Shown here: one piece after another, positions 1 to 64,000 of the stretch
Layout of the letters: each line of letters begins with the position of its first letter
Numbering within the stretch: position 1 is the first letter of the stretch
NCBI GenBank assembly: GCA_025057155.1
Contig: JANWYD010000003.1
Coordinates: 1 to 64,000 of the forward strand
DNA: 64,000 bases
DNA from: Chloroflexaceae bacterium
Lineage (GTDB): Bacteria > Chloroflexota > Chloroflexia > Chloroflexales > Chloroflexaceae
Reading direction: 5' to 3'
Position numbers and translations under genes: made by a program
The notes under the pieces: model-generated
Database searches by the model: none
The model's input: only the letters and a program-made list of their open reading frames with translations
Told to the model about the DNA's origin: nothing

Positions 1-753
1 CTTCACCCCCCGCAGCAGCCGGTACTGGTGGACGCGGTCGCCCTCCAGGTAGAGCACCACGTCAACGATGTGTTCGAGCACCCGCGGCCCGGCAATGGCG
101 CCTTCTTTGGTGACGTGCCCCACCAGGACGATGGGGATGCCCAGTTCCTTGGCCACGTGCATCAGGCGCAGCGCGCCCTCGCGCACCTGGCTGACGCTGC
201 CGGCGGCGCTGGCCAGATCCTCCAGGTAGACCGTCTGGATCGAGTCGACGATGACCAGCCCTGGACGCATGGCGCGGATCTGCCGGAGCACCGCGTCCAG
301 ACTGGTTTCGGCATACACGAACAGGTCATCGTGCTGGAGGTTCAGGCGTTCGGCGCGCAGTTTGATCTGCTGGGCGGACTCCTCGGCGCTCACGTAGAGG
401 GCCGGGGCGACGGCGGCGGCGAAGTGGGCCGCCACCTGAGTGAGCAGGGTGCTCTTGCCAATGCCGGGGTCGCCGCCAATAAGCACCACCGAGCCAGGTA
501 CCAGACCCCCGCCAAGGACGCGGGCGAGTTCGCCGGTGTACACGTCGAGGCGCCGAAAGCCGGCGGTGGACACGTCGCGCAGGCGCACGGGGCGGGCAGT
601 TGCGCCGTTGTGGTGCGCGCGGACGGCGGAACCGCGATCCTCGACCTGTTCCACAAAGCTGTCCCAGGCGCCGCAATCAGAGCACCGGCCCATCCAGCGG
701 GTTTGCCGGGCGCCGCACTGCTGGCAGACATAGCTTGTGCGCGTTTTGCCCAT
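1..753 (-). CDS. radA: DNA repair protein RadA (Sms), 3' part beyond window edge
   Basis: RecA-like ATPase that processes branched DNA intermediates during recombinational repair. The start is the ATG at 753; 251 codons run off the left edge without a stop. A four-cysteine zinc finger is visible at C10, C13, C24 and C27, followed by a Walker A motif GGDPGIGKST near residue 95 and a VIVDSIQTVYLED Walker B region. The last visible residues are LLRGVK, just where the family's KNRFG motif would begin. The -10 hexamer TATAAT (761-766) ends only 7 bases before the ATG, so the mRNA may be leaderless. clpC lies just upstream on the same strand, the clpC-radA neighbourhood known from Gram-positive bacteria, but a terminator separates them here. 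Confidence 0.95.
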   Translation of the reverse strand, partial: MGKTRTSYVCQQCGARQTRWMGRCSDCGAWDSFVEQVEDRGSAVRAHHNGATARPVRLRDVSTAGFRRLDVYTGELARVLGGGLVPGSVVLIGGDPGIGKSTLLTQVAAHFAAAVAPALYVSAEESAQQIKLRAERLNLQHDDLFVYAETSLDAVLRQIRAMRPGLVIVDSIQTVYLEDLASAAGSVSQVREGALRLMHVAKELGIPIVLVGHVTKEGAIAGPRVLEHIVDVVLYLEGDRVHQYRLLRGVK

Positions 754-760
754 ACACCGG

Positions 761-800
761 ATTATACCACGCGGACCAGGGCTACGATGAACCATCGTAG
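761..800 (-). promoter_or_regulatory. radA promoter -10 with overlapping inverted repeat
   Basis: TATAAT on the minus strand at 761-766 predicts transcription starting at or beside the radA ATG (753). A perfect 8-bp inverted repeat, CTACGATG-AAC-CATCGTAG (782-800), lies where the -35 element should be. No good -35 hexamer is visible, so the repeat could be an operator or activator site. It does not match the Gram-positive LexA box. Confidence 0.45.
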
Positions 801-850
801 ATGAGGGTTTGCAGCAGGGCGGCATCCTGTCGCAACGGCCGAGCGCCGCC

Positions 851-905
851 GGATTGCGGTATATGACGTCCGAATGAGACCCGGCGGTGATGCGCCTGCG
901 CTGTT
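851..905 (+). repeat. Family D dispersed repeat, core only
   Basis: Begins GGATTGCGGTATATGACG and continues with TGAGACCCGGCGGTGATGCG, matching the core found at 31801, 34922, 36247, 48944, 50371 and 60810. The upstream ATTTTGG heptamers present in other copies are missing. Confidence 0.6.
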
Positions 906-953
906 CAGGGAGCGGCGCGGAGGACGCAACCCCCCGGTTTGTGCTACAGGCAG

Positions 954-986
954 AAAAAAGTGCGGGGAGGCGCCGCCTCCCCGCAC
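954..986 (-). terminator. Rho-independent terminator of clpC
   Basis: An 11-bp G/C stem (960-970 with 976-986) and a 5-base loop, followed on the minus strand by six T residues (954-959). It lies 19 bases past the clpC stop codon. Confidence 0.85.
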
Positions 987-1004
987 TCCTTCGCCGCCAT
1001 ATTT

Positions 1005-3533
1005 CTACTCCACGAGGGCCGGACTTTCTTCGGCCTGCTGGGGGCTTTCGTTGCCGCTTTGACCCTCAAGCTCGCGCAGGGCGCGGAGCCGGATGGTATC
1101 GCCCTCGGTGTCAACGATGATCGTATCGCCCTCTCGGAAGCGCCCTTCGAGCAACCCCTCGGCAAGAGCGTCCTCGATTAGATCGGTAATGATGCGACGC
1201 AGGGGGCGGGCGCCGAAGGCCGGATCGTAGCCGCGGCGGGCCAGGAGATCGAGGGCGTCCTGCCGCACGTCCAGCCGCATCTGGTGCTCGTCGAGCTGCT
1301 TCTGCACCCGATTGAGCATCAATCGGGTGATCTGCTGAATCTCCTCATTCGTCAGCGGTTGGAAGATGATCTTGGCATCAATGCGATTGAGGAACTCAGG
1401 GCGGAACAGCGCCTTAAGGGCATCGTCCACCTTGCGGCGCATATCGGTCTGGTCAATTTCATCGGCATTGGTGCCAAAGCCGATGCGACTGGCGCGACGG
1501 ATATGCTCCGTGCCGACGTTGGAGGTCATGATGATAATGGTGTTGCGGAAGTCCACCTTGCGGCCCTTGCCATCGGTGAGGTGTCCGTCTTCGAGCACCT
1601 GGAGCAGCAGGTTAAAGGCGTCGGGGTGGGCCTTCTCGATCTCGTCGAAGAGCACGACCGAGTAGGGCTTGCGGCGCACGGCGTCGGTCAACTGGCCGCC
1701 TTCGCCGTAGCCGACGTAGCCGGGCGGCGATCCCACCAGGCGCGAGGTGGTATGGCGCTCCTGGAACTCGGACATATCTATCTTGATCAGGCTCTCTTCA
1801 GAGCCAAACATAAACTCGGCCAGGGTCTTGGCGAGTTCAGTTTTGCCCACGCCGGTGGGGCCAAGGAAGAGGAAGCTGCCAATAGGGCGCTTGGGGTCCT
1901 TCAGCCCGGCGCGGGCGCGGCGCACGGCCTTGGAGATGGTCACAATAGCCTCTTGCTGGCCGATCACCCGGTTGTGGAGGAACTCCTCCATCTGCAAGAG
2001 GCGAACGGTCTCATCGCCCTTAAGGCGGGTGACGGGAATACCGGTCCACATCCCCACCACCTCGGCGATATCCTCCTCGGTGACATAGGGCCGTTCGATG
2101 ATGCGATCAGAGCCGCGGGCGGCGCCGATTTCCTGTTCGATAGCGCTGATGCGCATCTGCATGCGCTCTTCGCGCTCGCGGAGGTCGCTGGCGAGTTCGT
2201 ACTGCTTGTCTTCGAGGGCCGCTTCGCGCTCCTTGCGCAGGGCCTCAAGGCCGCGGAGGGCATCGCGGAGCTGTGGGGGGGTGGCGCTGCGGTACATGCG
2301 CACGCGACTGGCGGCCTCATCAATCAGGTCAATGGCCTTATCGGGTAGTTGGCGATCAGGCACATAGCGGGCGGAAAGGGCCGCGGCGGCCTTGATCGCC
2401 TCGTCGCTGATCTGCAACTGATGGAAATCCTCATAGCGCGACTTGATGCCGCGAAGGATCTGCACCGTATCCTCAAGGCTAGGCTCCTCGACCATCACCG
2501 GCTGGAAGCGGCGCTCAAGGGCGGCGTCGCGCTCGATGTACTTGCGGTACTCATCGAGCGTGGTGGCGCCGATGGTCTGCAATTCGCCGCGCGAGAGGGC
2601 CGGCTTGAGGATATTGGCCGCGTCGAGCGTGCCCTCGGCGCCGCCGGCCCCGATGATGGTATGGAACTCATCAATAAAGAGGATGCAGCGGGTCTCTTTA
2701 ATTTCATCAATCACGCGCTTGAGACGCTCCTCAAACTGGCCGCGGTACTTGGTGCCGGCCACCAGGGCGCCCATATCCAGCGTGACCACGCGCTTGCCCT
2801 TGATGCTGTCGGGCACGTCGCCCTGCACGATGCGCTGCGCCAGGCCCTCAACAATCGCGGTTTTGCCGACGCCGGGTTCACCGATCAGAGCTGGATTGTT
2901 TTTGGTGCGGCGGGAGAGGATCTGAATAACACGCTCAATCTCGTGCTGGCGACCAATAATCGGATCAAGGCGGCCAGCCTCGGCCATCTCGGTCAGATCG
3001 GTGCCCAGAGCGTCGAGGTAGGGTGTTTTCGACTGGCGCTGAGCGGTAGTTCCAGGTGTGGCGCCGCGCTGTTCGGCGGTGCCGGTGGTGCCGTGGCGCA
3101 GGACGCGCATCACCTGATTGCGCACCTGTTCCAGGCTCACGCCCATAATGTCCAGCACACCGGTGGCCACGCCCTCACCGTTCCGCACCAGCCCGAGGAG
3201 CAGGTGTTCGGTGCCGATATAGTGGTGATTCAGGCGATTGGCTTCTTCGATGGCATACTTAATGACCTTCTGAGCGCGAGCGGTGAGTTCCTGATCGGCC
3301 GCGGGGGCGCCTTCCCCGACGCCAACGATGAACTCGACGGCGCTGCGCGCCTGGGCCAGCTTGACCCCCAGGTCATCGAGGACGCGCGCGGCGATCCCCT
3401 CACTCTCGCGAATGAGCCCGAGCAGGATGTGCTCGGTGCCGATATACGGGTGATTAAACGAGCGCGCCTCCTCGTGTGCGAGCTGCAACACCTGCTTGGC
3501 CCGCTTGGTAAACTTACTGTAAAGATCTGACAT
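1005..3533 (-). CDS. clpC: ATP-dependent Clp protease ATPase subunit ClpC
   Basis: Hsp100 unfoldase that feeds substrates to the ClpP peptidase and acts in protein quality control in the cytoplasm. The 842 residues show the full ClpC layout: a twin N-domain repeat (about 1-75 and 76-148, each with [11 protein letters not shown]-type sequence), AAA+ module 1 with Walker A GEPGVGKT at 218-225 and Walker B LFIDEFH near 286, a UVR-like coiled middle segment (about 430-466), and AAA+ module 2 with Walker A GPTGVGKT at 558-565. The ATG at 3533 is preceded by a GGAG sequence. Length is typical. No mcsA, mcsB or ctsR gene is adjacent. A strong terminator follows the gene. Confidence 0.97.
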
Positions 3534-3779
3534 GGAAGTTCTCCACTAACTATCCCTGAACCAGTCGCAGGTGCGCCCACAGGGATGAACGTACAGGCGA
3601 CCGATGCCCGGTATACCGGCAGAGCCTGGAGTCTGAGCAGGCATCGGGGCTCCTCAGATCCATACCATTGAAATAGCGGGGTCCGGTGGACTCTGCGGGG
3701 GATTGCGGGTAGTTGACGAGCGGGAGGTTGCCGCTTCCCGAACGCCTGACTCACACCGCGGATGTAGCGCCTCATTGCA

Positions 3780-4994
3780 TCAGGATGCTGTATCCATCGG
3801 CTCCTCGGCGTCAGCTTCCTCGCTCACGTCGGGGTTGAGACGCAGGCTAAGCCCCATGCGCTTGCGGGCTGGATCAATCCGAATAATGCGCGCGCGAACA
3901 GTCTGTCCTTCGGTGAGCACGTCCCGGGGGTTCTGGATGCGCTCATCACCCATCTCGGAGACGTGGATAAGCCCCTCGATGCCATCCTCGATCCGCGCGA
4001 AGGCGCCAAACGAGGCGATCTGGGTAATCGTGCCTTCCACGATCTGGCCGAGGTGATACTTCTCGCCCGCGCGAGTCCAGGGTTCACTCTGGGTTCGTTT
4101 GATCGACAGGGCGATCCGCTTGCGTTCGTGATCGATGCTCAAGATATAAACCTGCACCGTATCTCCAACCTTTAACACCTCCGATGGATGCTTAACCCGG
4201 CTCCACGAAATCTCGGACAGATGCACCAGCCCGTCGGCGCCGCCGATGTCAACAAACGCCCCGAAGTCGCACACCGAACTGACCACGCCCGTTCGTACAT
4301 CCCCCTCGCGGAGGTTGGACAGCAGTTCGTCCTTCTTCAATTCACGCGACTCTTGAACCGCCTGGCGTTCGGAGAGAATGAGCCGATTGCGGTTGCGATT
4401 GATTTCAATCACCTTTAGCGGCAGTTCCGTATTGACCATTTTGGCCATATCGGACTGTTTCTGCGTATCGGGTCCACGGCTGATCCCCGAGACCTGGGAG
4501 GCGGGCACGAAGCCGCGCACCCCATCAAGGTTGACCAGCAGCCCGCCCTTGTTATAATTCACTACCCGCGCCCGGATCACCTCACCGCGTTCATACGCGA
4601 CCTGGAGCGCCCGCCAGCTCCGCTCCTGTCGCGCCTTGTCGATCGAAAGAATGGCCCGCCCTTCTTTATCCTCGGACTGTACGACAAAGACCAGCAGCGT
4701 ATCTCCGACTTTGAGGGCGGCGCGATCTTCGGGGGTGAGAGATTGCATCTCACGGGCGGGGACGACGCCTTCGGCCTTGGCGCCGATGTCAACAAGTATC
4801 TCGTCACGGTCAACGCGCATGATTTTGCCGTCAACCGTGTCGCCATACTTGAGATTGCGGTATTCGTGCGCAGGGTCCCTGAGGTATTGCTCCATTAGAG
4901 CCATATCCTCAGCTTCGGACGCGGATCCATTCTCACCGTGGTGCGGCGAGGAAGACGCTCCGGACTCTGCGGCGATCCCTTTCGACTCTTCCAT
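3780..4994 (-). CDS. rpsA: 30S ribosomal protein S1-like RNA-binding protein
   Basis: Translation-associated RNA-binding protein with four S1 (OB-fold) domains, at roughly residues 49-118, 135-205, 220-290 and 307-380 of 404. Domains 3 and 4 carry the typical DFGAFVDIGGADGLVHLSE and SFGAFARIEDGIEGLIHVSE sequences. An acidic tail ends the protein. I chose the ATG at 4994 because AAGGA lies 6 bases upstream. A longer reading from TTG at 5054 is unlikely, because that codon coincides with the predicted transcription start below the TATAAT at 5064-5069. Four domains is the usual size outside the Proteobacteria, where S1 has six. Confidence 0.9.
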   Translation of the reverse strand: MEESKGIAAESGASSSPHHGENGSASEAEDMALMEQYLRDPAHEYRNLKYGDTVDGKIMRVDRDEILVDIGAKAEGVVPAREMQSLTPEDRAALKVGDTLLVFVVQSEDKEGRAILSIDKARQERSWRALQVAYERGEVIRARVVNYNKGGLLVNLDGVRGFVPASQVSGISRGPDTQKQSDMAKMVNTELPLKVIEINRNRNRLILSERQAVQESRELKKDELLSNLREGDVRTGVVSSVCDFGAFVDIGGADGLVHLSEISWSRVKHPSEVLKVGDTVQVYILSIDHERKRIALSIKRTQSEPWTRAGEKYHLGQIVEGTITQIASFGAFARIEDGIEGLIHVSEMGDERIQNPRDVLTEGQTVRARIIRIDPARKRMGLSLRLNPDVSEEADAEEPMDTAS

Positions 4995-5063
4995 GCGCCG
5001 TCCTTGCTCAACGCGAGGGACCCGAAGACGCGGCGTGTAAGATGTACTGTTCAACCGTTGAAC

Positions 5064-5092
5064 ATTATACGCCGCGCAAGATCAAAACGCAA
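5064..5092 (-). promoter_or_regulatory. Promoter of the S1 gene
   Basis: The -10 is TATAAT (5064-5069). The weak -35 TTGCGT (5087-5092) sits at 17-bp spacing. The predicted start near 5057 leaves a leader of about 60 bases before the ATG at 4994. Confidence 0.55.
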
Positions 5093-5156
5093 GGGTGTAT
5101 CACCGCGCAGGGCGTGCTAACGCGCTAAACACGGCGGTTGGCGCCGAAAACCCGTG

Positions 5157-6023
5157 TTAGAGGGGGATGGCGTAGGCGTCAGGATGGCCGGCGCCGGTAA
5201 TGGGGCGCTGGCTGGCGAACTGGATCGGCGCCAGGCCGAGGCGGCGGAGGCCGAGGTAGGCCTCTTCATTGCACAGCAGCAGGTCCTCATCGGCGTGATT
5301 GAGGAGGGCGAGGGCCTGTTCAACGGGGGGGCCGATTACGCTCAGGCCAAGGCCGGGGAGGATTGCCAGGCGGGCCTGACCGGCGACCAGAGCCAGACGG
5401 GGTCGCCGCGTGGCGTCAAGGTTCCAGCGGGAATGCATAGCGCGCGCGGTCTGGTGGGCATTTCGCAGGAGGGTCGCCGGGCCTTGCCGACCCGTGACGC
5501 CGAACACTACCACCAGGTGCTGTCCGAAGCGCATAAGCAGGCCCTCGTGACGCCGGGCGCCGTCGGCGGCAAGCGCGGCGGCTTCACGCAGGCGCGCTAT
5601 GTGTGGCGGACCCTCCGGCAGGGCGATGGCCAGCGCCGCAATGTCGCACGGCAGCCCCTCAGGGGGCAGATCCGCTTCCAGCAGATCCTCAACCGGCGGG
5701 AGTTCAGGGAGCAGCCGCTGGAGTTGCCGGGTGGCGCGACGTTGCTGGCGCAGCCGGTTGACCGCATGACACAACTCGCCCCAGGCCCCGCCGGTAATCT
5801 CCAGTTTGGCTTCGGTCTGGACGTCGGCCACGCTGGCGGCCAGACGCCGCAGGTCGCGTTCAATCGCCAGCCGATCCCAGACGACCACCAGGGCGGTGAA
5901 CAGGAGCGGGAGCAGGGCAAGCCGGGGGACGAAAAGGATCGCGGTCGCGGTCGCCATCAGGGCGGCGATAGCCAGGATGGAGCGTAGCCGACGCCCCGCC
6001 TGGGGAGTGGTGAGCAGACACAT
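5157..6023 (-). CDS. Membrane protein with degenerate class III cyclase-like domain
   Basis: 288 residues from the ATG at 6023; a GTG at 6083 could add 20 more. Residues 15-49 form one or two membrane segments. Then comes a helical, Arg/Leu-rich stretch (50-115) and a region (about 125-262) that follows the order of class III adenylate/guanylate cyclase domains: C-D-I-A-A-L-A-I, then RFGQHLVVVFG, an Ala-rich helix, a VAGQARLAILPG segment and VIGPPVEQALAL. In active cyclases the second motif reads like GDGxMAVFG; here the metal-binding Asp is Gln, so catalysis is unlikely. This is inferred from motif order only. The gene lies 100 bases downstream of an orphan response regulator on the same strand, suggesting a shared signalling role. 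It could also be an unrelated alpha/beta domain. Confidence 0.6.
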   Translation of the reverse strand: MCLLTTPQAGRRLRSILAIAALMATATAILFVPRLALLPLLFTALVVVWDRLAIERDLRRLAASVADVQTEAKLEITGGAWGELCHAVNRLRQQRRATRQLQRLLPELPPVEDLLEADLPPEGLPCDIAALAIALPEGPPHIARLREAAALAADGARRHEGLLMRFGQHLVVVFGVTGRQGPATLLRNAHQTARAMHSRWNLDATRRPRLALVAGQARLAILPGLGLSVIGPPVEQALALLNHADEDLLLCNEEAYLGLRRLGLAPIQFASQRPITGAGHPDAYAIPL

Positions 6024-6123
6024 ACAGGTCCCGGTGCGAAGCGGGTTGCTCAAACGCCCGGCATGGGCGTATGAGCATAGCACCGGAGCGGAGCGACGAC
6101 AAAGGATCGCAGATTACAATATC

Positions 6124-6804
6124 TTACTCTTCGCGGAGAATGTAGCCGGCGCCACGCACGGTGTGAATCACGCGGGGTTCGCCGTGGGCCTCGAGTTTCT
6201 GGCGCAGGTAGCGAACGTACACCTCGATAATATTGCTCTCGCCACCGAAGTCGTACCCCCAGACGCGGTCGTAGATCACCTCACGGGTGAGCACCTGGTT
6301 GGGGTGACGCATAAAGAGTTCGAGCAGGTCGTACTCCTTGGCCGTCAACTCAACCCGGCGCTCGCCGACGCGCAACTCGCGGGCGGCGGTATCGAGGGTC
6401 AGGTTGCCGAAGCGGAGCACCTCGCTACCGGAACTGGCCTGACGGCGGCGCAACTGTACGCGGATGCGCGCCAGCAGTTCCTCAAAGGCGAAGGGCTTTA
6501 CCAGATAGTCGTCGGCCCCATGTTCCAGACCGCGCACCCGGTCGGCCACAGCATCGCGCGCGGTGAGGATGATGATCGGCACATCCGAGGCGGCGCGCAG
6601 GCGCTGGGCCACCTCCAGGCCATCAATGCCGGGGAGCATAAGGTCAAGGATGACCAGGTCGTGCGGCATCTCACGGGCAGCGGCCAGGCCCGTGGGGCCA
6701 TCGGCGGCCACGGTCACCTGAAAGCCTTCGAGCGCCAGGCCGCGGCGGAGGTAATTGGCGATCTCCGGTTCGTCTTCGATGATCAGAATACGCTGCGTGG
6801 TCAT
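6124..6804 (-). CDS. OmpR/PhoB-family response regulator
   Basis: Two-component DNA-binding regulator of 226 residues. The receiver domain (1-118) has acidic residues at E10/D11, phosphoacceptor D54 in [10 protein letters not shown]81 and K103. The winged-helix DNA-binding domain (about 130-226) ends in the typical [11 protein letters not shown]. The ATG at 6804 was chosen because the receiver starts directly after it; an in-frame start at 6867 would add 21 residues of no family likeness. No histidine kinase is adjacent. Two GTATAC palindromes (6824-6829, 6840-6845) lie just upstream and could be an autoregulatory site. Confidence 0.92.
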
Positions 6805-6823
6805 GGCGTGCCAGGGCTGACTT

Positions 6824-6845
6824 GTATACCTGGCTCCAAGTATAC
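6824..6845 (-). promoter_or_regulatory. Paired GTATAC palindromes upstream of response regulator
   Basis: Two copies of the self-complementary hexamer GTATAC spaced 16 bases start to start, 20-41 bases upstream of the regulator ATG. The layout fits dimeric winged-helix binding, but no consensus is known to me. Confidence 0.3.
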
Positions 6846-6946
6846 GGCCTGTTGCGACGCCTGGCAACGCAGGCAGGCGGGAGGGTTCGGGATTCGCCGC
6901 GGATGGCCCTTCAAGCGCGGCGACATCTGGAACGCAAGGAAAATCT

Positions 6947-6965
6947 GGGAGGGCCGTGCCCTCCC
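6947..6965 (-). terminator. Palindrome, possible terminator of the LmbE gene
   Basis: GGGAGGGC and GCCCTCCC arms with a 3-base loop. On the minus strand the stem is followed by AGATTTTCC, a weak U-tract. The same palindrome core recurs at 10957, 43634 and 58317, so it may instead be a dispersed repeat. Confidence 0.35.
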
Positions 6966-7091
6966 GGAAGAGCTTCGTGTATGTGTTCAGATGTAACCGC
7001 GGAGTACGCAGAGGAACCTGGAGTATGAGCTTTCCAGGCTCTTTACGCTCATCTGCTGCGAATGTGTTCGATAGAGGTGAACGCTATCGGC

Positions 7092-7814
7092 TTAGTTTTC
7101 TATCAGGCGCAGTACGCGGAAGGCTTCGGCATAGGCATAGCCCGCCCTGGCGCCGGCGTCGGCGGCCCACTGGCGCACCATGGCTATGGCATCGGGGCCA
7201 ACCTGGGAGCGGTGGCAATTGACTGCGGCAAGTTTGCGATCGATCGTATCGCTGATGTCAATATAGGTGTCGGGATGGAGGGTCAAATCCAGATAAAGCT
7301 CGGCAACCTTATGCGGCTCCAGGCCCTCGGCGAGCAGTTCCGGGAAGATGTGGCGCGTTTCGGCGCTGGGGAACACGGCGTAGATGGTGGCTTCGCCGAC
7401 GGCGCGGTGGTCGGGATGGTTGATGTAGTTGTGACCTAAGAAGTAAGTTGTCGGATCCTGGCATATAACCCGATCAGGCCGCACCTCGCGGATCAGGCGG
7501 GTAATGGCGCGACGCAGTTCCAGCGTCGGTTGAAGCGAGCCATCGGGGTAGCCGAGGAAGCGAACGTCGTGCACGCCGGTCACGGCGGCGGCGGCCACCT
7601 GTTCGGCGCGGCGCGTCTCGACCAGCGTCTGCGGATCGACGGACGGTTCGTTGGAGCCAGCGGCGCCATCGGTGACGATGCAGTAGATCACGGTGTGGCC
7701 CTCGGCCGTCCAGCGGGCGACGGAACCGGCCATGCCAAACTCCGTATCGTCGGGATGAGCGACGACGGCCAGGATGGTGAGTTTGTGTTTCTGATGGATC
7801 ATAGCTTTAGCCAT
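7092..7814 (-). CDS. LmbE/PIG-L family zinc N-deacetylase
   Basis: 240-residue enzyme of the family that removes acetyl groups from N-acetylglucosaminyl substrates (MshB, BshB, PIG-L). The metal and catalytic motif HPDDTEF is at residues 20-26, with a later HPDH motif supplying the third zinc ligand. The substrate cannot be read from the sequence; thiol-cofactor or glycan precursors are possible. The gene is single, divergent from the translin-like gene. Confidence 0.9.
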   Translation of the reverse strand: MAKAMIHQKHKLTILAVVAHPDDTEFGMAGSVARWTAEGHTVIYCIVTDGAAGSNEPSVDPQTLVETRRAEQVAAAAVTGVHDVRFLGYPDGSLQPTLELRRAITRLIREVRPDRVICQDPTTYFLGHNYINHPDHRAVGEATIYAVFPSAETRHIFPELLAEGLEPHKVAELYLDLTLHPDTYIDISDTIDRKLAAVNCHRSQVGPDAIAMVRQWAADAGARAGYAYAEAFRVLRLIEN

Positions 7815-8104
7815 GGTTCAGCCCTGCGTTGCCATTCCTGTTCCGCTCGCAGCGGTCGCGCCCCGGCAAAGCCCGAACGAGCCTGCCACCGCGGACGGAG
7901 GAAAACAACGATGGTAACGCAACAGGCTGCGCGGCGAAACCACGTCTTAGTCTACACGATCGTGCGGGGAACTGTCCAGGGGGACTCGCGGGATCGCAGG
8001 GGGTGTGACGAAACGTTCCGGCCACGTTGCGCGCCGGGCAGGGGGGCGAGCGTGGTTTCGGCGCAATCCATGCGTGGCGTCGTGCGGAACGGCGCATCAG
8101 CGAC
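7815..8104. other. Divergent intergenic region
   Basis: Lies between the oppositely transcribed LmbE and translin-like genes. Apart from the -10 element at its right end I see no gene, RNA or named repeat. Confidence 0.5.
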
Positions 8105-8110
8105 TATAAT
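8105..8110 (+). promoter_or_regulatory. Extended -10 element of the translin-like gene
   Basis: TATAAT, 23 bases before the ATG at 8134. No convincing -35. The predicted leader is about 17 bases and contains AAAGGAG. Confidence 0.45.
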
Positions 8111-8133
8111 ACCCTCGTACCAAAGGAGAACAT

Positions 8134-8772
8134 ATGAGCATTGACCGGTTGGTGGCGGAGTGCGTCGCGCAGATTGACGCCAGTCACGAGGCGCGCGAGC
8201 AGGTCATCGGAGTGTCACGCGGGTTGATCCGCCTGTGCGCCAACAGCATCCGCGCGACTCATCGGGGCGATTTTGCCGAGGCGGAGCGGCTGCTGGCGGC
8301 AGCCGGGGCGGTCGTCGCGCAGATTAACGCGGCAACGGCCGACAACCTGGAGATCCGCGCCGCTGGCTACACCCAGGACGCGCTGAAGGAGTACGCCGAG
8401 GCCCATCTGGTGCTGGCCTTTCTGGCCGGACGCGAGCCGCCAGGCGCGGCAGCGCTGGGGGTTGATCCGGCGCCGTACCTCAACGGACTGGCCGAGGCGG
8501 CCAGCGAGTTGCGCCGGGCCATACTCGACGGGTTGCGCCGGGGAGAGACGGCCAGAGGAGAGATGTTGCTACAGTTGATGGACGACATCTATGCGGCCCT
8601 GGTGACGGTTGACTATCCCGACGCGATCACCGGCGGCCTGCGGCGCACCACCGATGCGCTGCGCGCTGTACTCGAGCGCACCCGTGGCGACATTAGCGCC
8701 GCCATTCGTCAGGATCAACTGGTGGCCGCCATGCGTGATCTGGAACGCCGCCTGGGGCTGCACGAGGCATAA
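8134..8772 (+). CDS. Translin-family RNA/DNA-binding protein
   Basis: 212 residues, almost wholly helical. The order of motifs (SRGLIRLCANSIRATHRGDF, then the EAHLVLAFLAGREPP segment and MDDIYAALVTVDYPDAITGGLRRTTD) follows the translin/TRAX fold, which in eukaryotes binds single-stranded nucleic acid and in archaea and some bacteria is annotated only as translin-like. AAAGGAG lies 6-7 bases before the ATG. The next gene on the same strand is the nuclease NurA, but a repeat element separates them and no operon is implied. Confidence 0.8.
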   Translation: MSIDRLVAECVAQIDASHEAREQVIGVSRGLIRLCANSIRATHRGDFAEAERLLAAAGAVVAQINAATADNLEIRAAGYTQDALKEYAEAHLVLAFLAGREPPGAAALGVDPAPYLNGLAEAASELRRAILDGLRRGETARGEMLLQLMDDIYAALVTVDYPDAITGGLRRTTDALRAVLERTRGDISAAIRQDQLVAAMRDLERRLGLHEA

Positions 8773-8793
8773 TCAGGAGGGCTGACCGTCCCA

Positions 8794-8860
8794 CGCCCTT
8801 CCGTCAGGCAGGGGTATCGGGAAACCCGGTTTTCCCCCATGCCCTTCCAACCGGCCAGGA
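8794..8860 (+). repeat. Family C G/C-rich repeat
   Basis: Contains GGGAAACCCGGTTTTCCCCC followed by CCCTTCCAACCGGC, very similar to the two tandem copies at 46935-47153. It folds on itself. Confidence 0.5.
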
Positions 8861-8912
8861 ACGAACCCGGGGCTTTTCAGGAGGGCGCACTGCTTCCAGA
8901 CTCACCCCTTAA

Positions 8913-9050
8913 TAGTCTGTGAACGAAGTTTTGCGCTAACCCGTCCCCTCCCCAACCCTCCCCCGCCGGGGGAGGGCGTTCGGCGCCTCCCCCCGGCGGG
9001 GGGAGGCCGGGAGGGGGCGGAAGTGCCAGGAACCTTTAGTTCACAGACTA
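8913..9050. repeat. Family A foldback element (MITE-like), copy 1
   Basis: 138 bp bounded by TA and by terminal inverted repeats TAGTCTGTGAAC...GTTCACAGACTA (12 bp perfect, then imperfect). The interior holds two back-to-back palindromes of the CCTCCCCCGCCGGGGGAGG type. It has no coding capacity. TA at both outer ends is what insertion by an IS630/Tc1-type transposase leaves. Confidence 0.8.
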
Positions 9051-9076
9051 CGTAATGGCCTGGAAAGGATGATCCC

Positions 9077-10198
9077 ATGAACCATGCCGGTCAACAACCG
9101 GACCTGCGGCGCATCGGCACCGCGGCGCTGCCCGCGGCGGTGTTACGGGAGATCGGCGCCTGCGCCGAGGCCTGCCGCGAGACGCTGCGCGCCCTGGCAG
9201 GCGAGCGTGAGCGTCTGCGGGCCGTCCTCGACCGGCGGATCAAAGCCGCTCCCGATGGGCCGGCACGGCGCCTCTGCGCCGTTGATGGGGCCCACGCCGC
9301 TGTGCCCGCCGCGGGGGCGACCTTTGCCGCGATTGCCGCCGCCGCGGTGGAAGAGGCCGCCCTTACCGACCAGGACGTGCGCGTCTGCCTGCTTCCCCCG
9401 GTCGAGGAACTGGACACCATTCTGGGCGGGCTGCGCGCGGTGCTGGAGGTGCGACTGCTGGCGCGGCGCATTCGGAGCACCAGCAGCGGTCTCTTTGTGC
9501 TTGACGGTTCGTTCTACTCGCTGCTGCTAGAGATCAACCGGCTGCTGGTGCGCTACGCGCAGGATCACCGCTACGGGAGGCCGCCAGGCTGGTGGGAGGC
9601 GTTCCGTCCGCTGATCGAAGCCTTCTTTCAAGATGAGGACTGGCGACTGGTGCTGGAGTGCCGGCGCGTGGTGGCGCACCCCAAGGCCGCCACCGCCGCC
9701 GATGACGTACTGGAGCTGGCGCCGCGCCTGAGCGGCATGGTCACTGATCGCACCCTGTGGACCAGCGTGCTCAATCCCGGCGAATACGCCTTGCCGGCCC
9801 CGCTGATCCGTAAGGATCGGCCGCACCTGCTAACCGGCTACCACAGCCCGGCGATAGCCGATTTTCGCGACCGGCGCGCGGCGATCGAGCGCGGCTACGG
9901 GCAACTCTACGTGCTCTACTACCGCCCCGACGGCCTGGGGCCGGCCTACCGTCTGGAGTTGCCGGCGGCGCTGATCGCCCGCGAGCCGCTGGGCGCAGTG
10001 CTGGCCACCTTCCGCAGCGCCCTGCGCGTCAGCAGCATCCAGGAGCCGCTGCCGCAGTTTCTCGCCGACGCGATCTGCCGGCAACTCGGCCACGCTCTGG
10101 CCGCGACCGCCGAGGGCGCCCGCACCTGGCTCCAGCAGGAGTTCGACCTGGCGCTCGTACAGCGCTACCTGGGGCCGTATCGCACCCCACGAGGGTGA
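9077..10198 (+). CDS. nurA: NurA-domain 5'-3' nuclease
   Basis: 373-residue protein with the NurA layout: a metal-binding Asp in AVDGAHAAV (D70), a second in LFVLDGSFYS (D143), and a C-terminal GYHSPAIADFRDRRA / YGQLYVLYYRP region. In archaea NurA works with the hexameric helicase HerA to resect DNA ends; bacterial homologues are often beside herA. No herA is visible in this window. ATG at 9077 follows GGAAAGGATG. The family A element ends 27 bases upstream. Confidence 0.8.
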   Translation: MNHAGQQPDLRRIGTAALPAAVLREIGACAEACRETLRALAGERERLRAVLDRRIKAAPDGPARRLCAVDGAHAAVPAAGATFAAIAAAAVEEAALTDQDVRVCLLPPVEELDTILGGLRAVLEVRLLARRIRSTSSGLFVLDGSFYSLLLEINRLLVRYAQDHRYGRPPGWWEAFRPLIEAFFQDEDWRLVLECRRVVAHPKAATAADDVLELAPRLSGMVTDRTLWTSVLNPGEYALPAPLIRKDRPHLLTGYHSPAIADFRDRRAAIERGYGQLYVLYYRPDGLGPAYRLELPAALIAREPLGAVLATFRSALRVSSIQEPLPQFLADAICRQLGHALAATAEGARTWLQQEFDLALVQRYLGPYRTPRG

Positions 10199-10578
10199 AT
10201 GACCGGCGAAGCAAGCCGGAGGGGAGCAAGCCGGAGGGTTGCTCCACGGCGCCAGGTGTCAACGATTTGCCATTAGAATGCCTCAGAACTGCACACCCCC
10301 TCCGTAGAAGTACGGGGTTTGCCTCATAAGAAAGCCATGCTTGCGCGCCGATTGTGACGCGCGTCGCGTAGTGGTACGGAGTGACGCAGCGCGTGAGGAA
10401 TGGTACCCTCAGTATCAGACAGGCAGGAGGAGGGTTTTGACGGCCCGTTCCAGGCACGAGCGAGCCGTCAACGGGCAAGGCTTTATGAAATAGTGAAAAG
10501 CCACCCATATCCTCCGGCGTGCCCAGGCGCTACCGGCAGCGTTCGCCGGGCAGATGGACACACACAGGGGGTACTCCG
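10199..10578. other. Non-coding stretch between nurA and CBM48 gene
   Basis: 380 bases. Begins with a short direct repeat (GCAAGCCGGAGGG twice, 10212-10240) capable of pairing with the adjacent GGTTGCTCC. The rest shows small hairpins but no recognised RNA family. It may contain the CBM48 gene promoter, which I cannot place. Confidence 0.4.
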
Positions 10579-10905
10579 ATGATCGTGCAACTTCCACTCA
10601 ATAACGAGCAGGTGATGGTGGTCTTTCGCCTGCCAGCGCAGATCTGGGCCGATAGCATTCATCTCGTAGGCGATTTCAACAACTGGAGCACGTCGGCCAC
10701 GCCGATGCGTCGCGGTGAACAGTACTGGGAGGCGACGGTGACCGTGCCGGCGGGCAGCACGTGCTACTACGCCTATCTGGTGGACGGAAAGTACTGGTGT
10801 AGCGAGTACAGCACTGCCAGATATACTCGGGACAACTCCGGGCCGCGGGTGGCGATGATCCCGATTGAGATCGCCCAGGCGGATGAACTGGCGCTGACAG
10901 GCTAA
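10579..10905 (+). CDS. Single-domain CBM48 (isoamylase N-terminal / AMPK-beta type) protein
   Basis: 108 residues forming one early-set Ig-like fold of the CBM48/glycogen-binding type: VVFRLPAQIWADSIHLVGDFNNWS, TPMRRGEQYWEATVTVPAG, and CYYAYLVDGKYW. Such free-standing modules bind alpha-glucans. ATG at 10579 has GGGGG 8 bases upstream; the in-frame start at 10519 lacks this. Followed by a strong terminator. A GH13 enzyme lies 2 kb away, which may be relevant. Confidence 0.8.
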   Translation: MIVQLPLNNEQVMVVFRLPAQIWADSIHLVGDFNNWSTSATPMRRGEQYWEATVTVPAGSTCYYAYLVDGKYWCSEYSTARYTRDNSGPRVAMIPIEIAQADELALTG

Positions 10906-10956
10906 TCGCGAAACGGGGAACTCGAGCGTACGCCGCCACCGAAGGTGGAACGATGC

Positions 10957-10984
10957 GGGAGGGCCTGGCCCTCCCTTTCTTTTT
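10957..10984 (+). terminator. Rho-independent terminator of CBM48 gene
   Basis: GGGAGGGCC-T-GGCCCTCCC (10957-10975) followed by TTTCTTTTT. Lies 52 bases past the stop. Confidence 0.85.
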
Positions 10985-11046
10985 GCGGTGGTAATTGATG
11001 GTCCGGCCCGCCAGGTCGTGGAGAGAAGCGCTGCGCCCATCCCTGC

Positions 11047-12786
11047 TCACGTCTGGAACACATAGGTTCCCGGCGCTTCCATCAGCGGCGCGTAGCCGCT
11101 CTCAGGGGCGCCTATGGGCGGCGGCGGGACCATGCCGCTTGAACGAGCGGCCAGCCAGCGGTTCCACTCTGGCCACCAGGAGCCAGCGTGGACCGGCACG
11201 GTCGCCTGCCAGGTGTCGGGGTCCACATACTTGTCGCTGGGGTAGCTGGTGGCAACCTGGTAGCTCCGGCGCGGGTGGCCCGGCTCGCTGACGATCCCTG
11301 CGTTGTGTCCTCCGGTGGTTAACAAGAAGGTCACCTCGGTATCTTCAAGGAGCATCAATTTATAGACTGAGCGCCACGGCGAGACGTGGTCGGTGCGCGT
11401 AGCCACGACGAAGAGCGGCACGCGGATGTCGCTAAGCGCGATGGGCCGCTCGCCAATGCGGTAGCGCCCCTCGAACAGGTCGTTGTTCAAAAACAGGCGC
11501 ACCAGATACTCGGCGTGCATTCGGGCAGGCAGGCGCGTGCCGTCGGCGTTCCAGGCCATCAGGTCGTTCATCGGCTCGCGCACGCCCAGCAAGTACTCGC
11601 GGATCATCCGCGACCAGATCAGATCCTGCGAGCGCAGCAACTGGAAGGCGCCGGCCATCTGCGAAGAGTCGAGGTAGCCCTGCACGGCCATAATGTCGTT
11701 GAGGTAGGCCACCTGGCTCTCGTCAATGAAGAGGGTCAACTCGCCGGCCTCTTTGAAGTCGGTCTGCGCGGCGAAGAGGGTGACGCTCCGCAGGCGCTCG
11801 TCGTTGTCGCGGGCCATGGCGGCGGCGACCATGGTCAGCAAGGTGCCGCCGAGGCAGTAGCCAGCGGCGTGGATCTTGCGCCCGGGCACGATTGCCCCCA
11901 CCACGTCCAGCGCAGTCATCACCCCGTCGCGGAAGTAGTTGTCCATGCCCAGATCGCGATCCTCGGGGCCGGGGTTCTTCCAGGAGATCATGAACACCGT
12001 ATAACCCTGCTCCACCAGGTAGCGAACGAGGGAGTTGTGAGGGGAGAGGTCGAGGATGTAGTACTTCATAATCCAGGCGGGCACGATCAACAGCGGTTCG
12101 GCGTACACCTGTTCGGTCATCGGCTCGTACTGGATCAACTCGATCAGGTGGTTCCGATACACGACCTTCCCCGGCGTAATGGCCACATTCTGCCCCGGCA
12201 CATACTGCTCCGCGCCAGCGGGCCGGCGCCCGTCGATCCAGCGCTTCCAGTCATCCAGGGCGTTGAGCGCGCCCCGCAGCAGGTTGGTTCCGCCCTGACG
12301 CCAGGTGGCGTGGAGCACTTCCGGGTTGGTCAGCAGAAAGTTGGTGGGAGCGAGCATGTCGAGCAACTGACGGGCCGCAAATGTGGTCACCTGCTCATGA
12401 TGGCGTGACACGCCTGACACGCCGGTGGTGGCTGCGCTCCACCACTGCTGCGCCAGCAAGAACGCCTGAGCGTAGAGGTTGAAGGGCCAGAGCTGCCACT
12501 CCGGGGCGGCGAAGCGGCGGTCTTCGGGCAGATCGGGGTCATCGGGCGGGGTCTGGGGATTGAGCGCGGCCCCGAGCGCATAGCGATTAAACGTCACGAG
12601 CTGAGCCAGGGCGAGCTGGGCCAGGGCCTGCTGCTTGCCCGGAGCGTTGGCCAGGTGGGTGAGCCAGTCTACATAGGCAAGGATCAGAGCCGCGGGCGAG
12701 AGGCCCAGCGTAAAGCGTCCCTGCCAGGCGTGCAACAGCCGGTCGAGACCGGCGCCGTGGTTGGCCCGTTGCGCGAGTGTATCCAT
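11047..12786 (-). CDS. phaC: Poly(3-hydroxyalkanoate) synthase, class I-like
   Basis: Polymerises 3-hydroxyacyl-CoA into storage polyester at granule surfaces. 579 residues, the usual class I length. An alpha/beta-hydrolase core carries the lipase-like box GYCLGG with nucleophile C311, the catalytic D466 in ATRTDHVSPW and H494 in GGHNAGIVS. The N-terminal PhaC domain occupies about 60-230. No phaE, phaR, phasin or phaAB genes are adjacent, so precursors must come from elsewhere. The coding frame starts at the ATG at 12786, downstream of three G-rich tandem repeats. Confidence 0.95.
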   Translation of the reverse strand: MDTLAQRANHGAGLDRLLHAWQGRFTLGLSPAALILAYVDWLTHLANAPGKQQALAQLALAQLVTFNRYALGAALNPQTPPDDPDLPEDRRFAAPEWQLWPFNLYAQAFLLAQQWWSAATTGVSGVSRHHEQVTTFAARQLLDMLAPTNFLLTNPEVLHATWRQGGTNLLRGALNALDDWKRWIDGRRPAGAEQYVPGQNVAITPGKVVYRNHLIELIQYEPMTEQVYAEPLLIVPAWIMKYYILDLSPHNSLVRYLVEQGYTVFMISWKNPGPEDRDLGMDNYFRDGVMTALDVVGAIVPGRKIHAAGYCLGGTLLTMVAAAMARDNDERLRSVTLFAAQTDFKEAGELTLFIDESQVAYLNDIMAVQGYLDSSQMAGAFQLLRSQDLIWSRMIREYLLGVREPMNDLMAWNADGTRLPARMHAEYLVRLFLNNDLFEGRYRIGERPIALSDIRVPLFVVATRTDHVSPWRSVYKLMLLEDTEVTFLLTTGGHNAGIVSEPGHPRRSYQVATSYPSDKYVDPDTWQATVPVHAGSWWPEWNRWLAARSSGMVPPPPIGAPESGYAPLMEAPGTYVFQT

Positions 12787-12810
12787 GGTGCCTCTCCGCT
12801 ATGAAATGTG

Positions 12811-12911
12811 CCAGAGGGAAGCACCCCAGAGGGGTGCGCCATGCACCTTAGAGGGGAGCACCCTGGAGGGGTGCGTGCACCTCAGAGGGGAGCACCCCGG
12901 AGGGGTGTTCC
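12811..12911. repeat. Three imperfect tandem repeats upstream of phaC
   Basis: Units built on GAGGGGAGCACCCCGGAGGGGTGC start near 12811, 12848 and 12881. Each unit is itself a small foldback (GCACCCC/GGGGTGC). They lie in the phaC leader or promoter region. Confidence 0.65.
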
Positions 12912-12982
12912 ACATGCATCATCATAGCAGCCGCGCGGCGCGCCAAGAGAGAAGATCTCACCGCCGGGGGGGGCCGCTCTCT

Positions 12983-14461
12983 TCACCGGGCGCTGGTCAG
13001 GAACAGGTGCGCGCCCCAGGCGGGCAGAATGACGTGCAGCCCGCGCTGGTGCATCTCGTCGCCGTCGCGTTCGTAGGTCGCGTCGTTGAGGACATCCTCG
13101 AGCGTCCAGCGCTGGCCCGCCAGGCCGTCCCAGGCCATATGCACGCGGCCATAGGCCGGCGTGTCGCCCAGATTGATCACTACCAGCGTCCAGGTGGCCT
13201 CACTGGTCCACAGCCAGGCCAGCAGGTTGCGGCTGCCCCGCGGATCGTCCTGGTTATCACAGACGCAGAGGTGCCAGGAGCCGCGCCGGAACGGCTCGCT
13301 GCGAAGGGCGGCGAGCAGCCGGCGGTAAAAGCCGGGCAATTGCTGGTCGTGGATCTCAATCGGGCGGCGGGCCAGAAAGACGGGGAGCCGGGCGGTACGG
13401 CCCTCGAACTGCCCCTCGTGGAGCAGCCGCGCCCCCGGCAGGGTCATGGCGGCGACGGCGGCGACCCGCTGGCGAACGGGGCCGAAGCGTGTAGCGGCCC
13501 GCGGCTCGTCGTGGTTTTCGATGAAGCGCACCAGGCGCGCCTGGAAGGATGGCGCGGCCATCAGGTGGGCGCGCACCTGACCGGCGTCGCCATCGGCGAG
13601 GCGGTCGTAGAGCACTTTGTCGTAGCAAAAGGTGAAGCCGAGCTGCATCAGGGCCCACTCACGGTTCCAGTACACCTCGGCGATCCAGATGAACTCGGGG
13701 ACGGCCTGGCGAACCGAGCCGATCACCTCCGCCCAGTACTCGGCGGCCGGGGGCGGGCCGGCCCGCTGGCCCCAGGTCTGGGCGAAAATATCATTCATCA
13801 GCAGCATGGCCATATCGCAGCGCACGCCGTCGCACCGGGCGGCGATGTCGCGCAGGGTGGCGCTGGCCGCGGCGCGCAACTCGGGGTTGAAGGCATTCAG
13901 TTGCAGCACATCGGGCCAGGGTGCGGAGTGCGGGTCGCGCCCGCGGGCGAAGATCGCCGGGCCAACGCGCAGCCAGTCCGTCGGGGCCCGGGCCAGATCC
14001 TCCTCGCTCCCCTGAATGAAATACTCCGGATGCTCGACCGTCCAGGGATGATCGGGGGCGACATGGTTGGGCACGAAGTCGAGGATGAGCCGGATGCCCC
14101 GGCGCGCGAGGGCCTCGCGGGCACGGGCCAGGCCCTCCGGCCCGCCAAGGCGCGGATCGACCTCGTAGCGCCGGATGCAGAAGGGCGAACCGATCACGTC
14201 ATCGGGCCGCAGATCGGGCAGGGTCTGGCGCAACCCGGCCATCACCTGCTCATTGGCGAGGGCGATGCGGCGACCTTCGGGGCTACGCTCCCAGACGCCC
14301 ATAAGCCACACCGCGTCAATGTTCCAGCCTGCCAGCGCATCCCAGACCGACTCAGGCACGTTGGCCAGGGTAATCGGTTGAGCATGCCGCCGGCTCAACT
14401 CACCGAGCCAGACCCAGGTGTTGATCTCGTAAATAACCGGGCGCGTGGGCCAGTTTGACAT
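12983..14461 (-). CDS. GH13 alpha-amylase family glycosidase
   Basis: 492-residue (beta/alpha)8 enzyme acting on alpha-glucosidic bonds. The conserved GH13 regions are present: DFVPNH (128-133), GVRCDMA with nucleophile D216, IAEVYW with acid/base E262, and ENHDE with H317 and D318. A C-terminal beta domain follows from about 400. There is no signal peptide, so it acts on internal glucan or maltodextrin, or on a product exported otherwise. Exact specificity (amylase, trehalose synthase or sucrose phosphorylase type) cannot be told. Confidence 0.9.
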   Translation of the reverse strand: MSNWPTRPVIYEINTWVWLGELSRRHAQPITLANVPESVWDALAGWNIDAVWLMGVWERSPEGRRIALANEQVMAGLRQTLPDLRPDDVIGSPFCIRRYEVDPRLGGPEGLARAREALARRGIRLILDFVPNHVAPDHPWTVEHPEYFIQGSEEDLARAPTDWLRVGPAIFARGRDPHSAPWPDVLQLNAFNPELRAAASATLRDIAARCDGVRCDMAMLLMNDIFAQTWGQRAGPPPAAEYWAEVIGSVRQAVPEFIWIAEVYWNREWALMQLGFTFCYDKVLYDRLADGDAGQVRAHLMAAPSFQARLVRFIENHDEPRAATRFGPVRQRVAAVAAMTLPGARLLHEGQFEGRTARLPVFLARRPIEIHDQQLPGFYRRLLAALRSEPFRRGSWHLCVCDNQDDPRGSRNLLAWLWTSEATWTLVVINLGDTPAYGRVHMAWDGLAGQRWTLEDVLNDATYERDGDEMHQRGLHVILPAWGAHLFLTSAR

Positions 14462-14619
14462 AACAGCTCCTTCCCGGCAGCGCTGCCGCTACCACGTGCA
14501 CCGTGCGGTACAATGCAAAACCCGGAGCGCGCAACCTGGAAGGTTGCGCGACGGTTTGCTGCAATTTGCGGCAATCATGAACCGCTCAGCTCCGCCGTCC
14601 AGCAATGGAGGACCCGCTG

Positions 14620-14952
14620 ATGAACGCGTCACAACGTCCCGTACCGTTAACCGACCTGCGGCGCCGCGCGCCGATTGCGCGGCGTTGCATCTACAACACC
14701 CTGACCCGCATGCTCGGTGAAGTAGAATTGCGCTACGAGTTCTACCGTGAGTGGAACGGCTGCTGGCGGGTGCGGGTTGACGTGGCCGAACGCGGTCAAC
14801 TCGATTTTACCCTGCTCGACACGCCCGGCGGAGGTCTCCTGGCCCTGCCCCGCCCTCTGCCCGAACGCTGGCGCGCGGCCGGGGTCGTGGCCAGCGACGG
14901 AACCGTCTGGACTGTGGACGAGAACGGTGAACTGGCGCTCGTTTCCGGCTGA
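14620..14952 (+). CDS. Small protein of unknown function
   Basis: 110 residues, divergent from the GH13 gene. The ATG at 14620 has GGAGG at 8 bases; the earlier ATG at 14605 overlaps this Shine-Dalgarno. A basic N-terminal helix (PLTDLRRRAPIARRCIYNT) is followed by alternating beta-strand sequence (WRVRVDVAERGQLDFTLLD, TVWTVDENGELALVSG). No family recognised; codon use and position suggest a real gene. Confidence 0.6.
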   Translation: MNASQRPVPLTDLRRRAPIARRCIYNTLTRMLGEVELRYEFYREWNGCWRVRVDVAERGQLDFTLLDTPGGGLLALPRPLPERWRAAGVVASDGTVWTVDENGELALVSG

Positions 14953-14968
14953 GACGTGGGGTGTTGTT

Positions 14969-15979
14969 TCAGATCGCCAGGTAGCGCGGCGCGGCCGTGT
15001 CGTCCTCGGCCACTTCGGCCAGATTGGCGATGGCGAGCATGCCGCGCTGATCCAGATACTCCACATACGCGCCCACCTTCTGGAGGGCGAGCAGTTCGTC
15101 GTAATCGCGCACGAACGGGTAGAGCCGGGCGGTGAGTTCGGCGATGGTGCTTGGCCGGGCGCAGGCGTCGTAGACGCGCTCAATGTGCTGGCGCTGGGTG
15201 GTCTCAATCTTCGCCACCGCCGCTCCCAGATCAAGCACCGGGCGATCGTGTCCGCCCAGGCCCAGGCGCACATCGCTGAGGGCGGCGACCTTGCGGAGCG
15301 AGAGCAAGAAGTGACCAACGCCGTTGGAGGCCGTCAGGCTCTCGGGCGAGAGGAACAGCGAGAAGTTGGGCAGCACGTGATCGGCGGTGAGCAGCACGTC
15401 GTCAACTTGCAGGCACACCTGGCCAGGGCAGTGACCGGGGACGTGGATCACGCGGAACACGCCGTCGAGCAGGTCGCCATCGTGCAGCACATCTTCCACG
15501 GGCATTGAGCGCACGCCGTGTTTCGCGCCGCTGTACATCGCGAGCATGCGCGCGCAGCGCGCATCGTCCACCCCGGCGCGCCGCAGAAAGACGCCCAGAC
15601 GAAAGCGCATAAGGGTCAGGCGCTCTTCGTGGTTGACGATCACCCGCCGATCCAGTTCGTGCACGGCGAGGGGCGCGGAGGTAAGGCTGCGCACGGTGCT
15701 GAGGCCGCCGTGGTGATCGATATGAGCGTGGGTGAGCACAATGCGATCAATATCCGCCCAGTTCACCGCTTCATCCCACTCGTCGCGAATGCGCGCCATT
15801 CCCCGGAGCAGGTCGGCATCGCTGGAACCCTGCCCGCTGCCGGTGTCCACTAAGGCGACATAGTCGCCAGCGATGACCAGATGCACATAGGCGCGAAGCG
15901 CCGGAAAGACCTGCACGGGCAGACGGTAGATGCGCGCCCCGCCTGCCGTTTCATAGCGGGTAATCCCCTCCTGAACCAT
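14969..15979 (-). CDS. Metallo-beta-lactamase-fold hydrolase
   Basis: 336 residues. The metal-binding motif HAHIDHHGG has H84, H86, D88 and H89; further ligands are seen in HVPGHCPG and LTADHVLP. A C-terminal helical segment (about 245-320) resembles that of the LACTB2/MBL-fold hydrolase subgroup. The substrate is unknown. Convergent with the small gene at 14620, with only 16 bases between the stops. Confidence 0.88.
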   Translation of the reverse strand: MVQEGITRYETAGGARIYRLPVQVFPALRAYVHLVIAGDYVALVDTGSGQGSSDADLLRGMARIRDEWDEAVNWADIDRIVLTHAHIDHHGGLSTVRSLTSAPLAVHELDRRVIVNHEERLTLMRFRLGVFLRRAGVDDARCARMLAMYSGAKHGVRSMPVEDVLHDGDLLDGVFRVIHVPGHCPGQVCLQVDDVLLTADHVLPNFSLFLSPESLTASNGVGHFLLSLRKVAALSDVRLGLGGHDRPVLDLGAAVAKIETTQRQHIERVYDACARPSTIAELTARLYPFVRDYDELLALQKVGAYVEYLDQRGMLAIANLAEVAEDDTAAPRYLAI

Positions 15980-16137
15980 AGCGCCAGACCTCCTCGGAAT
16001 CCGCGCGGAGCCAGTGCCTATTGTACGGCACGACGGGCATGGGCGCTTCAGGTTAACGGAACTATACGCCCGGTAAGGGTGACTTCCTGCAAGCGCAGGC
16101 GCATACCTGCTACAGTAGGGCGGCAGGAGGATGGCGC

Positions 16138-17361
16138 ATGACCCACATTGAGCATGAGTTGAACCGGCATCTCATCCATCTCAGCCGCACGATCGGCGCC
16201 CGTCCGGCAGGATCGGCGGCGAATGTGGCCGCGGCAGGCTACATCGCGCGCAGCCTTGAGAGCGCCGGTTTTACGGTCGAACTTCAGGCCTACCAGTGCC
16301 CGACGTGGGAGGATCTGGGGACAACGCTGGAGGTGGGGGGCGTCGCGGCGCCGGTCGGCGCGAATCCCTTCTCGCCGCCCTGCGACGTCCAGGCGCCTGC
16401 GGTGGCGGCCGGCGCCCTGGCCGAGCTTCAAACGTTGCCGATGGGCGGGCGGGTGGCGGTGCTCTACGGTCAGGTGGCCGCGGCGCCCCTGGCGCCCGGC
16501 TCCTGGCCGTGGAGGGGCGAGCACGACTCGGCGATCCTCACCGCCCTGGAGAAAGGCGCGCCGGAGGCGGTGCTGATGGTGCAGACGCACGCGGGGGCGC
16601 TGGCCCGGTTGATTGAGGACCCCGATTTCCCGCTGGCTTCGGCAACGGTCTCGGCCGAGGCGGGATTGCTGCTGGTGCGGCAGCCGGGTGTGCCGGTGCG
16701 CCTGCGGATCAACACTCGGCGCGGCATAGGCGGCGCCTGCAATGTGATCGGGCGGCTGGGAGGGCAGGATGAGCCGCGTGTCCTCCTCTGCGCCCACTTT
16801 GACACGAAGATCGACACGCCGGGCGCTTCCGACAATGCGGGGGGCGTAGCCGTGCTGCTGGCGCTGGCGGAGATGCTGGGAGCGCATCAGCTCAGCATCG
16901 GCCTGGAGGTCGTGGCCTTCAATGGCGGGGAGTACCCGCCCTCGGGCGCCGCGGAGTACATCCGCCAATCCAGCGCCGATCTCGAAGCGGTTGTCGCGGT
17001 GTTGAACTTCGATGGCGTCGGGCAGTGGCTGGCGCCCAACAGCATTGCGCTCATTGCCGGTTCGCCAGCCTTCGCGGAGGTGTTGCAACAGGTGTTGCGC
17101 CGTTACCCCGGCGTGGTCCGGGCGGCGCCGTGGCTGGAGAGCGATCACGGCTTCTTCGCGCAGCGCGGCGTGCCCGCCGTAGCCTTCTCGGCTGCCGCCC
17201 GCCAGCCGCTCGAGCACACGCGCGCCGACACGGCGGACTGGGTCAGTCCGCCCCGGCTCCGCGAGGCGGCCATGCTCGGCGCCGAGATCGTCGCTGCGCT
17301 GCGGGGAAAAAGCCCGGCCTGGAGCCGCCCTCCCCGCGGGATTGAAAGCGTCGCCCCCTGA
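16138..17361 (+). CDS. M28-family metallopeptidase (aminopeptidase-like)
   Basis: 407 residues; co-catalytic zinc exopeptidase fold with a PA-like insert (about 60-190). Zinc ligands appear in LLCAHFDT (H220), GASDNAGG (D232), NGGEY (E265), LNFDGVG (D292) and LEHTRADT (H360). In most family members the second motif is E-E, the first Glu being the catalytic base; here that position is Gly264, so activity is uncertain. There is no signal peptide. CAGGAGG precedes the ATG by 7 bases. Confidence 0.85.
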   Translation: MTHIEHELNRHLIHLSRTIGARPAGSAANVAAAGYIARSLESAGFTVELQAYQCPTWEDLGTTLEVGGVAAPVGANPFSPPCDVQAPAVAAGALAELQTLPMGGRVAVLYGQVAAAPLAPGSWPWRGEHDSAILTALEKGAPEAVLMVQTHAGALARLIEDPDFPLASATVSAEAGLLLVRQPGVPVRLRINTRRGIGGACNVIGRLGGQDEPRVLLCAHFDTKIDTPGASDNAGGVAVLLALAEMLGAHQLSIGLEVVAFNGGEYPPSGAAEYIRQSSADLEAVVAVLNFDGVGQWLAPNSIALIAGSPAFAEVLQQVLRRYPGVVRAAPWLESDHGFFAQRGVPAVAFSAAARQPLEHTRADTADWVSPPRLREAAMLGAEIVAALRGKSPAWSRPPRGIESVAP

Positions 17362-17383
17362 TCGGCCGTGGCGGGAGCTCAGC

Positions 17384-17530
17384 AGGGGTTTTCGGCATTC
17401 CAATGCGCTTACGGTCCTTACCCCCCGCCCCCCTCTCCCGCAGGCGGGAGAGGGGGGAGTTGGGCGTCCCAATGCCCCGGATGGCGCATGCGACGCGAGC
17501 ATGCGCCGGAAAAAACCCTACACCTGAGAA
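17384..17530. repeat. Family B foldback element, copy 1 (left end lost)
   Basis: Starts inside the family at AGGGGTTTTCGGCATTCC and ends at ACCCTACACCTGAGAA. The central palindrome reads CTCTCCCGCAGGCGGGAGAG. The left terminal repeat CTCAGGTGTAGGG is missing. It lies between convergent genes. Confidence 0.7.
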
Positions 17531-17605
17531 CGTGGCGGGAGGTGGCGTGGGAGAGCGAAGCCCTCCCCGCGAAAGGTTCTTCCTCGCAACCGGGCCGGCA
17601 GGCCC

Positions 17606-18922
17606 TTACAGAAACGCGCTCATCCCTGTAATCGCCCGGCCAACGATCAACGTATTCATCTCGTGGGTGCCCTCGTAGGAGTAGAGGGCCTCGGCATCGG
17701 CGAAGTAGCGCGCCACCTCGTGCTCGAGCAGAATGCCGTTGCCGCCGAGGATACTGCGCCCGATGGCCACGGTCTCGCGCAAGCGTTCGCCGCAGAACGC
17801 CTTGGCGAGCGAGGCGCGCTCCTGGCTGATCTTGCCGTCGCGGGCCTGGAGCTGGCTGAGCCGCATGCAGAGGGTCTGCATGGCGGTCACATTGCCCAGC
17901 ATACGCACCAGGCCGTTTTGCACCAACTGGAAGCCGGTGATGGGGCGCCCGAACTGGATGCGCTGGTTAGCGTACTCCAGGGTGCGTTCGTAGGCGCCCA
18001 TGGCCACGCCGGTCATCGCCCAGGCTACGTGGCCGCGGGCCATGCCCAACTGGCGGGCGACATCGCGGAAGCTCCGCACGCCGGGGAGCCGGTTGGTTTC
18101 GGGCACGCGCACCTGTTCGAGGCGCACATTAGCGTTCTGCACTACCCGGAGGGCGGTCTTGCCCTCCAGCTTCTCGATGTGATAGCCGGGCGCGCCGCGT
18201 TCAACGACGAAGGCCTTCACCTGGTGGTCGCTCATGTCGCGGGCGAAGACGATGTTGAGGTCGGCGAAGGGCGCGTTGCCGCACCACTTCTTGGCGCCGT
18301 TGAGCACCCAGCCGTGCTCATCGCGGCGCGCCGTGGTCGTCAGCCCTGCCGCTGCGCCGGAGCCGACTTCGGGTTCGGTGAGCGACCATGTGCCGATCAG
18401 TTCGAAGCGCTGCATTGGCCCCAGCCAGCGCCGCTTCTGCTCCTCGCTGCCAAACAGATCGATTGACCCCATTGCCAGGCCCCAGTGCACCCCGAGGAAG
18501 GTGTAGATCGAGGCGTCAACGCGGGCCAGCTCCATCGCGATAATGCCGCCGGTGACCGGGCCGATGCCGCTGATGCCGTGGAGACGATCGCCGAGCACGT
18601 CCCTGGTCATTGCGGCGAAGGAGGGGAGCAATTCGTGGGGAAACTCGCCCCGCTCCCAGTACTCGCCGATAATCGGGCGCACCCGCTGCTCCATGTAGGC
18701 GCGGATGCCCCGCTGCACGGCCCGTTCTTCTGCCGTCAGCATATCGCTGATGTCGTAGAAGTCGCTGTTGATCGGCGGCAGCGCCCGCGGGCGCCGCTTG
18801 CTCGTAATACTCTTCAGTAACAGGCCGATCTCTTGCGGACTGACCCCGCCAAGGGATCGCACCATGTCAGGGAACTTGAAAAGTCGAGTGAGACCGGCCA
18901 GGGGTAGCGTAAGGGGCGCCAT
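17606..18922 (-). CDS. Acyl-CoA dehydrogenase, glutaryl-CoA dehydrogenase-like
   Basis: 438-residue FAD flavoprotein. The ATG at 18922 has GGAGGA upstream. Features include SLTEPEVGSG (FAD/substrate loop), NGAKKWCGNAPFADLNIVFAR, and SYEGTHEMNTLIVGRAITG near the C-terminus with the likely catalytic base E417. These match glutaryl-CoA dehydrogenases more closely than straight-chain enzymes. Real substrate unproven. It is monocistronic and has a strong sigma-A-type promoter about 210 bases upstream with two palindromes at the start site, fitting repression by a fatty-acid-type regulator. Confidence 0.85.
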   Translation of the reverse strand: MAPLTLPLAGLTRLFKFPDMVRSLGGVSPQEIGLLLKSITSKRRPRALPPINSDFYDISDMLTAEERAVQRGIRAYMEQRVRPIIGEYWERGEFPHELLPSFAAMTRDVLGDRLHGISGIGPVTGGIIAMELARVDASIYTFLGVHWGLAMGSIDLFGSEEQKRRWLGPMQRFELIGTWSLTEPEVGSGAAAGLTTTARRDEHGWVLNGAKKWCGNAPFADLNIVFARDMSDHQVKAFVVERGAPGYHIEKLEGKTALRVVQNANVRLEQVRVPETNRLPGVRSFRDVARQLGMARGHVAWAMTGVAMGAYERTLEYANQRIQFGRPITGFQLVQNGLVRMLGNVTAMQTLCMRLSQLQARDGKISQERASLAKAFCGERLRETVAIGRSILGGNGILLEHEVARYFADAEALYSYEGTHEMNTLIVGRAITGMSAFL

Positions 18923-19121
18923 GGAAGTCCTCCAGTCGTTGCATAGCCGCCAGCGACGCCGCTGTCGCCAGCCGACGGATCGCCATTGTTCCGCCGGGCC
19001 TGCTCTTCTCCCACCCCTTCGGGTTTGGCCGTGCATTCCGGGGATTACAAGACGCTGCGCACCGCGCGGCAGAGGCTGTATTCCCGGTAGACGTGAGGAG
19101 AATCAGGCGAAGGATAACGCG

Positions 19122-19164
19122 ATGCGTTACGCATGTTATATCACATGTTTCTGCCCTTTGTCAA
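19122..19164 (-). promoter_or_regulatory. Promoter of acyl-CoA dehydrogenase gene with operator-like palindromes
   Basis: -35 TTGACA (19159-19164), 18-bp spacer, -10 TATAAC (19135-19140). Overlapping it are CATGT-N6-ACATG (19132-19147) and ATGCG-TTA-CGCAT (19122-19134). The start would be near 19128, giving a leader of about 206 bases. Confidence 0.7.
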
Positions 19165-19232
19165 TGAAAAAGATTTTCACATTTTGGAATAGCAGAGCCG
19201 GAGGGGTGTGGGGAACACGGGGTTCCCCCTGT

Positions 19233-19396
19233 CTCTCAGGTGCAGGGTTTTTGAGCGAGAAGGGGTTTTCGGCATTCCTACGCGTTTCCGATCCTCACCC
19301 CCTTTCCCCCCTCTCCACCATAGGTGGAGAGGGGGGAGTTGGGCGTCCCAATGCCCTGGATGGCGAATGTGACGCGAGGATGTGCCCACCTGAGAA
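19233..19396. repeat. Family B foldback element, copy 2
   Basis: 164 bp. Left end CTCTCAGGTGCAGGG, right end CCACCTGAGAA, central palindrome CTCTCCACCATAGGTGGAGAG. It is flanked by GGGTTCCCCC on both sides (19220-19229 and 19397-19406), a possible target duplication, though that sequence is also common locally. Confidence 0.75.
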
Positions 19397-19513
19397 GGGT
19401 TCCCCCGGCCCGTGGAAGGGCGCTGGCGGGCGCCGGGCCGGCTGGAGGGGGTGAGGGGGTACGGAGAACTCGGGATTCCCGGCACTCACGTCGGGCCGAA
19501 GTTTTGGCGCGGG

Positions 19514-20701
19514 CTATGCTTCGGCCCGGCCAGGGGCGGGGCTGGCGGGGGGAAGGGAGCGCTGCCCGGACTCGGTCACGCCGAGGATGAGGCCCAATCC
19601 GAGCAGGCCGGCGCCGATCACCAGAGCAGGCAGGCCGAAGCCCGGCGCCAGGTCAAGGGCGAGGCCGCCAATGGCCGGGCCGCTGGCATCGCCGATCATG
19701 TAGGCGAACTGCGTCACCGCCGAAGCGCTGATCAGGCGCTCGCCGCGCAGGCGGGCGCTGTTGCGGATGGTTGCCAGGGTGTACAGGCCGCCGCCAGCAC
19801 CGCCCCAGACCACGCCGAGGAGCAGCAGCAGCCAGGGCGCGCCGTGAGCCAGGGGCAGGAGCAGCGCGCTCAGCGCGATCGCCGCGGTGGTTCCGAGGAT
19901 CACCTGGCGCCACGGCCAGCGGTCGGCCAGGGCGCCGAAGGGGTACTGCGCCAGGCTGCCCAGCCCCATCGCAGTGACGATGCCGGTCGCCAGGCTTGAG
20001 CCAATGCCGACTTGCAGCCCGTAGAGCGGCAGGGCTACGCTCAACCCCGACTCGAACAGGCCGCCGAGCAGGGCCATGCCGAACGCCAGCGGTCCGACCT
20101 GCGCCAGCGCGCCCCGCAGACCGGCCTTGAGCGGCGTCGCGCGGGCCGCCGCGGGCACAGGCATGGGCCAGAGCAGGACCAGCGCCGCCAGGCCCGTCGC
20201 CAGGGCCAGCGCCCGCGGCGCCGGGCCGTGAATGCCCGTCAGCAGCAGGCTGCCGGCCCCGGCGAAGAGCGCCGCGCCGATGCTGGTCTGGAACAACGCC
20301 ATCACCCGCCCGCGTCGCTCTGGCAGGGCCAGCGCCGGGGCCCAGCTCTCGGCCAGGGTGAAGCGCAGGCCCGCAGTGAAGCCCGCCAGGGCGAAGCAGC
20401 CCGCCAGGGGCAGAGGATGGGCGACCAGCACCAGACCGACCAGCGCCATGGCGCCCAGGGCCAGCGCTGCGCGGAAGACGGATCGCTGCCCGTAACGCCG
20501 AACCAGGCCCGGCGTGGCCGCCAGGGCCAGCATATAGGAGATGGACCCCGTGGCTGCCAGGCTGCCGATGATCCAGGCCTCCACGCCCCGCTCGGCCAGC
20601 GTTAGCGTCAGCAGGGGGGTAAGAATCGCGGCGGGGGTGGTCTGGAAGAAGAAGCCAAGGAGGAACCGCCAGGTCCAGTATTGTGGGATGCGCCGTAACA
20701 T
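19514..20701 (-). CDS. Major facilitator superfamily transporter
   Basis: 395 residues with about 12 hydrophobic segments. The first MFS loop is present as ATPGLVRRYGQRSVFR, and the matching second-half loop as FGALADRWPWRQ. The ATG at 20701 begins MLRRIPQYW; upstream in-frame sequence is not protein-like. The substrate cannot be predicted. Confidence 0.88.
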   Translation of the reverse strand: MLRRIPQYWTWRFLLGFFFQTTPAAILTPLLTLTLAERGVEAWIIGSLAATGSISYMLALAATPGLVRRYGQRSVFRAALALGAMALVGLVLVAHPLPLAGCFALAGFTAGLRFTLAESWAPALALPERRGRVMALFQTSIGAALFAGAGSLLLTGIHGPAPRALALATGLAALVLLWPMPVPAAARATPLKAGLRGALAQVGPLAFGMALLGGLFESGLSVALPLYGLQVGIGSSLATGIVTAMGLGSLAQYPFGALADRWPWRQVILGTTAAIALSALLLPLAHGAPWLLLLLGVVWGGAGGGLYTLATIRNSARLRGERLISASAVTQFAYMIGDASGPAIGGLALDLAPGFGLPALVIGAGLLGLGLILGVTESGQRSLPPASPAPGRAEA

Positions 20702-20942
20702 AGTACCCTTCGTCCGACACCCAGGGCCGTGGCAACGTCCGCCTCCCGTGGCGGGGATCGGGGCGGGTTCGTTGCCTGACAGGATTTCACTGCTTGTGGC
20801 GGCTACATCGCTACACGCAACAAAAACCTGAAGTTCGGGGCTGTTTGCCCTGGGCCACATTCGGCCCCGTTCATGCTCACTCTACACCGTGGCCGTTGCG
20901 CGCCCGTGCCGCCTGGCGTTGCGGGATGCGTTGCGGATGGCG
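20702..20942. other. Intergenic region, left part
   Basis: Lies between the divergent MFS and BTAD-regulator genes. I see no gene or named repeat here before the promoter at 20943. Confidence 0.4.
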
Positions 20943-20970
20943 TTGCACGTGATGGGAAGGCGGGTACAAT
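20943..20970 (+). promoter_or_regulatory. Promoter of the BTAD/NB-ARC regulator gene
   Basis: -35 TTGCAC (20943-20948), 16-bp spacer, -10 TACAAT (20965-20970). The predicted start (near 20977) puts the octamer tract in the 5' leader. Confidence 0.5.
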
Positions 20971-20985
20971 AGCTCTGCGGGCGGA

Positions 20986-21057
20986 GGAGGTGTGGAGGTG
21001 TGGAGGTGTGGAGGTGTGGAGGTGTGGAGGTGTAGGGGTGTGGAGGTGTGGAGATGT
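20986..21057 (+). repeat. Octamer tandem repeat (GGAGGTGT)9
   Basis: Nine units of GGAGGTGT, seven perfect, in the leader of the regulator gene. Its complement, ACACCTCCACACCTCCAC, occurs downstream at 21131-21148, so the leader can fold over the intervening AT-rich segment. The same octamer recurs at 58372-58424. Confidence 0.9.
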
Positions 21058-21177
21058 GTTCACTTGATATGAATCATCGATTATCAATGATATTTTTTGC
21101 AGCTTCATAAATCTACAGCTCTACAACTCTACACCTCCACACCTCCACAGCTCTACAGGCCCAGGTAAGGCGTCGCT

Positions 21178-24135
21178 ATGGATGAACACAAACCCTTGAC
21201 CATCGAGCTACGGCTGCTTGGCCTGCCGGAGGTGCTGGCCGATGGCGCGCCGGTGGCGATCGAGCGGCGCAAGGCCATGGCCCTGCTGGCCTATCTGGCG
21301 ATGCAGCCGGGCGAGCATGCCCGCGACGCCCTGGCCGCCTTGCTGTTCCCCGACGACGAGCCGGCCGTGGCGCGAGCGGGGCTGCGCCGCGCCCTGGCGG
21401 CGTTGATGCCCGTCTTCCGCCCATGGCTTCACATCAATGGCGACCGGCTGGCGCTCGTGCGCGATACGGCCTTTATCTTCGATGTGGAGCGCTTTCGCGC
21501 TCATCTGGCCGCGGGCAGCCGCGCCGATCTGCGCGCGGCCGTGGCGCTCTACCGCGGCGATTTTCTGGCCGGCTTCAACCTGCCCGGCAGCGCCGCCTTC
21601 GAGGAGTGGCAGCTCTTCGAGACCGAACGGCTGCGCCAGGAACTGGCCGAGGCCCTCGACCGCCTGAGTGCGCTGCCCGATGCCGCCAACGACCTCGAGG
21701 CCGCAATCAGTTATGCCCGGCGCTGGCTGGCGCTCGATCCGCTGCACGAGCCGGCCCATCGCCGCCTGATGCAGCTCTACGCCGCGGCGGGTCAGCGCAC
21801 AGCGGCCCTGCGCCAGTACCGCCTGCTCGCCGATACGCTCGAACGCGAACTGGGGGCCGCGCCCGACCCCGCCACGCAGGCGCTCTACGAGAAGATCCGC
21901 CAGGGTGACCGCGGGCCGCAGGCCAGCCGCTGGAGCAGCGCGCCGCCGCGTCTTCCCGCCGGTCCAGGTCTGGCTATGACAATTGAGACCCCCGCCATCC
22001 CCTTTCTTGGGCGCGAGGAGGAGCTGCAACGCATCGCCGAGGCCCTGGACGACCCGGCCTGCCGTATTCTCACCCTGATCGGCCCCGGCGGGATGGGCAA
22101 GACGCGCCTGGCGGTCCAGGCGGCGCAGCAGCACGCGGCCCGCTTCCCCGACGGCGTGTACCAGATCTCGCTGGTCGGCGTGAGCAGTGGCGAGCGGTTG
22201 ATCACCGCCATCGGCGCGACCCTTGGCGTCACCGGACAGGGCGACGCGCTTGAGCGGCTCTGTGCCGCGCTCTATGACCGCGCGGCGCTGCTGGTGCTCG
22301 ACAACCTCGATCAGGCCGTGGAAGGCGCCGCGCTGCTGCGGACCCTGGTGCACCGCACCCGGCGGCTGAAACTGCTGGTCACCTCCCGTGAGCGCCTGAA
22401 GCTCCAGGAGGAGTGGGTGATAGACCTGGCCGGCCTGGCGGTTCCGGAGGAAGACGACGCGACGCGCGATCCGGCCACCTATCCCGCGGTGCAACTCTTC
22501 GCCCTGCGGGCGCGGCAGGTGCGCGCCGATTTTGAACTGACGCCGGAGGATCTGCCAGCAGTGGTGGAGATCTGCCGGCTGGTGGAGGGCATGCCCCTGG
22601 CGATTGAACTGGCCGCGGCCTGGGTGCGCGTGCTCACCCCGGCGGAGATCGCTCGCGAGTTGACCCAGAGCATGGCTCTGCTCACCACTACCCTGCTCGA
22701 CGTGCCGGAGCGCCACCGCAGCGTCGAGGGCGTGTTCACGCAGACCTGGGAGCGGCTCAGCGCCACCGAGCAGCAGGCCCTGCGGCAGCTCGCCGTCTTC
22801 GAGGATGGCTTTACCCGCGTGGCGGCGACCGAGGTGGCCGGGGCCTCGCCGCTGGTCCTGGCGGCGCTCACCGACAAGGCCCTCATCCGGCGCGACCGCA
22901 CCGGACGCTACGCCATCCACGAGTTGCTGCGGCAGTTCGCGGCGCGCAAACTGGCGGCCGATCCCGCCGAGGAACGGGCCACGATGCTGCGCCTTGTGCG
23001 TTTCTACGCCCGGCTGCTGGAACGGCGCAACCAGGACCTGCAGGGCGCCCACCAGCGGCAGGCGCTCGCCGAACTCGACAGCGAGTACGACAATGTGTGG
23101 AAAGCCTGGACCTGGGCTGTCGCCGAGCTGTGTCTGGAGGAACTGGCCCTGGCGCTCGACGGCTTCTATCGCCTGCACGAGGTGCGGGGCTGGTACAGCG
23201 ACGGCATCGCGGCCCTGGAGTCCCTCATCGAGCGGCTGGAGCAGGCGCCGCCGGAGGGCGCGTCTGCCGCGGAACGCGCGGTGCTGCTGGCGCGGGCCAG
23301 GGCGCGCGCGGGCGCGTTGTACTGCTGGATCGGCGAATTCGCCGCCGCCGAGCAACGCCTGGAGGCGGCGCTGCCGGTGCTGCGCGCCCACGACCAGGCC
23401 CTCGATATGGCCTACACCCTGACCGGGCTGGGGATCGTCGCCAGCGAACGCGACGACGTGCCGCGCGCGCGGCGGCTGCTGGAGGAGGGCCTGGCCGCCT
23501 ACCAGGCCCTTGGCCACCAGCCCGGCGTTGCCTGGGCGCTCGATGCCCTGGGCGACCTGGCGGGCAGCGAGGGTGATTATGCCCGGGCCAGGGATCTATT
23601 GACCGAGAGCAGCACCCTCTTCAGCGCCATGGGCGACCAGGTGAGCGCGGCCTGGAGCCTGTGCAGCCTGGGGCGGGTGCTCGGATTGATGGGCGACCAC
23701 GCCGCCGCGCGCCAGTTGCTCGACGAGAGCCTGATCATCTTCGAGAGCCTGGACGACCGTCACGGCGCCGCCGCGGCCCACGCCAATCTGGCCGAGGGGG
23801 CCTACGCCGCCCGCGATCTGGCGGCGGCGCATCGGCACTGGCTGGCCTCGCTGCGGCTGGCCCGCGAGGTAGGCGTGGCGCCCTACGTCATGGACGCCCT
23901 AGTGGGTCTGGCGACGGTGCTCAGCGAAACCGGCGCGCCGGAGCAGGCCCACGAACTGGCCACGCTGGCCATGGCCCATCCCGCCACCTGGCGCGAAACG
24001 CTGGACGCGGCGCGGGCGGTGCTGGCGGCCACCCGCGCCGCGCTCGATCCCGCGACGGCGGCGCAGGCCGAACGGCGCGCCCGCGCGACGCCCTGGGAAG
24101 TGGCCGTCGCGCGGGTGCTGGAGGAGGGGGCGTAG
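21178..24135 (+). CDS. BTAD-domain / NB-ARC ATPase / TPR transcriptional regulator (AfsR-like)
   Basis: 985-residue STAND-type regulator. An N-terminal winged-helix-like segment (about 8-95) is followed by a bacterial transcriptional activation domain of helical repeats (about 95-240), an NB-ARC ATPase starting at the LGREEEL motif (about 275) with P-loop GPGGMGKT near 302-309 and LLVLDNLD Walker B, then a helical region and tetratricopeptide repeats (about 690-960). Such proteins sense a ligand or partner through the TPRs and switch on target genes. The target is unknown. The leader carries nine octamer repeats that could vary expression. Confidence 0.9.
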   Translation: MDEHKPLTIELRLLGLPEVLADGAPVAIERRKAMALLAYLAMQPGEHARDALAALLFPDDEPAVARAGLRRALAALMPVFRPWLHINGDRLALVRDTAFIFDVERFRAHLAAGSRADLRAAVALYRGDFLAGFNLPGSAAFEEWQLFETERLRQELAEALDRLSALPDAANDLEAAISYARRWLALDPLHEPAHRRLMQLYAAAGQRTAALRQYRLLADTLERELGAAPDPATQALYEKIRQGDRGPQASRWSSAPPRLPAGPGLAMTIETPAIPFLGREEELQRIAEALDDPACRILTLIGPGGMGKTRLAVQAAQQHAARFPDGVYQISLVGVSSGERLITAIGATLGVTGQGDALERLCAALYDRAALLVLDNLDQAVEGAALLRTLVHRTRRLKLLVTSRERLKLQEEWVIDLAGLAVPEEDDATRDPATYPAVQLFALRARQVRADFELTPEDLPAVVEICRLVEGMPLAIELAAAWVRVLTPAEIARELTQSMALLTTTLLDVPERHRSVEGVFTQTWERLSATEQQALRQLAVFEDGFTRVAATEVAGASPLVLAALTDKALIRRDRTGRYAIHELLRQFAARKLAADPAEERATMLRLVRFYARLLERRNQDLQGAHQRQALAELDSEYDNVWKAWTWAVAELCLEELALALDGFYRLHEVRGWYSDGIAALESLIERLEQAPPEGASAAERAVLLARARARAGALYCWIGEFAAAEQRLEAALPVLRAHDQALDMAYTLTGLGIVASERDDVPRARRLLEEGLAAYQALGHQPGVAWALDALGDLAGSEGDYARARDLLTESSTLFSAMGDQVSAAWSLCSLGRVLGLMGDHAAARQLLDESLIIFESLDDRHGAAAAHANLAEGAYAARDLAAAHRHWLASLRLAREVGVAPYVMDALVGLATVLSETGAPEQAHELATLAMAHPATWRETLDAARAVLAATRAALDPATAAQAERRARATPWEVAVARVLEEGA

Positions 24136-24250
24136 CCCTGAACGTGGAGCGTTCTTCATGCCAATTGACGCAAAGACGCGAAGACGCGAGGCAGTGTTGG
24201 TGGCGAGGAGGTGGGCCTCCACGCCTTTGCGTCATATCGGGCGGCATACA

Positions 24251-24282
24251 CGGCAGGGGCGACCGGCCGGTCGCCCCTGCCG
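24251..24282. repeat. Perfect 32-bp palindrome
   Basis: Arms CGGCAGGGGCGACCGG and its exact complement with no loop base between. It has no U-tract. It lies between convergent genes and may stop transcription from both sides. Confidence 0.8.
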
Positions 24283-24415
24283 CGTCCAGGAGGGGCAGCA
24301 AGGTTGGGGGCTGAACTCCCCCTTCCAACCTGTGGGTAATCCACGGACCGGAGGGTGTAGGAGAGCGCAACGTTCCCACGCCCCAACCGGAAAACCCGGT
24401 TATCCAAACCGGCGC

Positions 24416-26203
24416 TTACCGCTGCGCCAGCGGCAGGTAGACCCTGACAGGCAAGCCGCCGCCGGGCGGGGTCGGGGTTGGAGTGTCGCCGCCGGGCGGG
24501 GTCGGGGTCGGGCTGCCGCCGCCGGGTGGCGTCGGGGTCGGGGCGCCGCCCCTGTTCACGGTGTACGTCGCCCCGACGGTGAAGGGGAGGTTGTTCGGGC
24601 TCAACCCGGCCAGGTCGGTGATGGTGGCCCCGGCGGGCACATCGAGGCGCAGCGTGCCGTTGCCCGTCCCGGTGGCGACGGTAACGGTGTACGTCGCGCC
24701 GCTGCCGCTGACGCTGGTGACGCTGGCTCCGCTCAGGCCGCCGGTGGTCGTCAGGGCGAAGTCGCCCGCGGCCACGCCAGTGACCGGCTCATCGAAGGCC
24801 ACCTGGAACTGCACGCTGTCGGCGGTGGTGGGGTCAGGACTCAGCCGGGTGATGGCGCTCACCGATGGCGGTACCGCGTAGGCGACGATGTAGTCGGCGG
24901 CCGGGTTGCCCCCGATATTGGTGAAGGGTCCGCCCACGAACACGTCGCTGCCGCTCGCCGCCAGAGCGAAGACATCGCTAAACAATACGCCGTTGCCGCC
25001 GCTGCCGCCGAGGGCGCTCCAGTTCGCCCCGTCCCAGCGGGCGACATAGTCAGCTTCGGCAATGCCGGCGGCATTGATGAAGGGGCCGCCCACGTACACG
25101 TCGCCGCCGCTCAGCGCCAGGGCGTTGACCGGACCGGTGACCGCGCCGTCGCCGCTGCCGCCGAGGGCCCTCCAGGCCGTCCCGTCCCAGCGAGCTACGT
25201 TGTCGGCTTCGGGAATGCCTGCGACGTTGGTGAAGGCGCCTCCCACGTACAGGTTGCCGCCGCTCACTGCCAGGGCGGCAACCACTCCGTTCAGTGCGCC
25301 GTCGCCGCTGCCGCCGAGGGCCCTCCAGGCCGTCCCGTCCCAGCGGGCTACGTAGTCGGCTTCGAGAATGCCTGCGGCATTCCGGAAGGTGCCGCCCGCG
25401 TACAGGTTGCCGCCGCTCACCGCCAGGGCATAGACTGCGTTATTGAGCGCGCCGCTGTCGCCGCTGCCGCCAAGGGCGCTCCAGGCGCCGCCATCCCAGC
25501 GGGCCACGCGGTCGGCTTCGGGAATGCCTGCGGCATTCTGGAAGACGCCGCCCGCGTACAGGTTGTTGCCGCTTGCCGCCAGGGCGTAAACCGTGTTGTT
25601 CAGCGCGCCGTTGCCGCTGCCGCCGAGGGCCCTCCAAGCCGTCCCGTCCCAGCGGGCCACGTTATCGGCTTCGGGAATGCCCGCGGCGTTGCTAAAATTG
25701 CCGCCCACATACAGGTTGCTGCTGCTCAACGCCAGGGCGAGGACCGGGCCGTTGAGCGCGCCGTTGCCGCCGCTGCCGCCGAGGGCGCTCCAGGCCATCC
25801 CATCCCAGCGAGCCACGTAGTCGGCTTCGGGAATGCCTCCGGCGTTGGTGAAGTAGCCGCCCACATACACGTTGCCGCCGCTCACCGCCAGGGCGTAGAC
25901 CGAGTTGTTCAGCGCGCCGTTGGGCGCGGACCCCAGGTTGGTCCACTGGGGCGGGCCGCTCTGAGGCTGAAAGATCGGCCCCTGCTCGGGGTCAAGGGTG
26001 ACCTGCCAGCCGCTCACGTCCAGCGCGCCGCTGAACGAGCCGTCGAGCCGCAGGCTGCCGTCGGGGTTGAGCAAGGTCTCCAGAGGCGTGGAGGCGGGTG
26101 TGGGGGCTTCGCCCGGTTGCGGCGGCTGGGCGGTGACGCGGGCGCCGCCGAGCAGGACGATAAGAGCGAATACGAGTGCGGCGGTCCAGGTTCGCATGCG
26201 CAT
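24416..26203 (-). CDS. Secreted seven-bladed beta-propeller protein with LPL-type C-terminal tail
   Basis: 595 residues. Signal peptide 1-25 (ALVFALIVLLGGARVTAQ). Seven modules of about 46 residues (roughly 85-400), each with VYALAVSGGNVYVGG, then AGIPEADYVARWDG and W(S/R)ALGGSG, give one propeller; the seventh (NPAADYIVAY) closes it. A SbsA/Big-like beta domain follows (about 405-520), then a linker of TPTPPGG repeats and the final VRVYLPLAQR. GAGGAGG lies 9 bases before the ATG. The modules are nearly identical in DNA, so copy number may change by recombination. Function is probably surface binding. Confidence 0.85.
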   Translation of the reverse strand: MRMRTWTAALVFALIVLLGGARVTAQPPQPGEAPTPASTPLETLLNPDGSLRLDGSFSGALDVSGWQVTLDPEQGPIFQPQSGPPQWTNLGSAPNGALNNSVYALAVSGGNVYVGGYFTNAGGIPEADYVARWDGMAWSALGGSGGNGALNGPVLALALSSSNLYVGGNFSNAAGIPEADNVARWDGTAWRALGGSGNGALNNTVYALAASGNNLYAGGVFQNAAGIPEADRVARWDGGAWSALGGSGDSGALNNAVYALAVSGGNLYAGGTFRNAAGILEADYVARWDGTAWRALGGSGDGALNGVVAALAVSGGNLYVGGAFTNVAGIPEADNVARWDGTAWRALGGSGDGAVTGPVNALALSGGDVYVGGPFINAAGIAEADYVARWDGANWSALGGSGGNGVLFSDVFALAASGSDVFVGGPFTNIGGNPAADYIVAYAVPPSVSAITRLSPDPTTADSVQFQVAFDEPVTGVAAGDFALTTTGGLSGASVTSVSGSGATYTVTVATGTGNGTLRLDVPAGATITDLAGLSPNNLPFTVGATYTVNRGGAPTPTPPGGGSPTPTPPGGDTPTPTPPGGGLPVRVYLPLAQR

Positions 26204-26486
26204 ACGATTCTTCCTCCTCGAACGTGCAACTAGAACGAAACGAACGACCGGCGATGGAACGAACGAACCGGCGACCGATGGACCCGGAGCGCCGTTCTGG
26301 ATCCCTGCCCCACGCCTTAGCCGGGCCTCCAGAACAGAGAGGGCGCTCGACCGAGGTCCGGAAACGTAAAACGCAACGCAATGAAAAAGATATCAGAGAG
26401 TGAATTACCGTGGTATTACCATAGGTGGAATGCGGGCCAGGGGAGGGACGGGGCGCATTCAAAAATGTTCCGGTGTTGCCGAACGC
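26204..26486. other. Intergenic region upstream of propeller gene
   Basis: Should hold the promoter of the secreted propeller gene. I see no convincing -35/-10 pair and no coding sequence. Confidence 0.4.
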
Positions 26487-26620
26487 TGCAGGCTAATGAA
26501 GATTAAGAATATACACCGGTATTTGCCCTATAGCCCGGCGGCTGAAGCCGCGGGCTACCAATGCGAAGCCCGCCTTCGCAGGCTGTACCAGATCTGATTC
26601 TTAATCTTCATTAGCCCGCA
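26487..26620. repeat. Family F foldback element
   Basis: 134 bp with 20-bp perfect terminal inverted repeats GGCTAATGAAGATTAAGAAT (26491-26510; complement 26597-26616), extended by CTGC at both outer ends. The interior palindrome is AGCCCGGCGGCTGAAGCCGC. A half copy is at 48358. Confidence 0.85.
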
Positions 26621-26705
26621 GCTCAGAGCACTTAAATCATAGACACTGCCCCTCCCGCACGATGCGCGTTGCGCGTCAGGTAAGGGGGAGCGTTAGCCGG
26701 ATATG

Positions 26706-26748
26706 CGAAGAGGGCGCGGGCGATTTCCGCTCGCCCGCACCCTCTTCG
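26706..26748. repeat. Long G/C hairpin downstream of the E1 gene
   Basis: CGAAGAGGG and GCGGGCGA pair with TCGCCCGC and CCCTCTTCG around a short loop. There is no U-tract on either strand, so any terminator role is uncertain. It lies 156 bases past the E1 stop. Confidence 0.6.
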
Positions 26749-26874
26749 TGAAAAAGATGTAGAACACTTACCGGAATTATTATCCAGGGCGCCGAGCCGT
26801 ATGGCTCGCTGCCCTCGCGCCGTCACCGTTGCGGGTCAATTGCTCCAAGGACCGCTCTCCAACGCCACCCGTAG

Positions 26875-26903
26875 CAATCCGCAATCCAAAACCCAATATC
26901 GCC
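26875..26903 (-). repeat. Family D heptamer fragment at E1 3' end
   Basis: CAATCCGCAATCCAAAACCC, a short degenerate copy of the ATTTTGG heptamer tract, directly next to the E1 stop codon. Confidence 0.45.
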
Positions 26904-29297
26904 CTACACCTCCATCAACCCCACCACCGCATCGAAGAGGTCCTCGGCGTTGGGCTTGGAGAAGTAATCGCCGTCGCTGCCGTAGGCCGGGCGGTGGGGC
27001 CGGGCGGTGAGCGTTACGGGTGGAGCGTCCAGGTGCCAGTAGCCGCCCTGCACCTCGAGCACCTGCTGGAGCATGTAGGCCGAGGCGCCGCCCGGCACGT
27101 CCTCGTCGAAGAAGATCACCCGGCTGGTTTTCTTGAGCGACTCGCCGATGATACCGTGGACATCGAAGGGCAGCAAGGTCTGCACGTCAATCACCTCGAC
27201 GTCAATTCCTACCCGCTCCAGCGCCTCGGCGGCCTCAAGGGCGATGGCGCAGCAGGCGCCGTAGGTCACGATGGTCGCATCCGCGCCGGGGCGCAGGATC
27301 TCGGGAACGCCAAGGGGAAGGCTGTACTCGCCGAGGTTGGCGGGCATGCGCTCGCGGCGGCGGTAGCCGTTGAGCGGCTCGACCACCAGGGCCGGTTCTT
27401 CGGCCCGCAGCAAGGTGGTGTAGAACCCGGCGGCGCGGGTCATGTCGCGGGGCACGCAGATGTGCATGCCGCGCAGCAGGTGCACCAGGGCGCCCATCGG
27501 CGAACCGGAGTGCCAGATGCCCTCCAGGCGGTGGCCGCGGGTGCGCACAATCACCGGGGCGGCCTGGCCGCCGCGGGTGCGCCAGTGCAGGCTGGCCAGA
27601 TCGTCGCTGAGAGGGCTGAGGGCGTATAGGATGTAGTCGAGGTACTGGATCTCGGCAATCGGGCGCAGGCCGCGCATGGCCATTCCGATGGCCTGGCCGA
27701 TGATGGTCGCCTCGCGGATGCCGGTGTCGCTGACGCGCAACTTGCCGTACTTCTGTTGCAGGCCGCTGGTGCCCTGGTTGACGTCGCCCAGCGCCCCCAC
27801 GTCCTCGCCGAAGATGCATACGCGCGGGTCGCGGGCCAGCCAGGCGTCGAAGGTGGCGCGCAGGATCTCGAAGCCGCGCACCTCGGGCGCATCGGCGGCG
27901 TAGCGCGCGGGCACAGCCGGCACGCGGGTCGCGGCACTGGCGTCCTCGCGGTAGAGGTGCGAGCCGTAGCGTTCGCGCCCGCGGGCCAGATGGTCGGCGC
28001 GCCAGGCGGCCAGGGCGGCGCGCGCCGGGGTCGGGCGCGCGCGGGTTTGCGCGAGCGCTGTGTGGGCCGCGGCTAGCAACTCGCGGCGCAGAGGCTTCGG
28101 AGCCGCTTGCAGGTCGGCGGCCATGGCGCGCAGGGCGGCGGGGTCGTCCGCCGTGGGGGCGACGGCCAGCAGCAGACCGGCCAGCTCGCGGGCCTCGGCG
28201 CGCGGCTCGGCGAGATACGCCTCCCAGGCTCGCTCGCGGGCGGCTTCGGCCTCGGCGCGGGTCTCGGCCTCGATTGCGTCAAGCTCGTCGGGGTCGGCCA
28301 GGCCCGTTTCGAGGATCCAGGCGCGCATTCGCAGCAGCGGGTCGTGGGCTCGTTCCCACTCCAGGCGTTCGGGCGACTTGTAGCGCTCGTGGCTGCCCGA
28401 ACTCGAATGGCCCTGGGGCTGGGTCATCTCGGTGACATGGATGAGGGCCGGGACATGCTCGGCACGCGCCCGCTCGGCGGCGCGGAGGTACACCTCGCGC
28501 AGGGCCGGGTAGTCCCAGCCGCGGACGGTGTAGAGGTCGAAACCCTGATTCGAGCCGGGGCGACGCCGGAAGCCGGCCAGCAGCGCCGACAGGTCGCCGC
28601 CGCTGATCTGGTACTCGTTGGGCACCGAGATGCCGTAGCCATCGTCCCAGATCGAGATTACCGCCGGGGCTTGCAGCACGCCGATGGCGTTGATCGCCTC
28701 CCAGAAGAAACCCTCGGCGCAACTGGCATTGCCGATGGTGCCAAAGGCCACCTCATCGCCATTGTGGGAGAACTGGCTCAGGTGGCGCAACTCCTCGAGT
28801 TCGCGGTAGAGGCGCGAGGCGTAGGCCAGGCCCACCAGACGGAGCATCTGGCCCGCGGTGGGGGAGATGTCGGCGGAACTCTGGGGAGAGGCGGTCTGGG
28901 GCAGCCAGCGGCCCTGAGCGTCGAGCTGGCGGGTGGCGAAGTGGGCGTTCATCGCCCGCCCGGCGGTGGAGGGGTCAGCGGTCACGTCGGTATGGCCGAA
29001 GAGCTGGGCGAAAAACTGTTGCGGGGTCAGCAGGCCGAGGGCGAAGAGGAGGGTCTGGTCGCGGTAGTAGCCGGCGCGGGTATCGCCAGGGCGCATCACG
29101 CGGGCCAGGGCCAGTTGAGCCACCTCCTTGCCGTCGCCGAAGATGCCGAACTTGGCGTTGCCACTCATCACCTCGCGCCGCCCAATCAGGCTGACGTGGC
29201 GGCTCAGCCAGCCCAGGCGGTAATCTGAAAGTACTTCGGCCTGGGCGAAGGTGAGGGTGGATCGTTCGCGAAGATCAAACTCGAATGCGTCTATCAT
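26904..29297 (-). CDS. Branched-chain 2-oxoacid dehydrogenase E1, fused alpha and beta subunits
   Basis: 797-residue thiamine-diphosphate enzyme that decarboxylates 2-oxoisovalerate-type acids and passes the acyl group to lipoyl E2. Residues about 1-460 are E1-alpha: [13 protein letters not shown], and TPP/Mg motif [16 protein letters not shown] to [10 protein letters not shown]. Residues about 480-797 are E1-beta: [36 protein letters not shown], and the terminal TfoX-like C-domain from [20 protein letters not shown]. The ATG at 29297 follows GGAGG; upstream in-frame codons are non-family. No E2 or E3 gene is adjacent. A weak promoter (TTGCTC at 29364-29369, TATTAC at 29341-29346, 17-bp spacing) lies upstream. 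Confidence 0.92.
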
Positions 29298-29495
29298 CGT
29301 TTTTTTCCTCCGGAGCGTCATTGGTCCGAGTCTTTTAGCTGTAATATGGCGCTTGCCTGCTGGGAGCAACCTGAAGGGTTGCTCCCGCCGGGGTCAGAAA
29401 AGTCACATGTGAAACATTTCTACCCTGTCAGCATAGATCCGGGTTGGGGCGCTGTCCAGTACCTCTTTGGTTCCAGGGTGATACGCTGGTGTGAG

Positions 29496-29583
29496 TCCTC
29501 ACCCTCCTTCCTGCCCCCTCCCTCTCCACCGCAGGTGGAGAGGGAGGGGGCGCCGCGCGAAGGGCGGGGGGGAGGGTGAGGAA
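29496..29583. repeat. Family E foldback repeat, copy 1
   Basis: Ends TCCTCACCCTCC and GGAGGGTGAGGA; central CTCTCCACCGCAGGTGGAGAG-like palindrome followed by GGGAGGGGGCGCCG. A second copy is at 50556-50641. Confidence 0.65.
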
Positions 29584-29623
29584 AAGCTGCCCTGCCTGCT
29601 GCGAGGGCCTGGTCTAGCAACCG

Positions 29624-30538
29624 CTAGGCCGGGCGCGCGGCGGAGACGCTCTCGGTTACAGCGGTGATGAAGCCTTCGGCGATGGTTGAAAGGGAGGCCT
29701 CGCGCCGGTAGACCAGGGCGAAGGTGAAGATGTCGGGCAGGTCGTGGATGAGCAGGGCGGCCATGCCGCTCTGGCGGTCGGCGGGGGAGAGGAGCGACTG
29801 GGGCAGCACGGTGCTCACGCCGCCGTGCTGGACGATCAGCTTGAGGGTGGCGACGTTGTCAATGTTGAGCACGGGGTTGAGTTCGCGGGAGTGCTGGGCG
29901 AAGATGCGCTCAAGGATGCGGCGCATGGCGAAGCGCTGGTTGAGCAGCGCCAGGCGTTCGACGAAGAGTTGCTCGACGCCGACAGGGCGCTCCGCGCGCG
30001 CCAGGGGGTGATCGGCGGCCACCAGGAGCGCCAGGCGGTCGCGGTACAGCTCGTGGACCACCAGGAAGGGCTGCGGGCGCATGCGTTCGGGGGCCAGCCC
30101 GAAGAGGCCCAGTTCGAGCCGACCCTCTTCTACCAGCCCGAACAGCTCCTCGGTGCCGCTGACCGTCACGTTGACACGCGCAGCGGGGAAGCGTTGCTGG
30201 AACAGGGCGAACGCCGGGGGCAGCAGAGTGTCGGAGAGCGGTTCGATGCAGCCGACGTTCAACATGCCGCCGGCCTGATCGCGCCGCGCGGCCATGCTCT
30301 GACGGGCGACCTGCATGCGTTCAAGGATGTCGCGGGCATGGGCGATAAAGGCCGTCCCGGCGGGAGTGAGGGTCACCCTGCGGCTCTGACGGGTGAAGAG
30401 TTCCACCCCCAGTTCCTGCTCGAGCGCGGCGATCTGTCGGCTGAGCACCGGCTGGGCGACGAAACACAGTTCGGCCGCTTTGCGGAAGTTCTGCGTATGC
30501 GCGGCGGCCAGAAAGTAGGTCAGTTTCTGTGCGTCCAT
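29624..30538 (-). CDS. LysR-family transcriptional regulator
   Basis: 304 residues. Winged helix-turn-helix at 4-63 (FRKAAELCFVAQPVLSRQIAALEQELGVELF) and a periplasmic-binding-like effector domain from about 90. The CysB/CbbR-like effector cannot be identified. The E1 gene follows on the same strand, 326 bases away; a repeat element separates them. The gene is divergent from the unknown gene at 31044, and three TGTGCA half-sites in between may be its binding site. Confidence 0.9.
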   Translation of the reverse strand: MDAQKLTYFLAAAHTQNFRKAAELCFVAQPVLSRQIAALEQELGVELFTRQSRRVTLTPAGTAFIAHARDILERMQVARQSMAARRDQAGGMLNVGCIEPLSDTLLPPAFALFQQRFPAARVNVTVSGTEELFGLVEEGRLELGLFGLAPERMRPQPFLVVHELYRDRLALLVAADHPLARAERPVGVEQLFVERLALLNQRFAMRRILERIFAQHSRELNPVLNIDNVATLKLIVQHGGVSTVLPQSLLSPADRQSGMAALLIHDLPDIFTFALVYRREASLSTIAEGFITAVTESVSAARPA

Positions 30539-30730
30539 TGCACGTTATGAATCGGGCCGCTCATGGCGTTGCGAGGAGATGGGCATCCGCGCTCCTCATT
30601 GTACCAGCCATGCAGGGCGTGCGTCCATCCGGCCCGGATGGGGATCCGGAGGCCGCGCCCTGGCCGAAAACCTTCTTTTTGTTCTCATATGTACGACCAG
30701 GCCGCAAAAGCGCCTTTAGATAATGATACT

Positions 30731-30797
30731 TGTGCATCATTTGTGCAACTGAGTCCATCTTGCACACGATGACAGGGCGCGTAATGTGTGCTATACT
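30731..30797 (+). promoter_or_regulatory. Promoter of gene at 31044 with TGTGCA half-sites
   Basis: -35 ATGACA (30769-30774), 17-bp spacer, -10 TATACT (30792-30797). Upstream are TGTGCA at 30731 and 30742 and the inverse TGCACA at 30761, an arrangement fitting LysR-type activation from -55 to -20. Confidence 0.6.
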
Positions 30798-31043
30798 TCA
30801 TTGCAAATCTATGGAAATAAGGATTAACTTCGCGGAAATACGACGTACACTGCCGTTGTCGCGCACGCTTCGGTAGGCGATGGGGTTACGTCGGCCTACG
30901 GAACTATCTGGCAAGGCGACGCCATAGATCCGGCGGGGGCATGCAGCAGCTCGTGACGGCGTCAGCCTTGCGGCCAGGGCAACCAGGCACGGTCGCAGCG
31001 AAATGCTCCTGCGAGTGTGCCGCGCGAGCGAAGGAGCGAAGCG
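30798..31043 (+). other. Long 5' leader of the 31044 gene
   Basis: About 240 bases between the predicted start site and the gene. It contains a GTAGGC/GCCTAC hairpin near 30870-30900 and a GGCGACGCC element. No known riboswitch consensus recognised. Confidence 0.35.
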
Positions 31044-31649
31044 ATGGGGCGAACCAGCAACTGCCAGCGCCTGGCAACGCAGTTCACGCAGCAACGGCTC
31101 TCCACGCCTGACGGCGCGATTTTCGTTCCCCCCCAGCCAGTGGATCTGGAGCATTGTTTCGTGTTCGATCCGGGCGGCGAGATTGACGACGATCCCACCC
31201 TCAGCGCCTTTGAGTGCCTGCTGGAGAAGCGGCAGTACCGCCTGGCGCTGAGCCTGAGCTGGCGCTGCCACACGGCGTACCATACGCTCGATCTCGGTTT
31301 GCTGCGGCTGGACAATGATCTGCTCTTCGCGGTGCACCAGCTCAACGATGACGCTGGCACCTCGTTGCTGGTCGCTTCGCTGGCCTCGACGGCGCCGCAG
31401 CGGATATTTCACCTCTTTCTGATAGACTATCTGAGCACCCACGGCTCGGCCTACGCGGTGAGCCTCCCTACCAGTCTGCCCCAGATCATCTGGATCGCCG
31501 ATCCGGAACTGGCGCCCCAGGCCGTGGTTGCCGCCGGGCTGTTCGGCCTGGTCGCGCCCGATAGGGCCGCGCCGGCCGTGCGCCAGGTCTTTGGCGATAT
31601 GACGTACCTCGGTCAGCGCTCTGAGGGGGAGCCGCTGTTTCTTGCCTGA
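31044..31649 (+). CDS. Protein of unknown function
   Basis: 201 residues; ATG at 31044 with AAGGAG at 7 bases. Sequence is globular and mixed alpha/beta (ECLLEKRQYRLALSLSWRC, LRLDNDLLFAVHQLNDD, PQIIWIADPELAPQAVVAAGLFG). No signal peptide, membrane segment or known motif. Transcribed away from the LysR gene, so it may be a target of that regulator. Confidence 0.65.
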   Translation: MGRTSNCQRLATQFTQQRLSTPDGAIFVPPQPVDLEHCFVFDPGGEIDDDPTLSAFECLLEKRQYRLALSLSWRCHTAYHTLDLGLLRLDNDLLFAVHQLNDDAGTSLLVASLASTAPQRIFHLFLIDYLSTHGSAYAVSLPTSLPQIIWIADPELAPQAVVAAGLFGLVAPDRAAPAVRQVFGDMTYLGQRSEGEPLFLA

Positions 31650-31800
31650 ACGACGCAGGGTCGCGGATTCTGGATTGGGCGCGGTGCGTCTGGCGCCGAA
31701 CCAGAGAGTTGATTACCGTGGTCAATCGCCCGACAGCGCGGCGTTACGCTCGTCGCGCTTTTTCCTGTACGTCGGCGCCATCCCTTAACGGACCATATGC

Positions 31801-31862
31801 GCCTCATCGCCGTGTCTCATCAGGACGCCCTATACGGCAATCTAAGATCCAAAATCCGAAAT
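31801..31862 (-). repeat. Family D dispersed repeat
   Basis: Minus-strand copy: heptamers (31843-31862), then ATTGCCGTATAGGGCGTCCTG and TGAGACACGGCGATGAGGCG. Confidence 0.75.
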
Positions 31863-31980
31863 TGGCATAACCGCACCAGAAACGCTTCCAGCGGCGTTTA
31901 TCCCAACGGGCGATGGTCTTCCCCTGGGAGCACAACCCTCCTGATTCTTCTTACATCCTCCGGGTAGGCAGCACCACATC

Positions 31981-34734
31981 ATGAAACCTGTTCTCCTCGT
32001 TACCCTCGTTCTCTGCATTGCGCTGGCCGGCCTGCCGCGCGCCCGGGCGCAGGAGGGGCCGACCCTCTTCGTCCCCGATCTGCCGGCGCCCTCGCCGCCG
32101 GCCCTCCACTTTGACGACGCGCCAGAGCGCCTCTCTCCAGCCCAGAGCAGCCAGCGTTGCGTTCAGGCCCTGGCCGACCCGCAGGTGAACGTTGCTCCGG
32201 CCAGTTCCCCGTGGCGCGTCTTTCGCGAGGGATGGACCTTCACCACTGATGATTCCTATACGCCGCCCCGGTCGCTCTTGTTCGGGGCCGCTGGCGACGC
32301 CACGCCTCCCAGCGCCTCGGTGGGCCAGGAGATCGCCATTCCTGCCGCTCTCGCCGAACTCTACGGCACGCTGCGCTACCGCTACGCCTCCGGGACGACC
32401 GGCCCGGGCGACCGCTTGCAGGTGGAGCTGTACGAGATCAACCGCATCGATCCCGCCGGCCTGATCGCCCGCGTGGAACTCGACACCGCCGGAGGCGGTG
32501 ATGGCAACTGGCGCCTCTTTGAATGGGAGGTGACCGCTCCGGCGGCAATTGCCCGCCTGCGCGCCCTGGGGCGGGTGGCGCTGCTCGTCACCGCACTGAA
32601 TCCTCCCAACGGCAGAACGCCGCGTCTCTGGCTCGATGATGTCTATGCCAGCGTGTGCGAACCGGCGGCGAGCGTGGGCGGCCAGGTGCGCCTGCTGGGC
32701 GCCGGCGCGCCCGGAGCAGCCTTGCTCCTCACCCGCGCCTACGCGTCCGGCGTCAGCATCGTGGCCTCTGCCACCTCGGGCCTGGACGGCGGCTACCGTT
32801 TTGTCTCGGTGCCCGCGTTAGCCCCCGACACGCGCTACCAGGTCTGGTTCCACCCCGGCCTGGAGTCCCCGGCCCTGGAACGGGCGCGCCTGGGTCTCTG
32901 GGCCGGCCCGCAGCTTGCCAGTCTGGGCGCCGGGGATACTGCCACCCTCCCGCCCTTCGAGGTGGCTAACGTGCAACTGGAGACGCCCGACCCCTTCGCC
33001 GTCGTGGCAGCCACCGACGCGCAGCCGGCGACCTTCGCCTGGCGCAGCGAACGCCCCGGCGCGGGCGAGCGCCACCGCTTCTGTCTCTACGACCCGCAGT
33101 GGGCCGATCCGGCTACGCGGCTGCCGGTGCAGCTCTGCGGCCCGCTGCTCGACCCGGCCCGCGATCCATTGCGCTTCAATCTGGGGCCGGGGAGCTTCGC
33201 CGGCGCTCCCGGTTTCCCCTTCGCCTACGGGCGCGAGTACCGCTGGTACGTAGTGGTTTATGACCGTGACCCGCGGACCGATCCGAATTTCCAGTACGGG
33301 TTCAGCCACTTCGAACGCGCCGTGCGCCTGCTGCCCGCCCCGCTGCCCGCGCCCCCTGAGCCGCCAGCGCCCACGCCCGGCGATCCGGCGGCGGGCGCCC
33401 CCGGCGCGGCCTGGACCCTGCTGATCTACGTTGCCGCCGACAATGCGCTCAGCGACGCGCAGCGAGCGCCGCGCAGCGCCCATCCAGCCACGCAGCTCGC
33501 CCGCCTGCCGGCGCTGGCAGCGGCCCATCCCAATCTGCGCATCGTCAGCCTGGTTGACGAGTATGGCCCTGGCGGGCTGCGGCGGTGCTTCTATCCGCCC
33601 GGCGGCCCGCCTGACTGCCGCCTGCGCTCCGAGGCCAGCAGCGCCGACCCGGCAACCCTTGCGGATTTCATTCGCTCTGGCCGCGAGCGCTACCCCGCCG
33701 CCCGCACTGCCCTGCTCGTTGTCGCCCCGGCCCAGGCCGCCGGCCTGCTGGCCCTCGATGAAACTGACGGCGGAGCGAGTATGAGCCTGGCCGACCTGCG
33801 CGCCGCCTACGCCGCCGCGGGACTGGGGGCGGGCCAGCAACTCGACCTGGTGATCTACCAGGCGCCGTACATGGGCTCGCTCGACGTCCTGCGGGCCAGC
33901 GCTCCCTACGCGCGCTTCGCCGTCGGCTCGGCCGGGCCGATCTGGCAACTTGGCCCCTACGACCGGCTCCTGCCCGCCCTCAGCCGCGCGAGCGATCCCG
34001 CGACGGCGGCCAGCAACACTGTCGCGGCCTATAGCGCCGCTATTGACGCCTACCGCGCCGGACTGGCCCGCAGCCTGGCAGCTTACGACCTGAGCCGCGT
34101 CGAGGCCCTGGGCCAGCGGGTGGACGCGCTGGCCAGCGTCCTCAGCGGCGGCCTGGTGGCTGACCGCGAACGCACTCGACCACTGACCGCGGCGGCCCGC
34201 GCGGCGGCCCAGGTCTACGACGCCTCGGGGAACGGGCGCCACGACCAGTTGATCGCTTCGGACGGCCAGGTCGTGCCGGTTGAGGAAGACGCCCTGGTGG
34301 ACCTGCGCGATCTGGCCCTGCGCCTGCGCGACAGCGTGGGCATTGACGCGGGCGTACAGGCGGCGGCGGCGCAGGTCGTCACCCTCCTGGACGAACAGGC
34401 CACCTCGCCGCTGATCGCCGCCGTCCAGCGTTCGGGCCAGGCAAGCGGCGGCGCGGTGGTAAGCCTGGAGCGGGCCGCGGGGCTGGCGGTCCTCTTCCCT
34501 GGCGGCGACCGGCTGGGCGGGCAGCCCGCGCTGGTCGCCGGCTACCTCTACGGCCCCCAGGGCAACGCGCCGAACCCCGGCCCCTGGGCGCAGATGCTGC
34601 GGACCTACCTGCGCGAGACCCTGGGCGTGGGGCCGGGCGGGGTCACCGAAGGGCCGGCGGCCTCGCCACGCTTCCAGCCCCTCATCGGGTGGACGGTGCA
34701 GACCGATCTCTGGCTGCCGGTGGTGCGGCGGTAG
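31981..34734 (+). CDS. Secreted clostripain-like (C11) protein lacking catalytic residues
   Basis: 917 residues. Signal peptide 1-23 (LVTLVLCIALAGLPRARAQ). Residues about 60-220 form a beta-sandwich of the cell-surface kind (FREGWTFTTDDSYTPP, LWLDDVYASVCEP); a carboxypeptidase-regulatory-like module (about 223-300) and a further beta domain follow. From about 477 (WTLLIYVAADNALS) the C11 fold begins, but the catalytic His region reads VVAPAQAAGLL and the Cys motif (FDACLMG in clostripain) reads YQAPYMGS, so neither catalytic residue is present. The protein ends TDLWLPVVRR, a tail shared with other secreted proteins here. Likely a non-enzymatic surface protein. Confidence 0.75.
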   Translation: MKPVLLVTLVLCIALAGLPRARAQEGPTLFVPDLPAPSPPALHFDDAPERLSPAQSSQRCVQALADPQVNVAPASSPWRVFREGWTFTTDDSYTPPRSLLFGAAGDATPPSASVGQEIAIPAALAELYGTLRYRYASGTTGPGDRLQVELYEINRIDPAGLIARVELDTAGGGDGNWRLFEWEVTAPAAIARLRALGRVALLVTALNPPNGRTPRLWLDDVYASVCEPAASVGGQVRLLGAGAPGAALLLTRAYASGVSIVASATSGLDGGYRFVSVPALAPDTRYQVWFHPGLESPALERARLGLWAGPQLASLGAGDTATLPPFEVANVQLETPDPFAVVAATDAQPATFAWRSERPGAGERHRFCLYDPQWADPATRLPVQLCGPLLDPARDPLRFNLGPGSFAGAPGFPFAYGREYRWYVVVYDRDPRTDPNFQYGFSHFERAVRLLPAPLPAPPEPPAPTPGDPAAGAPGAAWTLLIYVAADNALSDAQRAPRSAHPATQLARLPALAAAHPNLRIVSLVDEYGPGGLRRCFYPPGGPPDCRLRSEASSADPATLADFIRSGRERYPAARTALLVVAPAQAAGLLALDETDGGASMSLADLRAAYAAAGLGAGQQLDLVIYQAPYMGSLDVLRASAPYARFAVGSAGPIWQLGPYDRLLPALSRASDPATAASNTVAAYSAAIDAYRAGLARSLAAYDLSRVEALGQRVDALASVLSGGLVADRERTRPLTAAARAAAQVYDASGNGRHDQLIASDGQVVPVEEDALVDLRDLALRLRDSVGIDAGVQAAAAQVVTLLDEQATSPLIAAVQRSGQASGGAVVSLERAAGLAVLFPGGDRLGGQPALVAGYLYGPQGNAPNPGPWAQMLRTYLRETLGVGPGGVTEGPAASPRFQPLIGWTVQTDLWLPVVRR

Positions 34735-34789
34735 GGGAGGCGGGGAAGGGGAGACTCCAGTGTGAGCGTTTATCTACGCCTCATCCTAT

Positions 34790-34816
34790 TTCGGATTTTG
34801 GATTTTGGATTTCGGA
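34790..34816 (+). repeat. Family D heptamer tract
   Basis: TTTCGGATTTTGGATTTTGG, heptamers without the core segment. Confidence 0.7.
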
Positions 34817-34921
34817 GGGGCCTGCAGCTCCCACACCCCCCGCCAGGGGCAAAGTGACAAAGTAGAGATAACGGCTATCACTTCAGTACGTTACGACAGG
34901 AGGGTCTCATCGTAATACTAA

Positions 34922-35013
34922 TTCCTGTTGAATATTGTGCATGCGCAACATTGCCAGGTCTCATTGTAGCGACGTATACGGCAATCCAAAATCCACAATC
35001 CAAAATCCGAAAT
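34922..35013 (-). repeat. Family D dispersed repeat, full copy
   Basis: Minus strand: three ATTTTGG-type heptamers, then ATTGCCGTATACGTCGCT, TGAGACCTGGCAATGTTGCG, CATGCACAATATTCAACAGG. Confidence 0.8.
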
Positions 35014-35029
35014 GATATTACACCCCGCC

Positions 35030-36181
35030 TCAGCACGCCCACTTCTCGCTAAACCCCAGGGCAAAGGCGCGGGCGATCAGCTCGAGGGTGGCCGAGGGGG
35101 CGAGCGCTGGCGGGGGATGCTCCAGAGCCTCGCGGTAGGCCGGCAGTCGCTGCGGGCGCCCCGCCACCGCCGCGGCGAGCTGGGCCGCCGCGCTGGCGAA
35201 GACCTCCGGCAGACAGCTCTGTGGCAAGACGCCCCACACGAACTGGTCGCGCAGGTGCAGGAGTGCAGCTACGGCGGCGACCGTCGGCGGGTCGTTGAGC
35301 ACGACCTGAAGGTTGCGCGCCAGGAGTTGCGCGTCATCATCGTTCAGATGGGCGCAGATGGCGGCGCTGAAAGGCTTCTCGCGCGCGCCCAGGCGCCGCA
35401 GCAGCGCCAGCGTGCTGCACTGGCCCGCGGGCCAGAGGCCGTTCTGCCGCGCCAGAGCCTCGCGGAGGGCCGTCTGCACGCTGCGGGCGATCAGTTCGCC
35501 CAGGCGGGTGTGCTTGCCCGCGCCGGTCAGCGGCGCGCCGTCGAGCCGGGCGGCAATGGCGATCTGGTCGGTGCCGGTGCCCGTCGCCAGGCCGTCGGAG
35601 TAGCACGAGGGCACGTTCAACTCCTGAAGCGTCGCTGTCTTCGCCTCGGTTGCCATCGTAACGGCCTCGACCAGCGCGCCGGGGCGCAGTTCGCGGCTGA
35701 TGCAGAGCATGATCACGATCGTCCCGGCATGCGGCGCGTGGACGTACCGCCCGTCCTCTTCGTGGTAAGCGGCGGGATCGCCGGCGCGCCCGGCGTTGGT
35801 CTCGACCCCCGCAGTGACCACGGCGACGACCTCCACGTCGCGGAAGCGTTCGTGGGCCATGCCGGCGGCGTGCATGTTGGCCGCCGTGCCCGTGGTGGCG
35901 CAGCGTTCGGCGGGAAGGCCGTGGCGGGTGGCGATCAGCTCGCGGTAGGCGTCCGGCTGGTGAATCGCCAGCCCGTGGATCTCGTCGCTGAGCCGGTGCC
36001 CCTGCGGTTCGCAGGACTGGTGATTGTAGAGGTACTCCAGATCCTCGCGGATGCCGCCCGCACTGCTGCGGCAGGTGGAGATGACCCGGTGCGGCTGGAG
36101 AAAGCGCGCGTAGATGATCTTGTCGGCGCGGTGGATCTCGACGCCGTCGTAGTAGCGTGCCAGGAGCATAGGTTTTTCCAT
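35030..36181 (-). CDS. cbiZ: Adenosylcobinamide amidohydrolase
   Basis: 383 residues. CbiZ cleaves the aminopropanol side chain from adenosylcobinamide to give adenosylcobyric acid, letting the cell salvage external corrinoids. Characteristic sequence: STCRSSAGG, then VTAGVETNAGRAGDPA (conserved N and D), TEAKTATLQELNVPSCYSDGLATGTGTDQ. This length includes a C-terminal helical region not found in all CbiZ. It is the last gene on the minus strand of the corrinoid island, 490 bases beyond cobN, with repeat elements between. Confidence 0.85.
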   Translation of the reverse strand: MEKPMLLARYYDGVEIHRADKIIYARFLQPHRVISTCRSSAGGIREDLEYLYNHQSCEPQGHRLSDEIHGLAIHQPDAYRELIATRHGLPAERCATTGTAANMHAAGMAHERFRDVEVVAVVTAGVETNAGRAGDPAAYHEEDGRYVHAPHAGTIVIMLCISRELRPGALVEAVTMATEAKTATLQELNVPSCYSDGLATGTGTDQIAIAARLDGAPLTGAGKHTRLGELIARSVQTALREALARQNGLWPAGQCSTLALLRRLGAREKPFSAAICAHLNDDDAQLLARNLQVVLNDPPTVAAVAALLHLRDQFVWGVLPQSCLPEVFASAAAQLAAAVAGRPQRLPAYREALEHPPPALAPSATLELIARAFALGFSEKWAC

Positions 36182-36246
36182 TCGTGGGGTTCCGCCCCCT
36201 TCCCGCCTCTCTCACGGATGGCGTTTTTCGGACGAGGAGGAGCTTT

Positions 36247-36322
36247 TCGGATTTTGGATTTTGGATTTTGGATTGCCGGATATGGAGTCCCGGTGAGATC
36301 TGGCGATGAGGCGCAGGCATAG
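36247..36322 (+). repeat. Family D dispersed repeat
   Basis: Three ATTTTGG heptamers then ATTGCCGGATATGGAGTCCC, GGTGAGATCTGGCGATGAGG. Confidence 0.8.
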
Positions 36323-36344
36323 TTTACGACAGAATTGGCATTAT

Positions 36345-36672
36345 TAGTCTGTGAACTTAGTTTTTCGCTAAACCCCTACCCCCTCCCCAACCCTCCCCCG
36401 CCGGGGGAGGGATCCCGCCTCCTCTCCCCGTTGGGGGGGGAGGCTGGGAGCTCTCAGGTGTAGGGTTTTTCGAGCGAGAAGGGGTTTTCGGCACTCCAAT
36501 GCGCTGATGATCCTCCCCCCCTGCCCCCCTCTCCCTGAGCGGGAGAGGGGGGAGTTGGGCGTCCCGATGCCCCGGATGACGAATGCGACGCGAGGATGCG
36601 CCGGAAAAACCCTCCGCCTGAGAAGAGGCTGGGAGGGGGGTGGAAAGGTAAGGAAACTTAGTTCACAGGCTA
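36345..36672. repeat. Family A foldback element, copy 2, interrupted by a family B element
   Basis: Ends TAGTCTGTGAACTTAG and complement of TAGCCTGTGAACTAAG. Total 328 bp, but removing the nested element (36451-36624) plus one 11-bp duplicate leaves 143 bp, the size of the other A copies. It lies 1 base beyond the cobN stop codon. Confidence 0.85.
36451..36624. repeat. Family B foldback element, copy 3, nested in family A
   Basis: 174 bp with CTCTCAGGTGTAGGGTTTTT at the left and CCGCCTGAGAA at the right. It is flanked by an exact 11-bp direct repeat GAGGCTGGGAG (36440-36450, 36625-36635), a likely target-site duplication. Confidence 0.88.
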
Positions 36673-36673
36673 A

Positions 36674-39600
36674 TTATTCACTCCGTTCCTCGAGATCGCC
36701 TTCGATCTCCAGGTAGAGCTGGCGCAGACGCTCATGCATAGCCGGGTCGGCCTGCCACATCTCCCGGCTGATGGCTTCAAGCAGGCGCTCCAGGATGCTG
36801 TGCAGGGCGTGGGGGTTGACCTCGCGCATCCACGCGCGCATGGCTTCGTCGAGGGCGTAGCGCCGGGCCATGTCTTCGTACATCCAGTCTTCGAGCACGT
36901 CGCCCACGGCGTCCCAGATGAAGGCGTTGTCCACAGTGTGGGCCATGTCGCCGGCGCCTTTGAAGCCATGGCGCTGGAGTCCGGCGATCCATTTGGGGTT
37001 GAGGATGCGGGCGCGGAAGATGCGCCGGCTCTCCTGCTGCGCGTCGCGGTACAGGATGCGCCGGGGGTCAGAGGCGTCGCCGCTGTAGACCCGCGGGGCG
37101 CGCCCGGACACAGTTTTGACCGCCAGGCCCAGTCCGCCGAGGTAGGCGGCCCAGTCGTCGTCGCTGTACAGGTCGTATTCGCGAGTGTCCTCATTTTTCA
37201 CCACCAGGTGGACGCCGGCCAGCCGCTGGCGAAACAGGGCGTGACGGGCGACGCCGTAGACCTGCCGCCCATAGGCGTAGCCGCCCCAGTTGATGAAGGT
37301 TTCGGCCAGGTCGGCGCGATTCTGCCAGGCCCGGGCCTCGATCATTTCGGGGATGCCGGCGCCGTAGGCGCCCGGCGGCTCGGCGAAGATGCGAAAGGTG
37401 GCCTCGCGCAGGGCCGTTTCGGGGTCGTGGCCCTGGCGCAGCAACTCCTCGCGGTCGCGCAGCACGTTGCGGCGCAGGATGTTGGTCTCGGGCGGCTCGT
37501 CGAGCAGGGCGACCATGCGCACCGCGTCGTCAATCAGTTCCATCAGGTTGGGGAAGGTGTCGCGAAACAGGCCCGAGGTGCGCAGGGTCACGTCTATGCG
37601 CGGGAACTTCAACTCCGCGGCGGGGATGGGCGCCACGCCCTCGACCCGCCCGCTGGAGCGGTTCCAGATCGGGCGCGCGCCCATCAGGTAGAGGATCTGG
37701 GCGATGTCTTCGCCCATCGTGCGCATGGTGGGGACGGACCAGACGACCATGCCGATCGTTTCGGGGAACTGGCCGGTTTCGGCGCGGTAGCGTTCGACCA
37801 GGGCGTCGCCGAGAGCCACGCCGGTTTCCCAGGCGGCCGGGGTGGGGAGCTTGAGCGGGTCAACAGTGTAGAAGTTGCGCCCGCTGGGCAACACGTCGGC
37901 CATGCCGCGGGTGGGCGCGCCGCTGCCCCCCGGCGGCACGTGGCGGCCCCCCAGGGCGGCGTGGATGGAGGCCAGTTCGTCGCTGGTTTGCGCCAGGCGG
38001 GGAATCAGCGCGTCGCGCACGTAGCTGAGCGTCGGGGCGAGCGGCCCGGCCTCGCAGGCCGCGGTGTCGCCGTCGAGCACGGCCCGGATATGGCGCAGGA
38101 CCTCGGCGTGGATGGCTTCAATGGCCGACCCGGCGCTGGGGAAGCGCCCGGTGGGGTCGGGGGCGCCGCGGTCGCGTAGCAGGGCGTCGTAGTCGTAGCC
38201 CCACTGGCGAGCGATCAGCTCGCGCAGGGAGGGGACGGCCCCGTTGGGCAGCCGCACGAGCTGGGCCAGGTACTCGACCAGTCGCGCGCCCGTAGGCGCT
38301 TCGCCCAGAATGTGCAGCCCGTCGCTGATCGCCGTGTCGGCCAGGTCGCTGATATAGCTGTGCAGGCGGCGGGCGAAGGCGTCGAAGTCGGCGAAGGCGC
38401 GCTCCTCGTCAATCTCCAGGTCGCGATCGAGATGGCTGGCGACGGTCAGCTCCCAGATCATGCGGGCCAGGGCGGGCGCCTGCGCCGGATTCATCGCCGC
38501 CATCTGCATGTATTCGAGCAGGCGCGCGTCAAGGGTCGCCAGGTGCTCGTAGCGTTCGGCGCCGGTCATTACTGGAGTGAGATAATCCACAACGCAGGCG
38601 TAGGAACGGCGCTTGGCCTGCACCCCTTCGCCGGGGTTGTTGATAATGTAGGGGTAGATGTTGGGCAGGTCCATGATCGCCATGTCGGGGTAGCACGTCT
38701 CGGAGAGCGCCAGGGATTTGCCGGGCATCCACTCCAGGGTGCCGTGGGTGCCGACGTGGATCACCGCGTCGGCCCGAAAGACGTCGCGGAGCCAGCGGTA
38801 GGTGAGCAGGTAGGCCGGCGGCGGCGGCAGCAGCGGGTCGTGGACCCTGTCGGCGTCGTGGGCAAAGCCGCGGGGCGGCTGGAGACCGATGTAGAGGTTG
38901 CCATTGACGATGCCGTTGATGATCACCTGGCCGTCGTGGGCCAGGATGGGGCCGGGCGGCGCGCCCCACTCGCGGATGATCTCCTCGCGGCGCTCCTCCG
39001 GCCACTGCGCCACCCAGGGCCGGTACTGCTCCGGCGCGGCCAGGGCCACGGCGCGGGCGGCCTGCGCGTCGCCGGTCTGCCAGCGGGCGTCGTTGGTGGC
39101 GCGGGCCAGCAGATCGGCGATCAGTTCCTCGCCCGAGGCGTAGCGCCGCTCGACCCGGTAGCCCTGGTCGGCGAGCTGCCCCACCAGGCGCGCCACGCTC
39201 TCCAGCGAGTCCAGACCGGTGGCGCAGCCGATCCGTTCGTTGGTCGGCGGATAGTTGTGAAAGATGATCGCCACCCGCTTCTCTGGATTAGGGATCAGGC
39301 GCAGCCTGGCCCAGCGCATGGCCAGACGCACCAGCGCGCTTATCCGCTCGTTAATGGGCAGGTGAACGTGCAGGCGCGCGCCGGTGAGGGGGTCGGGCGG
39401 CAGTTCCTCCTGGGTTCCGATCGGCAGCGTGATCAGCACCCCGTCGAATTCGGGCTGGGCGGCATTGATAGCCACCTCCATCGGACTTACACCCTGTACA
39501 GTCTCGTTCCAAAAGCTATAGGGTGAAAAGAGCAGCATGGCGTGCAGCACCGGCGCCCCCAGGCGGGCGTAGACGTCGGCCACGGCAGGGGTGGAGAGGC

Positions 39601-40399
39601 GGATGGCGAAGGCCATGAGGTTGATCAGGACGTGGATCAGCGGCTCGCCGTGGTACATGAAATAGTTTTCGATGATCCAATCAGAGATGCGGTTGTTGCG
39701 GATGGGATCGGGCATGCGCATGTAGAAGCAGGCCAGGGGGAAGCCCCCCTGCCGCTCGATCTCGCGGATCAGCGCGTCGGCCCAGGCCAGGTTGCCATCG
39801 GTGAAGTAACTGGTGTAGAACCACATGCCAATCACCGGACGCCCGGATCGGCGCAGATCGTCAATGCCGACCCCCCGCGCCGCCAGGTGCGCTTCGAGGG
39901 TGGCGGCAGCGCCGGTGTCGGGGTGGTAGAGGCCCTCGGTCGGCTGCGGCCGGGGCGGGTCGTGGGGCAGCGATGGCCCCGTGCGGCCGGCGAGCATGCA
40001 GAACAGGTTGCGCCAGTTGTCGGCGCCGTCGAACTGGATGTAGCGCCGCACCTCCTCGAAGAAGGGGCTGCCGTAGTCGGTCGAGAGTTCCTGCGAGAGG
40101 GCCATAGCGTCTTCATCGGAGGGGTGGATGTAGCAGTAGGCCAGGGCCTCGCGCGCCGCCGTTACCAGCATGTGAAAATGAGGACACGAGGCGGCGCCGC
40201 CGTGGAGCAGGATGATCAGGGCGTCGGCGGCGCGGATGACCTCATCGGCGAAGGCCGTTGCCTGCTCCCGATCCGCCAGGTTGCTCCCCTCTCGCGCCTG
40301 AAGCGTAAACCGTCCGGGGTGTTCCCGTTCGAGACGGGCCAGGGCCTGGCGCGCCGCCGGGATGCCGTTGCCGGTCGCGCTAATGAGCACAATCTTCAT
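36674..40399 (-). CDS. cobN: Cobaltochelatase large subunit, CobN family
   Basis: 1241-residue subunit that holds the tetrapyrrole and inserts the metal. [18 protein letters not shown] followed by [16 protein letters not shown] and [16 protein letters not shown] is CobN-type; the BchH equivalent usually reads GMHGTVEWLPG. The N-terminal region ([19 protein letters not shown] near 140) also follows CobN. Start ATG 40399 overlaps the end of the ChlI-like gene by 4 bases (ATGA). With ChlI/ChlD-like partners, this is the alternative CobN-ChlI-ChlD cobaltochelatase known from bacteria lacking CobST. A magnesium chelatase role in a phototroph cannot be fully excluded. Its neighbours (cbiZ, BtuFCD) favour cobalt. 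Confidence 0.85.
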
Positions 40400-41370
40400 C
40401 TTGACACCTCGCCAAGCGGATCAAAGGGCATGCGACGCATCCGGTGGGGCAGGGCCAGGCCAGCGGCCTGGCGCACGTCTTCCTCCTGCACCTGGTCGCG
40501 CCCGTGCCAGGCCGCCAGGGCCTTAGCCGTCTTCAGGGCGATGATGTCGGCGCGATGCCCATCCACGCCCAGTTCCTGGCACTGCCGGGCGATGGCGACC
40601 ATCTGAGCGCGCTCCACGGTGACGCGAGGGTGCAGTTCCAGCGCCGCGACGATGCGCTGGCGCAGCCGGTCGGTCTCGGCGGCCCACCGGCGGGCGAAGC
40701 CGGCCGGATCGGCCTCGTAGGCCAGCCGGCGTTCCATAATCTCAACTCGCTCGTCGGTGTTCCTGATCCCCTCGACGTGCACACACAGCCCGAAGCGGTC
40801 GAGGAGCTGCGGGCGCAACTCGCCTTCTTCAGGGTTCATCGTGCCCACCAGGGTGAAGCGGGCCGGGTGGCTGAAGGAGACGCCCTCGCGCTCGACGGTG
40901 TTGACGCCCATCGCCGCCGCGTCGAGCAGAATGTCCACCAGATGGTCGTCGAGGAGGTTGACCTCATCCACATACAGGAAGCCGCGATGAGCCTGGGCCA
41001 GCAGGCCCGGCTCGAAGCGCTTCTCGCCGTGCTTGAGGGCATGCTCCAGGTCGAGCGTGCCGACGACCCGGTCCTCAGTGGCGCCGACGGGCAGTTCGAC
41101 CACACGCACCTTGCGCCAGACCACCGGAGCGTCGGCGGGCAGGTCGTCGCGCCAGCGATCGCCCGGCGCGGTCTGGAAGGGGTCGCCGGCGATCACCGGG
41201 ATTTCGGGCAGAATGTCGGCCAGGGCGCGCACGGCGGTGGACTTGGCGGTGCCCTTCTCGCCACGGATAAGCACCCCGGAGATGCGCGGGTCAATCACGT
41301 TCAGGATCAGGGCCAGCTTCATCTGCTCCTGACCGACGATGGCCGCGAAGGGGTAGGGGACCGGCTCCAT
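40396..41370 (-). CDS. Chelatase AAA+ ATPase subunit, ChlI/BchI-like
   Basis: 324 residues. Walker A GEKGTAKS at 37-44, [13 protein letters not shown] Walker B with the ChlI helix-2 insert, sensor region [20 protein letters not shown], arginine finger region and C-terminal lid. It powers metal insertion by the large subunit. Overlaps cobN by 4 bases and follows the ChlD-like gene by 2 bases, so the three are one translationally coupled unit. The sequence alone cannot separate BchI from the cobalt-specific partner; context favours cobalt. Confidence 0.9.
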
Positions 41371-41372
41371 AC

Positions 41373-43235
41373 TTACCTCGATTGTACAAGGGCGATCAGA
41401 TCGGCGGCCCGGAGGTCATCGAGAGTGTAGCACACCGCGCCAAGGGCCTCGGCGAGGTCGCGAGCCAGACCGAAGCGGACCGGGCCAGGCGCCTCGGTAT
41501 CTACCACGATGGGGGTCAGGCGCGGCTCAAGGGCCAGGCGCCCGGCGATGCGCAGCGCCTCGGCTCGCGGGTCGGCGCCGGGGGCGAGGGCCACGTTGGC
41601 CTTGCCGTCGGTTATCAGCACCAGGATGGGGCGAGCGGCAGGCTCCTTCGCCAGGTGCAGGCGCAGCACCCGCGCCGCCTCGGCCAGGCCCGCCGCGAGG
41701 GGCGTGCGCCCGCCAACCGGCAGGGCGCGCAACTGGCGCGCGGCCAGTTCGATGGAGGCCGTCGGGGGCAGGACCAGGGCGGCCTCGCGGCGGCGGAAGG
41801 TGATCAGGGCCACCCGGTCGCGCTTCTGGTAGGCGTCGGCGAGCAGGGCCATGATCGCCCCCTTGGCGGCGACCATGCGCGCCTGGGCGCCCATTGAGCC
41901 GCTGGCGTCAACGACGAAGAGCAGGAAGTTGCCGATACGCCGTTCGCGCTGGCGCTCGCGCAGGTCCTGGGCGCGAATGGCGATGGCCATCCCCGGCGGG
42001 CGCAAGCGGCGCGGCTGTTCGGGGGCCGCGGCGCGGATGGTCGCGTCGAGGGCGATGTCACGTCCGCCTCGACCGGGCACGGCCCGCACATAGCGGCCCA
42101 GGCGCAAGGCGCGGGTACGGGAGCGGCGCCCCGAACCGCGGCGCGTCAGGCGATCGGGGCGGGCCTCGATCCGCCGCGCGGCGAAGCCGCTCCCCACCTC
42201 GAAGACGCGCTCCTGGTCGCCCGCGGGCGGGGTGGTTCCGGCGCTCTCTCCGTCTGAGGTAGTGGCGGGGCCATCAGAGTGAGTCGCGTCGCCGGAGGGT
42301 TGCGTATCGCGGGGCGGGGCGTGTTCGGGCGGAACAGGCGCCGGTTCCGGGGGCGGTGGTGGCGGCGCGAGGGGCGGGGGCAGGGCCTCGCGCTGGCGGT
42401 GGCGCAGCGCCAGGGGGGCCACACGCTCAATGTCGGCCAGAGTGATCTCGGGGCGATCCTCCAGGGCGGCCATGGCCCTGGCCGCCCGTTGCAGGGTCAG
42501 GTCGGCGCGGTGGCCGGCGACCTGGTGTTGGGCGCACAGTTCGGCGATGAAGATCCGCAGGCGCGGGGGCAGACCGATGCGGCCCACCCGCGCTCGCGCG
42601 GCCAGCAGGCGGGCGCGCAGACGCTCCTCTTCTTCCTCGTACTGACGCCGAAAAGCCTGAGGATCGCGGTCAAAAGCCTCGCGCCGCTCCAGGACCAGCA
42701 GGCGGCGCTCCAGATCCTCCTCCGCCCGCACCTCGACACAGAGACCGAAGCGGTCGAGCAGATGGGGGCGCAGTTCCCCCTCCTCGGGGTTCATGGTGCC
42801 AATGAGGGTCACCCGCGCCGCGTGGGCGGCGGCGACGCCCTCCCGTTCTACCCGGTGCCAGCCCCTCGACAGGGTCTCAAGCATCACGTCCACCAGGTGA
42901 TCGTCGAGCAGGTTGACCTCGTCCACATAGAGGATGCCGCCATTGGCCCGGGCGAGGAGGCCAGGCTGGAAGCGGCGGTCTCCGGTCTGGATGGCGGCCT
43001 GCCAGTCCAGCCCGCCCAGCAGCATCTCCTCGGTGGCGTTAAGCGGCAGGGTGAGCAGGGGCGTCTCGGGCAGCAGCCCCTGGAGGGCGCGCACGGCAGT
43101 GGACTTGGCGGCGCCCTTGCTGCCGCGGAGCAGTACTCCACCGATGGCCGGATCGATCACCGCCAGCAGCAGGGCCAGCTTCATGGTCTCCTGCCCGACG
43201 AGGGCGGAGAAGGGGTAGAGGGGGAGGAGGGGCAT
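41373..43235 (-). CDS. Chelatase subunit ChlD/BchD-like (AAA+ plus VWA domain)
   Basis: 620 residues. AAA+ module with intact Walker [10 protein letters not shown] (38-46), [13 protein letters not shown] and [20 protein letters not shown]; a Pro-rich acidic linker (about 300-360); a basic region; and a von Willebrand A domain with MIDAS motif DASGSM (about 443-448). In many ChlD proteins the ATPase motif is degenerate; here it looks intact. ATG at 43235 has GGAG upstream. Begins the chlD-chlI-cobN unit; no promoter was identified with confidence. Confidence 0.88.
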
Positions 43236-43311
43236 GGATGCTCCAGGATCAAATGGTACAATCCAACAGACGTGGAATGCTTGCACGAATACCTGCTGAA
43301 GCGAGCGAAGA

Positions 43312-43617
43312 ATGGCTGTACCACCAGAACTTAAAGTTCCTTTCGATCTCCCAACGTTGATCGAGATCTGCCGGCGTCACGGTGTCACTATGGTGGGTCT
43401 TGTCGGCTCAATGGCGCGCGGGGAGGCAACCGACCGCAGCGATATTGACCTGATCGTTCGCTTTGCCCAGCCGACAAGCCTGATCGGACTGATCAGGCTG
43501 GAACAGGAGTTGAGCGGTGCGCTTGGGCGCCGGGTTGATTTGCTCACTGAGTCCGCCCTCAGCCCGTACCTCCGCGACCGCATTCTCCGCGATATGCAGG
43601 TGGTGTATGCCGCGTGA
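43312..43617 (+). CDS. MNT-type nucleotidyltransferase (minimal antitoxin-like)
   Basis: 101 residues. Pol-beta fold signature GSMARGEATDRSDIDL with G32, S33 and metal-binding D44 and D46. Such proteins pair with HEPN toxins; the antitoxin AMPylates the toxin. The HEPN gene normally overlaps its stop codon. Here an ATG at 43607 begins Met-Pro-Arg-Asp in the right place, but runs straight into a palindromic repeat (43634-43652), so the partner appears lost. It is the only plus-strand gene in the corrinoid island. Confidence 0.85.
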   Translation: MAVPPELKVPFDLPTLIEICRRHGVTMVGLVGSMARGEATDRSDIDLIVRFAQPTSLIGLIRLEQELSGALGRRVDLLTESALSPYLRDRILRDMQVVYAA

Positions 43618-43633
43618 TGAAATAGTTGTCTTG

Positions 43634-43652
43634 GAAGGGCAGAGCCCTCCCA
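43634..43652. repeat. G/C palindrome after MNT gene
   Basis: GGAAGGGCAGAGCCCTCCC, same core as at 6947, 10957 and 58317. Confidence 0.55.
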
Positions 43653-43681
43653 AACCCTGCGCCCACTCCAAACGCCTGTGC

Positions 43682-45007
43682 TTACCTCTCCGGCTTGATC
43701 TGCCGGTAATAAACAAGTTCGTGGTCGGGCAACAACTCCGGGTGGAAGATCTTGATCAGGTCGGCCAGAATGATGTCCGGGTTGGCGACGCCGCTCTCCC
43801 AGTAGTCATTGCCACCGGTGGCGTTCAGGCGCAGGTTGTTGTTGTACAGATGCCCGTTCTGGAAGGCGGCGAACTGCGCGTAGCGCTCGTCATCCTTCAG
43901 CACATCGCTCGCGCTCGTCCAGAACTGGCTGCCGTTGACCCAGAAATCGGCATCCTGGGCGCGTTCAAGCACCTCCTCGAAACTGAGCTGGGGGCTTCCG
44001 GTGGTGTCATTGTCGGCCCAGAGGTAGTCGGCCCCCGCGTCGGCCAACATCCGCGCAAAGTAGCTCTTGCCGCCCGACACGTACCACGAGCCTTTGTACA
44101 TAAACCCGGTAAACACGGAAGGCTTATTGGCCACCGCCCTGGCTTTTTCGGCCATGGTCGTGTAGCGTTCCTCCATCTCGGCGAAGACCCGTTCGGCCTC
44201 GGCCTCCTTGTTGAAGAAGAGGCTCGTGTATTTGATCCACTCGGCGCGGCCCAGCGACTCCTCTTCGAGCCAGGCAGAGTTGATCACCGCCTTCAGCCCC
44301 ACCTCGATCAGCTTCGGGTGATCCCATTCCGTTGCATCGGAGCCGGCGAAGGTCATGATCAGATCGGGTTGCAGGTCGAGGGCAGCCTCAACGTTTATTT
44401 CGCTGTGACCGCCACCAATTTCCTTCAGCTTGCCGGCTTCGACCAGGGCCAGCACTTCGGGAGAGTTGATCTGCTTGAAGTTCTGCACCGCCACCAGCCG
44501 GTCCAGCACGCCCAGGCGGATAAGGTCGGCGAACTGCGTTGTCGAAAGGGCGGCAACGGTTTTGACCGGAACCTCGATCACCTGCGCGTCGCCGACATCG
44601 CTCGGGACAGGGGTGCCGCACTGCACCAGGATGTAGCGGAAGGTCTCCGTGGCGCCTGGATATGGCTTCAGAACGGTGACCTCTTTGTAGTTGTTGAAGT
44701 ACTCGACCTTCCAGGCCGTCGAGTGAGAGAGGGTCACTTTGTCAGGGAAGTAGTCAACATCCGGGTCATAGTCGGTGACGCATCCCTCGGTCAGGTTGGC
44801 GTCAAGGGCCTCGGCCACAGGTGCAGCGGTGGGCGCGGGCGCAACGGTAGGCGCAGGCGCGGCGGTGGGGGCGGGTGCAGCCGTGGACGCCATGGGCGCG
44901 GTGGGCGTGGGCGCGGCGGTGGGCGCCTGGGCGGCCGGCTGGCTGCCGCAGGCCACCAGCCCGGCGATGAACAGGAGCGTGACGACCAGGGTGCTGAGGC
45001 GTTTCAT
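43682..45007 (-). CDS. BtuF/FepB-type ABC substrate-binding lipoprotein (copy 1)
   Basis: 441 residues. Lipoprotein signal with lipobox LVAC (C20), an Ala/Pro/Thr linker (about 22-66), then a 70-residue segment starting TEGCVTDYDPDVDYFP and a class III binding fold (DLIRLGVLDRLVAVQNFK, EAALDLQPDLIMTF, NATGGNDYWESGVANPDIILADLIKIFHPEL). It is a clear paralogue of the 58424-59719 protein. It delivers a chelated metal compound, probably a corrinoid, to a BtuCD-type permease; siderophore is the alternative. It is located downstream of the ATPase gene at 45860 and the unknown 45205 gene. Confidence 0.82.
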   Translation of the reverse strand: MKRLSTLVVTLLFIAGLVACGSQPAAQAPTAAPTPTAPMASTAAPAPTAAPAPTVAPAPTAAPVAEALDANLTEGCVTDYDPDVDYFPDKVTLSHSTAWKVEYFNNYKEVTVLKPYPGATETFRYILVQCGTPVPSDVGDAQVIEVPVKTVAALSTTQFADLIRLGVLDRLVAVQNFKQINSPEVLALVEAGKLKEIGGGHSEINVEAALDLQPDLIMTFAGSDATEWDHPKLIEVGLKAVINSAWLEEESLGRAEWIKYTSLFFNKEAEAERVFAEMEERYTTMAEKARAVANKPSVFTGFMYKGSWYVSGGKSYFARMLADAGADYLWADNDTTGSPQLSFEEVLERAQDADFWVNGSQFWTSASDVLKDDERYAQFAAFQNGHLYNNNLRLNATGGNDYWESGVANPDIILADLIKIFHPELLPDHELVYYRQIKPER

Positions 45008-45204
45008 GGCGTGTTCCCTCCTTGCAGCTCGGACTACGAAAGCGTACAGGGCAACGACAGGCTAATGCCATCGGCGACTGGTCAGGTTGCGTTGAGCGTG
45101 GTAGTGGGCAGTCCAGACGAACGATTCGGCTGGCGGCGCCACGCTGACCTGTCCAGGCGCCCCACATCTAATCCCCAATCCAAAGACTGCCTTCTGAAAT
45201 CCCC

Positions 45205-45777
45205 CTAGCCGTGCTCGAAGCGGGTCGCGCTGCGATCCTTCGGGTCGGGTTCCAAGCCCAGGTACTGGCTTCGCAGCTTATCCCAGAGGGCCAGACGTGA
45301 CCAGTCGGGCGCCTCGAGGCGTTGCATTTCGTTTGAGTAGAAGGGGTTAGGCAGGAAGATGGTGATCTGCTGCTCACCCTTGCCGTTAAAGAGGCGTATG
45401 CCCCAACTGCCGGGGCTGCCATCGGCATTGAGCCGGCGGTAGAACTCGGCGCGGGCAGTGCGGCGCTGCCGCGCCAGTTCAGGATCGATCGGGTTCTGCG
45501 GCGAGCCTTTGTACTCTCCGATACACAGGTGGAAGTGCCAGGGGCCAAAGTCTACCGTCAGATAGCCATTGTTCAGGCTGATGCGCGTGGGGGCGTTGGG
45601 GGCCTTGATTTCAAACACCGCGCCCTGGATATACGGACCGAAGATGAATTCGTTCCAGTGATTGCTGAACAGATCGCTGAAGAGGCGGTAGAGCGTCTCT
45701 TCGGTTGGCTCGAATGGAAAGATCTCCAGCGTGCCAACGCCCGGTTCGACGACGATGCGCGGTTCGGTTGTAGCCAT
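45205..45777 (-). CDS. Conserved-looking protein of unknown function in corrinoid cluster
   Basis: 190 residues; ATG at 45777 with AAGGAG at 9 bases. No signal peptide. Readable segments: LFSDLFSNHWNEFIFGPYIQGAVFEI, FGPWHFHLCIGEYKG, and GSWGIRLFNGKGEQQITIFLPNPF. The His/Cys-containing HFHLCIG could bind a metal, but this is a guess. It sits between the BtuD-like ATPase and a BtuF-like lipoprotein, suggesting a role in corrinoid or metal handling. Confidence 0.65.
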   Translation of the reverse strand: MATTEPRIVVEPGVGTLEIFPFEPTEETLYRLFSDLFSNHWNEFIFGPYIQGAVFEIKAPNAPTRISLNNGYLTVDFGPWHFHLCIGEYKGSPQNPIDPELARQRRTARAEFYRRLNADGSPGSWGIRLFNGKGEQQITIFLPNPFYSNEMQRLEAPDWSRLALWDKLRSQYLGLEPDPKDRSATRFEHG

Positions 45778-45859
45778 CGTGCGATCTCCTTCATACACTT
45801 CGCGCCCTTGCGCCTTTGCGTCAACTTTGCCAAGAAGCGCGCCAGGCGTTCCCTCCTCA

Positions 45860-46897
45860 TCACGCTGCTTCCTCCATCACCGCCCGCTGGCGGATCAGGG
45901 CGACCAGTTCGCGCAGCGAGGCCACCCGCTGCGGCGCGGCCCCGTCGAGCCAGACGTTCCAGCGCGGCGCTGGTTCGCTGCCGGAGATGATCACCCGTAT
46001 CGGCGCCGGTTCGTCGCCGCCGACGACCAGGCAGCCGGCCCGCTCCAGGGCGCGGGCGGTCCACACGCCGACCAGCCCGTCGCCGACCAGGGCCACGCGC
46101 CGGTAGGCCGGCGGATGGACGTGGAAGTGGCCCTGATGCCGGTCAAAGGTGATCCCCTCACTGGCAAAGGCGGCCTCGAAGGCCCCGCCGAGCACCAGGT
46201 CCTCTGGCGCGCCGACGCGCATCACGCCCCCCGGCGCCAGTAGCCAGAGAGCATCGGCGCTGCGCAGGGCCAGGTCCAGATCATGGGTCGAGAGCAGCAG
46301 CGCCCGGTTGGTCTCGCGGGCCAGGCGGCGCAGCAGGCGCATCATCTCCACCCGGCGCGGCAGGTCGAGGAAGGCGGTTGGCTCGTCGAGGATCATTACC
46401 AGCGGCTCCTGGGCCAGCGCCCGCGCCACCATGACCCGCTGGCGCTCGCCGTCGCTCAGTTCGTGCACCAGCCGGGCCGCCAGGTTCACCGCGTCCACCG
46501 CTTCCAGCGCCCAGCGGGCAACTTCTTCGTCACGCGGCGTCAGCCGGCCGGTCCAGTCGGTATGGGGGTGGCGCCCCAGGGCCACGAGGGCGTAGGCGGT
46601 CAACTGGCCCACCTCGATGCGCTCGGTCAGCACGACGCTGAGGCGCCGGGCGATCTCGCGGGCGCTCAGGGCGGCCAGGTCGGCCCCGTCGAGGAACACC
46701 CGCCCGGCCAGGGGCGGCTGCATGCCTACCAGCGTGCGCAGCAGGGTGGACTTGCCCACGCCGTTGGGTCCCAGCAGGCACACCACTTCCCCGGCGTGGA
46801 GGGCCAGGTTCAGATCCTCGGCAATCACCCGCCGCGGCCCGCGGCGGGGCGCGTAGCCGATGCTCAGGGCTTCGGTTGCCAGTACCGTTGTGCTCAT
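45860..46897 (-). CDS. BtuD/FecE-type ABC ATPase with C-terminal extension
   Basis: 345 residues, about 85 longer than usual. Walker A GPNGVGKS at 43-50, variant signature LSDGERQR, Walker B VMILDEPT, and the H-loop STHD. After the ATPase (about 255 on) comes a segment with GHFHVHPPAYRRVALVGDGL and VWLDGAAPQRVASLRELVAL, which may form a small Rossmann-like domain. ATG at 46897. It pairs with the permease at 47214. Confidence 0.9.
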   Translation of the reverse strand: MSTTVLATEALSIGYAPRRGPRRVIAEDLNLALHAGEVVCLLGPNGVGKSTLLRTLVGMQPPLAGRVFLDGADLAALSAREIARRLSVVLTERIEVGQLTAYALVALGRHPHTDWTGRLTPRDEEVARWALEAVDAVNLAARLVHELSDGERQRVMVARALAQEPLVMILDEPTAFLDLPRRVEMMRLLRRLARETNRALLLSTHDLDLALRSADALWLLAPGGVMRVGAPEDLVLGGAFEAAFASEGITFDRHQGHFHVHPPAYRRVALVGDGLVGVWTARALERAGCLVVGGDEPAPIRVIISGSEPAPRWNVWLDGAAPQRVASLRELVALIRQRAVMEEAA

Positions 46898-46934
46898 GGG
46901 CGTGCTTTCGCTACACGAATGGTCCGGGAAGAGG

Positions 46935-47153
46935 GTTTCCGGGAGGGCGTAGCCCCTCCCAGGCCCTTCCCACGGGCGGAGGCTTGGGGAAACCTGGTTT
47001 CCCCACATCCCTCCAACCGGCGGTTCGTGGCGCCCGTGGCGCCTTCACGTTCCTCAAAGCGAGCAGTTGGGTTTCCGGGAGTGCAAAGCCCTCCCAGGCC
47101 CTCCCCGCAGGCAGGGGCGTGGGGAAACCGGGTTTCCCCACATCCCATCAACC
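46935..47153. repeat. Two tandem family C repeats
   Basis: Copies at 46935-47020 and 47071-47153, each running GGTTTCCGGGAG, AGCCC...TCCCAGGCCCT, GGGGAAACC.GGTTTCCCC and CATCCC..CAACCG. They fill most of the gap between the ATPase and permease genes. Confidence 0.75.
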
Positions 47154-47213
47154 GACCTGAGATTGCGGAGAGGCGCGGCCTCCTCGCGCCCCGCCGGACA
47201 GAGGTAAGCCTGG

Positions 47214-48314
47214 TCATACGCCAAACGTTCCCCTTCCTACGCCGCGGCGCAGAATGATCCACACCACCACCGGCGCGCCGATCAGGGCGGTAATGGCGTT
47301 CAACGGCAGCACCACGTTCGTGCCGGGGGCCTGGGCGACCAGGTCGGCCAGGAGGGCGGCGGTGGCGCCGACCAGGGCGCAGGCGGGGATGAGGACGCGG
47401 TGGTCGGCGCTGCGCAGCAGAGCGCGGCAGAGGTGGGGGATGGCGATGCCCAGGAAGGCAATTGGCCCGCAGAAGGCCGTCACCGTCCCGGCAAGCACGG
47501 CCCCGCTGGCGACAATGCCCACCCGCGCCTGGCGGATGTCCAGCCCCATGCTGCGGGCATAGGCTTCGCCCAGCAGCAGGGCGTTGAGGGCCTTGGTCAA
47601 CACCAGGGCCAGCAGCAGGCCGGCGAGGATCGTCGGGGCCAGCACGCGCATCTGCGTCCAGGTCACCCCGCCGAAGCTGCCGAAGCTCCAGGCGACATAG
47701 GCCTGAATGCGCTCGGCGATGCTGAAGTAGAGCAGCAGACTGACAATCGCGCTGGTCAGATAGCCGATCATCAATCCCAGGATGAGCAGGGTCACGCTGC
47801 TCTGCACGCGCCGGGCCAGGGCCAGCACCAGGATGAGCACCGCCCCCGCGCCGAGGCTGGCGGCGGCAACCAGGCTCAGGTTGCCCAGCAGGCCGGCGAC
47901 GGCGAGCAGGGTGTTGTTGGCCGCGCCTACGGTCAGCACCACCAGGGCCACCCCCAGACTGGCCCCGGAGCTGACCCCCAGCACGAAGGGGTCGGCCAGC
48001 GGGTTGCGGAAGAGGGTCTGCATCTGCAGGCCGCTGACGCCGAGGGCGGCGCCGGCCAGGGTGGCGGTGAGCGCCTTGGGGAGCCGGAAGTCGAAGATGA
48101 TCGTCTTCCACGTCGCGCGCTCCGGCTGGCCGCCGAGCAGGATGCTCAGCACCTGCTCCAGGGGGATGCGCACCGATCCCAGACTCAGGCTGAGCAAAAA
48201 GGCGCCGACGACCAGGCCAAGCATTACTACCAGGGCCAGGGGGCGCAGCCCCAGCCGCGGCCAGGGGGAGGCGGTGGGAGTCGCTTCAGAAGTTGAGCGG
48301 GTTATTTCGGCCAT
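47214..48314 (-). CDS. BtuC/FecCD-type ABC permease (copy 1)
   Basis: 366 residues with about ten membrane helices. Family sequence PLADPFVLGVSSGASLG near 125 and the cytoplasmic coupling segment PIAFLGIAIPHLCRALLRSADHR. The N-terminal 25 residues are a hydrophilic extension. Forms an importer with the ATPase at 45860, probably served by the 43682 lipoprotein. Confidence 0.92.
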   Translation of the reverse strand: MAEITRSTSEATPTASPWPRLGLRPLALVVMLGLVVGAFLLSLSLGSVRIPLEQVLSILLGGQPERATWKTIIFDFRLPKALTATLAGAALGVSGLQMQTLFRNPLADPFVLGVSSGASLGVALVVLTVGAANNTLLAVAGLLGNLSLVAAASLGAGAVLILVLALARRVQSSVTLLILGLMIGYLTSAIVSLLLYFSIAERIQAYVAWSFGSFGGVTWTQMRVLAPTILAGLLLALVLTKALNALLLGEAYARSMGLDIRQARVGIVASGAVLAGTVTAFCGPIAFLGIAIPHLCRALLRSADHRVLIPACALVGATAALLADLVAQAPGTNVVLPLNAITALIGAPVVVWIILRRGVGRGTFGV

Positions 48315-48357
48315 ACGTGCTCACTTTCGATACGGCACATCCGAGGCATGTGTCCTA

Positions 48358-48440
48358 TATTCTTAATCTTCATCTAAACCTCCCCCGCTGGGTGAGGTAG
48401 CCCGGCTCCTCCCCCCGGCGGGGGGAGGCTGGGAGGGGGG
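48358..48440. repeat. Chimeric repeat: half of family F joined to family A core
   Basis: ATTCTTAATCTTCAT (family F terminus) runs into CCTCCCCCGCTGGGTGAGG and CTCCCCCCGGCGGGGGGAG, the interior of family A, without family A ends. Confidence 0.55.
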
Positions 48441-48548
48441 CAGAAAGACAAACGGGCCAGAGTCCTCCCGAATCCTGCACGCGACCCGCCAGCTTACGCT
48501 ACCTGGCCTTCGCAACCCTCCGGGTTGCGCTACTGCGTCCAGATTTGA

Positions 48549-48587
48549 TGCGCCCAATCCAAAATCCGAAATCCAAAATCGAAAATC
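48549..48587 (-). repeat. Family D heptamer tract
   Basis: Degenerate ATTTTGG heptamers on the minus strand, ending 6 bases from the ferredoxin stop codon. Confidence 0.7.
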
Positions 48588-48592
48588 TCGCT

Positions 48593-48925
48593 CTACTGCG
48601 CCCGCAAACGGTGAAAGACATGCTCCTCTACGGGCTGGTTCCGCTCAAGATGCTCACGCACGATGCGTTCGAGCACGGCTTCGTCCACGTGGTGGTACCA
48701 GATCCCTTCGGGATACACCACTACAATCGGCCCGCCGGAGCAGACGCCAAGGCACGCGGCTGTGCCCCGCTTGACCCGCCGGGGATTCTCGTAGTGTCCC
48801 AGCGGGCCGAGCAGGCGCGGCAGACGGGCGTAGAGCGCCTCCGCCAGGCCTCGGGGGTCGCAGTAGCTCCCCGTGCAGATAAAGATGTGGCGGGTGTACG
48901 GGTTCATTGTGGGTGGTTCAGGCAC
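48593..48925 (-). CDS. Thioredoxin-like [2Fe-2S] ferredoxin
   Basis: 110 residues. Cluster ligands C17 and C22 (CTGSYC) and C58 and C62 (CLGVC), with the [17 protein letters not shown] strand typical of this fold. GTG at 48925 is preferred because GGGGAGG lies 6 bases upstream; the ATG at 48907 has no such site. In a corrinoid cluster it could supply electrons for cobalt reduction before adenosylation or for ring metallation. Confidence 0.85.
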
Positions 48926-48943
48926 GGTCAGCCTCCCCTTACC

Positions 48944-49041
48944 ATTTTGGATTTTGGATTTTGGATTTTGGATTGCCGAATATGGCGCCCTGGTGAGACC
49001 TGGCGCTGATGTGTTTGAGGTTCGTTCAACAGGATCTGGTA
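48944..49041 (+). repeat. Family D dispersed repeat, full copy
   Basis: Four ATTTTGG heptamers, then ATTGCCGAATATGGCGCCC, GGTGAGACCTGGCGCTGATG and GTTCAACAGGATCTGGTACT. Confidence 0.85.
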
Positions 49042-49048
49042 CTACTCA

Positions 49049-50539
49049 TTAACCATCTCCATCATCTTCGTTCAGGCTGCGGCTGGCGCGACGTTGCGCC
49101 AGGATAAGGGCCAGCAGCGCCAGCAGATACACTCCCAGTCCAAGCCCCAGCCAGAGGACGAAACCACGCGGCAATTCGGCCCGGCGTGGCGAAGCTGCTG
49201 GCGAGGCCGGGTATGCCAGCGGCGCCGGGTACGGCATGGCCTCGGGACGCGCGACCCCGCCGGCGGCAGGTCGGGTCGGGCGGGGCGTCGGCGTGGCGCG
49301 GGGTGGCGCTACGGTCTGGCTCGTCGCCGAAGCTCCGCCGGTATTTGACTTCCCGCCGGCGCCCGTGGGCGTGGCCGGGGCAGGCGGGACGGCAAACTCG
49401 GTCTGGAGGATTGCCGCCGTGGCCGTCAGATCGAGTCGTGGCGTCGGCGACGCCGGAACGATGGCGGTGGGCGTTGGCAGCGCGGTAGCTCGTTCAAGCG
49501 CTACAACCGGGGGTGTATCAATCGGTGGGGGCGGCTGCTCCGCCGCGCCGCGCACCAGCGGCAGATGGACCGGCCATGCGGTAGCCGCCGGTCTCGTCTC
49601 GCGTGCCGGAAGCGTGGCCGTAGGCGAAGGTCGCACGAAGGTCGGCAACGACTGGCGGGTTGGCGATGCCGCCGGCAGGATAATCGGCGCGTTCTGCTCC
49701 AGCGGCGGCGTCGGGGGAGCGGGCGCCGGCGGGGCTGTGTCGGCGGGACGTGGCGTATCGGTGGGTGCAGGGGTGTCGGTTGGCATAGCCGTATCGGTGG
49801 GCGTGGGCGTCGTAGTGAGCGTTGGCGCGGGCGTCGCCGCGGCGCAGATCTGCGCGAAGGCGATCACCCGCGACGGCTGCGCGGCGCCCTGACCGTGCCC
49901 ATCGCCGGGGTAACCCCAGACCCACGCTTCGACATCGCCGGGGAAGACCCGCCGGCGGCTCAGGTTGACCTCCGCCGGCTCGGGGCGCTGCCAGACCCCG
50001 TTGCGGAGCCGATAGCTCATCCACAGGCGGCTCTGCGGCGCGTCACCGGCGTAGGCGCACAGACAATTGTCTCGTGGGCATCCCCTGTCGCCGATGCGAC
50101 ATACGAAAATGCTGCCGTACTCGCGAAACATCTGCGTCTCCAGCGGCGCGGCCAGCAGGAGCTGTTCCGCGGTCATCCCGAACGGGTCGCCGGTGTCAAC
50201 GCAGAAGGTCGCGATGCGGCCATCGTCATACTCGATAACCAGCCCGGCCTCGGTCGGCTGATCGGCGCGGCTGGTGGGGGAGGCGCTCTGCATTTGGGAT
50301 TTTGGATTTTGGATTTTGGATTGCTCCATATTTTGGATTGGGGATTTCGGATTTTGGATTTGGGATTGCTCTGTATGGCGTTCCGAAGGGACTGAACGGT
50401 GATGCGCATGCACTGTGTTCAATCGAAGTTCATATGACGCCGGTACCAGGCCGACCCCCAGCGCCAGCAGCGCCAGAACGCCAACAAGTATGCTGGCGGC
50501 GACGGGTTGCCGGGGGCCAGGTTGTCGGGAGTGTTTCAT
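49049..50539 (-). CDS. Cys-motif surface protein with Pro/Thr linker and C-terminal membrane anchor
   Basis: 496 residues; ATG at 50539. An N-terminal hydrophobic segment (14-34) is followed by a linker derived from a family D repeat (about 32-84), a globular domain (about 96-235) with the motif GDRGCPRDNCLCAY, and a long Pro/Thr-rich stretch. Inside that stretch AWPVHLPLVRG matches the tail that ends other secreted proteins here. A second Pro-rich region and a C-terminal membrane helix (GFVLWLGLGLGVYLLALLAL) then RRASRS finish the protein. The globular domain is a paralogue of the 50653 protein. Function unknown. Confidence 0.7.
   Translation of the reverse strand: MKHSRQPGPRQPVAASILVGVLALLALGVGLVPASYELRLNTVHAHHRSVPSERHTEQSQIQNPKSPIQNMEQSKIQNPKSQMQSASPTSRADQPTEAGLVIEYDDGRIATFCVDTGDPFGMTAEQLLLAAPLETQMFREYGSIFVCRIGDRGCPRDNCLCAYAGDAPQSRLWMSYRLRNGVWQRPEPAEVNLSRRRVFPGDVEAWVWGYPGDGHGQGAAQPSRVIAFAQICAAATPAPTLTTTPTPTDTAMPTDTPAPTDTPRPADTAPPAPAPPTPPLEQNAPIILPAASPTRQSLPTFVRPSPTATLPARETRPAATAWPVHLPLVRGAAEQPPPPIDTPPVVALERATALPTPTAIVPASPTPRLDLTATAAILQTEFAVPPAPATPTGAGGKSNTGGASATSQTVAPPRATPTPRPTRPAAGGVARPEAMPYPAPLAYPASPAASPRRAELPRGFVLWLGLGLGVYLLALLALILAQRRASRSLNEDDGDG
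50293..50445 (+). repeat. Family D repeat inside a coding sequence
   Basis: Two runs of ATTTTGG heptamers (50293-50375) plus core CTGTATGGCGTTCCGAAGG and GGTGATGCGCATGCAC, antisense to the 49049 gene. Read on the minus strand they encode residues about 32-82 including QSQIQNPKSPIQN and [10 protein letters not shown]. Confidence 0.85.
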
Positions 50540-50555
50540 TGGTTGTGGGTGGTAG

Positions 50556-50641
50556 TCCTCACCCTCCCCCCGGCCCCCGCCCACTCCCCCGCCGGGGGAG
50601 AGGGAGGGGGCGCCGAGCGTAGCGAGGCGGGAGAGGGTGAG
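50556..50641. repeat. Family E foldback repeat, copy 2
   Basis: Ends TCCTCACCCTCC and GAGAGGGTGAG; middle CTCCCCCGCCGGGGGAG. It lies just upstream of the 49049 gene start. Confidence 0.7.
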
Positions 50642-50652
50642 TACAGAAAAAC

Positions 50653-51249
50653 TCACCTTACCAGCGGTACATACACACGCCAGTTCGTCGTCGTCTGACA
50701 GGGATTGCCAAAACGCTCGTCGAAGCGTGGTCCGTCTGCCTCACGCAGCCAGACCCAGCCGTCCACATCGCCGTCGCGCACCACGCGGCCGCTGGCGCCC
50801 ACGGGCGAAACGCGCCAGCCATTGCGTTCCAGCAGCCAGTACTGCCAGTAACGGGGCGGGTAGGCGCACAGACAGCGCTCCGCCGGGCAGCCCACGCCAG
50901 CGATCCCGCAGATGAAGGCGCCGTAGCGTTCATCGTTCACGACAGCGAAGGGTACGCCCGAACGCTCGAGCAAGGCCAGCCCGCTGATCTGCGGCTCCTC
51001 GAAGCTGACGCACCGCGTAATTGCCTCGCCATCACCCGTTTGCACGATCAGCCCGGCCCGGTTTTGGCGGGAAGCCCCGGCGGAGGGCGTCGCCGGGGGC
51101 GGAACTGCGAGCGCAATCAGCAGCAAGGCCAGCCAGGCGCACCGGAAGGCAAGGCGGCGTAACCGTCTGGCGCGGCGCGCTGCCACCTTCTGTCGCCTCC
51201 CGTTCTCCCATTGTTGTGCTCTGCCCCACCGTGTCATAGTGCTTCGCAT
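50653..51249 (-). CDS. Secreted Cys-motif protein with terminal VPLVR tail
   Basis: 198 residues from the ATG at 51249 (51237 is a second option; neither has a clear Shine-Dalgarno). An Arg-rich N-terminus and hydrophobic segment (CAWLALLLIALAV) form a signal sequence. The globular domain carries GVGCPAERCLCAY and DGDVDGWVWL, matching the 49049 paralogue (GDRGCPRDNCLCAY; GDVEAWVWG). The protein stops right after NWRVYVPLVR. The conserved cysteines suggest disulfides or metal binding outside the cell. Function unknown. Confidence 0.7.
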   Translation of the reverse strand: MRSTMTRWGRAQQWENGRRQKVAARRARRLRRLAFRCAWLALLLIALAVPPPATPSAGASRQNRAGLIVQTGDGEAITRCVSFEEPQISGLALLERSGVPFAVVNDERYGAFICGIAGVGCPAERCLCAYPPRYWQYWLLERNGWRVSPVGASGRVVRDGDVDGWVWLREADGPRFDERFGNPCQTTTNWRVYVPLVR

Positions 51250-51291
51250 ATCGGTTGCGCCGCATCCTGGATGAAGCGCAGCCGGGGAGGT

Positions 51292-51315
51292 GACGCAAAG
51301 GCGCAACGACGCAGA
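51292..51315 (+). repeat. Family G repeat (GACGCAAAG type)
   Basis: GACGCAAAGGCGCAACGACG. Related copies are at 24166-24190, 45805-45835, 51456-51487 and 52336-52360. Confidence 0.6.
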
Positions 51316-51455
51316 GCGTAACGCCCGGTCTCTGGTTGGTGTGGCGTTGCTCGAAAAGGTTGAACTGCATTCATGGCGGCACGAGCGCCGCGAGCCACAC
51401 GGCTCAATGTTCTCAGTGGATCAAGCATTCCGGTCCAGCGCTCTGGACCCTTTAT

Positions 51456-51487
51456 GACCTTTGCGTCTCAGCGTCTTTGCGTCTCAC
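51456..51487 (-). repeat. Family G repeat overlapping methyltransferase 3' end
   Basis: On the minus strand GAGACGCAAAGACGCTGAGA. It encodes the last residues (Glu-Thr-Gln-Arg-Arg) and the stop codon of the methyltransferase. Confidence 0.6.
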
Positions 51488-52298
51488 AATCGGCATGCCA
51501 GATCACCACCCCCGCCGCCTGCTGGTAGACATAACGATACCCATCTTCATGCGGTGCAAGCAGAGGCGCGAGGTCATACGCCAGCGCCGTGACGACCTCT
51601 GGCGGAGTGTTCAACGGCGCCAGTTGGCCGGCGATGGCGTGCGCCGTTTCCCCCGCGATGATGCGCGTCTCGGTCACGATCCGCACCTCGGCCAGCAACC
51701 CCTGTTGCCAGAGGGCGCCCGCCAGGTAGAGGTGGTTGGGGAGTTCCGACTCGCTCCAGGCCCCGAAGTAGCGCTCGAACAGCGGGCGATGCGGCGGATC
51801 GTTCCCTACCCCATCGAGCACCACAAGAGTCCGTCGGGTGACGGCGACGAGCCTGGCGAGGGCCGCGCCAATATCGAGCTGGCGGTAGAGCGACCAGGCC
51901 GCCAGCACCACATCGTGCGGTTCGACCGATGCATTCGGCCAGTCGGCTTCGACCCGGCGGATATTGGTGATCCCGTGGAGGGACGCCTTACGCTCGAGCA
52001 TATCCAGCATCGCCGCCGATTGATCGAGCGCCGTCACCGAGCGCACGTGCCGGGCCAGGGGGAGGGTGAAGCGCCCCGTGCCCGCGCCAACATCGAGCAG
52101 CGTATCGTCAGGGCCAAGCAGGCCGGCGACCAGCGCCAGGCAGCGGGGCACCGCACCCGCCGATCCGGCGCGCACATCGTACTCCGCGGCATACTGCTGC
52201 CAGAAGGCGCGATCCTCGGCCGGATCGAGGCGCTTGCTCGGGCGCCGGCGCATCGCGGCGGCCCAGGCGGCGACAAAATCAATCGGCGACGTGCTCAC
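51468..52298 (-). CDS. Class I SAM-dependent methyltransferase
   Basis: 276 residues from a GTG at 52298 with AGGAG 8 bases upstream. The SAM-binding motif I is LLDVGAGTGRF, followed by VTALDQSAAMLDML (acidic residue binding the ribose) and EPHDVVLAAWSL. An N-terminal segment AAWAAAMRRRPSKRLDP precedes. Substrate unknown. It lies downstream of the BtuFCD operon and the DUF454 gene on the same strand, so it may belong to the corrinoid regulon. Confidence 0.85.
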   Translation of the reverse strand: MSTSPIDFVAAWAAAMRRRPSKRLDPAEDRAFWQQYAAEYDVRAGSAGAVPRCLALVAGLLGPDDTLLDVGAGTGRFTLPLARHVRSVTALDQSAAMLDMLERKASLHGITNIRRVEADWPNASVEPHDVVLAAWSLYRQLDIGAALARLVAVTRRTLVVLDGVGNDPPHRPLFERYFGAWSESELPNHLYLAGALWQQGLLAEVRIVTETRIIAGETAHAIAGQLAPLNTPPEVVTALAYDLAPLLAPHEDGYRYVYQQAAGVVIWHADCETQRR

Positions 52299-52357
52299 AG
52301 TGATTGCTCCTACAGGCTCTCTCCTGCATAACGGCTGTTCGTCTTCGCGCCGTTGCG

Positions 52358-52768
52358 TCAACCTTCCGCCGCTACGGTGCGGATCCGCGCCAGCACTACC
52401 GTCTTGACGCTGGCGATCCCGATGAGGACGAGCTTCATGAACAGACTTTCCGCCAGAAACAGCGCCGCGCTTCCCAGCATGAGCCAGACCAGCGCCAGGG
52501 TGACCAGTTTCGCGCGCAGGGTCATTCCGCGTTGAGTGCGCCAGGTTTCGAGGACCGGCCCGAACACGCGGTTGGTGATCAGCCAGCGGTAAAGCCGCTC
52601 GGAGCTGCGCACGTAGCAAGCTGCTGCGAGGAGCACAAACGGCGTCGTTGGTAGTCCCGGTACCACTGTTCCGAGCGCGCCGATCCCCAGCGACAGCGTG
52701 CCTATGCTGAGGAATAGCCAGCGAAGCGGGCTGGCGCGGGGTTGCGGTGGGTCCTCGATAGGTTCCAT
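52358..52768 (-). CDS. YbaN/DUF454 family inner-membrane protein
   Basis: 136 residues with three membrane segments. The family signature is GTLSLGIGALGTVVPGLPTTPFVLLAAACYVRSSERLYRWL, followed by NRVFGPVLETWR. The function of the family is unknown. It lies 86 bases after the ABC ATPase gene. Confidence 0.9.
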   Translation of the reverse strand: MEPIEDPPQPRASPLRWLFLSIGTLSLGIGALGTVVPGLPTTPFVLLAAACYVRSSERLYRWLITNRVFGPVLETWRTQRGMTLRAKLVTLALVWLMLGSAALFLAESLFMKLVLIGIASVKTVVLARIRTVAAEG

Positions 52769-52854
52769 TACCGTCTCGCTCGTGAGTCTGTGTGTTGTGC
52801 CAAGTCAACGCTCGCCTACAGTGCGTCTCGCCAGTTTCTCGCCCGGAATCATCA

Positions 52855-53655
52855 TTACCGCGACTCCGCATCAACCCCCTCCGTCATCATCCCCAGAGGG
52901 AGAAACACCACGTGCAGCCGCCCGGTGGTCGGGTGGGGCGCCACTTCGGCCCGCACCCTGTAGACGGAATAGATTAACTCCGGCGTCAGCACTGCCTCGG
53001 GCGGGCCGCTCGCCACCACCTGACCGCCCTTGAGCACATAGATCTGGTCGCAGTACAGCGCCGCCAGGTTCAGGTCGTGCATAGCGGCGATGGTCGTAAC
53101 TCCGAGTCCGCGCACCAGGTCGAGCACTTCGAGCTGGTAGTGAATGTCGAGGTGGTTAGTTGGCTCATCGAGCACCAGAAAGCGCGTTTGCTGCGCCAGG
53201 GCCCGCGCCACCAGCACCCGCTGCTTTTCTCCGCCGGAGAGGGTCAGAAAACTGCGTTCGGCGAAGGAGCGCATCCCCACCTTGGAGAGAGCGTCATCAA
53301 CGATCCGCATATCCTCGGCGGTGTCGCGGTCGAGCAGATTCTTGTGCGGTGAACGGCCCATCAGCACCATCTCGCGCACGCTGAAGTCAAATTCGCCGCC
53401 GTGCTCTTGCAAGACAACCGCGATGCGTTGCGCGGCCTTGCGCGCACTCATGCGCCAGACATCGTCCGCGTCCAGCAGGATGTGGCCGGCATCGGGTTGC
53501 AGGACACGGTAGATCGTGCGCAGCAGCGACGACTTGCCGCTGCCGTTTGGGCCGATCAGCCCCACGAAGCTGCCGGGGGCGCAGCGCAGACTCACCTCGC
53601 GCACGATCTGCACCCCGGCGACGCTCCACGACACATTCGTAACGTCCACCTTCAT
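52855..53655 (-). CDS. btuD: BtuD/FepC-type ABC transporter ATPase
   Basis: 266 residues. Walker A GPNGSGKSS (35-43), Q-loop QEHGG, signature LSGGEKQR (139-146), Walker B FLVLDEPT, and H-loop AMHD. It energises import of a metal chelate, most likely cobalamin. Overlaps the permease gene by 4 bases (ATGA). It is the third gene of the coupled btuF-btuC-btuD unit. Confidence 0.93.
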   Translation of the reverse strand: MKVDVTNVSWSVAGVQIVREVSLRCAPGSFVGLIGPNGSGKSSLLRTIYRVLQPDAGHILLDADDVWRMSARKAAQRIAVVLQEHGGEFDFSVREMVLMGRSPHKNLLDRDTAEDMRIVDDALSKVGMRSFAERSFLTLSGGEKQRVLVARALAQQTRFLVLDEPTNHLDIHYQLEVLDLVRGLGVTTIAAMHDLNLAALYCDQIYVLKGGQVVASGPPEAVLTPELIYSVYRVRAEVAPHPTTGRLHVVFLPLGMMTEGVDAESR

Positions 53656-54743
53656 CGCCCGCCTCCCAGCGCCCCGCTGGTGCGGCGCATCAACCAGATA
53701 AAGAAGGGCGCTCCCAGGAGCGCGGTGATGATGCCAATCGGCAGTTCTTCCGGAGCGACAATCACCCGCGCCAGCACATCCACCCAGATCAGGAAGATCG
53801 CCCCGCTCAAAGCGGCAACCGGGAGCAGGCGCCGGTGATCGGCTCCGACGAGGAGCCGCACGATATGGGGCAGCATCAGCCCGACGAACCCGATGCCCCC
53901 GCTGACAGCGACGAGCGTGCCGGTGAGCAGCGAGGTCAGGGCGAAGATCTGTTTCCGAAAGCGGTTGGTGTCAACGCCCAGGGTGACCGCTGTCTCTTCC
54001 CCGACGCTCAACGCATTCAGGGAACGCGACTGCACCGTGAGCGCCAGCGTGCCGGCAATCAACGCCACAGCCGGCAGACCAAGAAACTCCCAGCGGGCGC
54101 TGCCAAGCCCGCCCAGCATCCAGAAGAGCACGCTGCGCACCTGGTTGCCGTCGCGGGCGTTGTAGATCAGAAAGTTAGTGAGGGCGGCAAGGACATATGA
54201 AACCGCGACGCCGCTGAGGATCAGCCGGCCGGTTGTTAGCCGCCCGCCCTGACGCGCCAGTGCGTAGACGCAGATGAAGGCGAGCAATGCGCCAAGAAAG
54301 GCGGCAATCGAAAGCGAGAAGACGCCGAACCAGGTAATGCCGAGCAGGATCACCGCAACCGCCCCGAGTGAGGCGCCCGACGAAACCCCAAGCAGGTAGG
54401 GGTCGGCCAGGGGGTTGCGCACCAGCGCCTGCATGGTGGCGCCCACCACCGCAAGCCCCCCGCCGACGACGGCGCCCAGAAGCACGCGGGGAAAGCGGAT
54501 TTCCCAGATAATGTTCTCCTGGAACGCTTCCCAATCAGGCTCGATCAGTCCTGGCGCGAGCTGGTGCAGGGCGACGCGCCAGACCAGATCGGGCGCCAGG
54601 GGCACCGGGCCGACCATGACCGCCAGGGTGATCGACAGCAGCAGCGCGCCGGCGAGAACCGCCAGCAGTGCGCCAAAGCCGAGGCGCGACGCGGCGAGCG
54701 GCTGTGTTGTCGCCTGGACTGACGTTGTGGTCGCCTGGCTCAT
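53652..54743 (-). CDS. btuC: BtuC/FecCD-type ABC permease (copy 2)
   Basis: 363 residues, about ten membrane helices, with PLADPYLLGVSSGASLGAV, the coupling segment GIGFVGLMLPHIVRLLVGADHRR and a final IWLMRRTSG. Overlaps its neighbours by 4 bases on both sides. It forms the channel for the substrate bound by the 54740 lipoprotein. Confidence 0.93.
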   Translation of the reverse strand: MSQATTTSVQATTQPLAASRLGFGALLAVLAGALLLSITLAVMVGPVPLAPDLVWRVALHQLAPGLIEPDWEAFQENIIWEIRFPRVLLGAVVGGGLAVVGATMQALVRNPLADPYLLGVSSGASLGAVAVILLGITWFGVFSLSIAAFLGALLAFICVYALARQGGRLTTGRLILSGVAVSYVLAALTNFLIYNARDGNQVRSVLFWMLGGLGSARWEFLGLPAVALIAGTLALTVQSRSLNALSVGEETAVTLGVDTNRFRKQIFALTSLLTGTLVAVSGGIGFVGLMLPHIVRLLVGADHRRLLPVAALSGAIFLIWVDVLARVIVAPEELPIGIITALLGAPFFIWLMRRTSGALGGGR

Positions 54744-55798
54744 TTAAAGGCCTCCGGGAAGAGCGCGCGCGCCACCTGCTCCACCGCGGCAGGGTTGCGC
54801 ACGCCGGCTACTACGCTGGAGAGCGGCAGCACGGCGAAGCGCTGGTTCTTGATCGCGCTCACATTGGCCAGTGCCGGATTGGCCAGCAGGAACGCGCGCT
54901 TCTGCTCGGCAGTGGTATCACCGTAGTCGAAGATCAGGATAACCTCGGGGTTGCGGGCAACTACTTCCTCCCAGCTCACATCGCCAAACGTGTCCGGGAG
55001 GTCGGCAAAGATGTTTTCGCCGCCGGCCAGGGTGATGATATTGTTGGCGATCCCATTGCCACCCGAGGTAAAAGGCTTGTCCTCCCCGCTATCGTAGACG
55101 AAAACCCGCGGCGCCGGGCCGGCAGGGATCTTTGCCTTCACCGCGTCAATCTGCGCCTGCATCTTGCGGATCTGTTCCTCGGCCCGCTCGGGCACGCCGA
55201 AGATGGCGCCGATCTTCCTGATGTCGTCGTAGACCGTCTCCATGGTCACGGGGCTGTCGGTGCAGTACTCGGTCGAGAGGAAGGAGTTGGCGCCGCTCGC
55301 GGCCAGCCTCTCGCGGGTGCGGCCCGATTCCTCGCTGAAGGCGCTACGGAACCCTCCATAGACGAAATCGGGTTGCGCGGCGAGGAGCGTCTCCAGCGAC
55401 GGATACTGGTCGGAGAGCACCGGAATGGCTGCGTAGGCCGCCTGGAACTCAGGCAGAATAGCGTCATCGAGGTAGGCGGTGCCGACCATGCGATCCTGGA
55501 GACCAAGGGCCAGCATCACCTCGGTGACGTGCTGGTTCATTGTCACCGCCCGCTGCGGCGGCGCAGCATAGGTCTGGGTCAGGCCACAGTTCTCGATTGT
55601 CAGCGGGAAGCCGTTGGCGGTGGTGGTGACAACCCGCTCGGCGGACACCGGCGCCGTTGTGGCGGGCGCCGCCGTTGGAGCAGGGCTGGTAGCCGCTGGC
55701 GCAGCGCCTTGATTGCCGCAGGCCGCCAGAATCAGGGCCGTAATGATCAACAGAATGATCAGATATATGCCCGGTATACGATGGTTTGTTCGGTTCAT
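54740..55798 (-). CDS. btuF: BtuF-type ABC substrate-binding lipoprotein
   Basis: 352 residues. Lipobox LAAC (C27) after a hydrophobic signal, a short Ala/Pro/Thr linker, then the class III binding fold: RAVTMNQHVTEVMLALGLQDRMVGTAY, ETLLAAQPDFVYGG, and ARNPEVILIFDYGD. Typical BtuF/FepB size, unlike the two longer paralogues at 43682 and 58424. It begins the btuFCD coupled unit. Cobalamin is inferred from the riboswitch upstream; siderophore is the alternative. Confidence 0.88.
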   Translation of the reverse strand: MNRTNHRIPGIYLIILLIITALILAACGNQGAAPAATSPAPTAAPATTAPVSAERVVTTTANGFPLTIENCGLTQTYAAPPQRAVTMNQHVTEVMLALGLQDRMVGTAYLDDAILPEFQAAYAAIPVLSDQYPSLETLLAAQPDFVYGGFRSAFSEESGRTRERLAASGANSFLSTEYCTDSPVTMETVYDDIRKIGAIFGVPERAEEQIRKMQAQIDAVKAKIPAGPAPRVFVYDSGEDKPFTSGGNGIANNIITLAGGENIFADLPDTFGDVSWEEVVARNPEVILIFDYGDTTAEQKRAFLLANPALANVSAIKNQRFAVLPLSSVVAGVRNPAAVEQVARALFPEAFK

Positions 55799-55858
55799 AA
55801 TATTATGCCCTGGCGCGCAACCCGGAGGGTTGCGCGCACAATGCTCATTGCACCACCG

Positions 55859-58204
55859 TTAACGCCTGACAACCGGCAGATACAACCGCTGCGGCCCCAG
55901 GTCGCCGATCACGGCTGCCGGATTGGTCGTCAGGGTCGCGCCGTCCTGAACGCCATCGGGGTCGCTGAAGGTCGCCCGCGCTCGCAGCGTGTCGAAGGGG
56001 CCGAAGTTGGCGCCGCTGAGGTTGATCGTCGCCCGGAAGGCCCCTGGCTCGCGCGTGGCCGGGGCGCTCTGGAACGCTGCCAGTTCTCCAGCTCTTGCCG
56101 GGCCGCGGATGACGTCCCACTCGATCGTCGCGCTGCCATTGCCGTTCAGATCGCTGCCGAAGGGCGCGATGATCGTGGCCTGGGTGCGCTGGGGGTTCAG
56201 TTGGATGATTAGCGGCGCGGTCACCAGACGGTCCGGGTCAGGCCCGCGGTTGATTGGCGTGAAGTTCGAAGCCAGGGGCCCGCTGGTCCGATACGGGTAG
56301 AAGGCCCCGAGCAGGGCCGGGATGCTCTGCTGGGTGGCGAGGAGGTTGTTGGCCGCGGGGTTGAAGCTGCCGCTCGCCGGGCCCCAGTGGTAAACGAAGG
56401 GGCCGTTGGGCTTCTGGAAGCTGGCCAGCGCGCCCAGGGGCCAGCGGCCCTGCTTGCGCCACTCCGGCCGGGTCAGATCCACCCCGGCGGCGAGCAGCCC
56501 CTGAATGGCGTAGGCCGTCGAGTTGCTGTTCACCGCGCCAAAGGCCTCCCATCCTCCGGTGGCGGCCTGGGTGGTGCGCAGATAATTGACGCCGTTAGTC
56601 ACAGAGGGCGCATTCGGCGCGACGCCGGCAGCGATCAGCGCCTGTAATGCCAGACCGGTCTCATCCGGGCTTCCCCAGCTACCACTGGCTGTCTGGAGGC
56701 TGGTCAGGAAATTGATCGCCGCCTGGGGAATCGACTGGCCGGCCGCGACGAGGCCCAACATGGCGAAGGACTGGTTCGTGACGCTGGGCGTGCCGCTGGC
56801 AAAACCTCGTTGCGCGTCGGTGCTGTAGGAGCCGTTGGTCTGAAGGGTGGATTGCAGATCGCTCACTAGATTGAAACCCCCAAAACTGGCGGGATTGCCG
56901 CCCGCGGCCACCACGCCGATGATCAGCTTGCCGGTCTGGGCCGGGAAGATCCGGTTGCTATCGTCGCGGGTGTAGGTCGGCGCGGCGGTGGCCAGGTAGT
57001 CGAGGGGCCCGTTGTTGGCCGAGCTGCGGATCTGATTGGGGTTGTACCCGGCGGCCACGAAAGCGAAGAGCGTATCCAGCGTTCCGCCGGGTGACGAGGC
57101 GCTCCCGAAGTCGGGCCAGCCGCCATCGGCATTTTGCAGCCCCCTGAGGTAGGCCAGCGCCCGCTCGACTCGCAACGTGCGCCCCAGGAACAGGGGCTGG
57201 TCGGTGAGGCCGTAGAGGGCCTCCAGGGTGGCGTAGGCATTGAAGAAGCGCAGGGCGATGACGCCCTCGCTGTTCTGCAGCCCGCGCAGCGCCTGCCGCG
57301 GATTGGTTCCGCCCGTGCCCCAACTGCTGGTCATCGGCACGTAGCCATAGGCCGACAGGGCGGTCATAGCCCAGCCGCTGCTGTTGGCCGGTTCGCCGCT
57401 GCCGATGTCTCCCCAGAGGGCCGTGCGCGAGGTCTGGTTGGCGCGGAAGAAGGCCACAGCCCGTTGCACCGCCGGATGGGTCGGCGGCACGTTGCCGCTG
57501 CCGATCAGCGCCAGCAGGCCGTAGCCGGTTACATCAATGTTGTTGATCCAGCTCCCGTTCTCGCGCTGCCGCTCAATCAGCCACTGCGTCGCCGCAGTGG
57601 GGATGGGGCGTCCCGCGGATACCAGGCCCAGGATTGCCAGGGTCTGGTTGATCTCACTGGCGCGCCCGCTGGCAAAGCCCTCGACCGCATCGGTGCTATA
57701 CGTGCCATCGGCGCGGTAGACCCCCTCGAGCGCGGCGATCAGGTCCACGCCGCCGAAGTTGCGCGGGTTCAGCCCGGCGGCGCTCACCGCTCCCAGCACC
57801 AGCCCCGCGCGACCGGGGAAGAGATTGTCGGTTGCCGGCGTATCATCCTTATAGATGTAGCCGACGGTTTCGGCGGCCAGATAGTCAGCCAGGGTCCGGT
57901 TGTTACTGGAGACCAGGGCATTGGCCGGGTAGCCGACGGCATTCAGCGACATCAGCAGCCGGCTGGTGCCGCCGGGATCGGCGCCGGCCCCGAAGGAGTT
58001 GATGCCCCCGCTGGCCACCTGCTGGGTCCGCAGGTACCCGACGGCCCGTTCAATCGCCTCACTCTCGAAGTAGGGATAGGTGGCGCTCGCCGACTGGGCC
58101 GGCTCGGTCGCCAGGCTTACAGGTGCGCGTCCAAGCGCAATTGTGCCGAGCGCCAGGGCAATAACGAGCGTCAGCAGCGCCGACCAGGAGCGTTTGCGGT
58201 TCAT
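55859..58204 (-). CDS. Secreted double alpha/alpha-toroid protein, transcobalamin/prenyltransferase-like, with LPV tail
   Basis: 781 residues; ATG at 58204 with GGAGA upstream. Signal peptide about 1-32. Residues 45-340 and 344-580 are tandem copies of one helical toroid: each has a Y(L)R..Q..GG start, PGGT...L...AAGY, FGG..L..L, YSTDA.(R)GFASG, NQ..A.LGL..AG..IP and LQ...GSW. This is the prenyltransferase/terpene-cyclase fold, also used by the alpha domain of intrinsic factor and transcobalamin. No catalytic DxDD motif is seen. A beta-sandwich domain (about 663-768) and terminal RLYLPVVRR follow. Its place between two BtuF-like genes below a B12 riboswitch suggests surface corrinoid capture; this is inference. 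Confidence 0.8.
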   Translation of the reverse strand: MNRKRSWSALLTLVIALALGTIALGRAPVSLATEPAQSASATYPYFESEAIERAVGYLRTQQVASGGINSFGAGADPGGTSRLLMSLNAVGYPANALVSSNNRTLADYLAAETVGYIYKDDTPATDNLFPGRAGLVLGAVSAAGLNPRNFGGVDLIAALEGVYRADGTYSTDAVEGFASGRASEINQTLAILGLVSAGRPIPTAATQWLIERQRENGSWINNIDVTGYGLLALIGSGNVPPTHPAVQRAVAFFRANQTSRTALWGDIGSGEPANSSGWAMTALSAYGYVPMTSSWGTGGTNPRQALRGLQNSEGVIALRFFNAYATLEALYGLTDQPLFLGRTLRVERALAYLRGLQNADGGWPDFGSASSPGGTLDTLFAFVAAGYNPNQIRSSANNGPLDYLATAAPTYTRDDSNRIFPAQTGKLIIGVVAAGGNPASFGGFNLVSDLQSTLQTNGSYSTDAQRGFASGTPSVTNQSFAMLGLVAAGQSIPQAAINFLTSLQTASGSWGSPDETGLALQALIAAGVAPNAPSVTNGVNYLRTTQAATGGWEAFGAVNSNSTAYAIQGLLAAGVDLTRPEWRKQGRWPLGALASFQKPNGPFVYHWGPASGSFNPAANNLLATQQSIPALLGAFYPYRTSGPLASNFTPINRGPDPDRLVTAPLIIQLNPQRTQATIIAPFGSDLNGNGSATIEWDVIRGPARAGELAAFQSAPATREPGAFRATINLSGANFGPFDTLRARATFSDPDGVQDGATLTTNPAAVIGDLGPQRLYLPVVRR

Positions 58205-58316
58205 GGCTCGTTTCTCCGATACTACAGCGACATCTCGTCGTGGCGGGGATTTTCGGAGGGGTGAAGCCCCTCCGAGCCTCCTCATTAAAGAAGAAGTATC
58301 GTTAACGTGCTTTCTT

Positions 58317-58335
58317 GGGAGGGCTTTGCCCTCCC
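58317..58335. repeat. G/C palindrome
   Basis: GGGAGGGCTTTGCCCTCCC; a second, GGAGGGGTGAAGCCCCTCC, is at 58255-58273. Both lie in the gap before the toroid gene. Confidence 0.6.
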
Positions 58336-58371
58336 CTTTGGCAGAGACGAGAAGGAATGTCTCCGGTCCTC

Positions 58372-58424
58372 CCACCTCCACACCTCCACACCTCCACACC
58401 TCCACACCTCCACATCTCCACACC
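58372..58424 (-). repeat. Octamer tandem repeat (GGAGGTGT) on minus strand
   Basis: About six units of GGAGGTGT read on the minus strand, starting exactly at the stop codon of the 58424 lipoprotein gene. Same octamer as at 20986-21057. Confidence 0.85.
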
Positions 58425-59719
58425 TACTCCAGGCGCTGGTAGAATACGAACTCGTGGTCCGGCAGCAATTCAGGGTGGAAGATGGCGATCAGGTCGGCCA
58501 GCACGAGATCGGGGTTGGTCACGCCGGTTTCCCAGTAGTCATTGCCGCCGTTGGCATTCAGGCGCCTGTTGTTGTTGTAGACCCTGCCGTTCTGGAAGGC
58601 GGCGAACTGGGCGAAGCGCTCGTCCTGGGCCAGACCCTCGGCCAGGGTTTTCCAGGAACCGGGGTTGACCCAGATGTCGGCGTCTTTAGCGCGGTCGAGC
58701 ACCTCCTCGAAGCTCAACTGCATACTGCCGGTCGAGGTGTCATCGGCCCAGAGGTAGGCCGCCCCTGCGTCGGCCAGGAGCTTCGCGGCGTAACTGTTGC
58801 CGCCGGGCATGTACCACGTGCCCCGGAAGGGCGCGCCGGAGAAGACCGTGGGCTTGTCGGTCACCGCCTGCGCTTTTGCGGCCATCTCGGCGTAGCGCCC
58901 GGCGATCCCCGCATACACCTCGGTGGCCAGCGCTTCACGGTTGAAGAAGGCGGCAGTGAACTTGATCCACTCGGCCCGTCCCAGAGGGGTTGGTTCCATG
59001 TACTCGCTGTTCATGGCCACCTTCAGGCCGGCTTCGAGCAACTTCGGGTGCGAGTCGAACTCCGGGTTGCCCACGCCGTAGGTCATCACCAGGTCGGGTT
59101 CGAGATCGATCGCCTGCTCAACGTTCAACTCGGCCCCGCTCCCGATCTCCTTCAGCTTGCCGGCCTCGATCAGCTCCACCACCTCGGGCGTATTGATGTA
59201 CTTGAAGGTGTCAACGCCCACCAGGCGATCCAGCAGATCGAGTTCCTTCAGGTGCGGCAACTGGGTGGTAGACATGGTGATGATGGACTTCACCGGCACC
59301 TCGATCACCTGGGCATCGCCCACGTCTGGCGGGGCGGGGGTGCCGCACTGCACCAGCACGTAGCGAAACTGGACATCGGCGTCGCGCCAGGGGTTGAGCA
59401 CGGTTATGAGCTTGTAGTTGTTGAAGTACTCAATGGTCCAGCCGGAGGCATCTTCGAGGGTGACCTTTTCAGGGAAGTAATCGAGGTCGGGGTCGTAATC
59501 GGTGACACAGCCTTCGGTGAGGTTGGTGACGGGCGCTTCGAGAACCGCCACCGTGGGCGCGGGGGTAGGAGGGGCGGCAGTAGGCGCGGGCGGAGGGGTT
59601 GCGGTAGCCGGCGCCGCTGGCGTGGCCGTGGGCGTCTGAGTGGCGCGCGGGCCGCCACAGGCGACGAGGGCGATGGCGAGGAGCAGGGTGGCCATCCAGG
59701 AGAGTCGGAAACGCGACAT
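58424..59719 (-). CDS. BtuF-type ABC substrate-binding lipoprotein (copy 2)
   Basis: 431 residues; ATG at 59719. Lipobox LVAC, Ala/Pro/Thr linker, then TEGCVTDYDPDLDYFPEKV and FRYVLVQCGTP as in the 43682 paralogue, with which it shares most of the mature protein (DVGDAQVIEVPVKS, NGGNDYWETGVTNPDLVLADL, IFHPELLPDHEFV). It has no permease directly beside it and may share BtuCD copy 1 or 2. It is the first large gene below the cobalamin riboswitch. Confidence 0.85.
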   Translation of the reverse strand: MSRFRLSWMATLLLAIALVACGGPRATQTPTATPAAPATATPPPAPTAAPPTPAPTVAVLEAPVTNLTEGCVTDYDPDLDYFPEKVTLEDASGWTIEYFNNYKLITVLNPWRDADVQFRYVLVQCGTPAPPDVGDAQVIEVPVKSIITMSTTQLPHLKELDLLDRLVGVDTFKYINTPEVVELIEAGKLKEIGSGAELNVEQAIDLEPDLVMTYGVGNPEFDSHPKLLEAGLKVAMNSEYMEPTPLGRAEWIKFTAAFFNREALATEVYAGIAGRYAEMAAKAQAVTDKPTVFSGAPFRGTWYMPGGNSYAAKLLADAGAAYLWADDTSTGSMQLSFEEVLDRAKDADIWVNPGSWKTLAEGLAQDERFAQFAAFQNGRVYNNNRRLNANGGNDYWETGVTNPDLVLADLIAIFHPELLPDHEFVFYQRLE

Positions 59720-59793
59720 GGAGTTTCCCTTTCGTACCGAACTGGGGAGCGGACCTGTCCCTGGGTATGTAACGATGAGGCGTGGGCGCCTCA

Positions 59794-60009
59794 TCACGGG
59801 CCACGTTCATCAGCGCAGAACCACGGCGATGAGCGCCGCAGCAGGCGCAGCAGCGCCGCCTGGCGCGACCGTTCCCAGGCGAGGCGCGTCAGCGCGGTAT
59901 GCGCGGCGGCGGTGGGCAGCCAGCCGAGCAGTTCCATCTCCTGCTCGGCCTGCGCGGCGCGTTCCATGCTTGCCGCCAGTTCGTGCCAGAGTTCGTCGTC
60001 GAGGTGCAT
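59794..60009 (-). CDS. Small helical protein of unknown function
   Basis: 71 residues; ATG at 60009 with AGGA 6 bases upstream. MHLDDELWHELAASMERAA and AHTALTRLAWERSRQAALLR predict two or three helices. It is the first gene after the riboswitch terminator and precedes the BtuF-like gene by 74 bases. No family recognised; it may be a real small protein. Confidence 0.5.
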   Translation of the reverse strand: MHLDDELWHELAASMERAAQAEQEMELLGWLPTAAAHTALTRLAWERSRQAALLRLLRRSSPWFCADERGP

Positions 60010-60046
60010 TTCTGTCCTTATGTGTCGGGCGGCCTGACCGCCCTAG

Positions 60047-60184
60047 TAGTCTGTGCACGAAGTTTCCCGGTATTCTGCCCGCCCGGTCATGCTGAGCGCA
60101 GCGAAGCATCTTCCGCCTTCTGATGCGGTAGACCCCTCGCTGCGCTCGGGGTGACAGGCACCGGGAAACTTAAGTTACAGACTA
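60047..60184. repeat. Family A foldback element, copy 3
   Basis: 138 bp, ends TAGTCTGTGCACGAAGTTTC and complement TAGTCTGTAACTTAAGTTTC, bounded by TA. Its interior carries GTCATGCTGAGCGCAGCGAA and TCGCTGCGCTCGGGGTGACA. Confidence 0.8.
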
Positions 60185-60189
60185 CTCAG

Positions 60190-60318
60190 TAGTCTGTGAA
60201 CGAAGGTTCCTTTCATTTCCGCCCCCCTCCCAACCTCCCCCCGTTGGGGGGAAGAGCCGGACTCCCTCCCCCAGCGGGGGAGGGGGCGGAGTTACCGAAA
60301 AACTTCGTTCACCGAGTA
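60190..60318. repeat. Family A foldback element, copy 4
   Basis: 129 bp, left end TAGTCTGTGAACGAAGGTTC, right end imperfect (TACTCGGTGAACGAAG on the complement). Interior palindromes CCCCGTTGGGGG and CCCCCAGCGGGGG. Separated from copy 3 by 5 bases. Confidence 0.75.
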
Positions 60319-60460
60319 CTTAGACTCGCTACCGCGGACGGCCTTCGCGTCTTAATTGATAGTAGTAATCATTAATCTTGTGCCTGACAAAAGGGATTGG
60401 ACAGGTTCTGCCCACCTCATCCCTCCTATGGCTAGCCGGAGGGCTGCGCTGTGATCCAAC

Positions 60461-60491
60461 AAAAAGCCCCCGCCTCATCAGAGAACGGGGG
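60461..60491 (-). terminator. Intrinsic terminator of cobalamin riboswitch
   Basis: Stem CCCCCG (60486-60491) with CGGGGG (60467-60472), a 13-base loop and a run of five T (60461-60465). The leader ORF stop codon (60478-60480) lies in the loop. Confidence 0.82.
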
Positions 60492-60543
60492 TGACGGGTA
60501 CGACCGGCGCCTGTATGGAGAAGGGTGCTGGGGCGCGGGCCAT
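60478..60543 (-). CDS. Leader ORF, 21 codons, between aptamer and terminator
   Basis: ATG at 60543 with AAGGAGG 6 bases upstream. It encodes MARAPAPFSIQAPVVPVTPV plus Leu; five of 21 residues are proline. The stop codon lies in the loop of the terminator hairpin, so a translating ribosome would cover the 5' arm and prevent the hairpin. Not a known peptide family. It may be a regulatory leader rather than a stable product. Confidence 0.5.
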   Translation of the reverse strand: MARAPAPFSIQAPVVPVTPVL

Positions 60544-60581
60544 GTTCGTCCTCCTTGGCTCGAGAAGGGCGGAACAACAAC

Positions 60582-60706
60582 GTCGCGGCAGGCATCCTGA
60601 CTTCCGGCGTTCGACTGAACAGCCGGTTACAGTTGCGGCACAGCGCTGGACTTGCACCAGCTTCCACCTTTATGCCCTGGCATCCGGGCCAACGGGTCAC
60701 CGCGAC
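60582..60706 (-). promoter_or_regulatory. Cobalamin (adenosylcobalamin) riboswitch aptamer
   Basis: Minus-strand RNA with the conserved B12 core: GGAAGCTGGTGCAAGTCCAGC, then GCCGCAACTGTAACCGG, and GTCAGGATGCCTGCC near the 3' end. Closing helix P1 is GTCGCGG (60700-60706) with CCGCGAC (60582-60588). Cobalamin riboswitches shut off B12 uptake and synthesis genes when coenzyme is plentiful. Here the downstream genes are BtuF-like lipoproteins, the toroid protein and btuFCD, exactly as expected. Confidence 0.93.
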
Positions 60707-60739
60707 AGGTATTGGGTTGCGTAGGTGCTGATGGCGCAC

Positions 60740-60768
60740 ATTATACGCAGAAGCGTCGAAACGTGCAA
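60740..60768 (-). promoter_or_regulatory. Promoter of the riboswitch transcript
   Basis: -35 TTGCAC (60763-60768), 17-bp spacer, -10 TATAAT (60740-60745). The predicted start near 60733 leaves about 27 bases before the aptamer. Confidence 0.75.
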
Positions 60769-60783
60769 GGGAGGCGTCAGACC

Positions 60784-60861
60784 ATTCTGGATTGTGGATT
60801 TTGGATTGTGGGGGTCTGATGAGACCTGATGATGATGCGCAGGCAGGTTATTGAACGGGCA
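60784..60861 (+). repeat. Family D dispersed repeat
   Basis: Degenerate heptamers (ATTCTGGATTGTGGATTTTG), then TGATGAGACCTGATGATGATG and CAGGCAGGTTATTGAAC. Confidence 0.7.
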
Positions 60862-60877
60862 TTCAGGGCCTTCCTCC

Positions 60878-61789
60878 TTATGTGATCCGCACATCAACCC
60901 GGTCGCGCAGGGCGTTGCCCAGCACGTTGACGCAGAGCACAACCATCGCGATGCAGAATCCTGGAGCAAGCATCAGCCGCGGCACGCGCTGGAAGAGCGG
61001 ACGGGCCTCATTGATCATATTGCCCCACTCAGGAGTAGGCGGCGGCAGCCCCAGTCCGATAAACGAAAGCGCCGAGAGGTTGAGAATGACCGCGCCCAGG
61101 TTGATGGTCGCTACGACCAGGGCCGGCCCCAGGATGTTCGGCAGGATGTGGCGCGCCAGCAGCCGGCCCGTGCTGACCCCGATCGCGCGGGCGCCTTCGA
61201 TGTAGGGCGCGGCCAGTTCGCGCACGATCAGGGCGCGGTACATGCGCGCGTACCAGGTCCAGTTGGTCAGCACCAGGGCCAGCACGAGGTTGCCGAACGA
61301 GGGGCGCAGGAGCGCAGTGAGGGCGAGCGCCAGCAGCACCCCCGGTACGGCCTGGAAGGTCTCGGTGATCCGCCCGATCACTCCATCGAGCCAGCGCGGG
61401 CCGAGCGCCGCCGCTGCGCCGAGCGCTCCGCCGATGCCAGTGGTGCCCAGGCAAACCAGCAGCGCTCCCAGCAGCGACCAGCGTCCGCCCGTCAACAGGC
61501 GCGCCAGGGTATCGCGTCCGTACTGATCGGTGCCCAGCGGGTGGGCCAGCGAAGGTGGGGCGAGGCGGTTGTCAATCGCCTGGGCCAGCGGGTCGAGCGG
61601 CCAGAGCAGCGGCCCCACTACCACCAGCGCCACCATCAGTGCCAGACCCCCCAGAGCCGCCCGGCCACTGGCGCCCAGGCCGCGCTGCCGGCGCCGTTCC
61701 ACCGACGACCGGACGGCGCCCGGTCGCCGTCGGCCCTCGCCTGCGGTAACCGCCGGGGCAGCCCTGGAGGAGACGAGACGATCGCTCAT
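60878..61789 (-). CDS. ABC transporter permease, NikC/DppC type
   Basis: 303 residues. A basic N-terminal tail (1-40), then about six membrane helices. The N-domain motif HPLGTDQYGRDTLARLLTGGRWSL and the EAA-loop region IEGARAIGVSTGRLLARHILPN are typical of peptide/nickel importers. Overlaps the NikB-like gene by 4 bases. No ATPase gene follows in this window; the next feature is a repeat and the riboswitch promoter, so the ATPase must lie elsewhere. Confidence 0.92.
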   Translation of the reverse strand: MSDRLVSSRAAPAVTAGEGRRRPGAVRSSVERRRQRGLGASGRAALGGLALMVALVVVGPLLWPLDPLAQAIDNRLAPPSLAHPLGTDQYGRDTLARLLTGGRWSLLGALLVCLGTTGIGGALGAAAALGPRWLDGVIGRITETFQAVPGVLLALALTALLRPSFGNLVLALVLTNWTWYARMYRALIVRELAAPYIEGARAIGVSTGRLLARHILPNILGPALVVATINLGAVILNLSALSFIGLGLPPPTPEWGNMINEARPLFQRVPRLMLAPGFCIAMVVLCVNVLGNALRDRVDVRIT

Positions 61790-62718
61790 ATGCTCCGTAC
61801 CCGCGGGTCAAGCGTGAACATCAGCAGATCGGCCAGCCAGTTGCCGAGCACGTAGATTCCAGCAGCCATGAGCACACAGAGAGCCAGCACCGGCATATTG
61901 CCCAGCAGGGCCGCGTCCACCGCCAGCCGGCCCACCCCCGGATAGGCGAAGACCGTCTCGATGATCACCGTGCCGGTGAGCAGATAGGCCGCCTCCAGGG
62001 TGATCGCGGTGACCACTGCCGGCCACACGTTCGGAAGACCGTGGCGCCAGACTGCTTCACGCGAGCTGTATCCCTTGGCCTGCGCGGTAACCATGAAGGG
62101 CTGGCCGAGCACGTCCAGCGTTGCGGCGCGCACCAGCCGCGAGAGCACGGCCACGTTCGGCAGGGCCAGGGTGATCGCCGGCAGGAGCATGCCGGCCAGG
62201 GTGGGGCTGCCCAGGGCAGGCAGCCAGCGCAGGGTGGCGGCGAAGACCAGCATTAGAATCAGGGCCACCCAGAAGCCGGGGGCAGCGGCGCCAAGCACAG
62301 CCAGCGCCTGAAGCAGAGCGTCGAGCACGCTGCCACGCCGGATGGCGGCGATCAGCCCGAGTGGCAGCGCCACCGCCAGGCTCAGGGCCAGGGTCAGCCC
62401 CGCCAGCATCAACGTGGCCGGGAAGCGCTCGCTGTAGATCGCCCACACCGGGCGCCCGCTGCGGTAACATGCCCCGAAGTCGCCCCGCAACGCCCCGGAC
62501 AGCCAGTGCAGGTAGCGCGCTGGCAGCGGATCATCAAGTCGCAACTCGGCCCGTTTGGCGGCCACTAGTTCCGGGGTTGGCATGGTCACCCCTTCGGCGA
62601 TGAGCAGCAGGCGCGCTGGCTCGCCCGGGGCCAGGGCCATCAACCCGAAGGCCAGCAGGCTGACCAGCCAGAGCGCCAGGAGGCCGCCGCTAATGCGGGC
62701 CAGGAGTTGCGCCAGCAT
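61786..62718 (-). CDS. ABC transporter permease, NikB/DppB type
   Basis: 310 residues with six membrane helices; LRLDDPLPARYLHWLSGALRGDFG and the coupling loop VTAQAKGYSSREAVWRHGLPN are typical. The substrate-binding gene's stop codon and this start codon share one base (TAATG), so translation is coupled. Confidence 0.92.
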   Translation of the reverse strand: MLAQLLARISGGLLALWLVSLLAFGLMALAPGEPARLLLIAEGVTMPTPELVAAKRAELRLDDPLPARYLHWLSGALRGDFGACYRSGRPVWAIYSERFPATLMLAGLTLALSLAVALPLGLIAAIRRGSVLDALLQALAVLGAAAPGFWVALILMLVFAATLRWLPALGSPTLAGMLLPAITLALPNVAVLSRLVRAATLDVLGQPFMVTAQAKGYSSREAVWRHGLPNVWPAVVTAITLEAAYLLTGTVIIETVFAYPGVGRLAVDAALLGNMPVLALCVLMAAGIYVLGNWLADLLMFTLDPRVRSI

Positions 62719-64000
62719 TACCGTGTCACCTTCAGATCGCGAGTGACGAGGTAAAGATCGTCCGGGTGGGGCGTATAGCCGCTCACCACTTTGCCGTTGA
62801 ACGCAGTGATCAGCGGTGGGACTACCAGGTAAATATTGGGCGTATCCTTCGCGACGATCTCCTGCATCTGGCGCGCCAGCTTCTGGCGCTCGGCGGGATC
62901 GCTGGCGGCCTGGAGTTCCTTGAAGAGCGCCTCCAGCGCATCGTTGCGGTAGCCGCCGTAGTTATAGGAGGCCCCTTCAACCAGCGTGACGCCCGGCATA
63001 TACTGGGGATCGCTTGCCACGCGCACCGAGAACATACTGGCCTGGAACTCGCCACCCTCGATCTGCGAGGTGATGTCCTGCACCTCCTCGACCTTGACTG
63101 CGAAGCCAATCGCGCCGAGCTGAGCCTGGATGGCGATGGCGATCGGCGTCAGTTCCGGTCGTCCAGGGTAGCTATAGAGCGTGAACTCTAACCGCTGGCC
63201 GTCCTTTACGCGCACCCCATCGGCGCCCGCGACCCAGCCGGCCTCGTCGAGCAGCCGCTTCGCTTTCTCAACATCGGTCGCCTGGGCGGGTACAATCTCG
63301 ATGCCCACCGAGGGCGGGTACATATTCGCGGCCACGCTGCCCTGGCCGTTGAGGGTCGCAGCCAGCAGCGCCTCGCGGTCAATCGCCCACGCGGCTGCCT
63401 CGCGCACCTTCACATCATTGAAAGGCGCGCGCGTATGGTTGAGGATCATATAGTGCAGGCGCGTGCCGGGCACGCTGGTCTGGGAGATGTCGGCGGGCAG
63501 GCTGGCCGCGATATCCGGGGGCACATTGGTGAGCATATCCAGGTCGCCACTCTGAAGGGCCAGGGCGCGCGCGTTACCGTCGGTGATCTTGCGCACGATC
63601 AGCCGCGCTAGCGGCGGCGGGCCGCCCCAGTAGTCGGCGAAAGGCTCCAGTACGAACTCCTGGTCCTTTTCCAGGCTCACCGGACGGTACATGCCAGTGA
63701 GGATCGAGATCCCGTCCTGGGCGGGCCGGTGGATGACGAAGTTCCAGTTTGCCAGGCTGTAGGGCAGGTTGCCCGCCGGCGCCGGCGTGCGCAGCGTGAG
63801 CGTGCGTTCATCAATGACGGTGATCGCAGTGTCGGCCGGTACGAAGTTCTTGGCGCCGGGCAATGCCGTCAGACTGTCCTGGAGCGAGGCGGCAACGGCC
63901 TCAGCAGTCATCGGGCTGCCGTCGTGGAAGCGCACGTTCTGGCGCAGCGTCACCTGCCAGGTGTTCGGGTCAAGCTCGGTGATCGTCTCGGCGAGCCAGG
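62718..64000 (-). CDS. ABC substrate-binding protein, family 5 (NikA/DppA type), N-terminus beyond window
   Basis: At least 427 residues are present; the reading frame continues to the right edge without a stop, and the first visible residues (LAETITELDPNTWQVTLRQ) are internal to the family. DGSPMTAEAV, LKVREAAAWAIDRE-like NDVKVREAAAWAIDREALLA, and the ARQMQEIVAKDTPNIYLV end are typical. The usual length is about 520, so roughly 90 residues plus the signal lie outside. Ligand could be peptide, nickel or cobalt chelate; nearness to the corrinoid island makes a metal attractive but unproven. Confidence 0.92.
   Translation of the reverse strand, partial: WLAETITELDPNTWQVTLRQNVRFHDGSPMTAEAVAASLQDSLTALPGAKNFVPADTAITVIDERTLTLRTPAPAGNLPYSLANWNFVIHRPAQDGISILTGMYRPVSLEKDQEFVLEPFADYWGGPPPLARLIVRKITDGNARALALQSGDLDMLTNVPPDIAASLPADISQTSVPGTRLHYMILNHTRAPFNDVKVREAAAWAIDREALLAATLNGQGSVAANMYPPSVGIEIVPAQATDVEKAKRLLDEAGWVAGADGVRVKDGQRLEFTLYSYPGRPELTPIAIAIQAQLGAIGFAVKVEEVQDITSQIEGGEFQASMFSVRVASDPQYMPGVTLVEGASYNYGGYRNDALEALFKELQAASDPAERQKLARQMQEIVAKDTPNIYLVVPPLITAFNGKVVSGYTPHPDDLYLVTRDLKVTR

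Follow-up and report, generated by a model that had tools for sequence, protein, structure and literature searches.

A cobalamin riboswitch with a short leader open reading frame and an intrinsic terminator in Chloroflexaceae, and a putative role for leader translation

The locus in the window

The window, that is, the whole stretch of DNA analysed here, comprises positions 1-64,000 of contig JANWYD010000003.1 of the Chloroflexaceae bacterium assembly GCA_025057155.1 (64,000 nucleotides). Close to its end, the minus strand carries a cobalamin riboswitch (leader L088 in our set), followed by a leader ORF, a terminator and a putative B12-uptake operon, the unit that the switch would control. The features, in the order of transcription, are the following; P13 and P14 are names coined here.

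60740..60768, minus strand: promoter (TTGCAC 60768-60763, 17-nt spacer, TATAAT 60745-60740)
60719-60570, minus strand: cobalamin riboswitch aptamer, RF00174 (55.1 bits, E 6e-11)
60544..60575, minus strand: hairpin P13, predicted fold
60575-60572 with 60547-60544, minus strand: outer stem of P13, GUUC:GAAC, predicted fold
60568-60563 with 60555-60550, minus strand: inner stem of P13, CCUUCU:AGGAGG, predicted fold
60562-60556, minus strand: loop of P13, CGAGCCA, predicted fold
60550..60556, minus strand: Shine-Dalgarno sequence AAGGAGG, six nt before the ATG; its AGGAGG is the 3' arm of P13
60500..60543, minus strand: hairpin P14, predicted fold
60543-60538 with 60505-60500, and 60536-60532 with 60511-60507, minus strand: pairings of P14, AUGGCC:GGUCGU and GCGCC:GGCGC
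60478..60543, minus strand: leader ORF of 21 sense codons, MARAPAPFSIQAPVVPVTPVL (ATG 60543-60541, TGA 60480-60478; orthologs L079 and L082)
60529..60543, minus strand: first five leader codons, MARAP, matching the recurrent M-x-R-A-P-stop
60461..60491, minus strand: intrinsic terminator (stem 60491-60481/60476-60467, loop UGAU 60480-60477, U run 60465-60461)
59794-60009, minus strand: 71-codon ORF with no Pfam or NCBIfam match, before the binding-protein ORF
58424..59797, minus strand: periplasmic binding protein, Peripla_BP_2, BtuF-like by context (Pfam PF01497, E 9.9e-29)
55859..58423, minus strand: squalene-hopene-cyclase-type repeat protein, 854 aa (Pfam PF13243/PF13249; NCBIfam SCO2321 family below cut-off)

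An earlier note, made from this sequence alone, had described a promoter, a B12 aptamer, the arrangement AAGGAGG-N6-ATG, a proline-rich 21-codon ORF and a stop codon in the terminator loop, and all of these are present on the minus strand. The -10 element of the promoter is perfect (6/6), although the -35 element is weak (3/6 to TTGACA), which is why a consensus promoter scan reported none at 60768-60740. The aptamer score is well above the gathering score of 31.5 of the RF00174 covariance model; comparison of the L5 and L13 loops side by side, by eye, established no complementarity or covariation for a kissing interaction, and we claim none.

The terminator is GC-rich, with TTTTT following the stem, and its four-base loop holds the leader stop codon. 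It is one of three terminator-like sites found on both strands of 601 bases, compared to 0.4 (sd 0.7) in shuffled sequences, and it lies between the aptamer and the downstream genes, the arrangement that characterizes transcription attenuators. The region from the end of the aptamer to the U run (60580-60461) is predicted to fold into three consecutive hairpins, P13, P14 and the terminator (-43.7 kcal/mol, z -1.62, matched or exceeded in stability by 13 of 200 shuffles). In this fold, P13, directly behind the aptamer, encloses the Shine-Dalgarno sequence and the spacer, and the leader AUG forms the first three pairs of P14.

A dispersed repeat of about 140 bases (window 60190-60330) is located downstream of the terminator and ahead of the binding-protein gene. 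It has 71 matches in the same genome; the element is partly palindromic, so that some of these matches are identical sites read on the other strand. The 854-aa repeat protein might resemble the alpha/alpha barrel of transcobalamin and bind B12.

The window leader contains five prolines and, at codon 6, GCA in place of a stop codon. The 21-codon length and the same end in the terminator loop are kept in L079 and L082, which belong to two other species in the same genus. Compared to the window leader, L079 shows five synonymous and three non-synonymous codon changes (31% synonymous being expected for single changes) and L082 shows none and two, respectively, which at the sequence level is weak and mixed evidence of coding beyond codon 5. 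The same genome contains three further RF00174 matches, and all four show the P13 pattern; their leaders are 21 codons (the window), 13 codons (MDHAPDTFPHPGR, L109), five codons (MTRAP, L074) and none (L072) long. In L072, AAG replaces ATG and the P13/Shine-Dalgarno hairpin is present; the ORF that follows is one that we take to be a corrinoid adenosyltransferase.

The Shine-Dalgarno hairpin and a recurrent five-codon leader

Sequence comparison and structure prediction jointly establish the anatomy described above, the recurrence of P13 with the Shine-Dalgarno sequence and start codon, a five-codon ORF of the form M-x-R-A-P-stop, and the longer form in the window. The 41 Chloroflexaceae genomes yielded 118 RF00174 matches, 115 of them over the cut-off; all were fetched. 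An expression for the P13/Shine-Dalgarno hairpin fits 63 of the 118. Across the order, the P13 hairpin pattern occurs in 43 of 82 genomes, and 20 of the 22 pattern matches outside the family were fetched (L272 and L273 were left out of the set), all 20 carrying RF00174. The resulting 83 homologous tails comprise the 63 from the family and these 20, the latter, all outside the window's family, having been picked by the hairpin pattern itself, which biases the set toward it. A further 72 B12 leaders lie outside the 83, namely, 55 family matches and 17 from two other families; they include L090 (MTRAP-stop), L096 and L105, which the hairpin expression missed. A sub-threshold hit, L304, was left out. 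The tails are related and paralogous, so that all tests given here overstate independence.

A 4-bp outer P13 pairing over the spacer can be formed in 70 of the 83 tails, including the GUUU:AAAC and GCGU:ACGC variants, and is more stable than with shuffled upstream bases (mean z -1.63). Against swapped upstream bases, the native ones give the outer stem no advantage (mean rank 0.56), and the pattern, as far as sequence comparison goes, is accordingly one of conservation more than covariation. The predicted sequestration of the Shine-Dalgarno sequence in a hairpin downstream of the aptamer, formable in the same 70 of 83 tails, is typical of riboswitches that turn translation off; the sequestered site belongs to the 21-codon ORF and not to a structural gene, given that the next ORFs stand beyond the terminator. 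The earlier note had proposed that B12 blocks leader translation, and such blocking is possible to the extent that the Shine-Dalgarno sequence is the 3' arm of P13 behind the aptamer in the predicted fold; on this model, B12 should hide the Shine-Dalgarno sequence and start of the leader via P13. In three tails of genus g4 (Chloroflexus, judging by contig names) and in L125, AAGGAGG is replaced by AAGAAGG.

A start codon is located 5-9 nt behind the Shine-Dalgarno sequence in 62 of the 83 tails, compared to 164 of 664 downstream control windows, so that its presence is beyond chance. Among the 62 leaders with a start, 32 have a stop exactly at codon 6, as against 1 of the 21 tails that have no start there (Fisher p 8e-5); after thinning to 66 tails below 85% identity, 47 retain a start and 21 have five codons. 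The next commonest length after five is 21 codons (four leaders), and 9 of the 62 are free of stops in the 160 nt read. The five-codon leaders are similar in sequence: 21 of the 32 read M-x-R-A-P-stop, 23 end in R[A/G]P, and the final codon is for proline in 28. In codons 3-5 of these 32 leaders, minority letters number 14, 12 and 46 at codon positions 1, 2 and 3, respectively, and the stops are TGA (22), TAA (7) and TAG (3).

Part of the pattern in codons 3-5 may be explained by the structure of P14, in which many third codon positions are unpaired. The P14 region folds somewhat better than shuffles (mean z -1.15, 76 leaders), several of the folds being shortened by the rule used for the start of the terminator. 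The choice of stop codon and the presence of five-codon ORFs under other P14 folds (L075, L112, L187 and L188, with the peptides MLCFP, MPYTF, MNRPP and MQPPT) speak against structure as an obvious explanation. We also considered that the start codon is kept solely as a part of the P14 helix; the pairing can survive without an AUG there, as ACAGA..UCUGU in four Roseiflexus-type tails shows, and 62 of the 83 tails keep the start.

Taken together, these observations make leader translation likely, and the five-codon leader of many relatives suggests that translation matters for the switch. Conservation of the leader in relatives, which the earlier note had named as a check, holds for the start codon and, in about half of the leaders with a start, for a stop at codon 6; the 21-codon length is kept in the orthologs L079 and L082. 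The converse case, in which the Shine-Dalgarno hairpin is present and the start codon at that distance is missing, which the note had named as an argument against the leader, occurs in 21 of the 83 tails, one of them, L072, in the same genome; such tails count against a role of the leader and show that the ORF is dispensable. The window leader is a longer form of the five-codon leader, and the five-codon form is presumably ancestral.

Several variants stand apart. In the Roseiflexus-type leaders L190, L195, L196 and L200, ACAGA..UCUGU takes the place of ACAUG..CAUGU adjacent to the terminator; the change is compensatory and abolishes the start codon at its usual position. In eight leaders of genus g4 (L044, L050, L052, L060, L068, L073, L084 and L106), the usual start is missing and P13 is kept; all eight precede one same gene type, which we take to be cobO-like. 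Among the 72 leaders outside the 83, an SD-like motif with a start is present in 25, of which 16 have at most eight codons (a raw count with a loose motif); the short ORFs include MTDP-stop, MTEP-stop, MTR-stop, MARF-stop and MRRSP-stop. MTDP or MTEP accounts for five leaders, MRRSP for one. The leaders L117, L118, L120, L124 and L126 have another B12 platform, with a four-codon M-T-D/E-P-stop behind an SD-like hairpin.

Routes from the leader to the terminator

The model that we favor, and to which we assign an even chance of being right, is that of a B12-OFF riboswitch in which P13 contains the ribosome-binding site for a short leader ORF that is translated, and an intrinsic terminator follows downstream; in this model, we infer B12 binding, the direction of the switch, translation itself and the shares of the two antitermination routes. 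With B12, P13 would be locked, and the Shine-Dalgarno sequence, the spacer and the AUG would be buried in P13 and P14; the leader would go untranslated, the terminator would form, and the binding-protein operon would be off. Without B12, P13 would open, the freed P13 strand could pair with the 5' arm of the terminator, and ribosomes would translate the leader. In the window copy, with no stop at codon 6, the ribosome could then run into the terminator and block its folding.

How far a ribosome could reach was assessed for the 56 leaders that have a start and for which a terminator was scored. Four of them (L079, L082, L088 and L098) have the stop within the terminator, 3 have it less than 20 nt before the terminator and 31 at least 20 nt before it; in the remaining 18 the stop lies beyond the terminator or nowhere in the 160 nt read. 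By these distances, the terminator is out of reach of a ribosome that translates a five-codon ORF. The automatic scoring of terminators drew them too long in at least L046 and L107; 7 of the 83 tails, among them L192, L193, L198 and L201, have no scored terminator and are absent from the terminator tests. The earlier note's proposal that leader translation covers the 5' arm of the terminator can thus work in the window copy but is not supported as the general mechanism, given that 31 of 56 leaders stop at least 20 nt upstream. The 21-codon form that ends in the terminator is local, being found in three species of one genus and one further case, and as a general feature it was rejected (4 of 56 leaders).

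An alternative that dispenses with translation, and that we consider possible, if less probable than not by a fair distance, is an attenuator made of RNA only. The P13 loop and 3' arm (CGAGCCAAGGAGG) would be the antiterminator strand for the 5' arm of the terminator, and locking of P13 by B12, through the aptamer, would free the terminator to fold; the AUG and the SD-like AGGAGG would be by-products, and the close stop would merely keep stray ribosomes off the terminator. In the permutation test, for which 76 leaders were thinned to 62, pairing of the P13 strand with its own terminator arm averages -8.43 kcal/mol, compared to -7.75 +- 0.18 for permuted partners (0 of 2000 permutations as low), and in Chloroflexaceae alone -7.80 compared to -7.44 kcal/mol (p 0.029, n=50). 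The complement of the first four P13 loop bases is present in 31 of the 62 leaders, as against 25.1 +- 2.3 permuted (p 0.013), and the loop variant CGUG is matched by CACG in two of the six leaders that have it (L062 and L188). Among individual leaders, the pairing spans 7 bp in L204, and its energy is -13.5 kcal/mol in L190 and -13.8 kcal/mol in L191; the 21 tails with no start codon in place fit this explanation as well. On the other hand, shuffle controls are weak or negative, with a mean z of -0.54 when the terminator arm is shuffled and +0.33 when the P13 strand is, and the window's own pairing is weak (-6.6 kcal/mol); furthermore, a switch of RNA only does not predict the start codon in 62 of 83 tails or the tie between the stop at codon 6 and the start. 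On balance, sequence comparison lends an antiterminator of this kind weak, mixed support. The 3' strand of P14 as a second antiterminator for the terminator arm is unsupported (mean z +0.49, n=56). In 70 of 76 truncated folds, three or more bases of the terminator arm pair with P13; this count was dropped as evidence because the shuffle test shows little excess.

A bolder version of the translational model, which we regard as unlikely, is that the B12 riboswitches of Chloroflexales target a five-codon M-x-R-[A/G]-P-stop gene directly, RAP before the stop being a minimal natural arrest peptide. A held ribosome, not RNA alone, would then decide terminator read-through or mRNA survival, and in variants with longer leaders, such as that of the window, the ribosome would itself move into the terminator.

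We consider it very unlikely that leader translation covers the 5' arm of the terminator throughout, with B12 blocking that translation: the Shine-Dalgarno sequence inside P13, the four stops inside the terminator and the 18 leaders without a stop before the terminator end would fit, but so many leaders stop well short of it, and the copies in the window's own genome have 21, 13, five and no codons. Proline before a stop codon slows termination, and a leader ribosome pausing on R-A-P-stop might shield the 5' end of the read-through mRNA, B12 being a second lock that exposes the mRNA to nucleases; the proline-stop of 28 of 32 five-codon leaders and the well-kept strong Shine-Dalgarno sequence would agree with this scheme, but the window copy has no proline-stop and start-less tails exist, which makes it highly improbable.

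If leader translation, as in the favored model, belongs to the switch, then the switch would be a single relay that links a metabolite-sensing riboswitch with a ribosome and an intrinsic terminator. Selection would be acting on a very short coding sequence, that of the recurrent five-codon peptide, whose RAP-stop end allows one to ask directly whether an arrest tripeptide can function at a stop codon. SD-like B12 hairpins far upstream of genes may, more broadly, be genuine translation starts.

Comparison with known systems

In the pyrBI attenuator of Escherichia coli, translation of the leader into the terminator prevents termination; this system senses UTP through pausing of RNA polymerase, with no riboswitch, and the likeness fits only extended leaders such as that of the window.

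Gating of a translated upstream ORF by a riboswitch is already known, and the close published cases that we found are mycobacterial, using reinitiation or Rho. According to the accessible part of the source, a hairpin of the ppe2 B12 riboswitch of Mycobacterium tuberculosis masks the Shine-Dalgarno sequence of the short translated uORF uPPE2, which is required for downstream expression (PMC11260477). As described there, coupling in ppe2 is by termination-reinitiation, the uORF and the gene overlapping in AUGA, whereas here an intrinsic terminator surrounds the leader stop. The window leader ends at 60478, 469 nt before the 71-codon ORF (starting at 60009) and 680 nt before the binding-protein ORF (starting at 59797), unlike the overlap in ppe2, and the locus does not have the layout for reinitiation of this type. 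In the pe20 Mbox of M. tuberculosis, again by the accessible part of the source, a translational platform controls the conserved small uORF rv1805A together with premature transcription termination (PMC12810186); there, the ligand is Mg2+ and termination is Rho-dependent, in contrast to B12 and an intrinsic terminator here. Among the matches listed, which exclude subscription papers, we found no earlier report for this lineage of a B12 riboswitch joined to both a five-codon leader and an intrinsic terminator.

The end of the five-codon leader resembles arrest peptides of the RAPP type, including CruR, whose RAPP motif, in the part of the source available, keeps operon transcription on (PMC9426467): in both, R-A-P or R-G-P would stand next to the ribosomal P site. 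The accessible text on ApcA, ApdA and ApdP gives the arginine of R-A-P as irreplaceable and a change of alanine to glycine as permitted in ApdA and ApdP (PMC12992588), and a further source, likewise in its accessible part, places proline or glycine in the A site during R-A-P stalling, with a change of the A-site proline relieving the stall (PMC10951233). As these sources present them, RAPP-type peptides thus have longer chains and a proline or glycine codon after R-A/G-P, whereas here the five-codon leaders have a stop codon in that place and the window leader has the alanine codon GCA.
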